Shown: positions 1 to 64,000 of the stretch, piece by piece
Numbering within the stretch: position 1 is the stretch's first letter
Layout of the letters: the number at the start of each line of letters is the position of its first letter
DNA from: Terriglobia bacterium
Lineage (GTDB): Bacteria; Acidobacteriota; Terriglobia; Terriglobales; Acidobacteriaceae
DNA length: 64,000 bases
Reading direction: 5' to 3'
Assembly: GCA_020073495.1 (NCBI GenBank)
Contig: JAIQFD010000003.1
Location: 496,001-560,000 of the forward strand
Notes under the pieces: model-generated
Told to the model about the DNA's origin: nothing
The model's database searches: none
Seen by the model: only the letters and a program-made list of their open reading frames with translations
Made by a program: the position numbers and the translations under genes

Positions 1-1
1 T

Positions 2-1459
2 TGGATTCCCGCAACATACAAGGAGCCGATCTACCAGCGTGTTCTGCGATACAAACAGGATGCCCTCTCGCGCTCGCAGGGTCTAGAACACGACTACGCA
101 CAGCAGGAAGCGTTCCATTGGCGTTACCTGTGGATCTCATATCTCATCGACCTGAAGCAGTACGACCGCGCAAATCGCGAGCTAGAGCAAATTACAAAGT
201 CCGAGGAAGCCGGACACAACGTCGAGTGGTTGCGCCTAGAAGTGGCGTCTGCACTTGGCACGCTAGATGCTCGTCTCAATGAGTACCGAGCCGATCCCGA
301 ACTTGCGCCTCCGTTGGACACCCTGAGGCAGGTCGCCAGCAAACTTCAGGACAAGAAGGACAAGGCCTCCGCCCGGAAGATCCTCGAATACGTCTTTACT
401 CGCGAGATCCAGGAACACACTCTGACCTCCGCCAACCTGCTTGGACTGGCGGAGATCCGCCTGGACTCCGGCGACATCAAGGGGGCGCTCGACCTTCTGC
501 ATCGCGCTACGCTGGTCATCGGGCAGCCATTCGAGAACCTGGACGCGGCGGCGTCGCTGCTGATCAAGACCGGGCATCCGGCCGAAGCGACGGAGTTCCT
601 GGAGGCGCTGGTCAAGGCCCAGCCGTGGAACGCCGATGCGCGCGTCAGGCTGGCGCAGGCGCAGATCAAGGCCAACAAGGACGCCGTCGGCGCGCGCGCG
701 GCGCTGGTTGCCATCGCGCGCAGTCCGATGGAGATGCCGTACGCCACGCGGCTGGCAGCTGCCGCCGCCGCGGCGCCGAGCACGGAGCGGATCTGGGGCT
801 CGAACGAGCTGCGCATCATCGGCTCGGGTGCGCCGGTGAGCGCGGCCGATGCCAGCCACGCATTCTTCTACGAGGCGCGGCTCAAGGCGGCTAAGGAGAC
901 GACGTCGCTAGCGGTTCGCATGCAGCTCTTGCGCGCGGCCGTCGAAGATTTCCCCAACCGCGATGCGGCCCGCATCCCCTTGTTCCGCGCGGCGCTCGAG
1001 GCAAAGCAGGACCAGCTCGCCATCGCGGCGTTGAGTCCCGTGATGGAGAACGTTTACTCGCTCCTCGCGGCCAGGAACAGGGCTGAAGCCCAGGAGGAAG
1101 ACGAAACCTCGGGTGCGCCGTCCACCTACTACGAATTCACTCTGGGGAAAATTCCGGTAAGCGGGCGTGCCTCCATTGCGGCGGGGATCGGGTCCGCCAT
1201 GGATGCGCTGAACCGCTGGCCGGAGGCCATGCGGTTCCTGAGCGCTGCGGTCCGACTGGAGAGCGCGCCGGAAAAGAAGGCCGCGCTCCAAAAGCAGATT
1301 GCCGACCTGCGCGCGCGCATGCGGCGTCACGCGCAGAACGAAGCGCGCCGGCCGATGATCCATCCTGCTCTCGAGCAGGACCGCGTGGTGCGGCCCATGG
1401 TGGCGGCTCGAGCCGCTCCGCCCGGACCCGTAGCCCCGATAGCAAGGAGGACGCCATGA
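2..1459 (+). CDS. TPR-type repeat protein, 5' end outside window
   Basis: The reading frame is open from base 2, so the gene starts upstream of the window; 485 codons are visible. The protein is alanine-rich and helical, with paired-helix spacing typical of tetratricopeptide repeats (segments such as LLGLAEIRLDSGDIKGALDLL and LIKTGHPAEATEFLEALV), about residues 80-250 of the visible part. No catalytic motif is seen. The C-terminal 40 residues are Arg/Pro-rich and probably disordered. The stop overlaps the next start as ATGA (1456-1459), so it is translationally coupled to an exported protein. A role as scaffold or regulator for the downstream envelope operon is inference. The methionine at 230 is internal, not the real start. 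Confidence 0.75.
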   Translation, partial: WIPATYKEPIYQRVLRYKQDALSRSQGLEHDYAQQEAFHWRYLWISYLIDLKQYDRANRELEQITKSEEAGHNVEWLRLEVASALGTLDARLNEYRADPELAPPLDTLRQVASKLQDKKDKASARKILEYVFTREIQEHTLTSANLLGLAEIRLDSGDIKGALDLLHRATLVIGQPFENLDAAASLLIKTGHPAEATEFLEALVKAQPWNADARVRLAQAQIKANKDAVGARAALVAIARSPMEMPYATRLAAAAAAAPSTERIWGSNELRIIGSGAPVSAADASHAFFYEARLKAAKETTSLAVRMQLLRAAVEDFPNRDAARIPLFRAALEAKQDQLAIAALSPVMENVYSLLAARNRAEAQEEDETSGAPSTYYEFTLGKIPVSGRASIAAGIGSAMDALNRWPEAMRFLSAAVRLESAPEKKAALQKQIADLRARMRRHAQNEARRPMIHPALEQDRVVRPMVAARAAPPGPVAPIARRTP

Positions 1460-3240
1460 AACGCGTGCTGAGATCTGCTGCCATCATTGCGGTGGCCGTG
1501 GGCGCGTGGGCCGCGTACCAGGCGGTCGCGTCTGCGCCCAAGCCGCTGGTGAAGCTCATGCCGCCGGGTGCGCTCCTCTACCTGGAGGCCAAGGACTTCG
1601 GCGGGCTGCTGGCGGAGTGGACCGCCTCGCCGCAGAAGGCCTCGTGGCTGAAGAGCGACAACTACTCCGTCTTCGCGCGCTCGCGTCTGTTCTTGCGCCT
1701 GGAAGAAGCGCAGAAGCAGTTCACGGTCGCGGCAGGGCTGCCGCCGGACATGAAGTTCGCCACCGAGGTCGCGGGGCAGCAGAGCGCGCTTGCCATCTAC
1801 GACATCGGCAAGCTGGAGTTCGTCTACGTGACGCGCATGCCCTCGGCGAAATCCATGCAGACGGCCATCTGGCAATTGCGCACGAAGTTCGAGCCGCGCA
1901 GCGTCGGCGGAGCGAACTTCTACGTGCGCACCGACCCCGAATCGAAGCGCGTGGTGGGTTTCGGGGCGACCGACGACTACCTTGTGCTGGGCACTCGCGA
2001 GGACCTGATCGCGGGCGCAGTAGCGCTGGTCTCGGGCCAGGCGGGACGTACGCTCGCCGAGTCCGACTGGTACGCAAAGTCGGTCGCTGCCGGCCCCAAG
2101 CAGGCGGGTGACCTGCGCATGGTGCTCAACCTGGCGGAGATCGCGCAGACGCCGCAGTTCCGCTCTTACTGGATCCAGCAGAACATTACCGAGACGCGGC
2201 AGTACTGGGCCGGCATCGTGGACTTGTACCGCTCCGCCGACGAGTATCGCGAAGAGCGCGTGCTGCTTCGCGGCGGGGATCAGGAGGCCGAGGGCGAGGG
2301 CGGGGAAGAGCTGCCGCACGGCGCGGTCACCGCTGAGGGAACGAAGGCCGTCGCCGACCTGGTGAAGCTCGTGCCCGACGGCGCCGGAATCTATCGCGCT
2401 CTGGCGAACCCGACGCCCAAGGAAGCGCTGCGGCTGGTGCTCACCAAGGTCCTGACACCGCACATCGGGCCGGCGCCGGTGACGAAACTCGCGCCGCAGG
2501 TGACGCTCACCTCGGGCGAGACGGGAAGCGAGTCCGACCTGGAGACGCGCATCGACCAGCAGCCGGTCTCGCGCTACACCAGCGAGCGCGCCACCGACGA
2601 GCTGGAAGGCGCGCTGGGACAGGCCGCGCCGCAGGCTGTGCTCCAGGTGGAATCCACGCAGCGCGCGCCCGATGGCGTTTTCATCGGCTCGCGGACAGTG
2701 CTGGTGTTCGTCGGCGCGGCGGACTGGAACGGCGATGCCATGCGCAGCGCCATGCAAGCTGCGATCCGTCCCGGGTTGACCGCCGGCCAGCTGGGCGCGG
2801 AGTGGCGCGCGGTTGGTCCGGCGTACGAACTGGACGGTCTCATGCCGGTGGCGATGGCGGTCCAGGGAAGGTATCTCTTCCTTTCCGACGATCGGCAGGC
2901 TCTCGATGCCGTGATGTCGCGCAGCGCGGCGGTTTCGAAAGCACGTCCGGCGGTCTATCTCGCGGGCTTCAGCCACAGCGGCGAGCGGGAAAACTTCCTG
3001 CGTCTGACCGGGCTGATCGACCGAGCCGCGCCGGTCGAGAGCGCTGCGGAGAGGCGTTTCCGTGAAGGCATGGTGCCCGCGCCGGAAGGAGATCAGGCCG
3101 CGCCGCGGGAACCCGAGTTCTTCTCTGAGAACGTCGCCAGCCTGAGTGCGGCATTGAAGGACGTGAAGTCGCAGTCGATCGTGGTGCGGCAGTCGGGCAA
3201 CAAGGTGCGCCAGACCGTCACCTACGTGTGGGCGAAATGA
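1456..3240 (+). CDS. Exported DUF3352-like protein of unknown function
   Basis: A 594-residue protein with an N-terminal signal or anchor segment (about residues 5-25, VLRSAAIIAVAVGAWAAYQA), then a large soluble part. The opening PPGALLYLEAKDFGGLLAEW and the later repetition of a similar fold (EGTKAVADLVKLVPDGAGIYRAL) resemble DUF3352-type proteins, which have an exported domain of unknown role; this assignment is from memory of the family and tentative. An acidic Glu/Gly-rich linker lies near residues 275-292. It starts inside the stop of the TPR gene and ends inside the start of the next gene (ATGA at 3237-3240), so it belongs to a four-gene coupled operon. The likely site of action is the periplasm or outer face of the inner membrane. 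Confidence 0.6.
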   Translation: MKRVLRSAAIIAVAVGAWAAYQAVASAPKPLVKLMPPGALLYLEAKDFGGLLAEWTASPQKASWLKSDNYSVFARSRLFLRLEEAQKQFTVAAGLPPDMKFATEVAGQQSALAIYDIGKLEFVYVTRMPSAKSMQTAIWQLRTKFEPRSVGGANFYVRTDPESKRVVGFGATDDYLVLGTREDLIAGAVALVSGQAGRTLAESDWYAKSVAAGPKQAGDLRMVLNLAEIAQTPQFRSYWIQQNITETRQYWAGIVDLYRSADEYREERVLLRGGDQEAEGEGGEELPHGAVTAEGTKAVADLVKLVPDGAGIYRALANPTPKEALRLVLTKVLTPHIGPAPVTKLAPQVTLTSGETGSESDLETRIDQQPVSRYTSERATDELEGALGQAAPQAVLQVESTQRAPDGVFIGSRTVLVFVGAADWNGDAMRSAMQAAIRPGLTAGQLGAEWRAVGPAYELDGLMPVAMAVQGRYLFLSDDRQALDAVMSRSAAVSKARPAVYLAGFSHSGERENFLRLTGLIDRAAPVESAAERRFREGMVPAPEGDQAAPREPEFFSENVASLSAALKDVKSQSIVVRQSGNKVRQTVTYVWAK

Positions 3241-4088
3241 AGCGCGCCGTGCTGTTGGCGCTGGCGCTGCTTCTGGCCTTGCCTGCCAGCGGCGGTGTGC
3301 CCGAGACGGAGCAGCCGTCACTGTTCGCGCAGGCGGCTTCGGCCATGCTGCGCCGCGACTTCGCCGATCCCGCCATCTCTTATCTTTTATTAGACGCGCA
3401 TAGCGGGCGCGTGCTGGCCGCGCGCTGGAACGACCCGGAAACTCCCATCCCGGTCGGATCGCTGGTCAAGCCTTTCACCGCCATGGCCTATGCCAGCTCT
3501 CACGGTTTTCGCTTCCCGGAGCACGATTGCGCGGGCGGGCGCATGTGCTGGCTGCCGCGTGGCCACGGGCATCTCGACCTCGCGCACGCCGTCGCCTATT
3601 CCTGCAATTCCTACTTTCGCGAGCTGGCGGCGGAAGTGAGTGGCGCGCAGAGCGAGACCGTTTTCCGCAGCTTCGGGCTCGAGGCTCCGCCGTCGGGCGC
3701 CACGCCGGAGCAACTGGTCGGCCTGGACGACTCCTGGCGCATCGCACCTCTGCACCTGGCGCGGGCGTACCTGGAGCTGGCGCGCCGTCCGTGGGATCCG
3801 GGGGTGCGCGAGGTGCTGGCCGGGATGGCGGAATCGGCACGCGTGGGGACCGGGCAGGGAGTCGGGCGCGGACTGCACTCGGGACCCGCCCTGGCCAAGA
3901 CCGGCACGGCGACCTGCACGCACGGTGGAGCGCCGGGGGATGGATTCGTGGTCGCGCTGCTGCCCGCCGACGCGCCGACGCTGTTGCTGATGGTCCGCGT
4001 CCACGGCGTGCCAGGATCGCACGCGGCAGTCACTGCGGGGCGGATGCTGCGCCGCCTGGAAGGGCAGACTGGATTCAAGAATGAATAA
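3237..4088 (+). CDS. Small secreted penicillin-binding-like protein (SxxK, SxN, KTGT)
   Basis: 283 residues with a cleavable-looking signal peptide (about residues 1-20). The three motifs of the serine penicillin-recognising fold are in the right order: S75-L-V-K78, S122-C-N124 and K221-T-G-T. The segment around the first motif (PIPVGSLVKPFTAMAYA) is typical of PBP transpeptidase domains. The protein lacks the pedestal domain and transmembrane anchor of normal class B PBPs and is only about 280 residues long. The start at 3237 overlaps the upstream stop as ATGA and is preferred over a methionine three codons earlier. It is followed with an 8-base overlap by a SpoIID-like gene, which points to peptidoglycan. 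Whether it is a transpeptidase, carboxypeptidase or a non-catalytic binder cannot be told. Confidence 0.75.
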   Translation: MKRAVLLALALLLALPASGGVPETEQPSLFAQAASAMLRRDFADPAISYLLLDAHSGRVLAARWNDPETPIPVGSLVKPFTAMAYASSHGFRFPEHDCAGGRMCWLPRGHGHLDLAHAVAYSCNSYFRELAAEVSGAQSETVFRSFGLEAPPSGATPEQLVGLDDSWRIAPLHLARAYLELARRPWDPGVREVLAGMAESARVGTGQGVGRGLHSGPALAKTGTATCTHGGAPGDGFVVALLPADAPTLLLMVRVHGVPGSHAAVTAGRMLRRLEGQTGFKNE

Positions 4089-5109
4089 GTCGCGGCTCAT
4101 CGCCGCCGTTTTGTTGCTGGGCGGCATCGCCGGCGCGCAGAGTGTCCGCATCGGCGTCTTCGGGCTGTTCCATGCCAAAGAACTGACGGTCGCTCCGGCT
4201 CCGAATGCCGCCCTCGTCCTCGAGGTTGGCGGCGAAAGTGTCGCGCTCGAAAACCGGGCTGCGCGCCTGCGGATCTCCACCAGCAGGATCGAGGTCGCGG
4301 CGGGTTCGCGCTCCTGGCAGGGCCAACGCGTGCTGGTCCATGCGCGGGACGGCGGCGCCTCCGACATCGTGCTCAGCGTTCCCGGGAAGATCCGCCGGCA
4401 GTATCACGGCGTGCTGGAGATCGTACCCGGCAGCGGCGAGCTGGTGCCGGTGGTCAGAATGGAGATGGAGTTGGCGGTGGCGTCGGCGGTGGCGGCAGAA
4501 AGCCCGCCCGGAGCGCTCCTCGAGGCCCTGAAAGCGCAGGCGGTCGCGACCCGGTCGTTCTATGTCGCCCATGCAAACGCCCACAGTATCTTTGATTTCT
4601 GCGACAGCACCCACTGCCAGTTCCTGCGCCAGCCGCCGCCGGAGAATTCGCTCGTCGCGCCCGCGGTGCGGGAGACGCACGGCATTGTGCTGACCTATCG
4701 CGGGGCGGCCTTCGCCGCCATGTTCGCCTCCTCCTGCGGCGGGCGGACCAGGTCGCTCGCGGAACTGGGCCTGCCGCTGCGCGACTATCCCTATTTCGCG
4801 GTCGAGTGCCCGTATTGCCGCAGCCATGCCGAAACCTGGACGCGCGAGCTTCCGGTTCGTGTAGAGGGTGAGCGCGGCCGGTTGGAAGTAGCGCGCCAGC
4901 GCGGCTGGAGCGCGCTGCCCAGCAACAGTTACCGGCTCCGCGAGCAAGGCGGCGTGCTGATCGCCGATGGGTCAGGGCAGGGACACGGCCTGGGGCTCTG
5001 CCAGAAGGGCGCCGCCGCCATGGCCCGTGACGGCAAGACCTTCCGGGAGATCCTGGACCACTACTACCCCAACACCGTGGTCACGGCCGCGGCCCTCGCC
5101 TCGCGTTAG
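4081..5109 (+). CDS. SpoIID/LytB domain protein
   Basis: 342 residues with an N-terminal signal peptide ending near AGAQ (residue 20). The SpoIID domain lies about residues 130-335: GALLEALKAQAVATRSFYVAHA, then the Cys-containing CDSTHCQF, the FASSCGGRT motif, and the C-terminal signature GSGQGHGLGLCQKGAAAMA with FREILDHYYPNT. SpoIID of Bacillus is a lytic transglycosylase that cleaves denuded glycan strands during spore engulfment; homologues in non-spore-formers are widespread and poorly understood. Extra cysteines (CPYC near residue 245) could form disulfides. The start overlaps the PBP-like gene by 8 bases, so both proteins are probably made together as a peptidoglycan-modifying pair. Confidence 0.85.
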   Translation: MNKSRLIAAVLLLGGIAGAQSVRIGVFGLFHAKELTVAPAPNAALVLEVGGESVALENRAARLRISTSRIEVAAGSRSWQGQRVLVHARDGGASDIVLSVPGKIRRQYHGVLEIVPGSGELVPVVRMEMELAVASAVAAESPPGALLEALKAQAVATRSFYVAHANAHSIFDFCDSTHCQFLRQPPPENSLVAPAVRETHGIVLTYRGAAFAAMFASSCGGRTRSLAELGLPLRDYPYFAVECPYCRSHAETWTRELPVRVEGERGRLEVARQRGWSALPSNSYRLREQGGVLIADGSGQGHGLGLCQKGAAAMARDGKTFREILDHYYPNTVVTAAALASR

Positions 5110-5260
5110 GCCGCAGTTGGCTTTTCCCCCGGCCGGAGCTACACTTTCCGGTCCCTCCGGGGACCCGTTCACATACCCGTTCTTCCCTCATCCTAGCGGA
5201 CCTTCCGGGGGAAGGGGCGCCGGACGGCAACCGGGGGAGAGGGCCAACGCTCACCGAGCC

Positions 5261-5278
5261 CTGTGATATGAATCACAG
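5261..5278. promoter_or_regulatory. CRP-type palindromic operator upstream of gltA
   Basis: The sequence CTGTGATATGAATCACAG is an inverted repeat with 7-base arms and a 4-base centre; it fits the TGTGA-N6-TCACA consensus of CRP-family sites exactly. It lies 129 bases before the gltA start, in a gap of 297 bases that otherwise shows only GC-rich sequence. A Crp/Fnr-type regulator gene lies 6 kb away in the same window. Binding is inference. Confidence 0.5.
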
Positions 5279-5406
5279 ATTCATGTGCCGGGGGCCAGCA
5301 GAATCAGTCTGGCGTGGCCTAGCCCGCCGTGTCCTAATCTTTCGATTCCGGGCCGCCCTTACCGGCCGGCGCTGCCGCAGGCCGGGGTGGCCGATGGAGA
5401 GAGTGC

Positions 5407-6738
<1,332 letters not shown>

Positions 6739-6742
6739 TCGC

Positions 6743-6826
6743 GCTTGGCGGGCGTGAGCGGGGCGCCGCGTAGCAAACCGAGCGGGAGCCCGCCGCGATC
6801 ATCCTGAGCGAAGCGAAGGATCCCTG
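6743..6826. repeat. Dispersed composite repeat, copy 1
   Basis: Non-coding segment directly after gltA with the order GCGGGCGTGAGCG, then GGAGCCCGC, then ATCCTGAGCGAAGCGAAGGAT. The same order recurs at 18277-18335. The last block is itself a near palindrome. Confidence 0.55.
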
Positions 6827-6834
6827 CCTGGTTG

Positions 6835-6870
6835 CCCCACCCTTGTTGCGCAGCGACAGGGTGGGGTTTT
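6835..6870 (+). terminator. REP-like hairpin acting as gltA terminator
   Basis: Arms CCCCACCCT (6835-6843) and AGGGTGGGG (6858-6866) pair over 9 bases and are followed by TTTT. The same hairpin with near-identical loop recurs at 18496-18526, so this is a repeat-family member that also has terminator form. The next gene is convergent and ends 8 bases later. Confidence 0.65.
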
Positions 6871-6878
6871 CTATTTCG

Positions 6879-7331
6879 TTATGCCGCTTTCTTCGCTCGC
6901 GTCTTGGGGGCGAAGATCCTCTTCAGCGCCTGGAACAACTCGCCGTTGGTGGCGGCGTTGCGCCGCACAAGGTCGCTGAGCGATACCATCCCCTGCACCG
7001 TCTTCTCGACGTTCACCACCGGGACGCGGCGCACCTGGTGGTGCTGCATGATCTGCAGCGCCGTCTCGGCCTTATCGGTGGGAGTGCAGAAGACGGGGTC
7101 GGGGGTCATGCAGTCCCGGACCCACACATGGTTGGGGTCGCGGCCGGTGGCGACCACGGCGAGGCAGAGGTCGCGGTCGGTGACCACGCCCACCAGTTTG
7201 CGGCTGTAGGCGTCTTCCACCACGGCCACGATGCCGATGGCGTGTTCCTTCATCAGGCTGGCCGCAGTCTGCGCGGAACTGGAAGCGATGCAGACCGCCG
7301 GATTTCGGCTCATCAAGTCGCTGACGCGCAT
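6879..7331 (-). CDS. CBS-domain pair protein
   Basis: 150 residues made almost wholly of two CBS domains: MRVSDLMSRNPAVCIASSS... GIVAVVEDAYSRKLVGVVTDRDL, then VRDCMTPDPVFCTPTDKAE... VRRVPVVNVEKTVQGMVSLSDL. CBS pairs bind adenosine nucleotides or S-adenosylmethionine and act as energy sensors. The start at 7331 is chosen because a GGGAGG Shine-Dalgarno lies 6 bases before it, whereas a longer frame up to 7457 has no signal and reads through the shared upstream region. The Lys/Arg-rich tail APKTRAKKAA may contact nucleic acid or be disordered. It diverges from korDABC across a region with CRP-like inverted repeats, so both may answer to the same regulator. Confidence 0.88.
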   Translation of the reverse strand: MRVSDLMSRNPAVCIASSSAQTAASLMKEHAIGIVAVVEDAYSRKLVGVVTDRDLCLAVVATGRDPNHVWVRDCMTPDPVFCTPTDKAETALQIMQHHQVRRVPVVNVEKTVQGMVSLSDLVRRNAATNGELFQALKRIFAPKTRAKKAA

Positions 7332-7382
7332 ACCATACCTCCCTTTTCCCCCGAAGCCTATGCCCCGGCCGGCGGGCGCGCA

Positions 7383-7464
7383 GTGATACCAGTCACCCCT
7401 GGCGGTGCCAGGGACTGGGCTGTGGCCTACGTCATGCGTCACGTCCAAATGTGACATGCGTCAC
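7383..7464. promoter_or_regulatory. Divergent control region with two GTGA/TCAC inverted repeats
   Basis: Between the CBS gene and korD there are GTGA-N6-TCAC at 7383-7396 and GTGAC-N4-GTCAC at 7451-7464. The element CATGCGTCAC also occurs twice in direct orientation (7433-7442 and 7455-7464). Both inverted repeats have the half-site spacing of the Crp/Fnr family. No promoter elements could be assigned. Confidence 0.4.
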
Positions 7465-7555
7465 CACATGAGGAGCGGCGGAGGTTCAAAATCCCAGTGA
7501 CATGCTTTTCGCGCCGGGCTCGGCTGTGGGGTTGGCGCGAGATTCGAGGATTCCG

Positions 7556-7798
7556 ATGGCCAAAGGCACGGTCTCCATCGTGGTGGAACGCTGCAAGGCG
7601 TGCGGTTTCTGCGTCGAGTTCTGTCCCACCAAGGTGCTGGCCCTTTCTTCCGCATTCAATTCCAAGGGATACCACCCGCCCCATCTGGTCGCGCCCGAGA
7701 AGTGCAGCGGCTGCGATCTGTGCGGCATGTACTGTCCCGATTTCGCGATCCACGGCTACAAATTCGACGGGAAGGAGGACGCGAAAGATGCACGCTGA
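7556..7798 (+). CDS. korD: 2-oxoacid:ferredoxin oxidoreductase, delta (4Fe-4S) subunit
   Basis: 80 residues from the start at 7556, which has GAGGA 5 bases upstream; an in-frame ATG at 7502 is less likely. It carries two full 4Fe-4S ligand sets, CKACGFCVEFCP and CSGCDLCGMYCP, so it is a dicluster ferredoxin-type subunit that passes electrons from the catalytic subunits to ferredoxin. It overlaps korA by 11 bases. The gene order delta-alpha-beta-gamma is that of KorDABC-type 2-oxoglutarate oxidoreductases. Confidence 0.9.
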   Translation: MAKGTVSIVVERCKACGFCVEFCPTKVLALSSAFNSKGYHPPHLVAPEKCSGCDLCGMYCPDFAIHGYKFDGKEDAKDAR

Positions 7799-8945
7799 CC
7801 CGAAAGGTGTCCTGACCGGCGTCCACTTCCTGGACGGCGACCACGCCTGCTGCGAAGGGGCGCTGGCTGCCGGCGCGCGCTTTGCCGCCGGATATCCCAT
7901 CACTCCCTCGACCGAAGTGGTCGAGCGCTTCGCCATGCGCGTGCCCACCGTCGGTGGCGTCTTCATCCAGTTGGAAGATGAGCTGGCGGCGTCCATCGCC
8001 ATCCAGGGCGCGGTCTGGGGCGGTGCGAAAGCTTTCACCGTCACTTCCGGCCCGGGCTTCTCCCTGATGATGGAGCACATCGGCTACGCCGCCATGACCG
8101 AGACGCCCTGCGTCTTCGTGGACGTGCAGCGCGGCGGCCCCTCGACAGGTCTGCCCACGCTCCCGGCGCAGGCCGACATGATGCAATGCCGCTGGGGCTC
8201 GCACGGCGATTACGAGATCATTGCCATCTGTCCTAATTCTCCCCAGGAAGCGTTCGACCTCACTATCCAGGCATTCAACCTCGCTGAGCAGTACCGCGTG
8301 CCGGTGATGGTCATGCTCGACGAATGCGTCGGCCACATGACCGAGAAGGTGGTCATCCCCGAGCCCGACAAGATCGATGTCTATCCCCGGCGCAAGACCC
8401 ACGCCAAGCAGGGCGAGTACCTGCCCTACAAGTCGAACGGCGACTCCGTCCCGGATTTCGCGCACGCCGGCGAAGGCTACAACTTCCACATGACCGGCCT
8501 GACGCACGACGAGCGCGGCTATCCTGCCATGACCGTGAAGGCGCAGGAAAAGCTGGTCAGCCGGCTCCGGAACAAGATCCTCGACGCCGTGGACAAGATC
8601 ACCATGTTCGAAGCCGCCGATCTCGACGGCGCCGACGCGGTGGTGGTCAGTTACGGCATCACCTCGCGCGTGGCCCAGCGCGCCATCGAGCTGGCGCAAG
8701 CCAAGGGCTTGAAGGTCGGCAAATTCCGCCTGATCACCGCCTGGCCCTTCCCCGACCACAAGATCGGGGAGATCGCCAAGAAGGCCAAGGCGATCATCGT
8801 CCCCGAACTCAATCTGGGACAGATGTCGCGCGAGGTCGATCGCGCGGCGCACGGCGCGTGCAAAGTGGTGCATGTGCCGCACGCCGGCGGCGGCGTGCAC
8901 GATCCCGAGGACATCCTGAAGGTCATCGAGGAGGCGATCCGATGA
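7788..8945 (+). CDS. korA: 2-oxoacid:ferredoxin oxidoreductase, alpha subunit
   Basis: 385 residues. The start at 7788 has GGAGG 9 bases upstream and lies inside the end of korD. The N-terminal part has the family hallmark AAGARFAAGYPITPSTEVVE and ELAASIAIQGAVWGGAKAFTVTSGPG, the pyrimidine-binding domain of the thiamine diphosphate enzyme; the central part has VPVMVMLDECVGHM; the C-terminal third is the transketolase-C-like domain (DAVVVSYGITSRVAQRAIELA, FRLITAWPFPD). With korB it forms the catalytic heterodimer that decarboxylates a 2-oxoacid, most likely 2-oxoglutarate, to the acyl-CoA. The substrate is inferred from subunit organisation and from citrate synthase next door. Confidence 0.92.
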   Translation: MHADPKGVLTGVHFLDGDHACCEGALAAGARFAAGYPITPSTEVVERFAMRVPTVGGVFIQLEDELAASIAIQGAVWGGAKAFTVTSGPGFSLMMEHIGYAAMTETPCVFVDVQRGGPSTGLPTLPAQADMMQCRWGSHGDYEIIAICPNSPQEAFDLTIQAFNLAEQYRVPVMVMLDECVGHMTEKVVIPEPDKIDVYPRRKTHAKQGEYLPYKSNGDSVPDFAHAGEGYNFHMTGLTHDERGYPAMTVKAQEKLVSRLRNKILDAVDKITMFEAADLDGADAVVVSYGITSRVAQRAIELAQAKGLKVGKFRLITAWPFPDHKIGEIAKKAKAIIVPELNLGQMSREVDRAAHGACKVVHVPHAGGGVHDPEDILKVIEEAIR

Positions 8946-9850
8946 GCGCAACCGTTGCAGAACCACTCACTCATATCAACCCGGTCGAGCCGTTCCTGCG
9001 CATGGATCGCATGCCCCACATCTGGTGTCCGGGATGCGGCATCGGCACCACCGTCAACTGCTTCACCCGCGCTCTGATCGACTCCAAGATAGATCTGAAG
9101 AACGTGGCGCTGGTCAGCGGCATCGGATGCACCGGCCGCGTCGCCGGCTACGTCAAGCTGGACTCGTTCCACACCACCCACGGCCGCGCCATCCCCTTCG
9201 CCACCGGGCTCAAGCTGGCCAACCCCAAGCTCAACGTCATTGTTTATTCGGGCGACGGCGATCTGTTCGCCATCGGCGGCAACCACCTCATCCACGCCGC
9301 GCGGCGCAACGTGGACCTGAAGGTCATCTGCGTCAACAACCTGATCTACGCCATGACTGGCGGGCAGACGGCGCCGACCACGCCGGGCAACGTGATCACG
9401 GCCACGGCGCCCTACGGCAGCTTCGATCCGGCGTTCAATCTGCCGGCGCTGGTGGAGGCCGCGGGCGCGGTGTACGTCGCCCGCTGGACCGTCTTCCACG
9501 TCCGCCAGATCGCCCGCTCCATGCAGGAGATGTTCTCGAAGAGGGGCTTCAGCTTCATCGAGATCCTGTCGCCGTGTCCGACGCTGTACCAGCGCCGCAA
9601 CAAGCTGGGCGACGGACTGGACACGCTCAAGTATTACAAGGAGAAGTCAAAGATCCGCAACGGCGCTTCCACCAGCGAGTGCGCGCTCACCAAACAGGGC
9701 GAGATCGTGGTCGGAAAGTTCGTGGACCGCGAAAAGCCCGACTACATCGAGCTCATGCGTCAGCACCTGTCGCAGGCGTGCCCGCAGTACATCGACTGGT
9801 ACGAGGTCGAAGCGCAGAGGGCGGAAGAAGCCCAGGACGGAGGTTGCTAA
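8942..9850 (+). CDS. korB: 2-oxoacid:ferredoxin oxidoreductase, beta subunit
   Basis: 302 residues, starting in the stop of korA (ATGA at 8942-8945). It holds the thiamine diphosphate-binding part: HIWCPGCGIGTTVNCF at residues 23-38, GRAIPFATGLKLANPKLNVIVYSGDGDLFAIGGNHLIHAARRN with the GDGD metal/cofactor motif, and NLIYAMTGGQTAPTT. These are the standard KorB/PorB signatures. The C-terminal region (ILSPCPTLYQRRNK) also matches the family. It is coupled to the gamma gene by a TAATG overlap. Confidence 0.93.
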   Translation: MSATVAEPLTHINPVEPFLRMDRMPHIWCPGCGIGTTVNCFTRALIDSKIDLKNVALVSGIGCTGRVAGYVKLDSFHTTHGRAIPFATGLKLANPKLNVIVYSGDGDLFAIGGNHLIHAARRNVDLKVICVNNLIYAMTGGQTAPTTPGNVITATAPYGSFDPAFNLPALVEAAGAVYVARWTVFHVRQIARSMQEMFSKRGFSFIEILSPCPTLYQRRNKLGDGLDTLKYYKEKSKIRNGASTSECALTKQGEIVVGKFVDREKPDYIELMRQHLSQACPQYIDWYEVEAQRAEEAQDGGC

Positions 9851-10452
9851 TGAAACTCACCGAGATCCGGCTCGCCGGCTTCGGAGGACAGGGCGTGATC
9901 CTGTCGGCCATCGTGATCGGCAAGGCGGCGTCCATCATGCAGGGCGGCTACGCCACCATGACCCAGAGCTTTGGCCCCGAGGCCCGCGGCGGCGCCTGCG
10001 CCGCCCAGGTCATCCTGGACAGCGAGCCCATCCTCTATCCCTACGTCACCCAGCCCGACATCCTGGTCATCATGTCGCAGGAGGCGTACGCCAAGTTCGC
10101 CCCCGAGATCAAGGATGGCGGCATCCTGATCGTGGAGCAGGACTTGGTGCGCGTGGACAACGTGAAGCCGGGCGTGCGCCTCTTCAGCGTGCCCGCCACG
10201 CGCTTGGCCGAAGAGCTGGGCAAGCGCATGGTGCTCAACATCGTGATGGTCGGCTTCTTCGCCGCAGTCACCAACCTGCTCGACCCCAAGGCGGTGCGCG
10301 CCGCGGTGCTCGATTCCGTCCCCCCCGGCTTCCGCGAGCTGAACGCCAAGGCCTTCGACAAAGGCTTCGAGTACGGCGCCAACTGCGATCAGTTGAGCCG
10401 GGAAGAGAAGGAACTCGTGCGCACCGTCCGCTTCGTGGACGGCGTCCACTGA
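9850..10452 (+). CDS. korC: 2-oxoacid:ferredoxin oxidoreductase, gamma subunit
   Basis: 200 residues. The start shares a base with the korB stop (TAATG). The sequence opens with EIRLAGFGGQGVILSAIVIGKA and has FGPEARGGACAAQVILDSEPI, both typical of the gamma domain of pyruvate/ketoisovalerate/2-oxoglutarate oxidoreductases, which closes over the CoA-binding site. It is the last gene of the four-gene operon; a strong hairpin with a T-run follows 30 bases after the stop. Confidence 0.92.
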   Translation: MKLTEIRLAGFGGQGVILSAIVIGKAASIMQGGYATMTQSFGPEARGGACAAQVILDSEPILYPYVTQPDILVIMSQEAYAKFAPEIKDGGILIVEQDLVRVDNVKPGVRLFSVPATRLAEELGKRMVLNIVMVGFFAAVTNLLDPKAVRAAVLDSVPPGFRELNAKAFDKGFEYGANCDQLSREEKELVRTVRFVDGVH

Positions 10453-10482
10453 TTCTTGGGCCCAGGGCCAGATAGTCAGGAG

Positions 10483-10516
10483 CGGGAGGCGTTGCGAGCG
10501 CCTCCCGAAGTTTTTT
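10483..10516 (+). terminator. Rho-independent terminator of korDABC
   Basis: A 9-bp perfect stem CGGGAGGCG (10483-10491) with CGCCTCCCG (10499-10507), 7-base loop, followed by AAG and six T. Textbook intrinsic terminator. Confidence 0.85.
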
Positions 10517-10604
10517 CGCGGGCGATGGGGCGGGCCGATTGACTTGGCTGGGGGAGGGTGTGCTACCGTTCGCTGCTACTCGACCCTGTGGGGGAGGTAT
10601 TTTC

Positions 10605-11591
10605 ATGCTTGAACTACGTCAGTTCGGCGATGCCTTCGTTGAGCAGCAAATCGGCGCGATCGGGCTCAACGCAATGGACCGCCTGTACATCGATGATGTG
10701 CTGGCGATCGTAGATCGTGGAACCACCAACCTGCCGTCTTATCTCGACCTTTACCGCAAGTCCGTACAACAGGCCTGGAATCCCGACGAGCTGGACTTCT
10801 CCAAGGACCGGGAAGAGTGGGAATCCTTGTCGCCGCAGACCAGGCAACGGCGCATCTGGAGCATGCGCATGTTCTTCGACGGCGAACAACAGGTCGCCGG
10901 CATGCTCGCGCCCTTGGTGTGGGCGGCGCCCACCAAGGAGGTCGAGGCCTTCGTCGCCACCCAATTGGCCGACGAGGTCCGCCACACCATTTTCTTCGAC
11001 CGCTACTGGCGCGAGGTCGTCGGCGCTTCCGCCGGGACTCTTGACGAACTTTTGGATGAGGTCGGCATCCGGGACACGGAGAACTCCGCCTACAACCTGG
11101 TCTTTCGCGATTGGCTGCCGGCGCAGGCACAGTGGCTGGCATCGCATCCCGACGACCTCGAGGCTTCGGCGAGGTTCGTCACCGTCTATCACATCGTCGT
11201 GGAGAACGCGTTGTTCCTCACCGGCATGCGCTACCAGCTCGAAGGCGCCCGGCGCTGGGGCCGCACCTGGGGCTTCTACAAGGGATTCACCGCCGCCACC
11301 CGCGACGAGTCCCGCCATGTGCTGTTCGGCGTGAAGTACCTTCAGGATCTGGTCCGGCAGGACCCGCTGCGCTTTGCTCCGCTCATCGAGGACACGGTGA
11401 AGGAGTTCGCGCCTCTGATCGAGCAGATCATGCAGCCGCCGGGACGGAACATGGCCTACTACGGCGGCGAGCATCTGGATTCTGCCTGGCCTGGATATAC
11501 CCGCGAGACGCTCCGTGAGGAGATGATCGGCTACGCCCGGAACGCGCTCGCCAAGCGTCTACACGCCATCGGGATGGAAGTTGCCGTCTGA
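10605..11591 (+). CDS. R2-like ligand-binding oxidase (R2lox-type)
   Basis: 328 residues of the ferritin-like R2 superfamily. The start is set by GGGGAGG 8 bases upstream. Metal ligands can be placed: E94, E124-x2-H127 (DEVRHTIFF), E200, E235-x2-H238 (RDESRH). The spacing of the non-ligand residues is that of R2lox rather than ribonucleotide reductase: V97 three residues after the first ligand and Y195 five residues before E200, the pair that forms the Val-Tyr ether crosslink in studied R2lox proteins; the position of the radical tyrosine in class I R2 is F131. R2lox proteins bind a Mn/Fe site and a fatty-acid-like ligand, with unknown physiological substrate. No nrdA is nearby, which also argues against a reductase. 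It is convergent with a Crp/Fnr gene and overlaps its 3' end by 33 bases. Confidence 0.82.
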   Translation: MLELRQFGDAFVEQQIGAIGLNAMDRLYIDDVLAIVDRGTTNLPSYLDLYRKSVQQAWNPDELDFSKDREEWESLSPQTRQRRIWSMRMFFDGEQQVAGMLAPLVWAAPTKEVEAFVATQLADEVRHTIFFDRYWREVVGASAGTLDELLDEVGIRDTENSAYNLVFRDWLPAQAQWLASHPDDLEASARFVTVYHIVVENALFLTGMRYQLEGARRWGRTWGFYKGFTAATRDESRHVLFGVKYLQDLVRQDPLRFAPLIEDTVKEFAPLIEQIMQPPGRNMAYYGGEHLDSAWPGYTRETLREEMIGYARNALAKRLHAIGMEVAV

Positions 11592-12395
11592 ACCGCCACA
11601 GCCCACCTGTCGCTTCGGTGACGGGTGGGCGCTCCCTTCCGTGCCCGCGCGCCACCCAACCGGTTTCTTGCCTGCGGCGATCGCTGCCAGGGAAACCCGG
11701 TCGCGGATGAATAGCGTGGCACCCTTCAGCTCGACCATTTGTTTCCTCTTGAAATCGACGAACAGGCGGCTGACCGTCTCCCGCGAGGTCCCGATCATGT
11801 GCGCCACTTCCTCGTGCCGGAAGGCGAACTTGATGCGCCCCGGCGTATCCCCGTCACTCAGGGGCCATTCCAGCAGCAGCTTGGCCAGCTTTCCGCTGGC
11901 CGAGTGCGACAGGCCGAGACAGCGCATCTCCTCGCAGGCGATGCTGTAGATGCGAGCGAGCTGCTCGGCGACCGCCCGGCAGACCTCGGTGTGAGCGTTC
12001 ATGAAACGCAGGAAATGCTCGCGCTTGAGGAACGTGAGTTGACATGGGCCGATGGTCTCCGCCGTGACTTCGTACTGTTTCCCCGACAGGGTCCCGGGAA
12101 TTCCCAGTACGTCGCCGGGCTTGGCCAGCCGCAGGATCAAGGTCCTGCCCTCACCAGAGCAGATGAAGACCTTTACTCGCCCGCTTTGGATAACGTATAC
12201 GCCGCGCGCGGGCTCGCCTTCGGCAATGAGCGCAGTTCCACCGGGGTAGCGCAGGGAATAGCTGATCTCCTCCAGTTCACGGAGAGCGCTCTGTGTCAGG
12301 TCGCCGAACGGTGTCGCGGTTCTTGGCTCAGCATCTCGCGGATGCAGAGTCACTACCCGGTCATAAGCTGGAAGCAAAGGCACCCCCCACCACAC
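11559..12395 (-). CDS. Crp/Fnr-family transcriptional regulator
   Basis: Up to 278 residues from a GTG at 12395 (start uncertain; a GTG at 12353 is possible and neither has a good ribosome site). The cyclic-nucleotide-binding-like domain spans about residues 25-150 (ALIAEGEPARGVYVIQSGRVKVFI, LRLAKPGDVLGIPG), and the winged helix-turn-helix about 165-240 with EEVAHMIGTSRETVSRLFVDFKRKQMVELKG, the recognition pattern ETVSR typical of Crp/Fnr. No N-terminal cysteine cluster is seen, so it is not an oxygen-sensing Fnr. The last 20 residues (HPSPKRQVGCGGSDG) come from a palindromic repeat and overlap the oxidase gene. CRP-type sites upstream of gltA and korD are plausible targets. Confidence 0.88.
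   Translation of the reverse strand: MWWGVPLLPAYDRVVTLHPRDAEPRTATPFGDLTQSALRELEEISYSLRYPGGTALIAEGEPARGVYVIQSGRVKVFICSGEGRTLILRLAKPGDVLGIPGTLSGKQYEVTAETIGPCQLTFLKREHFLRFMNAHTEVCRAVAEQLARIYSIACEEMRCLGLSHSASGKLAKLLLEWPLSDGDTPGRIKFAFRHEEVAHMIGTSRETVSRLFVDFKRKQMVELKGATLFIRDRVSLAAIAAGKKPVGWRAGTEGSAHPSPKRQVGCGGSDGNFHPDGV
11601..11630. repeat. GCCCACC...GGTGGGC hairpin with UUCG loop between convergent genes
   Basis: Arms from 11601 and 11630 pair over about 13 positions (two wobbles) and close on C(TTCG)G, an extra-stable tetraloop. The outer arms match the CCCACCC/GGGTGGG REP family of this window. It sits 10 bases after the oxidase stop and inside the 3' end of the Crp/Fnr frame, so it may terminate both. 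Confidence 0.6.
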
Positions 12396-12503
12396 TGACC
12401 TGGGCGCATCACAGAGGGTCGATCGTTCCTGATCTCGAAAGAATGCCCCAGATCCAATGCCAGTCTACCTGTTGGGGACACTTCTTATAAGAAAGGCACG
12501 ATT

Positions 12504-12536
12504 GTGTCAAGGCGTGCCGATTTAAATCGGTGACAC
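12504..12536. promoter_or_regulatory. Nested inverted repeats upstream of the Crp/Fnr gene
   Basis: CCGATTTAAATCGG (12517-12530) is a perfect 14-base palindrome; it is flanked by GTGTCA (12504-12509) and TGACAC (12531-12536), a second perfect inverted repeat. The region lies 110-140 bases before the regulator start and contains no gene. Autoregulation is a guess. The rest of the 272-base gap shows nothing recognisable. Confidence 0.35.
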
Positions 12537-12667
12537 TCGCCCGGCATTCGTGGCCGGAGTGCGGGAGAGTTCGCTTAAGCAGCTCCGGGTGTTCGCACGC
12601 CTTCAACCAAACACCTAGGTTGGGTTGTGAATCCTAATTAACGACGATCCTCTCCTTCTATTGCAAA

Positions 12668-13795
12668 TCACTGCTGTCGTGCAATCGCCACGCCATGGGG
12701 ACCGGTTCCCGCGGCGAAGGGCGAGCCCGCCACCGGCGTCAGCGCTCCGCTGGTGGCATCGTAGCTGTAGGCGGAGGCGTCGTCGGAATTGTTGTTGGCT
12801 GTGTACACGAACTTTCCGGAGGGATCGACCGCCACTCCCCGGGCACCACTTCCCGCGGCGAAGGGCGAGCCCGCCACCGGCGTCAGCGCTCCGTTGGCGG
12901 CATTGATGCTGTAGGCGGAGACGTCGTTCGAAGCGTGGTTGGCCACGTACACGAACTTTCCCGAGGGATCGACCGCCACGCCCTGGGGCTGATTTCCCGC
13001 GGCGAAGGGCGAGCCCGGGACCGGCGTCAGTGCTCCGGTGCCGGCAGTGATGGTGTAGGCGGAAACGTTGCCGGAAACGTGGTTGGTCACGTACACGAAC
13101 TTTCCCGAGGGATCCACCGCCACGCTAAAGGGCGTATCTTCCGCGGCGAAGGGCGAGCCCGCCACCGGCGTCAGCGCTCCGGTGCCGGCTGTGATGGTGT
13201 AGGCGGAGACGTCGTCCGAAGTGTGGTTGGTCACGTACACGAACTTTCCCGAGGGATCGACCGCCACTCCCCGGGGACCTGTTCCCGCGGCGAAGGGCGA
13301 GCCCGCCACCGGCGTCAGCGCCCCGGTGCCGGCTGTGATGGTGTAGGCGGAGACGTCGTTCGAACCCTCGTTGGCCACGTACAAGAACTTCCCCGAGGGA
13401 TCGACCGCCACTCCCCGGGGACCACCTCCCCCCGCGAAGGGCGAGCCCGCCACCGGCGTCAGCGCTCCGCTGGCGGCGTTGATGCTGTAGGCGGAGACGT
13501 CGTCCGATCCGCTGTTGGCCACGTACACGAACTTTCCCGAGGGATCCACCGCCACTCCCCGGGGACCAGTTCCCCCCGCGAAGGGCGAGCCGGCCACCGG
13601 CGTCAGTACTCCGGTGCCGGCTGTGATGGTGTAGGCGGAGACGTCGTTGGAGGTATCGTTACTGACGTAGGCGAACTCGGGAACCAGGCCCCCGCCCAGA
13701 ATGTCGTTGGGAGCGCCCGTGGAGCAGCCCGCCACGATGGCTGCCACCACCAGCGTAGCTACCGCCGCAAGCACGATGCAATTCTTATTCATCAT
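12668..13795 (-). CDS. Seven-bladed beta-propeller lipoprotein (lactonase/YVTN type)
   Basis: 375 residues. The N-terminus is a lipoprotein signal with lipobox VAGC (Cys24). Residues 41-375 are seven consecutive units of 48 residues with the core F-V-Y-V-A-N...DDVSAY...GALTPVAGSPFA...GVAVDPSGK, the 'lactonase, 7-bladed beta-propeller' or YVTN type. The whole propeller is made of nearly identical copies, so it has probably expanded by recent tandem duplication; true lactonases are more divergent and much of the catalytic surface is not conserved here. It is likely anchored in the outer membrane or periplasm, with a structural or binding role. The gene for a small barrel protein lies 34 bases upstream on the same strand. 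The tandem ATG codons at the start follow a run of G. Confidence 0.85.
   Translation of the reverse strand: MMNKNCIVLAAVATLVVAAIVAGCSTGAPNDILGGGLVPEFAYVSNDTSNDVSAYTITAGTGVLTPVAGSPFAGGTGPRGVAVDPSGKFVYVANSGSDDVSAYSINAASGALTPVAGSPFAGGGGPRGVAVDPSGKFLYVANEGSNDVSAYTITAGTGALTPVAGSPFAAGTGPRGVAVDPSGKFVYVTNHTSDDVSAYTITAGTGALTPVAGSPFAAEDTPFSVAVDPSGKFVYVTNHVSGNVSAYTITAGTGALTPVPGSPFAAGNQPQGVAVDPSGKFVYVANHASNDVSAYSINAANGALTPVAGSPFAAGSGARGVAVDPSGKFVYTANNNSDDASAYSYDATSGALTPVAGSPFAAGTGPHGVAIARQQ
12671..13675 (-). repeat. Seven tandem 144-bp intragenic repeats
   Basis: The blade-coding units are 144 bases each and remain highly similar at nucleotide level, for example the stretch GAACTTTCCCGAGGGATC recurs at this period. 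This predicts copy-number variation by slippage or recombination between strains. Confidence 0.85.
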
Positions 13796-13829
13796 CCCCC
13801 CATTTGGGAGTCATTCCTTCGAATGAACC

Positions 13830-14342
13830 CTATTTCTTGCCGAATCGGAAGACCAGCCCGGCCGATACGCGCAGATCGTTCTGCGTCCCGTCCAGGAAGC
13901 GCGTGCCGAAGTACTCCACCTGGGGCAGACGGATGGACACCACCCGATGCACCTTCCAGTCCACGCCACCCCCCAGCGCCCAGGCCAGATTCGTGTCCGT
14001 GGTGAACAGGCCGCGGGCGTGCGCACCCCCCACCAGCCCGTGCACGAAGAAGGTGTATTTCTCTTTCCGCAGCGAGAGCTGCGGCCCGCCCATGAAGCTG
14101 TAGATGTACTGCCCGTCGCAGCAGTAGTTGCCGTCGAAGTCGGCCTTCAATCCGAACCAATGGTTCAGGTTCCAGTTGGCCGATGCTTCCCAGCCGCTGC
14201 TGTTGAGGGGTTCCCCCGAGCCCGCCGAGATGATCCGGATGTACGAATACCCGCCGAAGATCTCGATCTTGGGAGTGTCTTGTGCGTAGCCCTGCAGCGT
14301 CAACAGGACCACCAGGGGTGCGAGCAGAAACACTTTTTTCAT
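13830..14342 (-). CDS. Small outer-membrane beta-barrel-like protein
   Basis: 170 residues with a signal peptide cleaved near GYAQ (residue 21). The mature part alternates short amphipathic strands with turns (KIEIFGGYSYIRI, WEASANWNLNHWFGLKADFDGNY, YIYSFMGGPQLSLR, YTFFVHGLVGGAHA, LAWALGGGVDWKV, LRVSAGLVFRFGKK) and ends in Phe-Gly-Lys-Lys just after an aromatic strand, as in OmpA/OmpW-like eight-stranded barrels. Two adjacent cysteines (NYCCDG) could form an external vicinal pair. It precedes the propeller lipoprotein with a 34-base gap, so the two probably form an operon and may work together at the cell surface. Confidence 0.75.
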   Translation of the reverse strand: MKKVFLLAPLVVLLTLQGYAQDTPKIEIFGGYSYIRIISAGSGEPLNSSGWEASANWNLNHWFGLKADFDGNYCCDGQYIYSFMGGPQLSLRKEKYTFFVHGLVGGAHARGLFTTDTNLAWALGGGVDWKVHRVVSIRLPQVEYFGTRFLDGTQNDLRVSAGLVFRFGKK

Positions 14343-14456
14343 CTATGACCCCTTTTGGATGATTGAACCGGGATTTCCTCTTTGCCCCCGAAAGTGTCGG
14401 TCATGCTACACCTGTTTCGCCTGATCGAGCTAGCGTAAAACGATTTTTGTCCGGAG

Positions 14457-14680
14457 CGCCCCCAACGGTCTGGGTCCCGCCGGTGGCAGCCCACGCCGCT
14501 GACCAACGGAGTTGTAGCCCGGCCGCCCTCGGCTGGGCCGTAGGAGGCGCCCCGGAACTTGTCCTGAGCGCAGCGAACGAGGGGCGCTGAAACGACGCGT
14601 TCCTCTTTATTATCTTTATCTTAGCCGGCTTCAGCCGGCGACACTCACGAATCCCAGACGAGCGTCGCTCGTCTGGGGCA
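14457..14680. repeat. Intergenic repeat block with two strong palindromes
   Basis: The 441-base gap 14343-14783 holds no gene. It contains a dispersed unit (CGGAACTTGTCCTGAGC ... GGGGCGCTGAAACGACGC ... TTCCTCTTTA) that recurs at 16910-16961, then GCCGGCTTCAGCCGGC (14624-14639) of the CTTCAG-centred family, and an 11-bp-arm palindrome CCAGACGAGCG/CGCTCGTCTGG (14654-14676). Confidence 0.6.
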
Positions 14681-14783
14681 CACCATTCTCGTGAGAGCGC
14701 ACGCGGGCCACACGCCACCCGGCTTCACACATCACGGGATTACACATCTGCCACAATCGAACATTTTCTTGACTCGCTCGCCA

Positions 14784-15782
14784 TCAAAACCAATCCGGGA
14801 ACATCAGCTCTACAAGGCCGGGAACCCAGTAGGAATAAAATCGCTCGTCGCAGATCTTGTACTTGCCGTATTTCTTCGTGGCATAGTTGCCCCAGTGCGG
14901 CCGGGTGCCGTCGAGGTCGGTGAATCCGTACTCCCGGGCCAGCGCCCAGGAACTGAAGACACGTCCGCTCTTCTTCTTTACCTTCGGATCTGCCGCAAGC
15001 GCTACCACCGCCCGGCCGACGTACCTCGGCGATTCTGACACCATGAAATCCGCGGCGGCATCGTGCACCACCCTTCCTTTTCGTCCTGGAGGGACCTTCT
15101 TCCCGGCGTCCTTCCAATTCGCCTCGCTGACTCCAAAATGTTCCAGCACCGATTCGGAGCGCAAAAAGCCCGGAGTCAGCGCCACGGAAACAATGTCTCG
15201 TTTGCGCAGCTCGCGGGCCATGGCGAAGGCCAGCCGTATGACGGAAATCTTCACCAGGTCATAGAAAAGGTTACCGCGGTAGTAGAAAGCGTCCCCGTCG
15301 GTGATCTCGAAGATGATCCCTCTGCCGCGTCCCAGCATCAGCGGAACGGCGTAGTGGGAAGTGATGATGTGGGAATGGATCGCCTGCTTCAGCATCCTCA
15401 CGCCGTTCTCCAGGTTGACCGTCCAGAACGGCTTGCCGAATTCGGTGAGCGCGTCGCCGCCCCACACGTCATTGACCAGGATGTCCAGTCCCCTGTGCCG
15501 CCGTTTGATGCGGGCGACCAGCTTTTTCACCTCCGCAGGCTCTGTGTGATCGACTCGTACGGCAATCCCGCGCCCGCCGGCGGCGGTGACCAGTTCAGCG
15601 GTTTCCTCGATGGTTTCCGGCCGGCCGGGCGTAGCGGGACGTCCCCGCGAACTTCGTCCGGTGCAGTACACCGTCGCACCCGCCTCGCCCAGCGCGATCG
15701 CGATGCCTCGACCGCCCCCGCGGGTCGCTCCGGCAACCAGCGCGATCTTGCCTTTCAATACTTTCTTCGGCACTTCAGACAT
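14784..15782 (-). CDS. Short-chain dehydrogenase/reductase
   Basis: 332 residues, a cytoplasmic NAD(P)-dependent SDR with Rossmann fold. The cofactor motif is present in the form GATRGGGRGIAIALGEAGATVYCTGRSSRG (residues 18-47; the Arg after the second strand favours NADPH). The usual NNAG is NDVWGG. The catalytic tyrosine and lysine are in YDLVK, after GRGIIFEITDGDAFYYRGN, and the C-terminal TPGFLRSE is the family's PG motif. A C-terminal extension of about 60 residues (SSWALAREYGFTDLDGTRPHWGNY) is longer than classical SDRs and is seen in a group of uncharacterised enzymes. The substrate is unknown. It stands alone, 96 bases from a STAS gene on the same strand. Confidence 0.85.
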   Translation of the reverse strand: MSEVPKKVLKGKIALVAGATRGGGRGIAIALGEAGATVYCTGRSSRGRPATPGRPETIEETAELVTAAGGRGIAVRVDHTEPAEVKKLVARIKRRHRGLDILVNDVWGGDALTEFGKPFWTVNLENGVRMLKQAIHSHIITSHYAVPLMLGRGRGIIFEITDGDAFYYRGNLFYDLVKISVIRLAFAMARELRKRDIVSVALTPGFLRSESVLEHFGVSEANWKDAGKKVPPGRKGRVVHDAAADFMVSESPRYVGRAVVALAADPKVKKKSGRVFSSWALAREYGFTDLDGTRPHWGNYATKKYGKYKICDERFYSYWVPGLVELMFPDWF

Positions 15783-15878
15783 TCACATTCACCGTTGCAC
15801 AGAGTGTCAGGCGGGGAACCCACTCTTCACGGCTTTGCGGCACCTACAGCGAAGAGGGGGCGTCGAAACGCCGCATGT

Positions 15879-16574
15879 CTAGCGAGTTGCAGGACCCAGT
15901 CGAGCCTGGATCTTCTGCAGCAGATCGGCCGCGGCTTCCCCGGCGTGCAGGGTCGAGAAGTCCTGCCCGAGCTCTACAACTGGCAGCCGTGAACACTCTT
16001 GATCGAAAGCCTGGCGCGTTCCCTCAGCCGCCCTCAGGTTGGAACCTAATACCAGCAGCGCGGGGCGCGTAACGCGCAACAGGATGAGAGCGTCGGGAAC
16101 GCTGCTGCTGGACAGGACGTCGAATCCAGCGTGCCCCAGGAATTCCCGCACATAGGCGAGCACGTCGGCGGACTGGTCAACACAGAGCAGACGAGCGCCG
16201 GTCCGCGACGCTTGCTCCGGGCCGTCGTTCTGCCGGTAGAAGGCAGCGATAGCTTCCTCTTCCTGCTCGTGCATCTGGAAGAGTTGCGTCAGGTTGGTGA
16301 TCTTCAGGACCGTGGCCACTTCACGCGTCACCTGGCACAGTTTGATGTCGCCGCCGGCTTGGCGGGCGGTGGCGAGCATCCGGACCATGGTTCCCAGGCC
16401 GCTACTGTCCATAAACGTGACATCGCCGAGGTGAAAAACGAGGTGTTTTTCCGTGGGAAGAAGTTTGGAGATCTGCTGGCGGACCGAATCGGCTTCGACG
16501 CCCGCGACCATGCGCCCGCTACAGCGCACCACGGTGACCCGGCCGACCCTGCGCGTGCTGAGTGTCAGTGGCAT
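15879..16574 (-). CDS. STAS domain protein with degenerate receiver domain
   Basis: 231 residues. Residues 1-112 form a STAS (anti-sigma-factor antagonist) domain with the phosphorylatable serine in MDSSGLGTMVRM. Residues 125-231 resemble a response-regulator receiver (ARLLCVDQSADVLAYVREFLGHAGFDVLSSSSVPDAL), but the acidic pocket is reduced and the strand that should carry the phospho-accepting Asp reads ALLVLGSN, so it cannot be phosphorylated there. The protein probably acts in partner switching that releases a sigma factor or controls a phosphatase, with the pseudo-receiver as a binding module. No cognate kinase or phosphatase gene lies next to it. Confidence 0.8.
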   Translation of the reverse strand: MPLTLSTRRVGRVTVVRCSGRMVAGVEADSVRQQISKLLPTEKHLVFHLGDVTFMDSSGLGTMVRMLATARQAGGDIKLCQVTREVATVLKITNLTQLFQMHEQEEEAIAAFYRQNDGPEQASRTGARLLCVDQSADVLAYVREFLGHAGFDVLSSSSVPDALILLRVTRPALLVLGSNLRAAEGTRQAFDQECSRLPVVELGQDFSTLHAGEAAADLLQKIQARLGPATR

Positions 16575-16646
16575 TGGATGAGAGGGCGGGATTGTAAACC
16601 ACCTTCTGCATCCCGTGCCGCAGAATCTTGAAGAGCCAGACCGCGG

Positions 16647-16823
16647 TCAGCGTTCGGGGTCGGGCCTCGCTCCGGGGGAAAGAAGGCCGAGCACGTTCAA
16701 GAGGATGCCCAAGGAAATTCCGATCCCAAAATTGAAGTAGTTCGGCGGCTTTTCAATGGTAAGCCAAAGGGGCGAGGCCAGCAGAAGAGCCATTCCGAAG
16801 CCGTGGAGGAAGCGTTTCTTCAC
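16647..16823 (-). CDS. Small two-helix membrane protein (58 aa)
   Basis: A GTG-started frame of 58 codons. The protein starts with a basic KKRFLHG, then has two hydrophobic helices (GMALLLASPLWLTI and FGIGISLGILLNVLGLL) joined by a Glu-Lys-Pro-Pro turn, and ends in the polar tail SPGARPDPER. The positive-inside pattern and clean ending argue for a real gene; the ribosome site (AGGA very near the start) is weak. No function can be given. Confidence 0.5.
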   Translation of the reverse strand: MKKRFLHGFGMALLLASPLWLTIEKPPNYFNFGIGISLGILLNVLGLLSPGARPDPER

Positions 16824-16845
16824 CGTCCTATTGTATTCGGCGGGA

Positions 16846-16965
16846 TGGCGGGGAGTGAGCCCCGCCGGTGGAAGCCTACGGTTTTAACCGTGGGCGGAGC
16901 TCCGGAACCTGTCCCGAGCCGAGTGAAGTTGGGGCGCCGAAACGTCGCATTCCTCTTTAGTAGTC
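16846..16965. repeat. Dispersed intergenic repeat, second copy
   Basis: Shares CCGGAACCTGTCC, GGGGCGCCGAAACG and TTCCTCTTTA in the same order and spacing with the copy ending at 14608. It also has GCCTACGGTTTTAACCGTGGGC, a hairpin. No gene lies in this stretch. Confidence 0.55.
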
Positions 16966-17001
16966 GCATGCCATGGCCTCTATCTGCGATGATGTGACCG
17001 G

Positions 17002-17505
17002 TTGCGATCCTACACACGCATCGTCATTGGCGTCGCGCTCGCATGTGGCCTGGGCGTGTTCGTCCGCGCCGTGGCCCTGGAGCGAACGCTCCCGTTCTGG
17101 GCAGTGGCGTCGCTGCTCGAGCTCACCGGCATTCTCATCGCCGCGTGCCTATGGTTCGCCGTGCGCGGGCTCCGGCCGGCGGCCGAACGCGCCGGTCTCG
17201 GCGATGGCGCGTATGCGGTGCTCGCGTCTTCTTTTGTTTGGATGCCGGTGCTGGTGGTGGGCGTGTTTTATCTTGGCCACCGGTTCCTGGGCGAAGGATC
17301 AGGGGCGCCGGATTGGATCAAGGACGCGAGTTTTTACGCCTTGGCCGCGGCCAGCCCGTTCGTCCACTTCACGGCATTCGTTCTGATCCTGCAAACGTCG
17401 CGCGCCAGCCGCTGGGTGTTCGCGGGGCTGAACGGGCTGATGTTTCTGATCGATCTCCTGTTCCTGGGCGTCGCCACCAACCTGCTGCAGTTGGGACTGG
17501 GCTGA
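17002..17505 (+). CDS. Four-helix integral membrane protein of unknown function
   Basis: 167 residues from a TTG start; an in-frame stop 10 bases upstream limits other choices. Four hydrophobic helices are clear: about residues 6-26 (VIGVALACGLGVFVRAVAL), 31-54, 73-95 (YAVLASSFVWMPVLVVGVFYLG) and 137-165 (GLNGLMFLIDLLFLGVATNLLQLG). A further short helix may lie near 115-130. No motif points to a family or substrate. It stands alone between repeats. Confidence 0.6.
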   Translation: MRSYTRIVIGVALACGLGVFVRAVALERTLPFWAVASLLELTGILIAACLWFAVRGLRPAAERAGLGDGAYAVLASSFVWMPVLVVGVFYLGHRFLGEGSGAPDWIKDASFYALAAASPFVHFTAFVLILQTSRASRWVFAGLNGLMFLIDLLFLGVATNLLQLGLG

Positions 17506-17537
17506 GGTTGAGAAAAAGCGGCAGGCTTGGTCGAGGA

Positions 17538-17608
17538 TCGAAAATTACCAATTACAGATTTCAAATCACAAATCCCTGAAGGGGATTGTTTCCCTGGGCC
17601 ACCCAGCC
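17538..17608. repeat. AATTACCAATTACA-type dispersed repeat, copy 1
   Basis: A low-GC start (AAAATTACCAATTACAG, ATTTCAAATCACAAA) followed by CCCTGA, GGGATTGTTT, CCTGGGCCACCC. A second copy lies at 19248-19316. It contrasts sharply with the GC-rich genome. Confidence 0.65.
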
Positions 17609-17671
17609 GCTTTCGGCGACCCCGGCGATTCCGGCGATCTATCACACCCCTCCCGTACTGTATGTCGGAGC

Positions 17672-18079
17672 TTATGCCCTCAGCAGATGCCAGGCCTCTC
17701 GATACCGCTCGTAGAGGCCTTCGCCGACTGCGGGTCGCTGTCGGGGATACACGTAGATCGCGCGCCGGCGCCGTAGCGCCCGCGCCGGGATCACGTACCA
17801 GGTCTTGGTGGGAACCACGTAGGCGGCCAGGAAGTCCATCTCTCGCGCCGAGTACCCCCGCGCGTCCCGGCGATGCGTCGTGATCACCTGGTACGCCCGG
17901 TGTCTCCGGTAGCGCGATGACTTCACCTGCACCCGGTAGTAACGCCCCCGGCGTCCTACCAGGAAATCGTAGGGCAGGCTGTCTCCCCACGGACGGCTCA
18001 CTTCCAGTCCGTGGCTGGCCGCTTCCAGCAAGAACCGTATCTCTTCCAGCTCCCCGTGGGCCTTCCGGGAGTGGGACAT
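17672..18079 (-). CDS. PD-(D/E)XK nuclease-like protein (PDDEXK_5 type)
   Basis: 135 residues. The pattern E12...D38-F-L-V...R49-V-Q51-V-K53-S matches the core of the small PD-(D/E)XK proteins related to group I intron-encoded endonucleases: a conserved acidic residue in helix one, P-Y-D-F-L-V on the second strand, and Q-V-K on the third. The second half (GYSAREMDFLAAYVVPTKTWYVIPARAL) also fits this family, in which it packs against the sheet. Many members are probably Holliday-junction-resolvase-like or inactive. The tail is rich in Arg (RALRRRRAIYVY). It is a lone gene in the accessory stretch. Function in defence, repair or mobile elements is open. Confidence 0.65.
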   Translation of the reverse strand: MSHSRKAHGELEEIRFLLEAASHGLEVSRPWGDSLPYDFLVGRRGRYYRVQVKSSRYRRHRAYQVITTHRRDARGYSAREMDFLAAYVVPTKTWYVIPARALRRRRAIYVYPRQRPAVGEGLYERYREAWHLLRA

Positions 18080-18276
18080 TCCGCGGGCACACCGCCCGCA
18101 TATCCAGTTTAAATCATCCCGTCAAGTGGAAAATTATCTACAAGCTATACTCCAGGTTTCGTCCCAATCCCTGCAACGACTTACGACCTCAAAATATTCT
18201 CGTTATCTGGAGCGCCCTTCTTCAACTTTACAAATTAGAAATCCCCAGAAACTAGACACGAGAAACTTGAGGCGCT

Positions 18277-18340
18277 TAGCGGGCGTGAGCGAAGCGGGAG
18301 CCCGCTGCCGAAATCCTGAGCCTCGAAGGATCTGACCTGG
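18277..18340. repeat. Dispersed composite repeat, copy 2
   Basis: GCGGGCGTGAGCG, GGAGCCCGC, ATCCTGAGCC, GAAGGATC in the same order as at 6743-6826. The gap 18080-18679 holds this copy, a tiny basic frame and a REP hairpin. Confidence 0.5.
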
Positions 18341-18393
18341 TACTTGGTACTGGTTTGTCCGATTGTTTACCGCGGCCACCCGCCCGCTTGATA

Positions 18394-18456
18394 TTAGGCG
18401 CGTCGCGTCTTCTTCTTGGGCCGGCGCTTGTGTTTCTTGGGGCGTCTCCTGGACAT
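18394..18456 (-). CDS. Possible tiny, extremely basic protein (20 aa)
   Basis: Frame MSRRRPKKHKRRPKKKTRRA, then stop; 14 of 20 residues are Arg, Lys or His. An in-frame ATG lies three codons upstream at 18465. Such composition is unlikely by chance in a repeat-rich gap and recalls very small ribosome-associated proteins, but no family is recognised and no clear ribosome site is seen. Confidence 0.3.
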   Translation of the reverse strand: MSRRRPKKHKRRPKKKTRRA

Positions 18457-18495
18457 GGCCGCCATTGTAATACGAGATCACGACGGCGGGGTGCC

Positions 18496-18526
18496 CCCAC
18501 CCTTTGTCGCCCAGCGACAGGGTGGG
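18496..18526 (+). repeat. REP hairpin (GGTG-tagged)
   Basis: CCCACCC...TGTCGC and GCGACA...GGGTGGG pair; a GGGTGCC tag precedes it. Loop and inner stem match the hairpin at 6835-6866. Confidence 0.65.
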
Positions 18527-18679
18527 AATGGCCGAACGGGTGCCCCACACGCCCTTCGCATACGACAAGCATCGTCCCTTGGGGGCATAATACCTCGCAG
18601 AACCTTCAGCCAGGCGCAATCAGGCGTTAGAGGGTATTGCTGTTCGCACGGCCTAGTCATAGGCACAAGGAGTGACCAG

Positions 18680-19147
18680 ATGAGAAAGCTTGTCCTTTCG
18701 CTGTGTTTGACTTTGATGCTTCTGGCTGTGGGCCACGGCTACACAGCGATCGCACAAACCACCCAGGCTGCAGTCGGGAATGCCCAGCAGGAGATCAAGA
18801 CCCTGCAAGGACAGCTTGTGCAAGCCATTTTGAAGAGCGATACCAGTTTCTTGGAGAAGTATTACGCCGATGATTACATCGCAATCCACGGCGATGGCAA
18901 GCTGACCACGAAGGCTCAGGAGATCGACAATTTCAAGTCTGGCGTTACCAAGTACGACTCCATCACTGTGCGCGAAGCTAAGATACGCATCTATGGAGAC
19001 ACGGCGGTCGTGAACGCGCTAGCCTCTGTCACGACCATCGTCAACGGGAAGCCATTCAGTGGCGACGTTCGCAACACTCGGGTTTGGGTGAAGGACAACG
19101 GTAACTGGAAACTCGTGGTCTTTCAGACAACTCGAGTAGCACCATAA
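18680..19147 (+). CDS. Secreted NTF2-like protein (DUF4440/SnoaL type)
   Basis: 155 residues. AAGGAG lies 7 bases before the ATG. A signal peptide spans about residues 1-27 (LVLSLCLTLMLLAVGHGYTAIAQ). The mature part is an NTF2-like cone fold: LVQAILKSDTSFLEKYYADDYIAIHGDGKLTTKAQEIDNFKSG, then YDSITVREAKIRIYGDTAVVNALASVT, and the closing RNTRVWVKDNGNWKLVVFQTTRV. DUF4440 proteins bind small ligands or act as accessory domains; no catalytic role is proven for most. It is exported to the periplasm. Lower GC than the core genes and location among repeats suggest recent arrival. Confidence 0.82.
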   Translation: MRKLVLSLCLTLMLLAVGHGYTAIAQTTQAAVGNAQQEIKTLQGQLVQAILKSDTSFLEKYYADDYIAIHGDGKLTTKAQEIDNFKSGVTKYDSITVREAKIRIYGDTAVVNALASVTTIVNGKPFSGDVRNTRVWVKDNGNWKLVVFQTTRVAP

Positions 19148-19247
19148 GGGCCGGGTGCCCCACTCAAACTTGGTACTTCGTACCGGGCACTTGGTACTCC
19201 AGCCCGCCCCCGGCCGGGCCAATCACAAATCACGCCGTGTTCGAGAT

Positions 19248-19316
19248 CTGAAGATTACCAATTACAAATTTCAAATCACAAACCCCTGACGGGATTGTTT
19301 GCCTGGGCAACCGGCC
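19248..19316. repeat. AATTACCAATTACA-type dispersed repeat, copy 2
   Basis: Second copy of the unit at 17538-17608, with AAGATTACCAATTACAAATT, TCAAATCACAAACCCCTGA, GGGATTGTTT, CCTGGGC. Confidence 0.65.
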
Positions 19317-19319
19317 TCG

Positions 19320-19523
19320 CTAATCGCACTTGACCCAGAAAACGTGCCGTTCTTGCCGATGGGTGTGCTTGTACTCTCCCATCGTTCCCCCGCCCAGGAT
19401 TGGCTTCATGTTTCCCGTGAAATAAGCTGTCTCTCCATCATAAGGGCAGGGTGCGGTGACACTACAAGCAGCGACAGCAACCGACACTAACAACACCAGA
19501 ACTAACAGCGACTTCCACAACAC
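19320..19523 (-). CDS. Possible small lipoprotein (67 aa)
   Basis: GTG-started frame. Residues 4-19 are hydrophobic (KSLLVLVLLVSVAVAAC) and end in a lipobox-like VAAC, followed by a polar 48-residue tail with a second cysteine pair (APCPYDG and WVKCD). An AAGGAAG lies about 20 bases before the start, rather far. The composition is that of a real lipoprotein, but the frame is short and the start weak. Confidence 0.45.
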   Translation of the reverse strand: MLWKSLLVLVLLVSVAVAACSVTAPCPYDGETAYFTGNMKPILGGGTMGEYKHTHRQERHVFWVKCD

Positions 19524-19554
19524 AACATCACACTTTCTTCCTTTTTACCGGGGC

Positions 19555-19585
19555 CCCATTCTAGCCCTCCTTTGGCTAGGGTGGG
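19555..19585 (-). repeat. REP hairpin
   Basis: CCCATTCTAGCC (19555-19566) and GGCTAGGGTGGG (19574-19585); one mismatch pair. Same family as the hairpins round the RAYT gene. Confidence 0.6.
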
Positions 19586-19680
19586 TGATTCAAGTCGTAG
19601 CCCTGAGCGCCTTGCCCGGGCCACCCGCCCGCCCAACATTTTCAATTTGTGAAGCGGAACCAGCTGAGTATTATTCAGGC

Positions 19681-19977
19681 ATGCCTCGCCGAACACTTGC
19701 AATGATCTCGCGCGACATTCGCAATACCGAAGCGAACGTCGCTCTCGCAAAGGGTGACTTCGAATATCTCAAACAGGCGTGTCAGGGGTTTCCAGCGCTG
19801 ATCGCGAAGCTTGAAAGAGAACTCGACGCACTCAAAGAAGAGGAACGGCAGTTCCGTAGCGCATCGAGACAGGAGCAGCGGCACTGGAAATGCGCCGGCG
19901 ACAAAGCCGAGGGAGTGCCCGTTCTTGGCAGCTCCAAGCTCCTACAGCTCGCCACCCGTGAAGATTACAAGGCCTAG
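19681..19977 (+). CDS. Hypothetical coiled-coil protein (98 aa)
   Basis: From the ATG at 19681 the frame encodes a helical, charged protein (RRTLAMISRDIRNTEANVALAKGDFEYLKQ, then ALIAKLERELDALKEEERQFR), with heptad-like leucines that predict a coiled coil. No ribosome site is seen. The frame could be read further upstream, but that part crosses a REP hairpin. A GGCCACCCGCC motif lies 52 bases before the ATG, as for other small accessory genes here. No family recognised. Confidence 0.35.
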   Translation: MPRRTLAMISRDIRNTEANVALAKGDFEYLKQACQGFPALIAKLERELDALKEEERQFRSASRQEQRHWKCAGDKAEGVPVLGSSKLLQLATREDYKA

Positions 19978-20017
19978 CGGACCAGGGGTCGTTGTCGACA
20001 TGTTTCGGCTCTGCGCC

Positions 20018-21430
20018 TCAAGGCTTTTGCGAACCTATCGAAAAGGTCAAGCCGCCTCCCCGTAGCCTTGAAAGATACTCCAACACTTCTTTCGGTCCAG
20101 CTTCCTGCGACAGTTGGCTCACCAACACGCGTAGTTGCTCTCGGCCTACGAGAGCAATTCCATGCTCCGCAGCGGCTTCATAGTCGGAAGGGACTGGATC
20201 AGCCGGGGTCGCCACGATAGGAAAGATGTCCACTTCGTTCTCAAGATATTCGTGCAGTTCGCGGGCCCTTTCCCTTAAGGGCGATAATTTGTCCAATGGC
20301 TTCTCACGTGTGCATTCGACGATGATCACGAGTGGTTTAGACGCTTTGTCTTGCTCAAGCAGACCAGCCAAATCAGGGCGGCGGGTGTCCGTGCCCTGAC
20401 CATACCAGGCGACCGGTAGCCCAAGGAGATGGAACAAACGGCCGACCGCAATCTCGAAATCTGTACCGCCCCTTCCCTCAGGTCTGAACAGACCTTTGTT
20501 GAGTCTTTTATGGTCCGGGTCAAAAAATGTTCCGACTTTACTCCGTAGTGTCGCCGCTGCGGTCCATCGTTGAAGCCTTGCCTCGGCGACTTTCTCTGAG
20601 AAGTACAGCAGGGTGGCGTCTGCGATCGTTGAGCGGGGTTGCCATTCAATCCTTACTTGCCTGACGCCCGGTCTCTGCCGACCCGGTTTAGCTTCCGCCA
20701 GAGTCAGGAAACTATGCCAAGCTTTAGTCTGCGGAAACCCTAGTGCCAGTTGTAGGTCATCATCTGGGATTTCATCCGGAACGTAGATGAGTAAATTGCC
20801 ATCGTCTGTATATTCGAGGCCAAAAGGTAGTGGGGCTACGATCTGAACCGCTGTGTCCTGAGTGGTGTCGAAACGAATTCCAGGGAAAAAAGTCGCGAAT
20901 AGATCGCCAAAACTTTGATATCCGATCAGGCGAAGTGCCGATTCTATCTGCCTGAGCAATTCAGAATCGATGTAGTTATACATTCGGGCACGACTGCTGC
21001 TACCGCAGACGGAGACCACCTCGCGGTTCACGCCGTACCTCGCGGCAGCAATTCCGGCGTGCTCGCGCATGACTGAGCCCCAACCAAAAGTGTTTCCCGG
21101 AAGCACAGTCACGGCCCTATCATTCTCCGGCTCGACGAGGAAAACTTCGGCGCACGCTTCGTGGCGAACGGGAACGATCTGATTCTGGATAATGGTACTG
21201 AGGTACTGGTCTAATTCGGTGGAGGGCAGCGACTTCGTATAAAGCAAGAACTTGTCGAGGTGAAGTGAAGATCCCAGCCCGATCGCCTGTTCGTGCAACT
21301 GCATCCTCGTGCATAGGTTTATCCACCGGGTATCGGATCGGATAGCGGCCACTGTGATCGAGAATTGCGGCCACAAATCGCGGTACTTTCGGATTTGGCG
21401 GGAAAATGCGCCCAGCAGCTCCGAGCTCAT
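20018..21430 (-). CDS. Accessory protein with C-terminal PD-(D/E)XK-like domain
   Basis: 470 residues, lower GC than neighbours. Residues 1-310 show no recognised domain. Residues 322-440 have the layout of a restriction-endonuclease-like fold: E326 in a helix (TDFEIAVGRLFHLLG), then R351-P-D353-L-A-G on a strand, then V369-I-I-V-E372-C-T374 and a basic helix. Thr replaces the usual Lys of the E-x-K motif, so activity is uncertain. Proteins with this arrangement are often in defence or mobile regions, but no partner gene (methylase, helicase, ATPase) is next to it. It faces the RAYT gene divergently across a REP hairpin. Confidence 0.65.
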   Translation of the reverse strand: MSSELLGAFSRQIRKYRDLWPQFSITVAAIRSDTRWINLCTRMQLHEQAIGLGSSLHLDKFLLYTKSLPSTELDQYLSTIIQNQIVPVRHEACAEVFLVEPENDRAVTVLPGNTFGWGSVMREHAGIAAARYGVNREVVSVCGSSSRARMYNYIDSELLRQIESALRLIGYQSFGDLFATFFPGIRFDTTQDTAVQIVAPLPFGLEYTDDGNLLIYVPDEIPDDDLQLALGFPQTKAWHSFLTLAEAKPGRQRPGVRQVRIEWQPRSTIADATLLYFSEKVAEARLQRWTAAATLRSKVGTFFDPDHKRLNKGLFRPEGRGGTDFEIAVGRLFHLLGLPVAWYGQGTDTRRPDLAGLLEQDKASKPLVIIVECTREKPLDKLSPLRERARELHEYLENEVDIFPIVATPADPVPSDYEAAAEHGIALVGREQLRVLVSQLSQEAGPKEVLEYLSRLRGGGLTFSIGSQKP

Positions 21431-21506
21431 CGCTGCAAGCTTACATCACGTGCGATTCGGTTGTGAGCACAGCGAAGTTCCCAGGCCACCCGCCAGCCGC
21501 CGGGTG

Positions 21507-21539
21507 CCCCGTCCTAGCCCGGTTTTGGCTAGGGCGGGG
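21507..21539 (+). repeat. REP hairpin upstream of RAYT
   Basis: Arms CCCCGTCCTAGCC (21507-21519) and GGCTAGGGCGGGG (21527-21539), preceded by GGGTG. It lies 52 bases before the RAYT start. Confidence 0.75.
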
Positions 21540-21590
21540 AAGTTCCTCGACGTCACAGACAAGCCTTGGGTCCTGCAGTAGATTCTCGCC

Positions 21591-22118
21591 ATGCCTTGGG
21601 GCCTGCGCCGTTTCCAACAATCGCGCCAGTTGCACTTCATTACCTTCAGTTGCTACCGCCGTCGGCCCCTGCTCGATCCCGCCGCGCGCCGCCTCCTGGA
21701 ACGGGCACTCGAGCGGGCACGTGTCGTCTACGGCTTCTTTGTCGCGGGATACGTGGTCATGCCGGAGCACGTCCATATGCTGGTGAGCGAGCCGGAGAAG
21801 GGAACGCTGGCGAACGCACTCCAGGCAATCAAGCAGTCCGTGGCACGGCGGCACATCGGGGACCGTCTGCATTTCTGGCAGGCCCGCTACTACGACTTCA
21901 ACGTCTGGAGCGAGCGCAAGCGCATCGAAAAGCTACGCTACATGCACCGAAATCCGGTGAAGCGAGGACTGGTCGCGCGTCCCCAGGATTGGGAGTGGAG
22001 CAGCTTTCGCCATTACGTGACTGGTGAGAAAGGTGTGGTCGAGATCGAGTCTGAGTGGACGGCGCGCCGACGGGAACGGGGTGCCCCACCCAAGCCTGTT
22101 GTTGGCTTGGGTGGGTGA
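21591..22118 (+). CDS. REP-associated tyrosine transposase (RAYT, Y1 transposase)
   Basis: 175 residues of the IS200-like Y1 transposase superfamily, in the single-copy RAYT branch. The metal-binding HUH motif is in VMPEHVHMLVSEP (about residues 55-67); the catalytic Tyr is probably in FWQARYYDFNVWSERKRIEKLRYMHRNPVKRGLV, a segment highly typical of RAYTs; WEWSSFRHYVTGE follows. RAYTs nick single-stranded REP DNA next to a short tag and are thought to spread REP sequences while being domesticated. Here one REP hairpin lies just upstream and three just downstream, and the last 12 codons run into the first downstream hairpin, so the C-terminus is formed by a repeat. Confidence 0.92.
   Translation: MPWGLRRFQQSRQLHFITFSCYRRRPLLDPAARRLLERALERARVVYGFFVAGYVVMPEHVHMLVSEPEKGTLANALQAIKQSVARRHIGDRLHFWQARYYDFNVWSERKRIEKLRYMHRNPVKRGLVARPQDWEWSSFRHYVTGEKGVVEIESEWTARRRERGAPPKPVVGLGG
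22085..22115 (+). repeat. REP hairpin at the RAYT 3' end
   Basis: CCCACCCAAGCC (22085-22096) and GGCTTGGGTGGG (22104-22115), perfect 12-bp stem, preceded by GGGGTGC. It overlaps the last codons of the RAYT gene. Confidence 0.8.
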
Positions 22119-22164
22119 CGAGTCTGGGGGTGCTCCGATCCTTCTAGGTTGGGTGACAAAACAC

Positions 22165-22197
22165 CCCCGCCCTAGCCAACCCCGGGCTAGGACGGGG
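22165..22197 (-). repeat. REP hairpin, inverted orientation
   Basis: CCCCGCCCTAGCC (22165-22177) and GGCTAGGACGGGG (22185-22197), one mismatch; the GGTG tag is on the minus strand (CACCC follows the hairpin). Confidence 0.75.
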
Positions 22198-22236
22198 CAC
22201 CCTCAAATTTTGTGGTATCGAGAGAAATGTGGGTGC

Positions 22237-22267
22237 CCCACCCAAGCCCGCCTTTGGCTTGGGTGGG
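22237..22267 (+). repeat. REP hairpin
   Basis: CCCACCCAAGCC (22237-22248) and GGCTTGGGTGGG (22256-22267), perfect, preceded by GGGTGC. Together with 22165-22197 it forms an inverted REP pair of the kind called BIME/REPIN. Confidence 0.8.
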
Positions 22268-22355
22268 TTCTCTAGAAGGGTTCCACCCTATTGACTCGGG
22301 TGAACCACCCGCCCAGACTGTTCTTCTCACTCTTCAGCGGCCCGCAGGAGGACAT

Positions 22356-22886
22356 ATGGCAACACGAGTCTTAGGAATCGTACTTCTGTTCTGCGCGCTA
22401 CCAACGATGGGACAAACAGAGCGGTCTGTATCTGAAGCGTTGAAAGACGCAGAGTATGCGTTTAGGCGATTCGACGAAGTGTCCGCTCGCGTTGATTTCA
22501 GCAGATGGTCGGTGCCACGTGACCTCAGAACAACCGAGGTGCAGGCATTGAAAGCAATTCAAACGGAAGTACAGAACGCAGAGGCCATACTCGCGGACAT
22601 TCAGACCAGAGGAGCCTTTGTGACGAGTGGTGAACTACTCGATGTCATGGATGCTTTGAGTGAAGCTTCATTAGAACTCTCTGATCTCAGTTCCAACACT
22701 CTGAACTTTCAGGATCAGGATTCGCGCGATATAGCAAAAACAAGCCAAGCCAACGCACTGGGTGAGGAATTGGCGAGGGCTGGTGCGACAGCCCACAAGG
22801 CCGAAGGTAAGCTATACATCGTGCTCAAGGAAAGGCTTGCGGAAGAGCAGTTGAAGTTACTGTCCTGCGACCTCAAGAAGCCATAA
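22356..22886 (+). CDS. Secreted hypothetical protein, helical
   Basis: 176 residues. AGGAGG lies 4 bases before the ATG. A signal peptide covers about residues 1-19 (RVLGIVLLFCALPTMGQ). The mature part is mostly helical and acidic (SVSEALKDAEYAFRRFDEVSARV, LKAIQTEVQNAEAILADIQ, LLDVMDALSEASLELSDL), like a helical bundle. No family is recognised. An ACCACCCGCC motif lies 50 bases before the start. It precedes another membrane protein gene on the same strand by 119 bases. Confidence 0.7.
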   Translation: MATRVLGIVLLFCALPTMGQTERSVSEALKDAEYAFRRFDEVSARVDFSRWSVPRDLRTTEVQALKAIQTEVQNAEAILADIQTRGAFVTSGELLDVMDALSEASLELSDLSSNTLNFQDQDSRDIAKTSQANALGEELARAGATAHKAEGKLYIVLKERLAEEQLKLLSCDLKKP

Positions 22887-23005
22887 TTCGTTCACTCCCT
22901 TCGGCATCCACATTATTCCTATCGTCGGCGAAAGGGCGGGCCACCCGCCCCTTCTTGTTTTCGCCTTTTCTTTGCCTCATAATCATTTGGGAGGTTAGGG
23001 CACTA

Positions 23006-23725
23006 ATGAAAAGGAGCGAGAGATTCCTCTATGCCGCACTGCTTCTCATTGGAGTTGCAGCGCTCGTTGTTTTCGTCAAGACGTCACTGGACAAGTTTGA
23101 TCCGCCGGGTTTCTACGCCTTGCTGACTTTCCTTGGGACTATTCTTCTGGTGTATGTAACAGCGCGATACGTTTTTGTTTTCGAGAAAGATGCCACCACA
23201 CGCCAATCGGTCCAAGAAGAGTGGGAGGCACGGCGATTTTACGCCGGAAGAGTGTTCGCCGTTGCAGATGGCTTCGTGGACCTGTTCTTTGCGGCCAAAC
23301 GCGAGTTAGAAGTTCTTATCGGAGAGTGGAAGGCGCTCGAGGAGAGGCGTCAGCAGCGAAAAGCTTCTGCCGTAGGGTCTCTCGGGGGAATGGCGACGGC
23401 GTTTCCCGAAACGCCGCAGGCGATTGATGCCGAAATCAATAGTCGTATCGAGGTCGCGCTCGTCCGTTATAACGAACGGGCAAAGGATTACAACTGGCGT
23501 GCACAGGCACTGCTGGAGCAGGCGACGACGCTAATAACGCCTGAACAATGGCGGGATGCACATCAAATCTTCTTGCGATTGTCAGCAGATTTCCGCGGTC
23601 TGGGTGAAGCCGTCAACGTGCTGGAGGCCTACTCAGATGCCCACGAGTCATTTTCGGGCTTGGTGGCGAGTGTACGAGCGAATGCAGATAGCAAACTGCG
23701 TGTGCGACAAATGGTGCGGAATTAG
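23006..23725 (+). CDS. Membrane protein with cytoplasmic helical domain
   Basis: 239 residues. The start follows GGGAGG by 12 bases. Two transmembrane helices occupy about residues 6-26 (FLYAALLLIGVAALVVFVKT) and 35-57 (FYALLTFLGTILLVYVTARYVFV). The remaining 180 residues are soluble, helical and probably cytoplasmic (EEWEARRFYAGRVFAVADGFVDLFFAAKRELEVLIGEWKALEERRQQ; EQATTLITPEQWRDAHQIFLRL). No known domain is recognised. A GGCCACCCGCC motif lies 57 bases upstream. It may be linked to the preceding secreted protein. Confidence 0.7.
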   Translation: MKRSERFLYAALLLIGVAALVVFVKTSLDKFDPPGFYALLTFLGTILLVYVTARYVFVFEKDATTRQSVQEEWEARRFYAGRVFAVADGFVDLFFAAKRELEVLIGEWKALEERRQQRKASAVGSLGGMATAFPETPQAIDAEINSRIEVALVRYNERAKDYNWRAQALLEQATTLITPEQWRDAHQIFLRLSADFRGLGEAVNVLEAYSDAHESFSGLVASVRANADSKLRVRQMVRN

Positions 23726-23756
23726 CGCACGGCCGTATGATAGCGGCTCCCCCGGT

Positions 23757-23785
23757 TTGCCACTCCCTCCGCCCGCGTGTTATTC
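23757..23785 (+). promoter_or_regulatory. Candidate sigma-70 promoter of rpsO
   Basis: TTGCCA (23757-23762), 17-base spacer, TTATTC (23780-23785), 52 bases before the rpsO start. The -10 match is modest. Confidence 0.35.
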
Positions 23786-23837
23786 TCCAAAGGTCTGAAA
23801 ACGACGATATTTAGAGAGTAGGAGCGCATCAGTCTCA

Positions 23838-24104
23838 GTGCTAGCGAGAGAGCAGAAACAGGATGTCATCGGCCGGTTCCGGACGCACCCCACGGACACG
23901 GGCTCACCCGAAGTCCAGATCGCGATCCTCAGTGAGCGCATCAGCGAACTGACCGAGCACTTCCAAACGCACAAAAAGGACCACGCGTCACGGCGCGGGC
24001 TCCTCATCATGGTCAGCAAGCGCCGCCGCCTGCTGGATTACCTCAAGCAGTACGACACCGAGCGATACAAGACCGTCATTCAGAAACTCGGCATCCGCAA
24101 GTAG
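23838..24104 (+). CDS. rpsO: 30S ribosomal protein S15
   Basis: 88 residues from a GTG start, the family's normal length. The S15 signature is complete: [63 protein letters not shown]. It binds the central domain of 16S rRNA early in assembly. The rpsO-pnp order is the classical bacterial arrangement and supports both calls. The purine stretch TAGGAG lies somewhat far (14 bases) from the start. Confidence 0.97.
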
Positions 24105-24240
24105 TCCTGCGTTTGCCAGCCGCTGAAGTACGACCTCAAGCTCGGGCCGTGGTGTATTTGCGCGTCTTAACGCTCTCTCGAAAGCTCACACGCAGTGTCA
24201 TCCCGAACGGGATCTGCTTGAGTTGCCGGTTGTCAGTTGC

Positions 24241-24276
24241 CAGTTGTCAGCTCTGAAAACCGACAAGTGACAACTG
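24241..24276 (+). repeat. CAGTTGTCA/TGACAACTG hairpin in the rpsO-pnp gap
   Basis: Perfect 9-bp arms 24241-24249 and 24268-24276, preceded by degenerate direct copies (GTTGCCGGTTGTCAGTTGCC). It lies 37 bases before the pnp start. AGTGTCATCCCGAACGG of the CTTCAG-palindrome family lies at 24194. It may be a plain repeat or part of the pnp leader. Confidence 0.5.
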
Positions 24277-24313
24277 CTCCCCTGACGCTCTCCGAATGAA
24301 AGGACACACCGAA

Positions 24314-26692
24314 ATGAAGCACGAAGCCACTGTAGAACTTGCAGGCGGCAAGTCCATCTCCTTTGAAACCGGACATCTGGCCAAGCAGGCGCACGGCTCG
24401 ACCGTGGTGCGCATGGGCGAAAACGTCGTCCTGGCGACCGCCTGCGCCAACCCCGATCCCCGCGAGGGCATCGACTTCTTCCCCCTGACCGTGGACTACC
24501 GCGAGTACACCTACGCGGGCGGGCGCTTCCCCGGCGGGTTCATCAAGCGCGAAGGACGGCCCAGCGAGAAAGAGATCCTGACCTGCCGGCAGATCGACCG
24601 TCCCATCCGTCCGCTGTTCCCCGAAGGCTTCCGCTGCGAGACCCAGGTGATCGCGCTGGTGCTGTCGGCGGACACGGAGAACGATCCCGACGTGGCCGGC
24701 ATCAACGGCGCGTCGTGCGCCTTGGCCATCTCCGACATCCCCTTCAACGGCCCCATCGGCGCGGTGCGCGTCGGCCTGCTCAACGGCCAGTTCGTGGTCA
24801 ATCCGACTTACACCGAGATGCGCGAGAGCCTGGTCAACATCATGGTGGTGGGCACCGCCGGCGGCATCGTGATGATCGAGTCGGGCGCCAAGGAAGTGAA
24901 AGAAGAGACGGTGCTGGACGCCATTGAGTTCGCCCACACCGAGATCAAGAAGATCGTCGCCGCCATCAACCAGATCGCCAAAGAAGTCGGCCGGCCCAAG
25001 CGCGCAGTGACCCCGGTCGAGCACGACGAGAAGTACTACAACGACCTCGCCAAGAAGATCGGCGAGCGGCTGGCGGACGCCATGGATACCCAGAAGTATC
25101 CCAAGGCGGAGAGCTACGCCCGGGTCAAAGCCATCAAGAAAGAGCTGAAGGAAGCGATCCCGGAGGAGAACGAGGACGAGCGGAAGAAAGTGGGCCGCTA
25201 CTTCGAGCTGCTGCGCGAGAACATGTTCCGCGAGGCGGTCACCAAGCAGAGACAGCGTCCGGACCATCGGCAGTTCGACGAGATCCGGCAGATCACCATC
25301 GAGGTGGGCGCGCTGCCGCGTACCCATGGTTCCGCGATCTTCACCCGCGGCGAGACTCAGGCGCTGGTCACCACCACGCTGGGCACCTCCGACGATATGC
25401 AGCGGCTGGAGGGCTTCGAGGGCGAGGCCAAAAAGCGCTTCATGCTGCACTACAACTTCCCGCCCTTCTCGGTGGGCGAAGTGGCCTTCCTGCGCGGCGC
25501 GGGCCGCCGCGAGATCGGCCATGGAGCTCTGGCCGAGCGCGCCATCTCTCCCATGCTGCCGCCCGAAGAGACGTGGCCCTACACCATGCGCGTGGTCTCC
25601 GACATCCTGGAGTCCAACGGCTCGTCGTCGATGGCCACGGTGTGCGGCGCGGCGCTTTCCATGATGGACGCCGGCGTTCCCCTGAAATCTCCCGTCGCCG
25701 GCATCGCCATGGGTCTGGTGAAAGAAGGCGACGCTTACGCCATCCTCACCGACATCGCCGGCGCCGAAGACCACTACGGCGACATGGATTTTAAGGTGGC
25801 GGGGACGAGGGAGGGCATTACGGCGCTGCAGATGGACATCAAGGTGCCGAACATCTCGTCGCAGATCATGCGGGAGGCGCTGGAGCAGGCGCGGCGCGGG
25901 CGGCTGTACATCCTGGACAAGATGCAGGAAGCGATCGCCGGGCCGCGGGAGAAGATCTCGCCGTACGCGCCGCGCATCTACACGCTACAGATCCCGACGG
26001 ACAAGATCCGCGACCTGATCGGGCCGGGAGGCAAGGTGATCCGCGGGATCATCGAGCAGACCGGGGTGAAGATCGACGTCGAGGATTCGGGCAAGGTGAA
26101 CGTGGCGTCGAACGACGAAGCGTCGGCGGCCAAGGCGCTGCAGATGATCGGCGACATCACGGCCACGGCCGAGGTGGGCAAGACCTACCTGGGCAAGGTG
26201 GTGCGGCTGGCGGAGTTCGGGGCGTTCGTCGAGATCTTCCCCGGCACCGACGGGCTGCTGCACATCAGCGAGGTGGCGGAGCACCGCATCGCCAACGTAC
26301 GCGACGAGCTGAAGGAAGGCGACCAGATCCTGGTGAAGGTGCTGGCCGTCGAAGGCAACCGCATCCGGCTGTCGCGCAAGGCTATCCTCAAGGAACAGCG
26401 CGCCAAGATGCAGGTTGAAGGCGGCGGCGCCGAGCAGACCGTCACCATCGAAGGCGGCGGCGACTTCGTGGAGGAGCCGGCGGAACAAGGCGAGCCGAAC
26501 TTCAACCGTGTCGAAGGCGCCCCAGCGCACCAGGGAAGCAGCTTCGGCGATCGCGGGCCGCGCGATGGCGGCGGGCGTCCAGGTGGTGGCGGACGTCCAG
26601 GCGGCGGCGGGCGCGGACGCGGAGGACGGGGTCGTCGCGGCGGACCGGGCGGGGGACGTCCGGGGGGCGGCGGAGGCGGACCTCGGCACTAA
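24314..26692 (+). CDS. pnp: Polyribonucleotide nucleotidyltransferase (PNPase)
   Basis: 792 residues from the ATG at 24314, which follows AAAGGA by 8 bases; an ATG 18 bases earlier is less well placed. It degrades RNA phosphorolytically from the 3' end in the cytoplasm. The two RNase PH-like cores are at about residues 10-225 ([21 protein letters not shown]) and 315-555 ([18 protein letters not shown]-like [24 protein letters not shown]), followed by KH ([29 protein letters not shown]) and S1 ([32 protein letters not shown]). A Gly/Arg-rich tail of about 60 residues ([24 protein letters not shown]) is added, as seen in some other phyla, and probably binds RNA. Confidence 0.98.
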
Positions 26693-26712
26693 AGTAAATC
26701 TTTAACTATTCG

Positions 26713-26737
26713 GGCCATGCGCAAGCGTGGCCTTTGT
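26713..26737 (+). terminator. Intrinsic terminator of pnp
   Basis: GGCCATGC (26713-26720), GCAA tetraloop, GCGTGGCC (26725-26732), one wobble pair, then TTTGTTATT. It abuts the stop of the convergent kinase gene. Confidence 0.75.
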
Positions 26738-29388
26738 TATTGGGGAAGAGGGACGCGGTACAGGTTGCGGTGGACGGTGACGCGGAGGAAGGCGTAGACG
26801 CCGGGCTGGCTGCTGGTGAAGATCCTGCCGGGTATGATGGTCGCTCCCTTCAAGCCGGCCAGGTCCGCCTTCGATCTGATGCCGCCTTTGGGCACCACCG
26901 GCAAGGACTGGCCGGGACCAAGTGGGACGAGAAAGCTCTGGGTATCGCCCATGCCGGCCATGATGAAGGCGAAGCTTTTTCCTCCGGGCGACCACCTTGC
27001 AGTGCAGTTCACTTCACAAAGGCGGACGGAATCGCCGCCGGCCACAGGACGAGCTTCGGTCACGTAGCGGACATCCTCTCCCTTGGTCGCGGCCCTCACC
27101 ACGATCCACTTCTTGTCGGGTGAGATGTTGTGGAAACTGTAGATGGGTCCGGGCGAAACCTTGGTGCGGCCGCTGCCGTCCTCTTTCATGCGATAGACGA
27201 AATTCGTGCCCCCTTCGGCCGCGCGGAAGAACAGCTCGCCATCGGAAGCGAAAGCGGGCTGATCCTCGTCAGCGGAAGAAAAAAGCTGCCGCGGGGCAGA
27301 GCGCAGGTCGAGTGCGGCGATCCACAGGTGAGAATGGCCCTGCGGGTCGGGCGAAGCTACGGCGACGCGCTTGCCGTCGGGAGAAACACTGAACCCGGTG
27401 ACGGAGAAATCGGGCAACACGCGGCGGACTTGGCCGGTCTCGAGGTTGACGGCCCGCAACTCACCGACCACAAAATCCACTCCCGGAACGCTTTGGTTCA
27501 CCACGTAGTAGATCTCTTTGCCGTCGGGAGAGAATTGCGGAGCGGCGGCAAGCCCCTGCGAGGAAACCTGACGCTCGCCGCGGTCGTCGTGGACCCACAG
27601 CGTGCTTTCCGCAGACCCCACGGAGGTGATCAGGGACTGTCCGTCGGGGGCCACGGCGATGCCATCCTCTTCGCTGACTCCTGAGGTGAGCTGTTGGGGG
27701 GCGCCATCGGGAAATTTCTGCCGCCAGATGTGGTGACGTCCGCCGGCGCTGGAGACCATGTACATCCAGTTGCCGTCCGGCGACCAGGCGACACCGACGC
27801 ACCCCGCCCCCGGCGGCCCCACCTGATTCCCCGCAGAGCTGCCGTCGAAAGGAACCAGCCGGCAGGGGAGCCAGGAGGTATTGTCCATCTCCGCCAGGAG
27901 TACCCACTTGCCATCGGGAGAGAGGCTGGAACGGTGCGCCATGCCGGCTTCGCGCGGGGGCACATAGACGTCGCGGCTGCCAAGCCGGCTTTCATCGCTG
28001 GTCACCACGGCCATGTGCACGCCGCTCTTGATCTCGGAAAACAGCACGTGGCGATCGTCGGTCCAGGTAAGCCCGGTGGCATTGGGCAGCATCAGACGAG
28101 GCTCCCCGCCCAGCACCGGAACCGACCAGGTATCCCAGTTGCCGATGACGCCATAGGCGACGCGCGAGCCGTCGGGAGAAAAGTGCACATCGAGTTTGAC
28201 CTGGCCATCGTGGGTCAAGGCCACCGGTTCACCCTTGGGCAGCAGCTTCACGTAAACCTCACCGGCGCCGTAGAAGGTGCTGGGGCCACGAATGAAGGCC
28301 AGCATGCGGCCGTCCGGCGAGAGTGCGGGAGAAACCGCGGAATCCGCGAAGTCTGTGAGCTGAATCCAGTCGGAGGAAAGCGCCACCGCCGGTTTGCGCG
28401 GGCGCAGCCACAGGAGCGGCGCAACGACTGTCGCAGAGAACAGGATGATGGCGGCGACGATCCACGCGCCGCGATACTTTGATCTCCTGGGAGCCTCCGG
28501 CAGCGGGACGCGTCCGGAGCTGGAGTCGCGCTTGGCGCGCTTGAGATCGGCGCGGAGCTCGGCGGCCGACTGGTAGCGCACATCGCGGTCTTTTTCCAGG
28601 GCCTTGCCGATGATGTGCTCGATCTCCGGCGGGAGGTCCGGATTGAGGCGCGCGGGAGAGATCGGATCCTGGCGGAGGATGCCGTCGAAGATCACCGCCG
28701 AGGTCTGGCCGACGAAGGGCGGGCGGCCGGTGGCCATCTCGTAAAGCACGGCGCCGAAGGAGAAGACGTCCGTACGCGGGTCGAGCTCCTCGCCGCGTGC
28801 CTGCTCCGGGGACATGTAGGCGATGGTGCCGACGGCGCTGCCCGGGCTGGTGAGGTGTTCCTCACTCAGGCTGCCGGTGGGCATGGCTGAGTACACCGCT
28901 CCAGCCTTGGAACGGGACCTGGTCTTGCTGGCCAGGCCGAAATCGAGGATCTTGGCGTGGCCGGATTCGGTGACGAAGATGTTCGAGGGCTTGATATCGC
29001 GGTGGATGATGCCTTTGGCATGTGCGGCGGCGAGGCCGTCGGCGATCTGGGTGGCGAGATCGAGCAGCTCTTCGAGCGGGAGGGGGCGATGCGAGATGCG
29101 TTCCTGGAGGGTTTGGCCCTCGAGCAGCTCCATGGCGATGAATTGGCGGCCGTCGCTCTCGCCGATGTCGTAAATGGTGCAGATGTTGGGGTGATTGAGG
29201 GCGGAGGCGGACTTGGCTTCGCGCTGGAAACGTTCCAGCGCCTGGGGATCGTGGGCGACGTCGTCGGGAAGGAATTTCAGGGCGACGTAGCGCTCCAGAC
29301 GCGTGTCCTTGGCGCGGTAGACCACGCCCATGCCGCCGTGGCCCAGCTTGCCGAGCACCTTGTAGTGCGAAATCGTATCCCCGACCAA
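26737..29388 (-). CDS. Serine/threonine protein kinase with PD40/TolB-like propeller
   Basis: 883 residues. Residues 9-285 are a Hanks-type kinase: glycine loop GKLGHGGMGVVY, K38 in VALKFL, catalytic HRDIKPSN (D131), DFG at 149-151 and MSPEQARGE. A transmembrane helix lies at about 308-328 (AWIVAAIILFSATVVAPLLWL), so the kinase is cytoplasmic and the rest periplasmic. Residues 340-883 form a WD40-like/PD40 propeller with repeats such as SPALSPDGRMLAFIRG, VHFSPDGSRVAYGV, APQFSPDGKEIYYV and GFSVSPDGKRVAVA. This architecture is very common in Acidobacteriota. The propeller probably senses an envelope ligand. It is a single gene, convergent with pnp. Confidence 0.95.
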   Translation of the reverse strand: MVGDTISHYKVLGKLGHGGMGVVYRAKDTRLERYVALKFLPDDVAHDPQALERFQREAKSASALNHPNICTIYDIGESDGRQFIAMELLEGQTLQERISHRPLPLEELLDLATQIADGLAAAHAKGIIHRDIKPSNIFVTESGHAKILDFGLASKTRSRSKAGAVYSAMPTGSLSEEHLTSPGSAVGTIAYMSPEQARGEELDPRTDVFSFGAVLYEMATGRPPFVGQTSAVIFDGILRQDPISPARLNPDLPPEIEHIIGKALEKDRDVRYQSAAELRADLKRAKRDSSSGRVPLPEAPRRSKYRGAWIVAAIILFSATVVAPLLWLRPRKPAVALSSDWIQLTDFADSAVSPALSPDGRMLAFIRGPSTFYGAGEVYVKLLPKGEPVALTHDGQVKLDVHFSPDGSRVAYGVIGNWDTWSVPVLGGEPRLMLPNATGLTWTDDRHVLFSEIKSGVHMAVVTSDESRLGSRDVYVPPREAGMAHRSSLSPDGKWVLLAEMDNTSWLPCRLVPFDGSSAGNQVGPPGAGCVGVAWSPDGNWMYMVSSAGGRHHIWRQKFPDGAPQQLTSGVSEEDGIAVAPDGQSLITSVGSAESTLWVHDDRGERQVSSQGLAAAPQFSPDGKEIYYVVNQSVPGVDFVVGELRAVNLETGQVRRVLPDFSVTGFSVSPDGKRVAVASPDPQGHSHLWIAALDLRSAPRQLFSSADEDQPAFASDGELFFRAAEGGTNFVYRMKEDGSGRTKVSPGPIYSFHNISPDKKWIVVRAATKGEDVRYVTEARPVAGGDSVRLCEVNCTARWSPGGKSFAFIMAGMGDTQSFLVPLGPGQSLPVVPKGGIRSKADLAGLKGATIIPGRIFTSSQPGVYAFLRVTVHRNLYRVPLPQ

Positions 29389-29455
29389 AGGCGAGGCCCT
29401 CGAAGTGCGCTAATCGTATGTGCGGGGGGAGGGCAAGTCAACGCGCGATACGGCA

Positions 29456-29487
29456 CCCACCCTAGCCAAAATCGGGCTAGGGTGGGG
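29456..29487 (-). repeat. REP hairpin
   Basis: CCCACCCTAGCC (29456-29467) and GGCTAGGGTGGG (29475-29486), perfect, tag on minus strand (GGGGCACCC follows). The remaining gap to 29656 has AGCGCTCGCTCAGGATGAC-type repeat sequence and no gene. Confidence 0.75.
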
Positions 29488-29656
29488 CACCCGCGCCGTC
29501 CATATAAATGTTGTGTGAACCTACGGCTGAAGGCGCTCAGGATGACACAGATGAAGACTTCTGGAGGGGGTAGGGGTCCCATTCGCTCCGCTCAGGGCAG
29601 GCTCTTCGACTCGCGCTTGCCAGACAAGCGCTCGCTCAGGATGACAACGGAATGCG

Positions 29657-30952
29657 CTAGCTGCCGACCAGGGCGGTGCGCTTAGGCAGCATCTCGCCGA
29701 TGCGCTTCATGCGAGCACCGACGGCGCGGAGTTTCTCCTCGATGCGTTCGTAGCCGCGGTCGATGTGATAGACGCGGTCAATGATGGTCTCGCCGTCCGC
29801 GACCAAGCCGGCCAGCACCAGGGAGGCAGAGGCGCGCAGGTCGGAGGCCAGCACCGCAGCGGCCGAGAGCGGAGTTTTGCCGCGAACGATGGCGCGGCGT
29901 CCTTCGATCTTGATGTTGGCGCCCATGCGCACCAGCTCCCCGGCGTGCATGAAGCGGTTCTCGAAGATGTTCTCGGTGACGATCGAACTGCCTTCGGCCT
30001 GGGTAGCGAGCACCATGAACTGAGCCTGCATGTCGGTGGGAAAGCCGGGGAACTCCTCGGTGACCATGTCGCAGCCCTTGAGAGGATTGTCTCCCTGAAC
30101 GCGGACGGAGTCTCCATTGTGCGTCACCTTTACACCGACCTCTTCCAGCTTATTGATGAAGGTGAGGTGCCGGGGATCGCAGCCGGCGATGATGAGGTCG
30201 CCGCCGGTGAGCGCGCCGGCGACGATGAAGGTGCCGGCCTCGATGCGGTCGGGGATGATGCGGTGCTTGGCGCCCTTCAGCCGGGAGACGCCCTTGATGC
30301 GGATGGTGGGCGTGCCCGCGCCCTCGATCTTCGCGCCCATCTTGTTAAGCAGGGCGGCGAGGTCGGCGACCTCGGGCTCACGGGCGCAGTTCTGCATGAG
30401 GGTGTCGCCGTCGGCCAGTGCGGCGGCCATCATGAGGTCCTCGGTGCCGGTGACGGTGATCCTGTCGAAGACGATCTCGCCGCCTTTCAGCCGATCCGCC
30501 GCTGCTTCGACGTAGCCGTGTTCCACGGTGATCTTCGCGCCCAGTTGCTCCAGGCCCTTGATGTGAAGATCGATGGGACGCGCGCCGATGGCGCAGCCGC
30601 CAGGAAGCGAAACGCGAGCGCGCCCGCTGCGCGCCACCAGCGGACCGAGCACCAGGGTGGAGGCGCGCATGGTCTTGACCAGGTCGTAGGAGGCTTCCGG
30701 CGAGACCAGGTTCTTCATGCACAGGGTGGTGCGATGGTGGGCGCGGCCGTAGCCCAGCTCGACCTCTCCTCCCATGGCCTCGAGCAGCTTGCGCGTGGTC
30801 TGGATGTCGCGGACGTCGGGGATGTTTTCGAGGATGACGGGTTCTTCGGTAAGGATGGCGGCGGCCATGGCGGGGAGAGCCGCGTTCTTCGCTCCGCTGA
30901 CGCGGACGGTGCCCACCAGCGGGTTGCCACCACGGATCACGAACTTATCCAT
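29657..30952 (-). CDS. murA: UDP-N-acetylglucosamine 1-carboxyvinyltransferase
   Basis: 431 residues, the family's normal length. It transfers enolpyruvate from PEP to UDP-GlcNAc, the first committed step of peptidoglycan synthesis, in the cytoplasm. K22 lies in SGAKNAALP, and the reactive cysteine is C120 in the loop [18 protein letters not shown], so it is the fosfomycin-sensitive Cys type. [32 protein letters not shown] and [23 protein letters not shown] near the C-terminus are also diagnostic. It is on the same strand as murQ and upstream of none of the recycling genes, separated from murQ by a palindrome array. Confidence 0.97.
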
Positions 30953-31036
30953 CGGAAAGGGGCCTCAGCAATCATTTTAGCGAGAATCGGTGCGGATTGG
31001 GGCGTGGCAAGGGGCCATGTACCTAAGCTTTCACCG

Positions 31037-31226
31037 GCGCTAAAGCGCAGTTCCGATAGGGACCTTATTCGCAGGCCTAAAGGCCTGCGCTTCCACCGGG
31101 GGCCAAAGCCCTAGATTGTTTTGAATGCACAAAGCAGGGCTAAGGCCCGGGCGATTTTCGAAGGCCGGTTCCTCAGGGCTAAAGCCCTGGTCATATTGGT
31201 GCGGCCGACGCGGGCCTAAAGGCCCG
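31037..31226. repeat. Array of CTAAAG-centred palindromes
   Basis: Within 190 bases: GCGCTAAAGCGC (31037-31048), GCAGGCCTAAAGGCCTGC (about 31071-31088), GGGGCCAAAGCCC, CAGGGCTAAGGCCCGGG, CAGGGCTAAAGCCCTG and CGGGCCTAAAGGCCCG (31211-31226). The centre stays constant while the stems differ but still pair. The last copy covers the murQ stop codon. Confidence 0.75.
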
Positions 31227-32166
31227 CTCTACCTCCTCGCTTACGGGTCTTCTTCTTTGACTGCGAATCCTTCCCCTCGATGGCTTTTCGGACGTTGCCG
31301 CGGGCGCGCTTGAGGCGACGGATGGCTTCGTCACGATTGACGCGGGCATGATTCATCACCAGGGCGGTTGGGACATTGCGGGCGTCGTGCAGGAGCTGCG
31401 CGGTGCGCGCCTGGTTGAGACCCGTGATCTGCTGCACGATGCGGAAGCCGCGCTCGACCAACTTCTGGTTGTTGAAGTGGACGTTGACCATGAGGTTGCC
31501 GTAGACGTAGCCCAGGCGCGCCATGGCGCCGGTGGAGATCATGTTCAGTACCATCTTCTGGGCCGTGCCGGCCTTCATACGGCTGGATCCGGTAAGCACT
31601 TCGGGGCCGACCTCGACCACGATGGCGAGCTGCGCGGCCTTGGCCAGAGGCGAGCCGGGATTGCAGACCAGGGCGACGGTCTTGGCACCGCGGGCGCGGG
31701 CGTATTCGACCGCAGCGACGGTATAGGGCGTGCGCCCGCTGGCGGCGATGCCGACCACGAGATCGCCTGCACCCGGTTTCCGGCCGGCGATGTCCTGCTC
31801 GCCCAGTTCGCGCGAATCTTCTTTGCCTTCGATGGCGGAGCCGAGTGCGGTCTCGCCGCCGGCGATGACGTACTGCACCTGCCAGGACTCGGTGTTGAAG
31901 GTGGGAGGACACTCCGAAGCGTCGAGGGCGGCGATGCGTCCGCTGGTGCCGGCGCCGACGTAGATCAGCCGGCCACCGTGCGACAGCGCATCGGCGGCGA
32001 GATCGATGGCCTTGGCGATCTGCGGCAGCGCCTTCTTGACCGCCTTCGCGACCTTCGCGTCCTCACCGTTGATGAGGCGCGCGATCTGCAGTGCGGTCAG
32101 GGTGTCGAGCTTGGCGGAAGCCTTGTTCGGTTGCTCGGTGCTTTGCTTGCGCGATCTGCTGGTCAT
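31216..32166 (-). CDS. murQ: N-acetylmuramic acid 6-phosphate etherase
   Basis: 316 residues from the ATG at 32166 (a longer frame to 32235 would overlap the upstream hydrolase). It cleaves the lactyl ether of MurNAc-6-phosphate to GlcNAc-6-phosphate and lactate in peptidoglycan recycling. The SIS fold is evident: LIYVGAGTSGRIAALDASECPPTFN, VVGIAASGRTPYTVAAVEYARARGA, GSSRMKAGTAQKMVLNMIST. The two catalytic glutamates correspond to E85 (ASECPPT) and E116 (GKEDS). The C-terminal tail is basic (DSQSKKKTRKRGGRAGL), and its last codons lie in a palindromic repeat. The upstream gene encodes an AmiE-like serine hydrolase, so the pair is a recycling operon. Confidence 0.95.
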   Translation of the reverse strand: MTSRSRKQSTEQPNKASAKLDTLTALQIARLINGEDAKVAKAVKKALPQIAKAIDLAADALSHGGRLIYVGAGTSGRIAALDASECPPTFNTESWQVQYVIAGGETALGSAIEGKEDSRELGEQDIAGRKPGAGDLVVGIAASGRTPYTVAAVEYARARGAKTVALVCNPGSPLAKAAQLAIVVEVGPEVLTGSSRMKAGTAQKMVLNMISTGAMARLGYVYGNLMVNVHFNNQKLVERGFRIVQQITGLNQARTAQLLHDARNVPTALVMNHARVNRDEAIRRLKRARGNVRKAIEGKDSQSKKKTRKRGGRAGL

Positions 32167-32200
32167 TGGTTTGTCCCGGGGTCGAGCCGCGTTATGCCGC

Positions 32201-33334
32201 TCATGGACGATCCTCCAAACATTCGACGACGGCATCGTGAAAGCGCGGGCGGACCTCTTTGATGAGTTGCGACTTGCGGTCGGGCCAGGTGCGGTTGGTC
32301 AGGAGGGTGACCGAAAGCCGGCGCTGGGGATCTATCCAGAGCGAGGTTCCGGTGTAGCCGAGGTGGCCGAAAGAGCGCGGCGAATAATACTTGCCCGATT
32401 GTGAGGGTTGCGACGGGGTGTCCCAGCCCAGCGCGCGGGCGGAGCCCGGCGGGGAATCCTGGCGTCGGGTGAAGAGGGCGACGGTTTCCGGTCGCAGGAC
32501 AGGGCGCCCGCCAGCCAGCATGCACTCGGCGAAACGGGCGACGTCTTCGGCAGGCGCAAAGGCGCCGGCGTGTCCAGCGACGCCGCCCATCACGCTGGCG
32601 TTCTCGTCGTTGACCTCACCCTGAACGACCCGGCAGCGAAACTCACGGTCATTCTCCGTGGGCGGAATGCTCCCGCGCAACGCGCCCGGGAGACAAAAGC
32701 CGGAGACACTCATGCCCAGCGGCCCGAACATCTCCCGGCTGGAGAAGGTGTCGAGGGGCTCGTCGGCGATCCTCTCCAAGGCAGCGCCGAGTACGATGAA
32801 ACCAATGTCGCTGTACTGGGCGCGCATGCCCGGCTCCGCCTCGAGGGGCGCGGTAACGGCCGCACGCAAGAGCTCTGCCGGCGTCCGCGCCTGTGCGAAC
32901 AATTTCACGTAGGCGGGCAGGCCGGAGGAGTGCGCCAGCAGCATACGGATGGTGACCTCGGCGCGCCTCGCATCGTGGGAGGAGAATTCGGGGACGACGG
33001 CGGAAACCGGGGCGTCCAGATCGAGCTGGCCGCGCTCGTACAAGATCATGGCCATGGTGGTGGTGGCCACGACTTTCGATACGGAGGCGAGATCGTAGAT
33101 GGTGCCGGGCTGGACAGGCAGCGAGTCCTCGTCGTAAGTGAAGCGGCCGATGCCCTTGAGAGCGACCAGGCGGCCGCGGAAGGTGACCGCGGCAGCGGCG
33201 CCGGGAAAAGCGCGCAGGCGGATGCCCTCGCGCAGGACATCGAAGGCCGGGGCGAAGCGCGCGTCCTGCTGCTCGTGGTCGGGCACGGGGCGGTGTGGGC
33301 GGCGGTCGGTCGTACTGGTCAATGCAGCCTTCAC
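32201..33334 (-). CDS. AmpC/AmiE-like serine hydrolase
   Basis: 377 residues from a GTG at 33334; the frame is open further, but that part would cross a palindromic promoter region. The beta-lactamase-fold motifs are S84-V-S-K87 (YDLASVSKVVATTT), Y-S-D (RAQYSDIGFIVLGAALE) and H-L-G (FGHLGYTGTSLWIDP). No signal peptide is seen with this start, so it may be cytoplasmic. In Bacillus the murQ locus encodes a serine hydrolase of this fold, AmiE, that removes the peptide from MurNAc; the place directly upstream of murQ suggests the same role. An esterase or D-aminopeptidase cannot be excluded. Confidence 0.82.
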   Translation of the reverse strand: MKAALTSTTDRRPHRPVPDHEQQDARFAPAFDVLREGIRLRAFPGAAAAVTFRGRLVALKGIGRFTYDEDSLPVQPGTIYDLASVSKVVATTTMAMILYERGQLDLDAPVSAVVPEFSSHDARRAEVTIRMLLAHSSGLPAYVKLFAQARTPAELLRAAVTAPLEAEPGMRAQYSDIGFIVLGAALERIADEPLDTFSSREMFGPLGMSVSGFCLPGALRGSIPPTENDREFRCRVVQGEVNDENASVMGGVAGHAGAFAPAEDVARFAECMLAGGRPVLRPETVALFTRRQDSPPGSARALGWDTPSQPSQSGKYYSPRSFGHLGYTGTSLWIDPQRRLSVTLLTNRTWPDRKSQLIKEVRPRFHDAVVECLEDRP

Positions 33335-33351
33335 TCGGGCGCTTCTGTCGC

Positions 33352-33375
33352 GTGTTATAACACAGGGGAATTCCC
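33352..33375. promoter_or_regulatory. Symmetric divergent promoter region
   Basis: GTGTTATAACAC (33352-33363) is a perfect palindrome that offers the -10-like TATAAC on both strands, followed by GGGAATTCCC (33366-33375), a second perfect palindrome. The two divergent recycling genes start only 50 bases apart, so this short region must serve both. Confidence 0.5.
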
Positions 33376-33384
33376 GGAAGAACG

Positions 33385-35784
33385 GTGCATCTGCGAATCC
33401 AAGCCCGCGCCGCCTGCCTGTTACTTGCCGCATTCGTCATTCCAGCGGCAGTGCCCGCGCTTGCCGCCGAGAACGCGCAGAGGTTTGCGTCCGTCGACGC
33501 CATCGTGGAGAAGGCGATCGCGGAGGGGCAGATCCCCGGCGCGGTGGTGGTGATCGGCCACGGCGGAGAGGTCGTCTACCGCAAGGCATTCGGCCATCGC
33601 AAGGTCACGCCACGGCGGGAGCCGATGACGCTGGACACGATCTTCGATATCGCGTCATTGACCAAGACATTCACCGCGGTGTGTGTGATGCGGATGGTGG
33701 AGCTGGGGCAAGTGCGGCTGAACGATCCGGTCGCGAAGTACATCCCGGAGTTCGCCGCCAACGGAAAACAGGACATCACGGTGCGGCAGTTACTGACGCA
33801 TTTTTCCGGCCTGCCGCCCGATCTCGATCTGAAGACACCGTGGCAAGGCAAGAACGAGGCGTTGCGCCGGGCGTTCGACATCCAGCCGGAGCACCCGCCG
33901 GGGGCGCGGTTCGTCTATAGCGATATCAACGGCATCGTGCTGGGCGCCCTGGTGGAGCGGGTCTCCGGCATGGCGCTGGACAAGTATTTTGACCTTCAGG
34001 TGGCGCAGCCGCTGGGGTTGACGAGCACGCGTTTCCTTCCGCCGGCAACGTGGGTGCCGCGTATCGCCCCGGCGGACTACGCCGAGCGGGTGCTGGGAGA
34101 AGGCACGCGGATCCTCCACCTCAGGGGTACGGTGAACGACCCGACGGCGCGGCGGATGGGCGGCGTGTCCGGCCACGCGGGAATGTATTCCACCGCCGAC
34201 GACCTCTCGAAATACGCGCAATGGTGGCTTGATCGCAACAAGCTGCTGGCGCCAGCGACCATGGAAAAAATGACCACGCCCCAGCAACCGCCCAACGCGA
34301 CTGTGCTGAGGGGGTTGGGCTGGGACATCGATTCGCCGTACTCCAGCAATCGGGGCGAGCTGCTGCCCGTCGGCGGGTTCGGGCACACCGGTTGGACGGG
34401 AACGTCGCTGTGGGTCGATCCGCTGACGCGCACCTACATCGTGATCCTGAGCAACGCGACCCACCCCAGCGGCATGCCTTCACGGGAGATCGTTTCGCTG
34501 CGGTCGCGAATCGCGAGCGCGGTCGCGGCGGCGCTGGATCTGAAAGTCACTGGGGCAGACGAGATGAGAATGGCGAACATCACCGGCTACAACGAGGCGA
34601 TGGCCGGTGGGCGAAGGCTGTCGGCGCGGAATGGCACAGTAAGAACGGGCATCGACGTGCTCGAAGAGAATGATTTTGGTTTGCTGCGCGCGGGACGTGC
34701 GACGACCCGAGTCGGGCTGCTGACCAACCAGACAGGCATGGATTCGGCTGGGCGGCGCACCATCGATGTGCTGGCGAATGCCCCCGGGATAAAGCTCGCC
34801 GCCATCTTCAGTCCCGAGCACGGTCTGGTGGGAGCGGAAGATCGAGAAAATCTTCCCGACACCGTCGATGCAGCGACCGGGATCGCCGTCCACAGCCTTT
34901 ATCGCGCCGGCCAGCGGGGACGTCTCCCGGTCGAACTGCTCGATGGGGTGGACACGCTGGTGGTCGACCTGCAGGATGCGGGCGTGCGTTTCTTCAGCTA
35001 TGAGGTGATGCTGGGATACATCCTGGAATCAGCGGCGCAGGCGGGCAAGACGGTGCTGGTGCTGGATCGTCCCAATCCGGTGACCGGCTCGTTCGTGCAG
35101 GGGCCAATGTGGGTGGGCGGTCCGAGGTCGCTGGTCACCTATCATCCGCTGCCGGTGCGCCACGGCATGACCATGGGCGAGCTGGCGAAGCTGTTCAACG
35201 CCGAGCGGCACATCGGGGCGAAGCTCACCGTCGTTCCCATGCAGGGATGGTTCCGGGGTGACTGGTACGACTCGACGGGGCTGGTCTGGATCGACCCATC
35301 GCCGAATCTGCGCAGCGTGACCGAGGCCACTCTGTATCCTGGCGTGGCGCTGGTAGAGGGCACGAACGTCTCCGTCGGACGGGGAACCGATACTCCCTTT
35401 GAAGTCGTGGGTGCGCCCTGGATCAACGGGCGCGAACTCGCCCAGTTTCTGAACGCGCGCCAGATCTCCGGCGTGCGCTTTGTCCCGATCGCATTCACCC
35501 CCAAGGACAGCAAGTACGCCGGGCAGCTCTGCCGGGGCGTGAACCTGATCGTCACCGGGCGCAACACGCTGGACTCACCCGAACTGGGCGTCGAGCTGGC
35601 ATCGGCGCTGCTGAAGCTCTACCTGAAGGATTACAAGGTCGAGAAGATGATCGACATCCTGGCCAACCGGACGGTGTTCGATGCGATCGTGGCCGGCGCC
35701 GATCCCCGCCGCATCGCCGAGGACTGGCGCGACGACCTGGAGCGCTTCGAGCCGATCCGAAAGAAGTATCTGCTCTATCCTTGA
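33385..35784 (+). CDS. Fused serine hydrolase and NamZ-type (DUF1343) exo-muramidase
   Basis: 799 residues from a GTG that follows GGAAG by 4 bases. A signal peptide ends near PALAAEN (residue 28). Residues 35-390 are a beta-lactamase-fold hydrolase with S91-L-T-K94, Y177-S-D179 and H333-T-G335. Residues about 420-799 are a full DUF1343 domain (GIDVLEENDFGLL, VGLLTNQTGMDSAG, IFSPEHGLVGAEDRE, VVDLQDAGVRFFSYEVML, VLDRPNPVTG, PSPNLRSVTEATLYPG, EGTNVSVGRGTDTPFE), the family of Bacillus NamZ, which releases MurNAc from non-reducing ends. The fusion would let one secreted protein strip peptide or ester groups and then remove MurNAc. It diverges from a second hydrolase and murQ, which supports a recycling role. 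Confidence 0.93.
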   Translation: MHLRIQARAACLLLAAFVIPAAVPALAAENAQRFASVDAIVEKAIAEGQIPGAVVVIGHGGEVVYRKAFGHRKVTPRREPMTLDTIFDIASLTKTFTAVCVMRMVELGQVRLNDPVAKYIPEFAANGKQDITVRQLLTHFSGLPPDLDLKTPWQGKNEALRRAFDIQPEHPPGARFVYSDINGIVLGALVERVSGMALDKYFDLQVAQPLGLTSTRFLPPATWVPRIAPADYAERVLGEGTRILHLRGTVNDPTARRMGGVSGHAGMYSTADDLSKYAQWWLDRNKLLAPATMEKMTTPQQPPNATVLRGLGWDIDSPYSSNRGELLPVGGFGHTGWTGTSLWVDPLTRTYIVILSNATHPSGMPSREIVSLRSRIASAVAAALDLKVTGADEMRMANITGYNEAMAGGRRLSARNGTVRTGIDVLEENDFGLLRAGRATTRVGLLTNQTGMDSAGRRTIDVLANAPGIKLAAIFSPEHGLVGAEDRENLPDTVDAATGIAVHSLYRAGQRGRLPVELLDGVDTLVVDLQDAGVRFFSYEVMLGYILESAAQAGKTVLVLDRPNPVTGSFVQGPMWVGGPRSLVTYHPLPVRHGMTMGELAKLFNAERHIGAKLTVVPMQGWFRGDWYDSTGLVWIDPSPNLRSVTEATLYPGVALVEGTNVSVGRGTDTPFEVVGAPWINGRELAQFLNARQISGVRFVPIAFTPKDSKYAGQLCRGVNLIVTGRNTLDSPELGVELASALLKLYLKDYKVEKMIDILANRTVFDAIVAGADPRRIAEDWRDDLERFEPIRKKYLLYP

Positions 35785-35876
35785 CCCAATCACCTTCGGG
35801 CTTTCGGCGTTCTTGGTGCACACAACCTTTGCATTGAAACTGGATTCATATACCGTTACAGACTTCAGGAGGCCCT

Positions 35877-36623
35877 ATGCGTCTCGCAGCCCTATTGCTG
35901 TTCTCCGCCGCGCTGGTATTCGCCCAGGAAACGGCCTCTCCCGCCGAGCAGAGCGACGCCGATCCCGGGACCGTCGTTGTCCCCGCCGGCACCAAGCTGC
36001 CGGTCGTGCTCAAGCACGGGATCAACACCAAGACAGCGCGGTCGGGCGACCCAATCTACTGCGAGACCAACTTCCCCGTGGTAGCGAACAACCGCATCCT
36101 GATCCCGGCGGGGACCTATGTGCAGGGGAGCATCAGCAACATCAAGCGACCGGGCCGGGTGAAGGGCCGGGCCGAGGTCCTGATGCACTTCGACACCCTC
36201 ATCTTCCCCAACGGCTACACGGTCGCAATCCCGGGCGCGGTGGATAACCTGCCCGGCGCCGACACCCAGCAACTGAAGGACAAGGAAGGCACGATCCAGG
36301 CGGATAGCAGCAAGGGCAAGGACGCGGCCACGATCGCGGGCACCGGCGCGACGGGCGCGGTCATCGGTTCGGTGGCGGCAGGTGGCAAGGGAGCGGGAAT
36401 CGGTGCGGCGGCCGGCGGGCTGGCCGGCCTCGCCATCACCATGCTGACCCGCGGCAACGAGGTGAGGCTGGACCCGGGTACGACCGTGGAGATGGTCCTG
36501 CAACGGCCGCTGGTGCTGGAGGAAGAGCGCCTGGCGGCGTTGCCCGACCCACTGGTCCCGGCTGGGCGGCAGAACCGGCCTATGGAGCGGCCCAAACCCA
36601 CGACTCCACCGAGGACGAAATAA
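35877..36623 (+). CDS. Exported glycine-zipper protein
   Basis: 248 residues. CAGGAGG lies 4 bases before the ATG. The signal peptide ends near FAQ (residue 17). The N-terminal half (VVPAGTKLPVVLKHGINTKTARSGDPIYCETNFPVVANNRILIPAGTYVQGSISNIKRPGRVKGRAEV) is a beta-rich domain like those in TrbI/VirB10-type and related envelope proteins. A glycine zipper follows (ATGAVIGSVAAGGKGAGIGAAAGGLAGLAITML, about residues 160-195), able to insert in or associate with membranes. The tail is Pro-rich. A paralogue of the same design lies on the opposite strand at 37598-38245. Function unknown. Confidence 0.75.
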   Translation: MRLAALLLFSAALVFAQETASPAEQSDADPGTVVVPAGTKLPVVLKHGINTKTARSGDPIYCETNFPVVANNRILIPAGTYVQGSISNIKRPGRVKGRAEVLMHFDTLIFPNGYTVAIPGAVDNLPGADTQQLKDKEGTIQADSSKGKDAATIAGTGATGAVIGSVAAGGKGAGIGAAAGGLAGLAITMLTRGNEVRLDPGTTVEMVLQRPLVLEEERLAALPDPLVPAGRQNRPMERPKPTTPPRTK

Positions 36624-36710
36624 GGCCCGAATTCTGCCGTCCGCTGCTCCAGCGCGCCATTTGGCGGCAGGCGAGCCCGTGTCAACTCCATCCTTTGCTA
36701 CCATCGAGAC

Positions 36711-37508
36711 ATGGCTGTACGCACCATCTTCTCGATGGCCGAGGACTGCGCCCGCGACGAACGGCAGGGCTGGTACGAGTTCGTCCGCGACTATGCCGCC
36801 ATCGCCCGCTTCCTGCTCCAGCACTATTTTCCGACGCTCGCCCCAGAGCTCGACGCACACCTGCCCGCAGTCTTCAGCCGCGCCCGCGCCAACGGCTCCG
36901 CATGGTTCTCCAGCTTCCACTTCAGCAACGAGCGCGAGTTCCTGATGGCGTTCCGCAGCCTGGTGTTCGCCAGCGGGCGGGAGCAGGAGCACGTCCCCGC
37001 GCCGCAGATCTCCCTGGAGCAGGTCTCGGAGATCATGAAGGACCTGCCGGTGGTCGAGTGCGAGATGATCTGGCTGTTCATCAAGGGTTATGAGGCAGAG
37101 AAGATAGGGCCCATCGTCAGCAACCTGGAGGGCACAGCCACGGCGGTCAAGAAGGTTGCGGACGAACGGCTGGCGGCGGTCATCCCGGGATCCACGCCGG
37201 ATGCCTTCGTTCTTTCGGCGCGCGTGCTGATCGAGGCGGCGGAGAAGAAGAGCACGGACAAATGTCTCTCGCTCAAGACGTTCAACAACATCATCAACGG
37301 TCAGGTCAGTTGGCGGGAACGCGACCTCGCTGAGGAACACATCAAGGGCTGCTTGTACTGCATCGACCGGTACACGTCCTTCTGCGAGATGATCCGCATC
37401 CGCAAGGACACGCAGCCACTGCCTGAAGCCGAGATCGAGCGCGTCGTGCAAGCCATGGGAGCACCTGGGAAAAAGGCCAGGAGCCTGCTCGCGAAATTGT
37501 TTTCGTAA
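36711..37508 (+). CDS. Sigma-like protein with C-terminal zinc-finger motif
   Basis: 265 residues. The middle part (EIMKDLPVVECEMIWLFIKGYEAEKIGPIVSNLEGTATAVKKVADERLAAVI, residues 107-160) has the pattern of sigma region 4: an acidic stretch before a helix-turn-helix-like unit. The C-terminal part contains H210-x3-C214-x2-C217 (EEHIKGCLYCID), the hallmark of zinc-binding anti-sigma domains, within a segment that begins FNNIINGQVSWRERDLAEEH, close to putative zinc-finger domains. A sigma-like factor fused to its own anti-sigma motif is possible; the sigma assignment is weak. No ribosome site is evident and no partner gene is adjacent. Confidence 0.5.
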   Translation: MAVRTIFSMAEDCARDERQGWYEFVRDYAAIARFLLQHYFPTLAPELDAHLPAVFSRARANGSAWFSSFHFSNEREFLMAFRSLVFASGREQEHVPAPQISLEQVSEIMKDLPVVECEMIWLFIKGYEAEKIGPIVSNLEGTATAVKKVADERLAAVIPGSTPDAFVLSARVLIEAAEKKSTDKCLSLKTFNNIINGQVSWRERDLAEEHIKGCLYCIDRYTSFCEMIRIRKDTQPLPEAEIERVVQAMGAPGKKARSLLAKLFS

Positions 37509-37597
37509 AACCAGCCGCCTAGGGATCCTCACAGAACGACACGGACGCAAAGAGAATCCGTGAAAATCCGCGCCTGGCGTTGGCCGGAAACCTCGGG

Positions 37598-38245
37598 TCA
37601 GTGCGTCGGTACGGTCAGCGGCCGATCGAGCCTGAGCTCGAGCTGCTGTCCTTTCTCCAAGGTTATATTGCGGTCGGTGAGAATGGCCGCACCGAAGCCG
37701 GCCCCCGCGCCAGCGGCCGCGCCGATAGCGGCTCCCTTGCCACCACCGCCTGCGGCGCCCGCCGCAGTACCCGCTACGGCACCGACGGCAGCAGCCTCGG
37801 CGGCGCGCCGTTTGTCGATACCGCGCTTGTTGATCTCCCCCTCGGGGCCGGTCTCCTGCTTCACCCCGTGCTCTCCGGGAACGCCAGTGACCGTGGCCGC
37901 GATGGGCATGGAGCCATGATTGGTCTCGATCTCGTTGAAGCTCAGGAGCAGCTGCGCGCGTAGGCCACGGTCCACGCTGCTGACATGGCCCTTCAGAGTC
38001 TTCCCGCGGGGGATGGTCTGGCCGTCGGGAGCCACCAGGTCCTCCATCAACTCGGCCTTGAACTTCTTGCCAGGCTGGATCTTATCGGTGTCCAGCTTGT
38101 CCTTCAGGCGGACCACGAAACGCGTCCCTTCGGGGATGGCGCTATCGCTGGCGACGGGATAGTTCGAAGGATAGGTTTGCGCCGCCGCCAACCCGCTCAA
38201 CAGCAGGGCGCACAATCCCATCCATACTCCTGATGGTCTCCGCAT
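37598..38245 (-). CDS. Exported glycine-zipper protein (paralogue)
   Basis: 215 residues from the ATG at 38245, which follows GAGGA by 4 bases. A signal peptide ends near LAAAQ (about residue 19). Like the 35877 protein it has a beta-rich domain about tolerance of extremes of value (IPEGTRFVVRLKDKLDTDKIQPGKKFKAELMEDLVAPDGQTIPRGKTLKGHVSSVDRG) and then a glycine zipper (AVGAVAGTAAGAAGGGGKGAAIGAAAGAGAGFGAAIL). The conserved ending TLEKGQQLELRLDRPL resembles LDPGTTVEMVLQRPL in its paralogue, so both share one fold order. Probably periplasmic or outer-membrane associated. Confidence 0.75.
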   Translation of the reverse strand: MRRPSGVWMGLCALLLSGLAAAQTYPSNYPVASDSAIPEGTRFVVRLKDKLDTDKIQPGKKFKAELMEDLVAPDGQTIPRGKTLKGHVSSVDRGLRAQLLLSFNEIETNHGSMPIAATVTGVPGEHGVKQETGPEGEINKRGIDKRRAAEAAAVGAVAGTAAGAAGGGGKGAAIGAAAGAGAGFGAAILTDRNITLEKGQQLELRLDRPLTVPTH

Positions 38246-38488
38246 AGGGTCCTCACTCTTGTGATGCATCAGCTAGTTGGATGAGCAGAGTCGAGGAAGG
38301 GCTGTATGGGCCAGGATAGGAAATCGAAACATCGCAAGGGAAATGCAAGGACATGGCCGGGCACGGCAGTCCATGGCCCTGCGAATACGCCCAGGTACTT
38401 TCAAAAATGAAGAAACTCTGCAACCTTGGTGGTGCAGGCGGCGTCAGATACAAGTATGACGTTCGCTCCTCCCCCACTCGGAGGACAG

Positions 38489-38716
38489 ATGAAGAAGTGG
38501 TACATGCCCCTGGCACTGCTGGGCGTCGGCAGCCTGGGCGCGTTGCTGATCAGCGAGCGCGGCCGCCAGGCCCTGCGCTGGGTGGCGGAGAACTTTGAGC
38601 GCCACCACGGAACCTTCCAGGAGTGGAATGACGCGGCGCAGCGCGAACTGGATCGCCTCGAGGAAGCGCTGAACCGGGTCGCCGACTCCATCGAGGGCAT
38701 CGAAGGAACACGGTAA
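38489..38716 (+). CDS. Small membrane-anchored coiled-coil protein
   Basis: 75 residues. GGAGG lies 4 bases before the ATG at 38489, which fixes the start. One transmembrane helix (MPLALLGVGSLGALLISERG, residues 6-22) is followed by an amphipathic helix with heptad pattern (FERHHGTFQEWNDAAQRELDRLEEALNRVADSIEGIE). This layout recalls small YtxH-like or cell-envelope stress proteins, but no family is certain. Confidence 0.7.
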   Translation: MKKWYMPLALLGVGSLGALLISERGRQALRWVAENFERHHGTFQEWNDAAQRELDRLEEALNRVADSIEGIEGTR

Positions 38717-38736
38717 GTCCCACGGTCCCGGGCGCC

Positions 38737-39021
38737 TCAGCCGGCGACCTGGTTGATCGTGCCCGCCATCTTGACGTCACGCTGCGTGACCCCGCCGGAA
38801 TCGTGTGAGATCAGCGCCAGCTTCACCTTGTTGTAATTGATGGTGATGTCGGGGTGATGCTGCGCCGCTTCCGCGGCGTCGGCGATCCTGTTCACGAACT
38901 TCATCGCGGCGACAAAATCCGGGAATTCGAAGACGCGTTCGATCTGCTTGCCGTTCTGTTTCCAGCCGGGCAGGGAATTCAGGGCGTTGCGGACTTCGGC
39001 ATCGGACAGAGTGGTTCCCAT
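38737..39021 (-). CDS. phhB: Pterin-4a-carbinolamine dehydratase
   Basis: 94 residues from the ATG at 39021, which follows GGAGG by 5 bases. The family signature is complete: the first histidine-bearing helix with FVAAMKFVNRIADAAEAAQHHPDITINYNKVKLALISHDSGGVTQRDV. The enzyme dehydrates 4a-hydroxytetrahydrobiopterin, or acts in molybdopterin or folate side routes when no phenylalanine hydroxylase is present. None is seen in the window. It ends 20 bases from the coiled-coil gene, convergent. Confidence 0.93.
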   Translation of the reverse strand: MGTTLSDAEVRNALNSLPGWKQNGKQIERVFEFPDFVAAMKFVNRIADAAEAAQHHPDITINYNKVKLALISHDSGGVTQRDVKMAGTINQVAG

Positions 39022-39080
39022 CTCACCCTCCAAAGGGGACACGTTAGCAAATCGCGGGAATGCAGGCCAGCGGCCCCGGG

Positions 39081-40172
39081 CTAGACGGTCGCTTTCTGAG
39101 CGTAGGCGAAGCGGATGATTTGGGAGTTGATCTCCTTGCGGAGGTCATCCCAGATGCTCTCCGGCATGGAGAGGAAAACCTTCACCACCTCGGGATCGAA
39201 CTGGCGTCCCCCCCACTTCCTGATCTCCTCCCGCGCAGCCGTGAAGGGCTGTGCGGCGCGGTAGGGACGGTCGGAGGTGATGGCGTCCAGGGTATCGGCG
39301 ATGGAGAAGATGCGTGCCCCCATTGGTATCTCATTGCCCTTCAACTGCCGGGGGTAGCCGGTGCCGTCGTACTTCTCCTGGTGCGAGTAAACGATCTCCG
39401 CGGCCTCGGTAAGGAAGGGGATCTTCTTCAGCATCTGGTAGCCGCGGTGAGCGTGCTCCTGCATGATGAGCACTTCCTCGGCATCGAGCTTGCCTGGCTT
39501 GCGCAGGATGGCGTCGGGAATGGCCATCTTGCCGATGTCGTGCAGGAAGGCGCCGCGGGCGATCACCTTGATGCGCTCCTGGGGGAGGCCCATGGCGCGC
39601 GCCATGGCGATGGTGAACGCGGTCACGCGTTTGGAGTGGCCTTCGGTCTCGGCGTCCTTCAGGTCGAGCGCGTCGCCCAGGGCTTCCAACGTGATGTCGT
39701 AGGAGCGTTCCAGATCGCCCATGGCCTGGCGCAACTGCTCGGTGCGGGCGGTCACCAGCGATTCCAGGTTGGACTGGTAGGCGCGATTCTCCAGCTTCAG
39801 GCGGCGGTTCTCCAGCGCCCGGCGCACGGTCGCCATCAGTTGTTCCCGCTCGAAAGGCTTAAGGAGGTAATCGTAGGCGCCGTTTCGGATGGCGGCCAGC
39901 GCAACGGAGATGTCGTGCACGGCGGTGACCATCACCACCGGCATATCGGGAAACCTTTCCTTGGAGCGCTCCAGCAGTCCGATGCCGTCCAGTTCCGCCA
40001 TCATCAGGTCGGACAACATCAGCTCGAACTCGCCCTGGGCCTCCAGCACGGAGAGCGCCTCGATCCCGGATGACGCCTGCGTACAGTGGTACCCGGCGGC
40101 GTTCAGCATCGAAGAAACGATCTCCCGGATCGCGTCTTCGTCATCCACCACGAGGATATGGTCACCGTTCAT
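39081..40172 (-). CDS. Response regulator with HD-GYP phosphodiesterase domain
   Basis: 363 residues. Receiver domain 1-120 with acidic pair D10/D11, phospho-accepting D55 (LMLSDLMM) and K105 (LLKPF). A coiled helix (120-155) leads to an HD-GYP domain with H179 (EGHSKRV), H211-D212 (LHDIGKMAIPD), and the GYP loop in H264QEKYDGTGYP, with later IADTLDAITSDRPYR. These residues bind the bimetal centre and hydrolyse cyclic di-GMP to GMP. It is divergent from the large hybrid histidine kinase (103-base gap), its probable partner. A PilZ protein, a c-di-GMP receptor candidate, lies elsewhere in the window. Confidence 0.95.
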   Translation of the reverse strand: MNGDHILVVDDEDAIREIVSSMLNAAGYHCTQASSGIEALSVLEAQGEFELMLSDLMMAELDGIGLLERSKERFPDMPVVMVTAVHDISVALAAIRNGAYDYLLKPFEREQLMATVRRALENRRLKLENRAYQSNLESLVTARTEQLRQAMGDLERSYDITLEALGDALDLKDAETEGHSKRVTAFTIAMARAMGLPQERIKVIARGAFLHDIGKMAIPDAILRKPGKLDAEEVLIMQEHAHRGYQMLKKIPFLTEAAEIVYSHQEKYDGTGYPRQLKGNEIPMGARIFSIADTLDAITSDRPYRAAQPFTAAREEIRKWGGRQFDPEVVKVFLSMPESIWDDLRKEINSQIIRFAYAQKATV

Positions 40173-40274
40173 CTAGGCGCGTATTGTACACGGATTTCGC
40201 GGTTCACCATCCGGGAGCCCACACGGAAGTAACAGGACTATAAGGGCTTTCCGTGATATACATCGGCTGACCTC

Positions 40275-43200
40275 ATGTTCCTGGGCTGTTTCACCGCACC
40301 GCAGTTGGCTTCCTCTTTCCAGGCTGAGGAGTTTCTTGCCCAGGCGTCGGCAGTATTGCTACTGCTGGGCGGCGCGGTGCTGATCTACCGTTCCTTCCGC
40401 GGTCGCTACCTGCTGACCTGGATCCTGGGCTGGCTCGCCTACTTGGTGCACAAGTTTGCTGCCGCGGAAGCCGTCGGCAACCCCGGATTCCATGCGCTCT
40501 CTGCCGCCATGTATGTGGTGGCGATCACGCTGTTTGCGTTTTCCGTCTTCTATTACACCGACCGGCGTTCGCCCCTGCTCCGACTGGGCGCGTTTTCCAC
40601 GTTGACGCTCGGAGCGTCGGTGGTATGGGCGTTGTGGTTCCCGGGATCCGAATACCTGCGTATCGCCCTGGTGCTCATGTACGCAGCGATCCGGGCTGCG
40701 GGCGCAATCCAATTGGCGTTGTTCTCCCGTGGGCGACGGGCGGTAGGACCGCTTCTTCTGGTGTTCAGCCTCCTGTTCCTGCACATGCACGAGCCGGGCG
40801 CCAGCGACATGGTCGCGGGATTCGACGTGGCGCTCGAACTCTTGCTCGGCATCGGCATGGTGGTCATGGTGCTCGACGACTCTCACGAGCGCGCCCGGCG
40901 GTTGCGAGTGCTGAGCGCGGTGACCACGGCGATCGCCGAAGCCCAGGATTTCATGCCCATCGTGCACACGGCACTGAAGGAGCTGAAAGGCCTGATGACC
41001 GCGCGCGCGTCATGGTTCCGGATGCTCGACTCGGACCAACTCGTGTTGGTCGACTCCCTCGGACTGAGCGACGAGTACATCTGCACCCGGCGCAGCATCC
41101 CGGTGGGGGAGAGCTTCAGCGGGCGGACCATCCAGAGCGGCAGCCCGGCTATGGTGCGTACGGGGGAGGTAGATCCCGAAACGCGCGAGCGGCTGCGGGC
41201 TGAAGGTTTCAATCACTTGCTGATGATCCCCGTCCAGGGGAAAAAGACGGTGATCGGCATTTTGAACCTCGGCATCGCGTGGTACCGCACCTACCGGGCC
41301 GACGAACTTGAATTTTTCGCTGCCATCGCCAACCAACTGGGCATCGCGGTCGAGAACCACCGGCTGTTCAGCCAGATCCTCCAATCGCAGAAGCAATGGG
41401 TCAGCACCTTCGATTCCATCCAGGATTCCGTGCTGGTGCACGACGAGAGGTTCCGCATCATCAAGGCCAACCGGGCGCTCCTGGATCGCCTGGACCTGCG
41501 GCAAAGCGCCATCATGCAGGGGACATGTGACGGACTGCTGCCCGGGGTGGGGCGCAGCTGGCAGGCATGGCAGGGATGTCCGTATTGCTGGCGCGCGTCG
41601 GAGTTTGAGACCGGTCCGGACCCGTGTTTTGGCGGGTTTTCTCAAGTCTCGACCTCCTCCTATAACGAGCAGGAATCGCGCCACGTGGGCACGGTGCACA
41701 TCATCAAGGACGTCACGGAGCACCGGGCCATCGCCGAACGCTACCGCATGCTCTTCGAGCAGGTACAGGAAGGTGTGTTCATCTCGGCGCCAGATGGGCG
41801 GTTGCTCGACTGTAATGACGCCTTCGTCCGTATGCTGGGCTACGGCAGCAAGGAAGAACTTCTCAAGCTGGATATCCCCACCCAGCTTTATGCCGACCCG
41901 AAGGTGCGGTCGGCGCTGCTGGGTGAGATCGACGAGAAAGGGTACCTGCGCAGCTTTGAGATCACGCTGCGGCGCAAGGACGGCACCAGCGTCCCCGTGC
42001 TGGAGACCAGCTTCGCCCGCCGCGATGAGTCGGGGGCGGTGCTGACCTACCAGGGCTTCCTGCTCGACATGACGGAGAAGAAGCGGGCCGAGGACGAGAT
42101 TCGGCGGCGCAACCGCGAGTTGTATGCGTTGAACACCATCGCGGTCGCGGCCACGCAGTCGTTCGACCTGGACGAGATCCTGAGGGTGGCGCTCGAGCAG
42201 GTGGTGGACCTGTTTGCGGCGGATACAGGCGCAATCTACCTCGCGGAGGAAGACGGAAGAACGCTGCGACGGCGGGTCGCCTCCGGGCAGCACAGTGCGC
42301 TGGCGGCCGAGCTGAAGGAGGTGGAGATCCCCGAGGAGTTCTTGAACGCAGTGCGGCAGGCCCGCGTGGAGGTGATCACGCAGCAGCATCTGCCGAACCT
42401 GCCGCCCACGGTGGCCGAGTACGTGCGCGCCGAGGGCCTGCAATCGTGGATCTGGGCGCTTCTCTGGACGAAAGACAAGGTGGTGGGGCTGCTGGGCATC
42501 GCCAGCCGGGCGCCCCGCGAATTCACCCCCGCCGACGAAAGCCTGCTGGTCGCCATCGGCCGCCAGCTTGCCACCACCATCCAAAAGGTGCACCTGTACG
42601 AAGAGACCCGCCGCGCCTACGAGGAGCTGACGCGCACGCAGGAACAGCTCCTCCAGAGCGAGAAGATGTCGGCCATCGGCCAGCTCATCTCCGGGGTCGC
42701 TCACGAATTGAACAACCCGCTGACCGCCATCCTGGGCTACGCGCAGTTGCTGGAGAACGAAGACATCCCGCTGCGCGCCCAGGATTTCGTGCAGAAGCTC
42801 TACAAGCAGGCCCAGCGCACGCACAAGATCGTTCAGAACCTGCTTTCATTCTCCCGTCAGCGCAAACCGCAACGGCAGCAGGTAGACCTCCGCCGCGTGC
42901 TGGAAGACACGCTCGCCCTCCGCGATTACGACATGAAGCTGAGCAACATCGTCGTGGGACGGGACTTCCAGCCGAACCTGCCGGACGTGCTGGGAGACGA
43001 GCACCAGTTGGAGCAGGTGTTTCTCAACATCATCAACAACGCCGCCGACGCCATGCTGGAAACGACCCGCGGGGGCACCTTCGGCGTGCGCATCTGCGCC
43101 GGCGAGGGCGAAGTCTGCGCCGAGTTCCACGACAGTGGCCCGGGCATCAAGGACGTGAAGCGCATCTTCGATCCCTTTTACACGACCAAGAGCGTGGGCA

Positions 43201-43766
43201 AGGGAACCGGACTGGGCCTGAGCATCTGCTACGGCATCCTGAAAGAGCACGGTGGGAGTATCCGCGCCTTCAATCACCCGGACGGCGGCGCGGTGTTCCA
43301 GGTGCGCTTGCCCGCCGTTCCGATGCCGGCAGCCCACGAGCCGCCGTTGCAGGTGGTACGGCACGATGGCCCGCTGCACGGGCGCGTGCTGCTGGTAGAC
43401 GACGAGGAATCGGTGTTGGAATTCGAGCGCGAAGTGCTGCGCAGCGCCGGCGCCGAAGTGTTCGCCTTCGGCGACGCAGAGGATGCCATCAGCCGACTGC
43501 GCAACGAGAATTTCGACGCCGTCATCGTGGATGGCAAAATGCCCGGCGCCTGGAGTGGAATGGAGATCTATCACTGGATCCGCTCCAACCGTCCAGGAAT
43601 GGAGAGGAACGTCATCTTCGCGGTCTCCAACGTGAATGATCCCGCGATGTGTAAATTTATCGAGGAAACCGGCGTCCCCTGCCTGACCAAACCATTCGAC
43701 GTTTCCGACCTGGTCTCGGTGACGCGGAGGCTGTTACAGAAGGCGCGGGCCAAGGCGACGGTGTGA
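40275..43766 (+). CDS. Hybrid sensor histidine kinase (7TM, GAF, PAS, PAS, GAF, HisKA, HATPase, REC)
   Basis: 1163 residues. Residues about 20-200 form around six or seven membrane helices. Then come GAF (about 212-362), PAS (367-480), PAS with PAC (485-603), a second GAF (617-775), the dimerisation domain with phospho-His H810 (SGVAHELNNPLTAILGYAQLL), the ATPase lid (N box NIINNAADAM, DSGPGI, GKGTGLGLSI, residues 905-1015) and a C-terminal receiver (1036-1160) with D1041-D1042, D1086 (VIVDGKMPG) and K1139. The first PAS has a cysteine set (C418, C435-P-Y-C438, C451) that may bind a metal or cluster. The output is probably relayed to the divergent HD-GYP regulator. Confidence 0.95.
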   Translation: MFLGCFTAPQLASSFQAEEFLAQASAVLLLLGGAVLIYRSFRGRYLLTWILGWLAYLVHKFAAAEAVGNPGFHALSAAMYVVAITLFAFSVFYYTDRRSPLLRLGAFSTLTLGASVVWALWFPGSEYLRIALVLMYAAIRAAGAIQLALFSRGRRAVGPLLLVFSLLFLHMHEPGASDMVAGFDVALELLLGIGMVVMVLDDSHERARRLRVLSAVTTAIAEAQDFMPIVHTALKELKGLMTARASWFRMLDSDQLVLVDSLGLSDEYICTRRSIPVGESFSGRTIQSGSPAMVRTGEVDPETRERLRAEGFNHLLMIPVQGKKTVIGILNLGIAWYRTYRADELEFFAAIANQLGIAVENHRLFSQILQSQKQWVSTFDSIQDSVLVHDERFRIIKANRALLDRLDLRQSAIMQGTCDGLLPGVGRSWQAWQGCPYCWRASEFETGPDPCFGGFSQVSTSSYNEQESRHVGTVHIIKDVTEHRAIAERYRMLFEQVQEGVFISAPDGRLLDCNDAFVRMLGYGSKEELLKLDIPTQLYADPKVRSALLGEIDEKGYLRSFEITLRRKDGTSVPVLETSFARRDESGAVLTYQGFLLDMTEKKRAEDEIRRRNRELYALNTIAVAATQSFDLDEILRVALEQVVDLFAADTGAIYLAEEDGRTLRRRVASGQHSALAAELKEVEIPEEFLNAVRQARVEVITQQHLPNLPPTVAEYVRAEGLQSWIWALLWTKDKVVGLLGIASRAPREFTPADESLLVAIGRQLATTIQKVHLYEETRRAYEELTRTQEQLLQSEKMSAIGQLISGVAHELNNPLTAILGYAQLLENEDIPLRAQDFVQKLYKQAQRTHKIVQNLLSFSRQRKPQRQQVDLRRVLEDTLALRDYDMKLSNIVVGRDFQPNLPDVLGDEHQLEQVFLNIINNAADAMLETTRGGTFGVRICAGEGEVCAEFHDSGPGIKDVKRIFDPFYTTKSVGKGTGLGLSICYGILKEHGGSIRAFNHPDGGAVFQVRLPAVPMPAAHEPPLQVVRHDGPLHGRVLLVDDEESVLEFEREVLRSAGAEVFAFGDAEDAISRLRNENFDAVIVDGKMPGAWSGMEIYHWIRSNRPGMERNVIFAVSNVNDPAMCKFIEETGVPCLTKPFDVSDLVSVTRRLLQKARAKATV

Positions 43767-43878
43767 ACTCACGGCAGCCCCTGTCCGAATCTCAACGAGG
43801 CTTTTTTGCTGGGGGAACAGATCCTTTTTTCGCGGGGTACGTCCAAGCCAATAACAGATTCCATCATCCCCAAGCGAG

Positions 43879-43904
43879 TGGGCGCCGTGAACTTTCGGCG
43901 CCCA
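43879..43904. repeat. Hairpin in the gap before amrS
   Basis: TGGGCGCC (43879-43886) and GGCGCCCA (43897-43904), perfect 8-bp stem with 10-base loop. No T-run follows, so it is not a clear terminator. The rest of the gap 43767-43959 shows nothing else. Confidence 0.4.
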
Positions 43905-43959
43905 TGCCCTCCTCCCGCCGCTCTGGTTTGGGAGTAAAATTCATCCCGGTGCAGTACCT

Positions 43960-45039
43960 ATGAAGTCATCCCGCGAGCAGGGGCACGAAGCGCGCTGGTG
44001 GGAGACGATGCCCGACGGCCGTCTCCACTGCTACCTTTGCCCCCGCCACTGCCACATCGGTGAAGGCCAGACCGGATTCTGCTTCATCCGCAAGAACGAG
44101 GCCGGACGCCTGCTCCAGCTCGGCTATGGGCGGCCGGCGGCTATCCAGGTCGATCCGGTGGAAAAGAAGCCGCTGAATCACTTCTTCCCCGGCACCAGGA
44201 TCTTTTCCATGGGCACGGCTGGCTGCAACATGGGCTGCTTCTTCTGCCAGAACTGGGACATCTCGAAAGCCAAGTCCGACCAGGTGAACGCCGCCGACCT
44301 GTCGCCCGACGCGGTCGTCGCTCTGGCTGAGCAGTACGACTGCCCGCACCTGGCCTTCACCTACAACGAGCCGACCATCTGGGGCGAGTACGTCATCGAC
44401 ATCGCAAAGGTCGCCCACGAACATGGGCTCAACACGGTGATGGTCACCAATGGCTACATCACCCGCGAGGCCTTCTTCGATGTGTACGAGCATATCGACG
44501 CCGCCAACGTGGATCTGAAGGCCTTCACCGAAACCTTTTACTCCAAGATCACGCTGACCCACCTGGAGCCGGTGTTGCAGACGCTCAAGTGGCTGCGGCA
44601 GGAGACCAACGTCTGGTTCGAGGTCACGAACCTGATCATCCCCACGCTCAACGATGACGAGAGTGAGTTCCAGAAGCTCTGCGACTGGATGCTGAACAAC
44701 GTGGGCGACGACGTCCCGGTGCACTTCACCGCCTTCCATCCCGATTTCAAGCTCCGGGACAAGCCAGCCACGCCGCCCCAGACGCTGCATCGCGCCCGCC
44801 GCATCGCCATGGAAATGGGCCTGAAGTACGTCTATGAGGGGAATATCTTCAGCGACGGAGCAAACACCATCTGCCCCGGCTGCAAGAAAGTGATCGTGCG
44901 CCGCTCCTGGCACAGCGTGCTGACCAATCAGCTCAAAGCTGGGAAGTGTGCGACTTGCGGGACGGCGATCGCCGGGGTGTTCACCCAGAAGCAGGTCGAG
45001 CAGCGCCGGACCGTCAACCACCTGCACCCGGTCGCCTGA
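43960..45039 (+). CDS. amrS: AmmeMemoRadiSam-system radical SAM protein
   Basis: 359 residues. The radical SAM cluster motif C89-x3-C93-x2-C96 is in AGCNMGCFFCQNWDIS, which is the AmrS/PflA-related form. Further cysteines lie at the N-terminus (C24YLC27PRHC31, C41) and at the C-terminus (CPGCKK and CATCG), where they may bind zinc or a second cluster. Family hallmarks PGTRIFSMGTAGCN, FTYNEPTIWGEYV, TNGYITREA, NVDLKAFTETFYSK and HFTAFHPDFKL are present. The enzyme probably makes a 5'-deoxyadenosyl radical; its substrate is not established. The usual partners, Memo and AMMECR1 proteins, are not in the window. Confidence 0.95.
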   Translation: MKSSREQGHEARWWETMPDGRLHCYLCPRHCHIGEGQTGFCFIRKNEAGRLLQLGYGRPAAIQVDPVEKKPLNHFFPGTRIFSMGTAGCNMGCFFCQNWDISKAKSDQVNAADLSPDAVVALAEQYDCPHLAFTYNEPTIWGEYVIDIAKVAHEHGLNTVMVTNGYITREAFFDVYEHIDAANVDLKAFTETFYSKITLTHLEPVLQTLKWLRQETNVWFEVTNLIIPTLNDDESEFQKLCDWMLNNVGDDVPVHFTAFHPDFKLRDKPATPPQTLHRARRIAMEMGLKYVYEGNIFSDGANTICPGCKKVIVRRSWHSVLTNQLKAGKCATCGTAIAGVFTQKQVEQRRTVNHLHPVA

Positions 45040-45045
45040 AACCAG

Positions 45046-45290
45046 TGTCATCCCGAGTGGCTGGTAGCCTGGGGCTTCAGCCCCAGGTCTCCGTGAGGGA
45101 GCTGCTGTTGCTCTCATCCCGAACGGGGTCAGCTCTGTCGGGGCGCGGCTTGGCTTTGTTAGGGCGCGACTGGTAGACCCCCGGCTTCAGCCGGGGGCCG
45201 GGCTTCAGCCCGAGCCGCGCCATCCCCGCTCTACCCCTCTGTCATCCTGAGGGGGCTTTAGCCCCCGAAGGACCTCCGAGCTGCTGGCGC
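45046..45290. repeat. Palindrome array, CTTCAG/CTTTAG-centred (block 1)
   Basis: Units built as AGTGTCATCCCGA, a palindrome, then GAGGGA(C/G)CTGCT: GGGGCTTCAGCCCC, CCCGGCTTCAGCCGGG, GGGCTTCAGCCC and GGGGGCTTTAGCCCCC. The stems change together while the centre is fixed. This fills the 315-base gap after amrS; no gene is seen in it. Confidence 0.7.
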
Positions 45291-45354
45291 CACGACTCAG
45301 TTTGGATGGATTTCAACCAAAAGGTATCAGGGCGCGGCATCAGCTCCGCGCTCT

Positions 45355-45951
45355 TCACAACTCCGCTTTCTTGAACTCCGCCGCCATGAACTTCAGGAAT
45401 CGCCGCCGTTCTTCCGGTTCCATCCGCTCGACCTGCGGCAACAAGCGGAGCCTCTGCCGCATCACCAGCTCCCGCCCCCAGTTCAGCACCATGGACCCCA
45501 TCCGCGCCTCTGTAAGGATCGCGATACTCTCCACCAGCTTCCGCAGGTACGGGTTCCGCAGCCGCTCCATGCTGACCTCATACCCGTTGACCGCGAACGG
45601 CTCGAACGACAGCACCTCCAACGTGATGTCCGCGCCCTCGGCCAGCAGGCTCTGGAACAGGCGGTTCAGCCGCAGGTTGGTCTCTCCCCGGCGTCCCGCC
45701 CACAACACGCCGCGCAGCCGCCGTATCACACAATCAGTCTCGCCGACGTAGACCACGCTCGGCACTCGCGGTCTGTCCAAGCGCCAGCAATACACCGCCG
45801 GCCCCTGATACCTTTCTCTCAGATACTTTGTCGTCTTCTGCGGAAATCGGTACGGTTCACCGACGCCCGCCAGCACCGGCGTCCACCGCATCTCGATATC
45901 AAGTTCCTTTGCCATTGCAACTACCGCAGTGTAATCCCTCCCCACCGTCAT
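45355..45951 (-). CDS. GIY-YIG-like nuclease domain protein
   Basis: 198 residues from the ATG at 45951; a longer frame runs into palindromic repeats and is rejected. The GIY-YIG pattern appears as G50-PAVYCW and V66-VYVGETDCVIRRLRGVL, with the Arg residues expected in the following helix and a Glu in the later helix (KLVESIAILTEARMGSMVLNWG). The N-terminal 45 residues (YTAVVAMAKELDIEMRWTPVLAGVGEPYRFPQ) are unlike known homing enzymes. The C-terminus is a basic/acidic helix. It may be a DNA-processing or repair enzyme. A second GIY-YIG-like gene lies 1.4 kb downstream. Confidence 0.6.
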   Translation of the reverse strand: MTVGRDYTAVVAMAKELDIEMRWTPVLAGVGEPYRFPQKTTKYLRERYQGPAVYCWRLDRPRVPSVVYVGETDCVIRRLRGVLWAGRRGETNLRLNRLFQSLLAEGADITLEVLSFEPFAVNGYEVSMERLRNPYLRKLVESIAILTEARMGSMVLNWGRELVMRQRLRLLPQVERMEPEERRRFLKFMAAEFKKAEL

Positions 45952-46500
45952 CCCCTCCCAAGTGTCAACCCGAGTGGGCTTCAGCCCGCGAGGGACCTGC
46001 TTTTCCTCCCCAGTGTCATCCGAGTGGCTGGTAGCCTGGGCCTTCAGAGCCTGTGTGAGAACTCGATTTCTAGCAGCACGGTGGAACAATTCGCGCAGAT
46101 CCAGCCCGCGGAGCGGGCGGAATACGTTAGCCCAGCCCGGAAGGGCTGGGTAAATTGGAAAGAATGGACGAGCCCCGTAGGGGCGACATAGTTCTCACAC
46201 ACACACTCTTCAGCCCCAGGTCTCCGCGAGGGACCTGCTGTTTGTTGGGGCGCGGCCGGTAGACCCTCGGCTTCAGCCGGGGGCCGGGCTTCAGCCCGAG
46301 CCGCGCCAACAGCTACCCCTAAAGTGAGCGGCTTTAGCCGCTGAGGGACATGCTGTTCCTCCCCAGTGTCATCCCGAACGGCTGGTAGCCTTGGGCTTCA
46401 GCCCAAGGTGAGGGACCTGCTTTTCACCACCACCACCCCAGTGTCATCCCGAACCGACTTCAGTCGCTGAGGGACCTGCTTTTCGCTGATTAACCCAGTG
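45952..46500. repeat. Palindrome array, CTTCAG/CTTTAG-centred (block 2)
   Basis: At least six units, for example GGGCTTCAGCCC, CGGCTTTAGCCG, GGGCTTCAGCCC and CGACTTCAGTCG, each between (A)GTGTCATCCCGA and GAGGGACCTGCTTTT-like flanks. One unit is split by the MITE-like element at 46048-46207. Apart from repeats this 645-base gap shows no gene. Confidence 0.75.
46048..46207. mobile_element. MITE-like 160-bp element with inverted ends and 6-bp target duplication
   Basis: TGTGTGAGAACT (46052-46063) is perfectly inverted at AGTTCTCACACA (46190-46201). CTTCAG flanks it directly on both sides (46042-46047 and 46208-46213). Removing the element and one CTTCAG restores an intact unit of the palindrome family almost identical to that at 45064-45100. 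Inside are three small hairpins (GCCCGCGGAGCGGGC, CCCAGCCCGGAAGGGCTGGG, GCCCCGTAGGGGC) and no coding frame, so it needs an outside transposase. Confidence 0.7.
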
Positions 46501-46596
46501 GCATCTCCGACCTTAGCTGTTCCTTCGTGAGCCAAGCATCTGCACGGAAACTTTCGAAAACGTGCCATTACAATGTTCGAAGGGGGATTCCCCGCA

Positions 46597-47352
46597 ATGA
46601 GCGACATCAAAGTCGTCCTCAAACAAACGGTCTTAGAAGGATCGGCTCAACCAGACCTTCTGCAGAGAGTCGCAACCGTTTACCTTGACGGCAGCGAATA
46701 TCGTATTTCGGCTCCGCCAGAAGCCAAGGGCGACGCCCTAGATTGGGTGTCACATTTTACGGTCAGACAACTCGTGGACTTCGGCTCAGAGATCGAAATC
46801 CACGATGCCATTGGTGTTCTCGCCCTAAGAGCCACTCAAGAAGAACTCGAAAAAGGGAAGAGAGCTAGTAAGAGAGCACTCGGGGCGCACCCTGACGGGG
46901 TTCATTGCAGCGCCCAGATATGCCTGAACGGACATGTCCAGCACTGCGACGGTGCGTCATTCGAGTCAAACGTCCACTGCACGAGGTGCGGCGCTCCTTG
47001 TATTGACGAGTGCCCTCGCTGTAAAGAGCCGATTCGTGGAGCTGACAAGTACAAGCCCGTAGATATGTATTCCCGTCCTCAGTTTTGTCACGCCTGTGGA
47101 CGTCCATATCCATGGATGGAAGATCGCCTCAACACCGCTCGTGAATTGCTTGACCATGACGACAAGCTATCGCTCGATGATCGGAAAAACCTTTGGGGTG
47201 ACCTGCAATATGTCATGTCAGACCCCAGAGCCGACCTCGTCCCGGCTAAGAAGAAGCTGATTGGCATTAGGCTGGAGAAGGCGACCGAGTACGTGAGAGA
47301 AGCCATCTTGGACTTGATTGCAAAAGCCACGGCGGAGGTTTTGAAGGGTTAG
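46597..47352 (+). CDS. DUF2321-type zinc-ribbon protein
   Basis: 251 residues from the ATG at 46597; an ATG 24 bases earlier is possible. Residues 104-170 hold a dense set of zinc ligands: C104, C109-x3-H113, C117, C128-T-R-C131, C135, C139-P-R-C142, C164-H-A-C167, as in DUF2321 proteins with CLNGHVQHCDG, CTRCG, CPRCKEPIRG and FCHACGRPYPW. The N-terminal 95 residues look like a separate small alpha/beta domain; the C-terminal 75 residues are helical. Zinc ribbons of this kind often bind other proteins or nucleic acid. It is an accessory gene of lower GC. Confidence 0.75.
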   Translation: MSDIKVVLKQTVLEGSAQPDLLQRVATVYLDGSEYRISAPPEAKGDALDWVSHFTVRQLVDFGSEIEIHDAIGVLALRATQEELEKGKRASKRALGAHPDGVHCSAQICLNGHVQHCDGASFESNVHCTRCGAPCIDECPRCKEPIRGADKYKPVDMYSRPQFCHACGRPYPWMEDRLNTARELLDHDDKLSLDDRKNLWGDLQYVMSDPRADLVPAKKKLIGIRLEKATEYVREAILDLIAKATAEVLKG

Positions 47353-47381
47353 CGCTAGTGGCGCCAGTCGCCCACAGGTCG

Positions 47382-47753
47382 TCAATTTTGCCGATCCCAA
47401 GGGGGCCGCTGCCCCCCGTGGACTTCCATATACGCTCTGCGGAATTGGCCTTCCATCCGTTGCGCTTCCGCCTTACTCTTTGCTTGAATCCATGCGACCT
47501 CTACGCATTCGACCATTTCATTGTCATAGAGTTCCAAGAACACTCGATGCGTTGTAGCACCGCCCCATCCACACAGAAAATTCATCACGATCCGCTGTCG
47601 CAGGTGTTGGGTGTGGCCGTACTTCAAGATCTCTCTTGTGGTGCAGTGCCGGATTGCATAAACAGCAGGAACATTGCCATAGTTGGGAAGGTCTGCAATG
47701 CAGAGCCGATACATTGGAATCCAGCGATCAAATGAATTCTGACTCTTTGCCAT
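47382..47753 (-). CDS. Small GIY-YIG-like protein
   Basis: 123 residues. GGAGG lies 7 bases before the ATG. Core: NVPAVYAIRHCTTREILKYGHTQHLRQRIV, i.e. V31-Y-A in place of GIY, K44-Y-G-H-T in place of YIG, R52 on the following helix and E101 (AQRMEGQFRRAYME). The His in place of the second motif's usual hydrophobic/Glu is also seen in divergent GIY-YIG proteins. It may be a nuclease or an inactive DNA-binding relative. A GGCCACCCGCC motif lies 15 bases before its 5' end on the sense strand. Confidence 0.6.
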   Translation of the reverse strand: MAKSQNSFDRWIPMYRLCIADLPNYGNVPAVYAIRHCTTREILKYGHTQHLRQRIVMNFLCGWGGATTHRVFLELYDNEMVECVEVAWIQAKSKAEAQRMEGQFRRAYMEVHGGQRPPWDRQN

Positions 47754-47872
47754 ATCAATACCTCCGCGGCGGGTGGCCCACCTTTCAGGGCGAGTATAGA
47801 ACCGGGCTGCCTCGCAGGGCGGGTGGCCCAGGCAACGCCGGGTATGTTACATCCCTGTACGGATGGGGGTGC

Positions 47873-47901
47873 CCCACCCAACGCGGTTTTCGTTGGGTGG
47901 G
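47873..47901 (+). repeat. REP hairpin
   Basis: CCCACCCAACG (47873-47883) and CGTTGGGTGGG (47891-47901), perfect, preceded by GGGGTGC. Same family as those at the RAYT locus 26 kb away. Confidence 0.75.
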
Positions 47902-47943
47902 CGTGACTCTGCTTTGGCGCTTTGGCAGTCGATTTCTAAAGAA

Positions 47944-47989
47944 TGGTCGGGGCGACAGGATTTGAACCTGTGACCCCCTGCGCCCAAGG
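47944..47989 (-). pseudogene. 3' fragment of a tRNA-Pro(TGG) gene
   Basis: On the minus strand this gives the anticodon loop with TGG, the 3' anticodon strand GCAGG, a variable loop, an intact T arm (ACAGG-TTCAAAT-CCTGT), the 3' acceptor strand CGCCCCG and an encoded ACCA. The 5' half is missing: the bases before the anticodon loop do not pair. A 46-base match with two differences lies at 50196-50241. Such fragments are typical of integration into the 3' end of a tRNA gene. Confidence 0.7.
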
Positions 47990-48000
47990 ATTGCACGCAC

Positions 48001-48290
48001 GAGAACTCAACAACTTACGCTGGAGTGCTACTGGGGTTGACGAATGATGATGGCGAATCGTCAATCCAAGGACTTGCGCGAGGGGGCGTGATCATCGGTA
48101 GCACTCGGTAAGGTTTGGTGGTGGGCACAAAACTGGGCACAGTGTTGAGCCGGGGGCCCCTTCGGGGAACCCCATCTTCGAGAGTCGAGTCCCCCTCGTT
48201 TTCCCAGGTGACGGTGAATGTGTGCAGGAGCCCCGACCTCACATACCTGGGCCTGGAAACGTCCAAAGCGGCTTTGGCCCTCCAGGGTTC
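48001..48290. other. Non-coding stretch next to the tRNA fragment
   Basis: No convincing gene. TGGGCACAAAACTGGGCACA (48122-48141) is a direct repeat of TGGGCACA(A); phage integrase genes often end in such sequence next to tRNA attachment sites, but no integrase domain could be read here. A short GGGGAACCCC-type hairpin follows. Confidence 0.35.
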
Positions 48291-49151
48291 CTACTGGTTG
48301 TCAACCGAACCCATGGCACCGGATTCCGCTTCCATCCGAGCAAGAGATTCCGGAGACCAAACTAATGCCCAATCTCGCTTAGCATTTTGAATGGCATCTC
48401 GTAGACCCTCAATCTTGAACCGTTCTTCCTGAACCTCAAGAGCTACGAACAAGCAGTTGTGCGCTGTTATGAGAGCTTGGTCAGCTTCATCCGGCTGGGA
48501 CTCTCGCTTGAAGCCCATCTGTCCGTTAGACAGTTCCAGCCGTTCGGTCATCGCACGATACGTACCGTGAGTATGTCTTAGCGGGAAAAAGTAGCCCGGA
48601 ACAATCAGTGAGCCGATAGCCCCCGTCTTTTTTGCCATCGAAACGAAGTCCAGCTTGCTCCATGTGTGCCCTACTCGCTTTTCCTCGCAGATCGTGGACT
48701 TGCACGATTTCACCATGAACCTGTTCTTCACCTCTGCGTACCTTCGTTCTATGTCCGCCACCATCTCCGCTGGCAACGCACTCTCACCGAATGTGTCAAG
48801 GATTGGCTTCATCAGCTTGTACTGTTGCACCCGGTCGAACTCAAAGAATGCCTGGAGTTCTTCGGGGTGGTCGTGGAGGTACTTGAGGGTAACGGCGTGC
48901 TCGTACATGGAGCGCAGGAGCTTCATGGCCCCGTAGCCATACCCGTTTGCCGCCATCAGGAAGACTTCCATGAAGTCTTCCGCCACCAGTGAGCCGTAGA
49001 AGTACACAAACTTGTCTATCGGCGTATCCATCACCTGTGTTCGAGCAAACGCTAAGTTGACGGCGTCTCCAAGCCGGGACATGACCGTCGCCCAGTGTGG
49101 GTGGCGTTGATCAAAGGCGGTTGCTGCGTCTTCAAATCCATAGAGCGACAT
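48291..49151 (-). CDS. DUF5677-like accessory protein
   Basis: 286 residues, all helical. The segment EDFMEVFLMAANGYGYGAMKLLRSMYEHAVTLKYLHDHPEELQAFFEFDRVQQYKLM is typical of DUF5677 proteins, with R-S-M-Y-E-x-A-V in a long helix. H-x-x-W and HTHG (residue about 195) could bind metal. The function of the family is unknown; members are common in variable genome regions. Lower GC than the core, no signal peptide. It may be transcribed with the upstream Rap1a-like gene. Confidence 0.65.
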   Translation of the reverse strand: MSLYGFEDAATAFDQRHPHWATVMSRLGDAVNLAFARTQVMDTPIDKFVYFYGSLVAEDFMEVFLMAANGYGYGAMKLLRSMYEHAVTLKYLHDHPEELQAFFEFDRVQQYKLMKPILDTFGESALPAEMVADIERRYAEVKNRFMVKSCKSTICEEKRVGHTWSKLDFVSMAKKTGAIGSLIVPGYFFPLRHTHGTYRAMTERLELSNGQMGFKRESQPDEADQALITAHNCLFVALEVQEERFKIEGLRDAIQNAKRDWALVWSPESLARMEAESGAMGSVDNQ

Positions 49152-49175
49152 AGGCGAGTAGGAGCCACTCCTGGC

Positions 49176-49343
49176 TCAAGTTCTAACGACCAAACACAAA
49201 ATCAGATTCACTGTGCCTGTTCCACGAACTGGCCCATGGCGAGGAGCAAACGTTTCACGATGCGCCTCCGTTGTGATGTCTCCACACGGCCCGAGATTCA
49301 TTGTCACCTGCAATGTTGAAGTCGTTTGTCTTTTGTTGCTCAT
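49176..49343 (-). CDS. Possible small ORF coupled to the Rap1a-like gene (55 aa)
   Basis: Starts in the stop of the upstream gene (ATGA at 49340-49343) and ends 24 bases before the DUF5677 gene, so it would fit a three-gene operon. The sequence (MSNKRQTTSTLQVTMNLGPC, then VNLILCLVVRT at the end) matches nothing known and there is no clear ribosome site, so it may be chance. Confidence 0.25.
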   Translation of the reverse strand: MSNKRQTTSTLQVTMNLGPCGDITTEAHRETFAPRHGPVRGTGTVNLILCLVVRT

Positions 49344-49741
49344 TTCGTCGCGCATGGAAAAGCCTTCCTTAGGGCTTGCTGGGCAAGGATGGTGGTCAGT
49401 TTGTGGGCTTGCTCCGGGTGATCTTTGATCCATTTGCTGATGATTCGCGCCACTTGAACTGTCTGGACGTCCGCGCTCGGTAGGCAGATGTTACCGTCGG
49501 CCAGCAACAATGCGTGTTCTAGACCTTCGGTGTAGCCAGCACAATACGCAAACTGAAAAAAGCCCTCAGGGTCACTCCCGGAGCCGGTGGTCTTGCCATC
49601 CACAAACTCAGCGCATCTTAGAACATAGTCATTTCCAAAGGCGACGGAAGGACGTTCAGATGCAAAGACACGACTGCAAACGGCGAGAACGGCGAAAGCG
49701 CAACCTGAAACGAGCACAAGACAAACCAGCAAACGCTTCAT
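49340..49741 (-). CDS. Rap1a/Tai-family protein (immunity-like), secreted
   Basis: 133 residues with a signal peptide (about 1-27, LLVCLVLVSGCAFAVLAVCSRVFA). The mature part matches the Rap1a/Tai pattern: GNDYVLRCAEF, then FAYCAGYTEGLEHALL, ICLPSADVQTVQVARIISKWIKDHPEQAHKLTTILAQQALRKAFPC, with four cysteines that would form the two family disulfides. Characterised members neutralise peptidoglycan-cleaving type VI amidase effectors in the periplasm, but many homologues occur without effectors. No effector or secretion gene is in the window. AAAGGAG lies rather far (13 bases) from the start. Confidence 0.75.
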   Translation of the reverse strand: MKRLLVCLVLVSGCAFAVLAVCSRVFASERPSVAFGNDYVLRCAEFVDGKTTGSGSDPEGFFQFAYCAGYTEGLEHALLLADGNICLPSADVQTVQVARIISKWIKDHPEQAHKLTTILAQQALRKAFPCATK

Positions 49742-50195
49742 AGGTGATACACGACTCCTTTCCGATGAGCATCTCGGTCCCGAACAACCGTGCTTAGTCC
49801 GGGGGACACCATACTACTAGACAGAGAATCTTCGGGGCCGCAGCGGAGGATCAGCCGCAACTCACGAAGGTGAGGTAGTTGGACTGAAGCGGCCCGAATT
49901 CTATCGCGGACACCGAGGATGTCTGTGATGCTGGTCACGGATAAACACTGACGTGAGTCTTTCGTACACCCAGATGAGCCAAAATAGGCTGGAGCACTCC
50001 GGTTCTGGAAGGGCGTGCTCGGCTTTCTCTTCGGTGCTAACATCCGACCAGCTGTGGCCAGACGAGAAACGCGCTCGATACGCTGCCATTCGTGAGCGGA
50101 TGGCTGACGGCTCCGAGGGCGCTCGTATGCGGCGAATCAAAGGCGGCGGGTGGCCCGTCCTTCGACTGAGCAGTATAGGACTGTTTTCGTTGAAT
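49742..50195. other. Gap without a supported gene
   Basis: 454 bases. A frame at 49953-50225 contains QLWPDEKRARYAAIRERMADGS, which looks protein-like, but it has no ribosome site and runs into the tRNA-like sequence, so it may be a remnant of a gene. A GGCGGGTGGCC motif lies at 50145-50155. Confidence 0.4.
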
Positions 50196-50278
50196 TGGTC
50201 GGGGCGACAGGATTTGAGCCTGTGACCTCCTGCGCCCAAGGCAGGTGCGCTCTCAGGCTGCGCTTACCTGGTTCCCCG
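50196..50278 (-). pseudogene. Degenerate tRNA-Pro(TGG) copy
   Basis: The minus strand shows CGGGG, then an insertion, D arm (GCGC-AGCCTGAGA-GCGC), anticodon arm CCTGC-CTTGGGC-GCAGG with anticodon TGG, T arm with CTCAAAT instead of TTCAAAT, CGCCCCG and ACCA. Compared with a normal tRNA-Pro about six extra bases separate the 5' acceptor strand from the D arm, and T54 is changed, so it is probably not functional. It abuts the glmU stop. A functional copy must exist elsewhere. Confidence 0.65.
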
Positions 50279-50279
50279 C

Positions 50280-51713
50280 CTACTCCTTGGGCCCAGCCTC
50301 TTTTTCCCGTCGCTCCCTGACCCAACCTTCTTTCACGACCTGGCGGCCGCGCCCGATGGCCAGCGATTCCGCGGGGACATCGTCGGTGATGCAGGAGCCG
50401 GCTCCGACGTAAGCGCCGCGCCCGATGCGCACCGGGGCGACCAGAGTGGCGTCGCTGCCGATGAAGGCCCCGTCGTCGATCACGGTGGCGTGCTTTTCCG
50501 TGCCGTCGAAGTTGCAGGTGATGGTCCCGGCGCCGATGTTGACGCCGTCGCCGATGAGCGCGTCTCCCAGATAGGTAAGGTGATTGGCCTTTGAACCTTT
50601 GCCGACCCGCGCTTTCTTGGTTTCCACGAAGTTGCCGATGTGCGCGCCTTCGCCGATCTCGCTGCCAGGACGCAGCCGGGCGAATGGGCCGATGATCGCC
50701 CGCGCTTCCACCCGCGCCTGCTCCAGCATGCAGTGGGCGCGAACTTCGACGCCATCGCCGATCTCGGAACTTTCGATGATGGTGTAGGAGCGGATGCGGC
50801 AATCCGATCCGATCTTCGACTTGCCCAGGATCTGGACGAAGGGCTCGATCACCGTGTCCGGCGCGATCTTCACGTCGGCGTCGATGGCGCACGTCTCCGG
50901 CTTGTAGATGGAGACGCCGCTGGCCATCAGCTCGTAGCACTTGGCCATGCGCATGTGCTGGTCGAGCATGGAGAGCTCCAGCCGCGTGTTGCTGCCCAGA
51001 ACTTCTTCGGGGTTCTCCGCGGGCAGGGCCACGACCTTTAGCTTGGCGCGCACGAATAGCGCCGCCATGTCCGTCAGGTAGTACTCCTTGTGCGCGTTAT
51101 CGGTCTTGAGCTTGCCGATGCGGGCGAACAGAGGCTTGCTTTCGAATGCGTAGATGCCGGAATTCACCTCGCGCAACTTGCGCTGCGGCGGGGTCAGCTT
51201 TTTCTCCTCGACGATGGCCGACACCTCGGCGCCTTTTCCATTTTTTCTGATGATCCGGCCATACCCGTGCGGCTTCTCGATCTCGGCGGTGAGGATGGTC
51301 ATGGCGGCGCGTTGTGCGCGATGAAAATCGCGCAGCCGCTCGATGGTTCCCGCCCAGATCAGGGGCACGTCGCCGGACAGCACCAGGAACCGGTCGTACT
51401 TCGACAGCGCGTCGCGGGCCACCATGATGGCGTGCCCGGTCCCGCGCTGCGGCTCCTGGACGATGAAGTTCACCCCGGTGTCGCCGACCTTGTCCCGCAC
51501 CCGGTCGGCCTCGTGCCCGATGATGACGTAAATGTCGCTGGCGGGAACGACCTTGTTCGCCGCAGCGATCACGTGCGCCAGCATCGGCTTGCCACCCACT
51601 TCGTGCAGCACCTTGGGGTACTTCGATTTCAGGCGCGTGCCCTTGCCGGCGGCCATGATGGCGATGGCGAACTTGCCGGCGGACTTGGCAGGAGTGCTCT
51701 TGGTCTTAGCCAC
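50280..51713 (-). CDS. glmU: Bifunctional UDP-GlcNAc pyrophosphorylase / GlcN-1-P acetyltransferase
   Basis: 477 residues from a GTG at 51713 that follows GAGGA by 5 bases. It makes UDP-GlcNAc, the substrate of MurA. The N-terminal uridyltransferase has IAIMAAGKGTRLKSKYPKVLHEVGGKPML, VIIGHEADRV, QEPQRGTGHAIM and SGDVPLI. The C-terminal half is a left-handed beta-helix with hexapeptide repeats and the acetyltransferase signature RPGSEIGEGAHIGNFVETKKARVGKGSKANHLTYLGDALIGDGVNIGAGTITCNFDG. It lies 78 bases downstream of yvcK on the same strand. Its short basic N-terminal addition (AKTKSTPAKSAG) is unusual. Confidence 0.97.
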   Translation of the reverse strand: MAKTKSTPAKSAGKFAIAIMAAGKGTRLKSKYPKVLHEVGGKPMLAHVIAAANKVVPASDIYVIIGHEADRVRDKVGDTGVNFIVQEPQRGTGHAIMVARDALSKYDRFLVLSGDVPLIWAGTIERLRDFHRAQRAAMTILTAEIEKPHGYGRIIRKNGKGAEVSAIVEEKKLTPPQRKLREVNSGIYAFESKPLFARIGKLKTDNAHKEYYLTDMAALFVRAKLKVVALPAENPEEVLGSNTRLELSMLDQHMRMAKCYELMASGVSIYKPETCAIDADVKIAPDTVIEPFVQILGKSKIGSDCRIRSYTIIESSEIGDGVEVRAHCMLEQARVEARAIIGPFARLRPGSEIGEGAHIGNFVETKKARVGKGSKANHLTYLGDALIGDGVNIGAGTITCNFDGTEKHATVIDDGAFIGSDATLVAPVRIGRGAYVGAGSCITDDVPAESLAIGRGRQVVKEGWVRERREKEAGPKE

Positions 51714-51791
51714 AAAGATCCTCGCTCCGATCCTCGGCGCTCTCAAGCCGCCAGTACACAGAGGCACTTGGAGGAAGCAGAATGATGAAGA

Positions 51792-52901
51792 CTAGCCGCC
51801 TATGTTAACGCGGTCGCGGACGGCTCCGGAAGTTTCTCCCTGCCCGGGCGACTTGGGCTCGGTGACGACGGGGACGCCGCAGGCGAGGTTCAACAGGGCC
51901 TGGGCCACGCGACCGGTGGCATGGCGCGCCACGGGCCCTTCCTCGAGGAAGTCACCGGCCACCACCCGCACTCCCAGTTCCTCGATGGCGGCCGCGTCGC
52001 AGACGGTCTGGGACGCGCCTTCCAGCGCGTACTTGGCCTTGAGGTGCGGCGAAAGAGGAGCGCGATTGATCAGGGCGAAGGCGAAGATCTGCTGCCGCGC
52101 GTGCTTGTAGATGGCCTTGATGTGTTCGGCGGCGGTGAGCCCCAAGCTCTCGTTGGCCTGCGTCATCAGGTTGCAGACGAAAACCTTTACCGCCCGCGAA
52201 CCGGCGATGGCTTCGGGAATAGCGCGGACCAGCATGTTCGTCGCCAGGCTGGTGAACAGCGACCCCGGCCCGACGGTGATCAGATCCGCCCGCTCGATGG
52301 CGGCGATCGCTTCCGGGATCGGCTCCGCGTCGGCCGGGACCATCCGCAATTCGGCGATCCGACCCCGGCTGGCGGTGATCTTGGTCTCGCCCTGCACGCG
52401 CGATCCGTCCACCATCAGGGCGTCGAGTTGCACATTCGAGGTCGTCGCCGGGTAGATGTGCCCGCGCGAGGCGAGAACGCCGGCCGACAACTTGACCGCT
52501 TCGGCGAAATCTCCGGTCACCGCGGCCATCGCGGTGAGGAACAGATTTCCGAAACTGTGTCCTTCCAGGCCGGTCCCGCTTCCGCCGGGGAAGCGGTATT
52601 GGAAGAGCTTGGAGAGCAGCGCCTCGTCCTCCGCCACCGCCACCATGCAGTTGCGGATGTCTCCCGGCGGCAGGATGTTGAACTCCTTGCGCAGGCGCCC
52701 GCTGGAGCCGCCGTCGTCGGTGACCGTCACAATGGCGCTGAGTTCGGCGATGTAGGGGCCCTGCCCGGGAATCGCCCCGGGAGCGGGAACATATTCCTTC
52801 AGGCCTTTGAGCAGGGTAGAGAGCCCCGTGCCGCCGCCGATGGCGACCACACGAAGTCCGCGCGCGGTCTCCGGGTTCTCCCCGCTTTTTGGCACAGGCA
52901 T
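51792..52901 (-). CDS. yvcK: YvcK/GlmR-family UDP-sugar-binding regulator
   Basis: 369 residues. Opens with LRVVAIGGGTGLSTLLKGLKEY, then VTVTDDGGSSGRLRKEFNILPPGDIRNCMVAVAEDE, FQYRFPGG, GHSFGNLFLTAMAAVTGDFAEAV, and ITVGPGSLFTSLATNMLV: the CofD-like fold of YvcK proteins. In Bacillus YvcK (GlmR) binds UDP-GlcNAc and adjusts carbon flow to GlcN-6-P; being next to glmU, which makes UDP-GlcNAc, fits this well. It is needed for growth on gluconeogenic carbon sources in other species. It follows the TPR gene by 9 bases, so the three genes form one operon. Confidence 0.95.
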   Translation of the reverse strand: MPVPKSGENPETARGLRVVAIGGGTGLSTLLKGLKEYVPAPGAIPGQGPYIAELSAIVTVTDDGGSSGRLRKEFNILPPGDIRNCMVAVAEDEALLSKLFQYRFPGGSGTGLEGHSFGNLFLTAMAAVTGDFAEAVKLSAGVLASRGHIYPATTSNVQLDALMVDGSRVQGETKITASRGRIAELRMVPADAEPIPEAIAAIERADLITVGPGSLFTSLATNMLVRAIPEAIAGSRAVKVFVCNLMTQANESLGLTAAEHIKAIYKHARQQIFAFALINRAPLSPHLKAKYALEGASQTVCDAAAIEELGVRVVAGDFLEEGPVARHATGRVAQALLNLACGVPVVTEPKSPGQGETSGAVRDRVNIGG

Positions 52902-52910
52902 GGCTTGATT

Positions 52911-53564
52911 CTACCGCTTCCAGGAAGGCGTGGCGGGAGGGGTTTCCGGTCCCGGCTCCGGATAGAGCAACTCGGTGAATCGTGGATCGTCTGCCAGGTT
53001 CTGAAAATCGGTGTCGTTGCGCGCATGGATGCGGTGCGCCGGATTCAGCCGGATGGCCTGGTCCAGGCGCCGCAGCGAATCTTCCACCCGGCCTTGCAGA
53101 CAGTCGAGCACCGCCAGGCCGTAGATGGCGTAGTCGGCCTTCGCATTCTGCTTCAGGATCTTCTCCAGGTGCGTCCGTGCCTCGTCGTAATCGCCCTGAT
53201 TCATGAGGGCAACGGCGTAATCGTAATGTTCTTCCGACGTTTTGAAAGTCGTGCTGGTGCGCGCCATTTGCTGGTTGCAGATGCTGAAATGGATCGCGGC
53301 GCGGTCTGCGAGTTCGCGGCTCGGACCCTCCACAACCTTTTGCAGAAAGGTCTTGGCGCGCTCGAATTTTCGCTCCTGCATGGCCTTGAGGCCGGCCTGG
53401 TAGTTTTGCACAGCTGAGGAAAACCTGGGATCTTCCATGATCGAGGGCTTGCGCTGGAGTTCGTGCGGAGGCGCCGCTGCCCGCTTCGATTTCCTCGCAA
53501 CAGTCTTATGTTTCTTAGACTTAGGGGAGGAACGTTTAACCTTTGCTGCGGCTTTCTTTTTCAT
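52911..53564 (-). CDS. TPR protein with basic N-terminal tail
   Basis: 217 residues. The first 40 are strongly basic and Ala/Lys-rich (KKKAAAKVKRSSPKSKKHKTVARKSKRAA), like a nucleic-acid-binding tail. Residues 48-185 contain three or four TPR units (SSAVQNYQAGLKAMQERKFERAKTFLQKVV, EEHYDYAVALMNQGDYDEARTHLEKILKQN, YAIYGLAVLDCLQGRVEDSLRRLDQAIRLNP). The end is Pro-rich. First gene of the operon with yvcK and glmU (9-base gap). It may couple cell-wall precursor control to a protein partner; that is inference. Confidence 0.8.
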   Translation of the reverse strand: MKKKAAAKVKRSSPKSKKHKTVARKSKRAAAPPHELQRKPSIMEDPRFSSAVQNYQAGLKAMQERKFERAKTFLQKVVEGPSRELADRAAIHFSICNQQMARTSTTFKTSEEHYDYAVALMNQGDYDEARTHLEKILKQNAKADYAIYGLAVLDCLQGRVEDSLRRLDQAIRLNPAHRIHARNDTDFQNLADDPRFTELLYPEPGPETPPATPSWKR

Positions 53565-53774
53565 CAGGTTGTAACCTTGGCAGGCTGGCCGCAGCGGGAG
53601 CGTGAGACCCCTGTGGAAAACTCATTTTTCGGGGCTCACAGCGGCTGCCTCGATGCATGTGCGCTGGAGTTATACGCGCAATTCTTGCCGCCCGTCAACC
53701 CAAGTTGGGAATGCACCATTCTTGGTGCAAATCGGCTCCCGACACACTGACTCCTGGCTGCCGGCCCCGGCCTC

Positions 53775-54233
53775 TTAGTTGATGTCGAGAGCTTTCTGCA
53801 GATCGATCTGCTGCCACTCGCTGCGCTCGATGCCCTCGCGGATCTGCGCCGGAGTCTTCTTCGCCTTGTTCATCTTGTAGGCGTAGAAAAGTTCCTGCAG
53901 GCAGGTGCCGCAGTGGGCGCCGTGGTCGCCGGCGAAGCAGCTGTGCAGGCTGGTGTGTCCGACGCTGCGGTCGCAGTGGCAGTAGCAGGGCTGCTGGTAG
54001 ATCAAGTTGGGGATGCGGGCCGCCAGCTTGTAGGCATGCGCCTGGAACGCATACTTCAGGCCGACCTTCTGCAGCGCCCGGCCGGAAAGAATCGGGGGCA
54101 GCTTTTCGCCCTTGTTCGGCGGAGCGTCGTGATACGCGGGCACGTCGAGGAACTGTGCCGAGGTGGTGATGGTCAGCAGGCAGACTGCAGCCAGGACCAG
54201 AACGCGCTTCCTTCCCAAATCCATGCTCCTCAT
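53775..54233 (-). CDS. Secreted PCYCGC-motif protein
   Basis: 152 residues from the ATG at 54233 (a second ATG three codons on is possible). A signal peptide ends near TSAQ (about residue 26). The hallmark is PCYCHCDRSVGHTSLHSCF followed by GAHCGTCLQELFYAYKMNKAKKTPAQIREGI, as in the PCYCGC-motif family: six cysteines and three histidines that may bind metal. Conserved AYKLAARIPNLIYQQPCYC precedes. The role of the family is unknown; possibilities are metal binding or redox. It is divergent from lepB (73-base gap). Confidence 0.82.
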   Translation of the reverse strand: MRSMDLGRKRVLVLAAVCLLTITTSAQFLDVPAYHDAPPNKGEKLPPILSGRALQKVGLKYAFQAHAYKLAARIPNLIYQQPCYCHCDRSVGHTSLHSCFAGDHGAHCGTCLQELFYAYKMNKAKKTPAQIREGIERSEWQQIDLQKALDIN

Positions 54234-54302
54234 TGTATCGGAACGCTTCGGATGAGATGCTCCTGCTACCCTTGGGGTTTCTGAAGCATCTAAGTCTCTG
54301 GA

Positions 54303-54308
54303 TATAAT
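54303..54308 (+). promoter_or_regulatory. TATAAT at the lepB start
   Basis: A perfect -10 hexamer overlaps the first possible ATG (54307). If it is used, transcription would begin about 54315 and the GTG at 54316 would be a leaderless start. No good -35 is seen 17 bases upstream. Confidence 0.35.
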
Positions 54309-54864
54309 GAGGCCCGTGAACGAACTCCCGCAGGCTCCGGAACGCACGCGCGTCGGGTCGCTGCTGCACACCTGGCTGCGCGACCTGGTGATCTCGGTCG
54401 GTATCTCCATCTTCATCATCATGTTCCTCTACCAGCCGGTGAAGGTGGAGGGCACCAGCATGCTGCCTGGGTTGGAAGACCAGGAGCGGATCTTCATCAA
54501 CAAGTTCGTGTACCGGCTGGAGCCGATCGAACGCGGCGACGTGGTGGTGTTCCGCTATCCGCGCGACCCGGCCAAGAGCTACATCAAGCGCGTGATCGGC
54601 CTGGCCGGGGACCACATCCGGATCGTTGCCGGCCGCGTCTTCCTCAACGGGCGCCCCATCGACGAGCGCTACGTGCCGCGCGATTTCTACGACGCCCGCA
54701 CGTACCCGGAGGTCATCGTCCCGCCACACACCTACTACGTGCTGGGCGACCATCGCAGCATGTCCAACGACAGCCGTGAATTCGGCCCCGTGGAGGAGCA
54801 GTACATCTATGGCAAGGCCGTCTTCGTCTACTGGCCGGTGGACAAGCTGGGCGTGCTCCGGTAG
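54307..54864 (+). CDS. lepB: Signal peptidase I
   Basis: 185 residues. It removes signal peptides from exported proteins at the outer face of the inner membrane. One transmembrane helix (DLVISVGISIFIIMFLYQP, about residues 26-44) precedes the serine nucleophile in VEGTSMLPGL and the general-base lysine in SYIKRVIGLAGD; GDVVVFRYPRDP, LNGRPIDERY and VLGDHRSMSNDSREFGPV are the conserved boxes. The start is uncertain: ATG at 54307 or GTG at 54316. The many secreted proteins of this window are its natural substrates. Confidence 0.95.
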   Translation: MRPVNELPQAPERTRVGSLLHTWLRDLVISVGISIFIIMFLYQPVKVEGTSMLPGLEDQERIFINKFVYRLEPIERGDVVVFRYPRDPAKSYIKRVIGLAGDHIRIVAGRVFLNGRPIDERYVPRDFYDARTYPEVIVPPHTYYVLGDHRSMSNDSREFGPVEEQYIYGKAVFVYWPVDKLGVLR

Positions 54865-54886
54865 GCGGCCTTTTGCGTACACGTAA

Positions 54887-54955
54887 AAGCAGGTCCCTCA
54901 CCGGAGACCTTGGGCTGAAGCCCAAGGCTACCAGTCGGCTCGGGATGACACTGTG
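54887..54955. repeat. Palindrome-family unit, inverted
   Basis: Reads as the reverse complement of the 46362-46425 unit: GCAGGTCCCTCACC, then CTTGGGCTGAAGCCCAAG, then GGCTACCAG, then TCGGGATGACACTG. It fills the gap after lepB. Confidence 0.7.
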
Positions 54956-54977
54956 TTAGGACTGCTAGACTGTTTCT

Positions 54978-55223
54978 GTGCCTCAGCTTTCGCGAGCCAA
55001 GGTAATCGTCACGTCGGCGCTGGTCGCGGTGATCGCGCTGGGATTCAGCTATTACGTCCTGCTGTTCTGCTACCTGGGATTCCTGCTGGCGACCAGCGGC
55101 CAGGCCGACACCGAACCGGCGCAATCGCCGGTCTTCCGCCGCGCCGCGCTGGCCATCAGCGCCGTGGTCGCGCTGGCGACCTTCTGGTTGTTCTATCGCA
55201 GGCAGACCCAAATGACCCAATGA
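54978..55223 (+). CDS. Small two-helix membrane protein
   Basis: 81 residues from a GTG start. Two hydrophobic helices, about residues 8-40 (VIVTSALVAVIALGFSYYVLLFCYLGFLL) and 55-73 (RRAALAISAVVALATFWLFY), flank a polar loop; the C-terminus is RRQTQMTQ. No family is recognised. It lies 52 bases before carA, whose promoter overlaps its 3' end. Confidence 0.6.
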   Translation: MPQLSRAKVIVTSALVAVIALGFSYYVLLFCYLGFLLATSGQADTEPAQSPVFRRAALAISAVVALATFWLFYRRQTQMTQ

Positions 55224-55248
55224 CCCGGTGCTCGACTTCTGCTAAAAT
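55220..55248 (+). promoter_or_regulatory. Candidate sigma-70 promoter of carA
   Basis: ATGACC (55220-55225), 17-base spacer, TAAAAT (55243-55248); start codon 27 bases further. Confidence 0.45.
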
Positions 55249-55275
55249 CCCAAAAATCCACTCCCCGGAGTCCCA

Positions 55276-56406
55276 ATGCAAGCAATCCTTGCGCTGGAAG
55301 ACGGAAAGATCTTCCGCGGCAAAGGTTACGGCGCTAAAGGCGAATGCTACGGGGAAGTCGTTTTTAATACTTCCATCACCGGCTACCAGGAAATCTTCAC
55401 CGACCCTTCCTACTGCGGCCAGATCGTCGTCCTGACCAACCCGGAGATCGGCAATTACGGCACCAACCCCGACGACAACGAGGCCACGCGCCCGTACATC
55501 GAAGGCCTGGTGGTGCGCGAGTTTTCGCGGGTCAGCTCCAACTGGCGCTCGCAGGAAGTGGCGGACGAGTACCTGGAGAAATACAAGATCCCCGTCATCG
55601 CCGACATCGACACGCGCGCCCTGGTGCGCCATCTGCGCGACCACGGGTGCAAGCGTGGCGTCATCTCTTCGCTGGAAAGCGATGCCGAGAAGCTGATCGC
55701 CAAGGCGCGCTCCATCCCCGAGATGGCGGGTTGCGACCTGGCCAAAGTGGTCTCCACCAAGCAGCGGTATCTGTGGGAGCTGGGAGAGCGCTCGCACGAG
55801 CCGACCGAGGTGGTCGGAGTGAAAGACGAGCCCGCGCGCTTCCACGTGGTCGCCTACGACTACGGCATCAAGCACAACATCCTGCGCAAGCTGGCTTCGG
55901 AGCAGTGCCGCGTGACCGTTGTGCCGGCGGAGACGTCGGCGGAGGACGTGCTGGCGCTCAATCCCGACGGCGTCTTCCTCTCGAACGGCCCCGGTGACCC
56001 CGAGCCCTGCACCTACGCGCAGGAGAACATCCGCCGCCTGATGGGGCGCAAGCCCATCTTCGGCATCTGCCTGGGGCACCAGCTCATCGGCCTGGCGCTG
56101 GGCGGCAAGACCTACAAGCTCAAGTTCGGACACCACGGGGGCAACCACCCGGTGAAGCAGTTGCAGACGGGCAAGGTCGAGATCACGGCGCACAATCACA
56201 ACTTCGCCGTGGATCCGGATTCGCTGGCCGAAAGCGAGGTCCTCAAGACGCACATCGACCTCAACGACTCCACGCTCGAGGGCCTGCGCCACCGCAACTT
56301 GCCCCTGTTCTCGGTGCAGTACCATCCCGAGGCCAGCCCTGGCCCGCACGATTCGCACTACCTGTTCAAAGATTTCGTGAAGATGATGGAGGAGTTCAAG
56401 GGGTGA
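55276..56406 (+). CDS. carA: Carbamoyl-phosphate synthase small (glutaminase) subunit
   Basis: 376 residues, normal length. It releases ammonia from glutamine for CarB. N-terminal domain: LALEDGKIFRGKGYG, GEVVFNTSITGYQEIFTDPSYCGQIVVLTNPEIGNYG. C-terminal class I amidotransferase: catalytic Cys in GICLGHQLIGLALG, with HHGGNHPVK, ITAHNHNFAVD and QYHPEASPGPHDS giving the His/Glu pair. A clear promoter precedes it. The stop overlaps the GTG of the next gene (GTGA at 56403-56406). Confidence 0.97.
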   Translation: MQAILALEDGKIFRGKGYGAKGECYGEVVFNTSITGYQEIFTDPSYCGQIVVLTNPEIGNYGTNPDDNEATRPYIEGLVVREFSRVSSNWRSQEVADEYLEKYKIPVIADIDTRALVRHLRDHGCKRGVISSLESDAEKLIAKARSIPEMAGCDLAKVVSTKQRYLWELGERSHEPTEVVGVKDEPARFHVVAYDYGIKHNILRKLASEQCRVTVVPAETSAEDVLALNPDGVFLSNGPGDPEPCTYAQENIRRLMGRKPIFGICLGHQLIGLALGGKTYKLKFGHHGGNHPVKQLQTGKVEITAHNHNFAVDPDSLAESEVLKTHIDLNDSTLEGLRHRNLPLFSVQYHPEASPGPHDSHYLFKDFVKMMEEFKG

Positions 56407-56979
56407 GAGCCGCGACCACTGCCGCGATGGTCTTGGCGCTAGTGGCCGCCTTTGTCTCCCATGCCGACGCGGAGAAAAAAGAAAAGAAGATCCCCGATCT
56501 GGCCAAGCTCTGCGGAATGGATACGGATCGAGCCTCTGACGGAGTCTTCGCCAAGGCGCACGGCAAGCAATGGCAGAAGTTCGCCAGCGTGAAGGCGGTC
56601 CCCGAGGATGCCGACAGCGAGATGGCGCAGTACTGGCGAGGAGAACATGGCGGCAGTCTTGTCCAGATGGCCGTCCACGATGGCGTCTACGCGCGTTATC
56701 ACGAATACTGCTTCGGCCAGGAGGGCAAGCTGTCCAGTCTTACCTACGAGACCCGCACCGCACACGGCTGGGGCTTCGCCACGACCGGAACGGTGGACAA
56801 GAACGGCCACTTGGTCCCAGCGTCCTCCCGCTTCTTCGGCGTGCGCACGAACATGACGATCCCGCGCCCGGCGGAGGCCGATGACGCCCCGTGGGCGCTC
56901 GATCCGAGGATCTACAAACGGCTGGACAAACTGCCGTTCGCGAAGCTGATCTCAACGCCGGTGGAACAGAAGAAGCAAG

Positions 56980-56996
<17 letters not shown>
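56403..56996 (+). CDS. Secreted hypothetical protein inside the car operon
   Basis: 197 residues, GTG start in the carA stop (GTGA). It has a signal peptide (about 1-23, [19 protein letters not shown]), then a Lys-rich link and a soluble domain with two cysteines (KLCGMDTD and [40 protein letters not shown]), which may form a disulfide. Its last codons overlap the first of carB by 17 bases, so it is coupled on both sides. A periplasmic protein has no obvious link with carbamoyl phosphate. No family recognised. Confidence 0.72.
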
Positions 56997-60258
<3,262 letters not shown>

Positions 60259-60287
60259 GGTAAGAGTTCTTGTATCTTGCGCCGGAA

Positions 60288-61166
60288 TCATCCGGTGGGC
60301 TTCTTCACGTCTCGCTCGATCACCCGCAGGAAGTCGGCGCGAGTGAGCGTGTCCCGTGTGCCAAACCATTTCACGATGGCTTCCAGTGCAGCCTCGGCTG
60401 GGGTTCCCGCTGTGCGTACGGCGGGTGGAGCGAGAGGCACGACCTTCGGCTTGGGTTGGGTCTTTCCCGAAAGCACTTCGATGACGCGCTTCAGCACGGC
60501 AATCTGCTCCGGCGCCGTCTCCACGAACGCGATGCCCATACCGAAGCCGGGATGATGCGAGCGCACCCCGGCCCGCGTCCGCACCCGCTCCTCGGCCACA
60601 TTGATGACCAGTTCGAGGGCAGTGTCCACAGGGTAGGGCGATGTCAGCTCCACGTAGCAGCCGCCCATGCAGATGTCGGAGATCTTGGCCCAGGTGGTGA
60701 ACTGTGTCCCGGCGATGCGGATCTCCACAGAGCCCGTGCATTTGTACCGTGGGTGCCGGCGACGTTCCTGCTGCTCGCGCCGCTCCAGCACACGCCGGTC
60801 GATCACCCCGGTGGTACCTGGCGGAGCCAAGTACGGAATGGAGGGATCGAACGTGTCCGGTCCCGGCGGCGGCAATTCCATCCCGAAGGCGTTTTTCATG
60901 GGATGGATACTTTGCAGGCCGGCGCATCCGGCCATGCGCGTGCCGCGGTCGCCGACCCACGCCACGCGGAACTGGGCCTTCTGTCCGTTGTGCTCCAGCG
61001 TGATGATCTCGTGGACGCGGACGATGCACTGGATGCCCTCGAGGCGGGCGCCGCTCTGGCTGATATCGGTGACGCACGCCATCTCCGAGAACGGCTCGCC
61101 CCGTGCGTTGCTGCCGTGTACCTTCACCGGTAGCACGATCCGTTCGCGTTGCTCTCGGCGTGCCAT
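60288..61166 (-). CDS. Double PilZ-domain protein
   Basis: 292 residues. GAGG lies just before the ATG. Two PilZ domains can be read: residues 1-95 with RREQRERIVLPVKV and D-I-S-Q-S-G-A-R-L, and residues 133-235 with RRRHPRYKCTGSVEI and D-I-C-M-G-G-C-Y-V. The R-x3-R and D/N-x-S-x2-G motifs bind cyclic di-GMP; the first domain is intact, the second has Cys for Ser. A C-terminal helical part (AEAALEAIVKWFGTRDTLTRADFLRVIERDV) may contact a partner. It is cytoplasmic and may respond to the HD-GYP regulator elsewhere in the window. Convergent with carB. Confidence 0.88.
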   Translation of the reverse strand: MARREQRERIVLPVKVHGSNARGEPFSEMACVTDISQSGARLEGIQCIVRVHEIITLEHNGQKAQFRVAWVGDRGTRMAGCAGLQSIHPMKNAFGMELPPPGPDTFDPSIPYLAPPGTTGVIDRRVLERREQQERRRHPRYKCTGSVEIRIAGTQFTTWAKISDICMGGCYVELTSPYPVDTALELVINVAEERVRTRAGVRSHHPGFGMGIAFVETAPEQIAVLKRVIEVLSGKTQPKPKVVPLAPPAVRTAGTPAEAALEAIVKWFGTRDTLTRADFLRVIERDVKKPTG

Positions 61167-61420
61167 GCTAACCTCGATCGCCGGACGGCGTGCGACCTAC
61201 TTCTGATCTAGCACGTCTGCTACCACCGTCCGACGTCCTGGTCCGCTAGGCCTAGTATGCGCGCGGGTGAAGAATCCGCTAGATAACTGGGGTACCCGCG
61301 GCATAGCTTTCGTAACCGAAATCTGGAGTGGTTCGCTTTCGGGAGCGCCGTTTCAAGCCGGGAATCAGGCTGTAGCCAGGGCCCGTACGCTAGAATCCTC
61401 TCCTCCAAGGAGTTGCGCTC

Positions 61421-62854
61421 ATGTCTTCCGAAGCCGGGCGACCGGCCGTCTCTCCCTCTTTCATTACTCCCGAATACATCGAAGATTTCCGTCGGGCCGC
61501 GCATCAGGCGGTGGACTGGGTGGCCGACTACCTGCGCGACCCACGCCGCTACCCCGTTGTGTCGAAGATTAAGCCGGGTGACCTGATTGACGCGCTGCCC
61601 GCAGCGGCGCCCGAGCAGGGCGAAAATTACGAGAAGATCCTTCGGGATTTCGAAAAGCTGGTCATCCCGGCGGTGACGCACTGGAACCATCCCGACTTTT
61701 TCGCCTTCTTTGCCACCAGTTCCTGCGCGCCCGCAATCATCGGCGAGCTGCTCAGCGCCGCGCTGAACACCAATGGACTGCACTGGAAGACCTCGCCGGC
61801 GCTGGCCGAGCTCGAGCAAGTGTCATTGGCCTGGCTGCGGCAGTGGATGGGCCTGCCCGACGAATTCTTCGGCATCATCTATGACACTGCGTCAGTCGGC
61901 AGTCTGCACGCCATCGCCGCGGCCCGCGAATTCGTCGATCCGGAAGCCCATGCGCGCGGCAGCCTGGGCAACCTGGTCCTCTACACCTCGGAACAGTCGC
62001 ATTCTTCGATCGAGAAGGGCGCGATCGCGCTGGGCATCGGGCAAAACAACGTGCGCAAGATTCCGACGGATGCGGAATTCCGCATGAGACCGGACGCGCT
62101 CGCCGCAGCGATCGGGCAGGACATCGCGGCGGGTCGCAAGCCGTTCTGCGTGATCGCGACCGTGGGTACGACTTCCTCGACCAGCGTCGATCCTGTCCCG
62201 CAGATCGCCGACATCTGCGAGCGGCACAAAATCTGGCTGCACGTGGACGCCGCTTACGCGGGCACGGCGGCGATCGTCCCCGAATACCAGCACATACTGG
62301 AGGGCTGCGAGCGGGCGCATTCGTTCCTGGTCAACCCGATGAAGTGGATGTTCATCCCCGTGGACCTGGACGCCTTCTACACCCGCTATCCCGACATCCT
62401 GCGCCGCACCTTCTCCCTGGTGCCGGAATACCTGCGGACGACCGGGGCGGGGAGGGAAGTGAACCTGATGGACTACGCCATCCCGCTCGGCCGCCGCTTC
62501 CGCGCGCTGAAGCTGTGGATGACCATGCGCTACTTCGGGCGCGAGGGGATCGTGCGCATCCTGCGGGCGCACATGGAATGGGCGCAGAGGCTGTCTGAGA
62601 TGGTGGACGCTGATCCGCAGTTCGAGCGGGTCGCGCCCGTGCCGTTCTCCGTGGTCTGCTTCCGCTACAAAGGGTCGGATGACGACAATCGGCGCATCGT
62701 CGAGCGGGTGAACGATTCAGGCAAGGCCTACATTTCGCAGACGGTCCTGAACGGCCGCATCGTTGTGCGCATCGCCATCGGCAACCTCGGCACCACCTGG
62801 GACGACGTGGCGCAATGCTGGGAGCTGGTGCGCGCCGCAGCGAAACCCATTTAA
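61421..62854 (+). CDS. Pyridoxal-phosphate-dependent amino-acid decarboxylase (aromatic type)
   Basis: 477 residues; AAGGAG lies about 8 bases before the ATG. A group II decarboxylase (aromatic-L-amino-acid type): FRRAAHQAVDWVADYLRD, VTHWNHPDFFAFFATSSCAPAIIGELLSAALNTNG, then the cofactor pocket VIATVGTTSSTSVDPV, LHVDAAYAGTAAIVPE and the PLP-binding lysine in LVNPMKWMFIPVD, where Met replaces the common His before the Lys. MDYAIPLGRRFRALKLWMTMRYFG is also diagnostic. It would turn tryptophan, phenylalanine, tyrosine or DOPA into the amine; the substrate is not readable. It stands as a single gene. Confidence 0.93.
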   Translation: MSSEAGRPAVSPSFITPEYIEDFRRAAHQAVDWVADYLRDPRRYPVVSKIKPGDLIDALPAAAPEQGENYEKILRDFEKLVIPAVTHWNHPDFFAFFATSSCAPAIIGELLSAALNTNGLHWKTSPALAELEQVSLAWLRQWMGLPDEFFGIIYDTASVGSLHAIAAAREFVDPEAHARGSLGNLVLYTSEQSHSSIEKGAIALGIGQNNVRKIPTDAEFRMRPDALAAAIGQDIAAGRKPFCVIATVGTTSSTSVDPVPQIADICERHKIWLHVDAAYAGTAAIVPEYQHILEGCERAHSFLVNPMKWMFIPVDLDAFYTRYPDILRRTFSLVPEYLRTTGAGREVNLMDYAIPLGRRFRALKLWMTMRYFGREGIVRILRAHMEWAQRLSEMVDADPQFERVAPVPFSVVCFRYKGSDDDNRRIVERVNDSGKAYISQTVLNGRIVVRIAIGNLGTTWDDVAQCWELVRAAAKPI

Positions 62855-62857
62855 CCG

Positions 62858-62985
62858 CCGAGATCGCAGAGGACGCAGAGAAATTCATTGGCGCGGATGC
62901 ACGCGGATAAACACCGATTTTCCTCGCGTCCTTCGTGCCAACCTTCGTGTCCTTTGTGTTGAGCTTTTGATTTCCTGGGTAGGAA
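62858..62985. repeat. Low-complexity intergenic repeat
   Basis: GCCGAGATCGCAGAGGACGCAGAG, then GCGGATGCACGCGGATAA, then TTCGTGCCAACCTTCGTGTCCTTTGTGTTG: a type of intergenic repeat seen at several loci in related genomes; similar words occur at 37540-37570 (GACGCAAAGAGAATCCGTG). No gene. Confidence 0.45.
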
Positions 62986-63002
62986 CGTACAATCGATGCA
63001 CG

Positions 63003-64000
63003 ATGAAATACGCTCTCATCGCTTACGCCGCCGTGATCGTGCTGGTGCTGACGCTCAAGCCCACGCCACAAAGCAAGGGCCCGGAGTGCGGCCCCGGCGT
63101 GCTCTGCATCCGCGACCAGAAGACCGTGCAAGCGGAACTGCGGGAGACGCCCAAGCCGCTGCGGCCGGTGCACACCTTTTCCATCGTGGCGCGCGACACT
63201 GAGACCGGGGAGATGGGCGTCGCCGTCCAATCGCACTGGTTTTCCGTGGGCTCGATCGTGACGTGGGCGGAAGCGGGCGTGGGCGCGGTGGCCACGCAGT
63301 CGTTCGTCGATCCGTCGTACGGCAAGTTGGGATTGGATCTCATGCGGGCAGGGAAGAGCGCGCCCGAAGCGCTGACCGGACTACTCGCCGGGGACGAAGG
63401 CCGTCAGGTCAGGCAAGTCGCGATGATCGACACTCAAGGTAAGGTGGCGGTTTGGACCGGATGCAAAGACATCCAAGCCGCAGGCGACCATGCCGGAAAC
63501 CAGATCGAAGGCGGAGCGCTATTCGGCGACTCTGGTTGCAAAAGTCAGGTTCACCTTGGCACAGGCTACTCCACCGAGGCTAACCTGATGTCCAATGACA
63601 AAGTCTGGCCGGCGATGGCGAAGGCCTACGAGTCCACGAAGGGGGACTTGGCCGACCGGATGCTGGCGGCGCTGGATGCGGCGCAGGCAGTCGGCGGAGA
63701 CATCCGCGGACGCCAGTCTGCGGCGTTGGTGATCGTGAAGGCAAAACCGAGCGGTAAGCCATGGGAAGACCGCATCTTCGATCTGCGCGTGGACGATGCC
63801 GTCGAGCCGCTGAAGGAACTTCGCAAGCTGGTCGTGCTCCAGCGCGCTTACAACCACATGAACGCCGGCGACCTCGCGGTGGAGCACAAGGACAACGAAG
63901 CCGCGCTGCGCGAGTATGCGACCGCAGAAAAGCTGACCGAAGGCGCCGCGGGCGTCGATCCCAGCCGCCTGGCCGAGATGCGTTACTGGCACGCGGTCGC
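63003..64000 (+). CDS. DUF1028 domain protein, 3' end outside window
   Basis: 332 codons are visible and the frame is still open at the right edge. A hydrophobic N-terminus (YALIAYAAVIVLVLTL, residues 3-18) suggests export or membrane anchoring. The DUF1028 domain starts near residue 57: HTFSIVARDTETGEMGVAVQSHWFSVGSIVTWAEAGVGAVATQSFVDPSYGKLGLDLMRAGKSAPEALTGLL, then GNQIEGGALFGDSGC and LMSNDKVWPAMAKAYEST. The fold is Ntn-hydrolase-like; enzymatic role is not established. A TPR-like tail seems to begin near residue 285 (LVVLQRAYNHMNAGDLAVEHKDNEAALREYATAEKL). Confidence 0.88.
   Translation, partial: MKYALIAYAAVIVLVLTLKPTPQSKGPECGPGVLCIRDQKTVQAELRETPKPLRPVHTFSIVARDTETGEMGVAVQSHWFSVGSIVTWAEAGVGAVATQSFVDPSYGKLGLDLMRAGKSAPEALTGLLAGDEGRQVRQVAMIDTQGKVAVWTGCKDIQAAGDHAGNQIEGGALFGDSGCKSQVHLGTGYSTEANLMSNDKVWPAMAKAYESTKGDLADRMLAALDAAQAVGGDIRGRQSAALVIVKAKPSGKPWEDRIFDLRVDDAVEPLKELRKLVVLQRAYNHMNAGDLAVEHKDNEAALREYATAEKLTEGAAGVDPSRLAEMRYWHAV

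Follow-up and report, generated by a model that had tools for sequence, protein, structure and literature searches.

The window, by which we mean the whole analysed stretch of 64 kb, corresponds to C3:496001-560000 in the genome G000 (3.70 Mb, 8 contigs). It contains a gene for a REP-associated tyrosine transposase (RAYT) and hairpins of several stem classes, as follows.

6830-6865, plus strand: REP of another stem class, with a GGTTGC tag
18490-18526, plus strand: REP of another stem class (TTTGTCGC..GCGACA), with GGGTGC and one extra C before the stem
19555-19585, plus strand: class-A stem without the tag, with CGGGGC instead
21502-21539, plus strand: class-A REP with GGGTGC tag, stem CCCGTCCTAGCC and a T.G wobble at stem position 5
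21591-22118, plus strand: RAYT gene (175 amino acids; NF047646, Pfam Y1_Tnp, 4ER8)
22079-22115, plus strand: class-A REP at the 3' end of the RAYT gene, coding for the last RAYT residues
22165-22202, minus strand: class-A REP of the wobble form, its GGGTGC tag read from the minus strand
22231-22267, plus strand: class-A REP, inverted pair with 22165-22202
29456-29492, minus strand: dispersed class-A REP with GGGTGC tag
47818-47829, plus strand: outer half-REP GGCGGGTGG-CCC, left end of a class-B1 unit
47867-47901, plus strand: class-B REP (AACG..CGTT stem, not class A) with GGGTGC tag
47944-47985, minus strand: 3'-end fragment of tRNA-Pro (42 nt, 85.7% identical), tail of the class-B1 unit

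The ORF at 21591-22118 had been called a RAYT in an earlier note on this DNA, and this assignment was borne out by its product reaching 104.8 bits with the NCBIfam equivalog model REP_Tyr_transpos (NF047646, cut-off 80) and 38.4 bits with Pfam Y1_Tnp (cut-off 23), and by a match to the solved E. coli TnpA-REP (4ER8, chain A) with E=3.9e-10. The protein carries the HUH motif EHVH, a WQARYYDFNVW region and the tyrosine motif YMHRNP. All of the best 80 of its 163 relatives are acidobacterial, and we take the relatives, in part from their record titles, to belong to Terriglobia. The related RAYT of locus L049 was matched in 344 of 397 genomes of the order at E<=0.001, a cut-off that lets in more distant Y1 genes too. 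In the window's own genome, the nearest paralogue is 55-56% identical, and another RAYT of the same kind is encoded at C1:694790-695338, while the RAYT of the genus-mate G001 (L088) is 63% identical. Four further Y1 genes of G000 (C1:526909-527289, C2:797905-798324, C3:140697-141086 and C6:23682-24068) code for products 28-36% identical to the window RAYT; the three that were scanned all exceeded the cut-off of REP_Tyr_transpos, and a search 300-400 nt around all four revealed no hairpin with a [GTC]TGC foot.

The window RAYT lies among its own hairpins, as had been proposed: four hairpins with a GGGTGC foot surround it, the first ending 51 bases ahead of the ATG and the last two forming the inverted pair described earlier. 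The three hairpins previously placed downstream of the gene are all present, but the first of them overlaps the last RAYT codons and is directly adjoined by the stop codon TGA (22116-22118). Because a hairpin is missing at that place in four aligned related loci (L008, L009, L010 and L012), the transposase gene seems to have received one of its own REPs at its 3' end by insertion. As for the copies reported farther away, the one at 29456 is correct, the one at 19555 has the stem without the tag, and those at 6835, 18496 and 47873 have other stems. Arms of the type CCCACCC(T/A)AGCC, which the earlier note had ascribed to all copies, are replaced at 6835 and 18496 by stems of the TTGT...GACA type and at 47873 by AACG...CGTT. 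The tag had been given as GGTG, one base off the four bases that stand at the stem, which are GTGC within GGGTGC. Tag and stem had both been regarded as specific for the lineage; this holds for the stem, but the tag is common to most RAYT loci examined. The GGTTGC tag at 6830-6865 is the one found with RAYTs in which N104 is changed to P (see below), and no such RAYT occurs among the aligned proteins of the own genome, one of six being left unaligned. A stem search in the window alone gave 22 matches versus a mean of 13.1 in shuffles, which is weak by itself; the strong test is the hairpin plus the tag, not the stem alone. No Rfam family covering the hairpins was found. The window also contains a match to the Acido-Lenti-1 RNA (RF01687; 46103-46150, minus strand) with 41.6 bits at a gathering threshold of 37.

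To define the tag, 195 RAYT loci were examined, of which 188 had the motif (7 dropped) and 149 remained after dropping 39 redundant ones (>95% identical). At least one tagged hairpin was called in 140 of the 149 loci, leaving 9 without a called tag. In a search that made no assumption about the tag, most of the hairpins flanking RAYTs already showed a GTGC foot. The sequence xTG[CG] stands beside the stem in 326 of the 397 hairpin places of the 149 loci and belongs to GGGTGC in 234 of these; its final base is C in 305 cases and G in 21. The majority foot of the 140 called loci is GTGC in 118, TTGC in 12, GTGG in 8, and CTGC and ATGC in 1 each. Because the tag call demands TG[CG] beside the stem and is blind to GTAG, all feet were also counted without any tag condition, which gave 277 GTGC, 23 GTGG, 20 TTGC and 0 GTAG among 956 entries, both strands of each hairpin being entered. 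The canonical REP tetranucleotide is GT[AG]G according to passages of PMC6006769, which also describe marginal members as enriched in GTGG, and to an excerpt of PMC3686654. The present clade therefore mostly has C where others have G, and the window hairpins carry GTGC instead of the canonical GT[AG]G foot. Since the RAYT L088, from the same genus and 63% identical, has a GTGG foot, the tag changes even inside a genus. The hairpin after the second RAYT of G000 (L003 2072-2112, i.e. C1:695361-695401) has different feet on its two strands, GTGC and GTAG.

The Y1 HUH domain is common to the window RAYT and to IS200/IS605 elements, and the protein gave a weak match to an IS200 model (32.5 bits), so that the locus might be read as an insertion sequence of that type with subterminal hairpins. 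The match stays below the model cut-off of 55, however, near-identical gene-bearing copies are absent from the genome, where the nearest paralogue is as distant as stated above, and the flanking hairpins are often inverted, with a plus-strand hairpin upstream and a minus-strand hairpin downstream in 98 of the 140 called loci. We give next to no credence to this explanation.

The hairpins are polar relative to the tag. In 308 distinct hairpins, the tag strand contains 292 G.T versus 41 A.C pairs (p=8e-48 with symmetric scoring), and stem position 5 shows T.G in 159 of the 308 and the mirror pair C.A in 0; the position-5 T.G is rarer in the own genome (11/55). To judge from these sequences, folding remains possible for the tag strand at places that would be mismatched in its complement. 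E. coli REP activity requires a stem mismatch, as stated in part of PMC8266576, and the fixed T.G wobble may by analogy be its counterpart. The polarity also bears on the possibility that these hairpins terminate transcription or stabilise mRNA in the ordinary way and stand near the gene by coincidence. They are indeed strong and G+C-rich, and REPs elsewhere may stabilise mRNA or end transcription (a section of PMC6006769), but such functions are at odds with a near-invariant GGGTGC tag outside the hairpin, with a wobble that is polar relative to it and with a hairpin copy number that follows matching RAYTs (see below), making this explanation highly improbable.

In the whole genome, the tag-plus-stem pattern GTGCCCCRYYCN{10,36}GRGYGGG matched 48 times and its reversed form 0 times, by which chance hairpins were rejected, although on visual inspection a few of these matches make poor hairpins; a stricter pattern gave 30 matches versus 0 reversed. 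Class A (W-AGC) comprises 12 copies of the own genome by eye and 11 by the stricter pattern, 4 of the 11 flanking the RAYT, and class B (AACG..CGTT) comprises 17 by eye and 16 by the stricter pattern. Other stem classes occur among the 48 matches as well, and the hairpins at 6835 and 18496 represent a third type. Class B is absent in G001 and confined to the window's genome among 52 genomes, with the exception of one palindromic place in G012 that is read on both strands. No RAYT with class-B hairpins within 300-400 nt was found in the own genome. The RAYT gene at C1:694790-695338 has one class-B1 unit about 1.3 kb ahead of it and another 1.8 kb behind it, as well as an inverted sequence resembling the B1 tail upstream; from this arrangement, its product may act on class B. 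A composite structure of some 300 bp at L214 3830-4130 (G000 C1:696.8-697.1 kb) contains two different REPs and outer half-REPs at inverted ends and looks, by its sequence, like a non-autonomous element; it abuts part of a third REP class, another copy of which flanks the RAYT at C1:694790. The 662 kb covered from the sister genomes G004 and G005, picked around REPs already found, contain 44 and 36 tagged hairpins versus 5 reversed. In G019, the genome of L035, there are 196 matches of class E (GTCTC stem).

Class-A hairpins were counted in 52 genomes, and the reversed pattern gave 0 in every one of them. Fifty of the 64 assemblies behind the best 80 of the 163 loci entered these counts, genomes except G000 and G001 having been selected for holding a RAYT of this clade. 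Dispersed class-A copies had a median of 12.5 in the 20 genomes with a class-A-flanked RAYT versus 0 in the 32 without (p=1.3e-9 by a statistic that ignores kinship, with class membership assigned by hand); the flanking copies were subtracted by script, and subtraction by hand gave an equal median. Eight genomes that had copies without a known class-A-flanked RAYT (G002, G003, G008, G020, G021, G023, G028 and G029) were re-searched, and seven of them turned out to have one and belong to the 20; the gene found in G008 has an internal stop, that in G029 is partial, and there is only one flanking copy in G003, G008, G021 and G029. The re-search left out G030, G032 and G050 (3, 4 and 1 copies). 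The zeros are safe, since a class-A-flanked RAYT presupposes class-A copies in the genome, but for this reason the split follows in part from the way the groups were defined. G020 has 6 class-A copies and no class-A-flanked RAYT among its four fetched loci, and G012 has such a RAYT and 0 dispersed copies. In G005, the RAYTs L011 and L012 are flanked by two stems that are both dispersed in that genome; copies of the L012-type stem also occur in G004, from which we know of no L012-type RAYT. Class E was rejected as a second copy-number test, as 38 of the 52 genomes matched and the RAYT flanks of most were unclassified. The pairing of enzyme and hairpins suggested in the earlier note thus finds agreement in copies that follow class-A-flanked RAYTs and disagreement in the nearest relative, G001, which belongs to the same genus and keeps 5 class-A copies with no class-A-flanked RAYT seen, compared to 7 dispersed copies in the window's genome. 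Judged by these sequence comparisons, the pairing of the window RAYT with its hairpins is supported.

The dispersal could alternatively be due to recombination, gene conversion or another transposase, with the RAYT only maintaining or using the hairpins. Such processes would fit the REPs of G019, which form head-to-tail arrays of the same orientation with a commonest spacing of 79 nt (e.g. C11:437504-438368), and the expansion of class B without a directly flanked RAYT. The stem-by-stem match with the RAYT flanks across genomes argues against them, and we regard this explanation as rather unlikely.

Traces of movement were sought between G004 and G005, which are about 90% identical in their aligned parts and differ by 36 distinct inserts of at least 18 nt, 3 of them with a tag-like motif and 1 representing a whole clean hairpin. 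Compared to G004, G005 carries one 63-nt insertion that contains a single class-A hairpin; TCTCGC occurs at each of its junctions and a single time in the empty site. REP presence or absence between the two genomes was clean on both sides in one case and ragged in the others. Six further loci were aligned and three inspected raw, revealing a sharp left junction by eye only in L168/L216; one locus, L156/L220, has a shared REP. A rule by which guide bases select the cleavage dinucleotide is known for a group 3 enzyme of Marinomonas (part of PMC8266576), and a GTGC guide is predicted by analogy to select GC or GA. The TCTCGC at the 63-nt insertion ends in GC, which as one event proves nothing. 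The flanks of dispersed copies did not yield a cleavage site, since no base past the hexamer was conserved except at position -8 (55 own-genome copies).

Many REPs are preceded at about 30-55 nt by an outer half-REP, i.e. a second tag plus a copy of the 5' arm. Arm copies with at least 8 of 9 bases were found at 43 of 322 RAYT-flanking versus 8 of 113 dispersed hairpins, some of the 43 being the arm of an adjacent tandem REP; the controls gave 11.6 with arms swapped between loci and 2 in reversed flanks, and 23 of the 43 come after GTGG or CTGG. Of the 196 RAYT-end flanks, 58 contain TGGCCC versus 7 reversed, and G[GC][TC]GGCCC stands upstream of 22 of 46 dispersed REPs in the own genome and 20 of 68 in G004/G005, with 1 and 3 in the respective controls. 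The outer half-REP was rejected as a universal terminus, as it is present in 0 of 10 first-in-array class-E copies of G019 and none was seen at the window RAYT. In 13 of 95 loci, the sequences beyond the two REPs are more alike than 99% of the between-locus pairs (set p=0.016), and because these loci are a minority, inverted ends were not taken as a general feature of the RAYT unit. A lone outer half-REP GGCGGGTGG-CCC without its own hairpin lies at 47768-47779 of the window, immediately ahead of the class-B1 unit.

Eleven class-B1 copies that were identified through their hairpin, with one locus counted twice (window and L121), agree exactly from GGCGGGTGGCCC onwards. In twelve distinct units found by this motif, within which identity is given by construction, the mean pairwise identity is 0.22-0.28 in blocks outside it, and the base just before it is G in 7 and T in 5. 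Seven of the twelve run into tRNA-Pro 3' ends of 24-77 nt, each from the CCA end; the loci concerned are the window (47944-47985), L109, L121, L125, L198, L199, L200 and L203. Two units adjoin tRNA-Pro genes called by ARAGORN, L200 (ggg) and L199 (cgg), and the others end in fragments. Judging from these junctions, class-B1 units may have captured tRNA ends or may insert next to tRNA genes. ARAGORN called no tRNA gene in the 64-kb window, and an Rfam tRNA match of 36.3 bits at 50207-50264 (minus strand), uncalled by ARAGORN, is perhaps a tRNA fragment.

The variation of the tag allowed a comparison with the proteins. The stretch W96-Q-A-R-Y-Y-D102-F103-N104-V-W106 of the window protein aligns with W94-Q-P-R-F-W-E100-H101-A102-I-R104 of the E. 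coli enzyme. N104 pairs with G as first tag base, and P, V or A at this place pairs with T or C. In 137 of the 140 loci, residue 104 is the one expected from tag base -4 (124 N/G, 1 N/other, 2 other/G and 13 other/other). The rule was first noticed in 73 called loci (64/0/2/7) and then kept in 67 more (60/1/0/6), which by design include relatives of the P104 protein L049. A blind scan over 94 columns placed N104 first by raw p (2e-15; runner-up 8e-7), as did tree-based pairs, with 2.45 of 3 changing the same way and 0.00 the other way (runner-up 1.46 and 0.02). E. coli TnpA-REP touches GTAG from beta1, around beta4 and the C-terminus (an excerpt of PMC8266576), and N104 falls in the WQ...R104 stretch that a passage of PMC6006769 names as tag-contacting. 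It is nevertheless quite possible, with a sizeable minority chance, that N104 and the tag base only mark the same few clades and that the residue does not read the base: the covariation goes back to only 3-4 independent switches, too few for a sign test, the tag stays unchanged in some pairings (mean 0.55-0.7 of 3), and the P104 loci of the test set were retrieved with a P104 protein as query. What speaks for reading by N104 is that the tag moves the same way in 2.3-2.45 of 3 pairs on average and the opposite way in 0.0, that N104 stands out among the 94 columns, and that it sits in the tag-contacting region of the E. coli enzyme. F103 (E. coli H101) was rejected as reader of the GG before the tag, with a raw distribution of 114/7/7/12 and a place outside the seven best tree-based columns. 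For the last tag base, S20 is the best raw column and was placed in beta1 by eye. GTGG occurs in 5 of 7 loci without S20, one of the five with mixed tags, and S20 is kept in 3 of the 8 GTGG loci, L309 with GTGG at both hairpins and two with mixed tags; a link of S20 to the last tag base is suggestive only. Since the tag occurs in several variants within a single order and a residue covaries with it, the clade represents a natural mutational series.

We interpret the locus as a REPtron, i.e. a Y1 HUH RAYT (TnpA-REP), present once in this form, together with its own REP family, and assign this reading a probability of roughly 0.78. It builds on what can be seen in the sequences: the gene family, tagged flanking hairpins, their dispersal and dependence on a matching RAYT, the polar wobble and the covariation at N104, along with the one clean hairpin insertion between the sister genomes. 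We infer from these that the RAYT, and not another enzyme, binds, cleaves and moves the hairpins, and that N104 reads the base. The enzyme would most likely bind the single-stranded hairpin on the strand reading GGGTGC-CCC..., recognising it via the GTGC foot and the G-rich bases before it, and the fixed T.G wobble in the stem would in many loci tell the tagged strand from its complement. Cuts at a guide-selected dinucleotide on either side of the hairpin would then allow the unit to be moved or multiplied. A more detailed code for the Terriglobia RAYT/REP systems is tentative, and we would put it a little below even odds. Residue 104 would set the first tag base (G with N; T or C with P, V or A), the last one may be set by residue 20, and GTGC would guide cuts to GC or GA and not to CT. 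The outer tag plus 5' arm (GTGG-CCC...) would mark the left end and could pair with the 3' arm, replacing the inner one, and a fixed left and a loose right end would let units take up host DNA, such as tRNA-Pro 3' ends. We found no description of such a switch of arm pairing between outer and inner copies in the parts of the REP literature that were accessible. Altered tags would in turn predict altered cleavage sites, in a kind of repeat that is common in bacterial genomes.

Compared to known systems, the locus resembles most features of the RAYT/TnpA-REP systems with GT[AG]G REPs from Proteobacteria and other phyla. It shares with them the Y1 HUH enzyme with its Y..NP motif, a gene flanked by its own hairpins, their dispersal, the tag at the stem foot and a stem irregularity. 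It differs in the foot, which is mostly GTGC, also TTGC and CTGC, with GTGG in 8 of the 140 loci, in having F, N and W in the window protein in place of H101, A102 and R104 of E. coli, and in the outer half-REP on many units. The window has one inverted pair, the arrangement that forms the unit in REPINs (inverted REP doublets), and G019 has direct head-to-tail arrays that do not alternate in orientation as REP clusters usually do. The structure of a RAYT with REP DNA comes from one E. coli enzyme in the sources as far as accessible, and we found neither an account of GTGC-tagged or acidobacterial REPs in the open-access literature nor biochemistry of this RAYT clade in the literature. IS200/IS605 elements share the catalytic domain and the guide bases 5' of the hairpin, but the present system has no near-identical gene-bearing copies, and its hairpins are often inverted and dispersed without the gene. 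Quentin et al. 2018 (PMC6006769) report, in the relevant sections, GT[AG]G feet in five subclasses and other feet in 2.6 and class 3. Class 3 TnpA-Y1, as described there, occurs in Acidobacteria among others and has hairpins repeated close to its gene, with some 600 of them in Solibacter, but is distinguished by a Y....Q motif and a CnGA foot from the window RAYT with Y..NP (YMHRNP) and GTGC. Di Nocera et al. 2013 (PMC3733652) set apart acidobacterial RAYT-like genes with flanking TIRs as a sharply defined group (TIRYT/TIRtrons); in the passages concerned, the TIRs are called unrelated to REPs, part of them sharing GGGGWSAS, and one repeated TIR family is noted in Koribacter. Inverted flanks of acidobacterial RAYT-like genes are common to both data sets, which probably coincide, but the flanks seen here are tagged, dispersed REP hairpins and thus not unrelated to REPs. 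We class the system as a RAYT/REP system that departs from one defining feature, the GT[AG]G foot, and the acidobacterial genes once set apart as TIRYT may join the RAYT/REP scheme.
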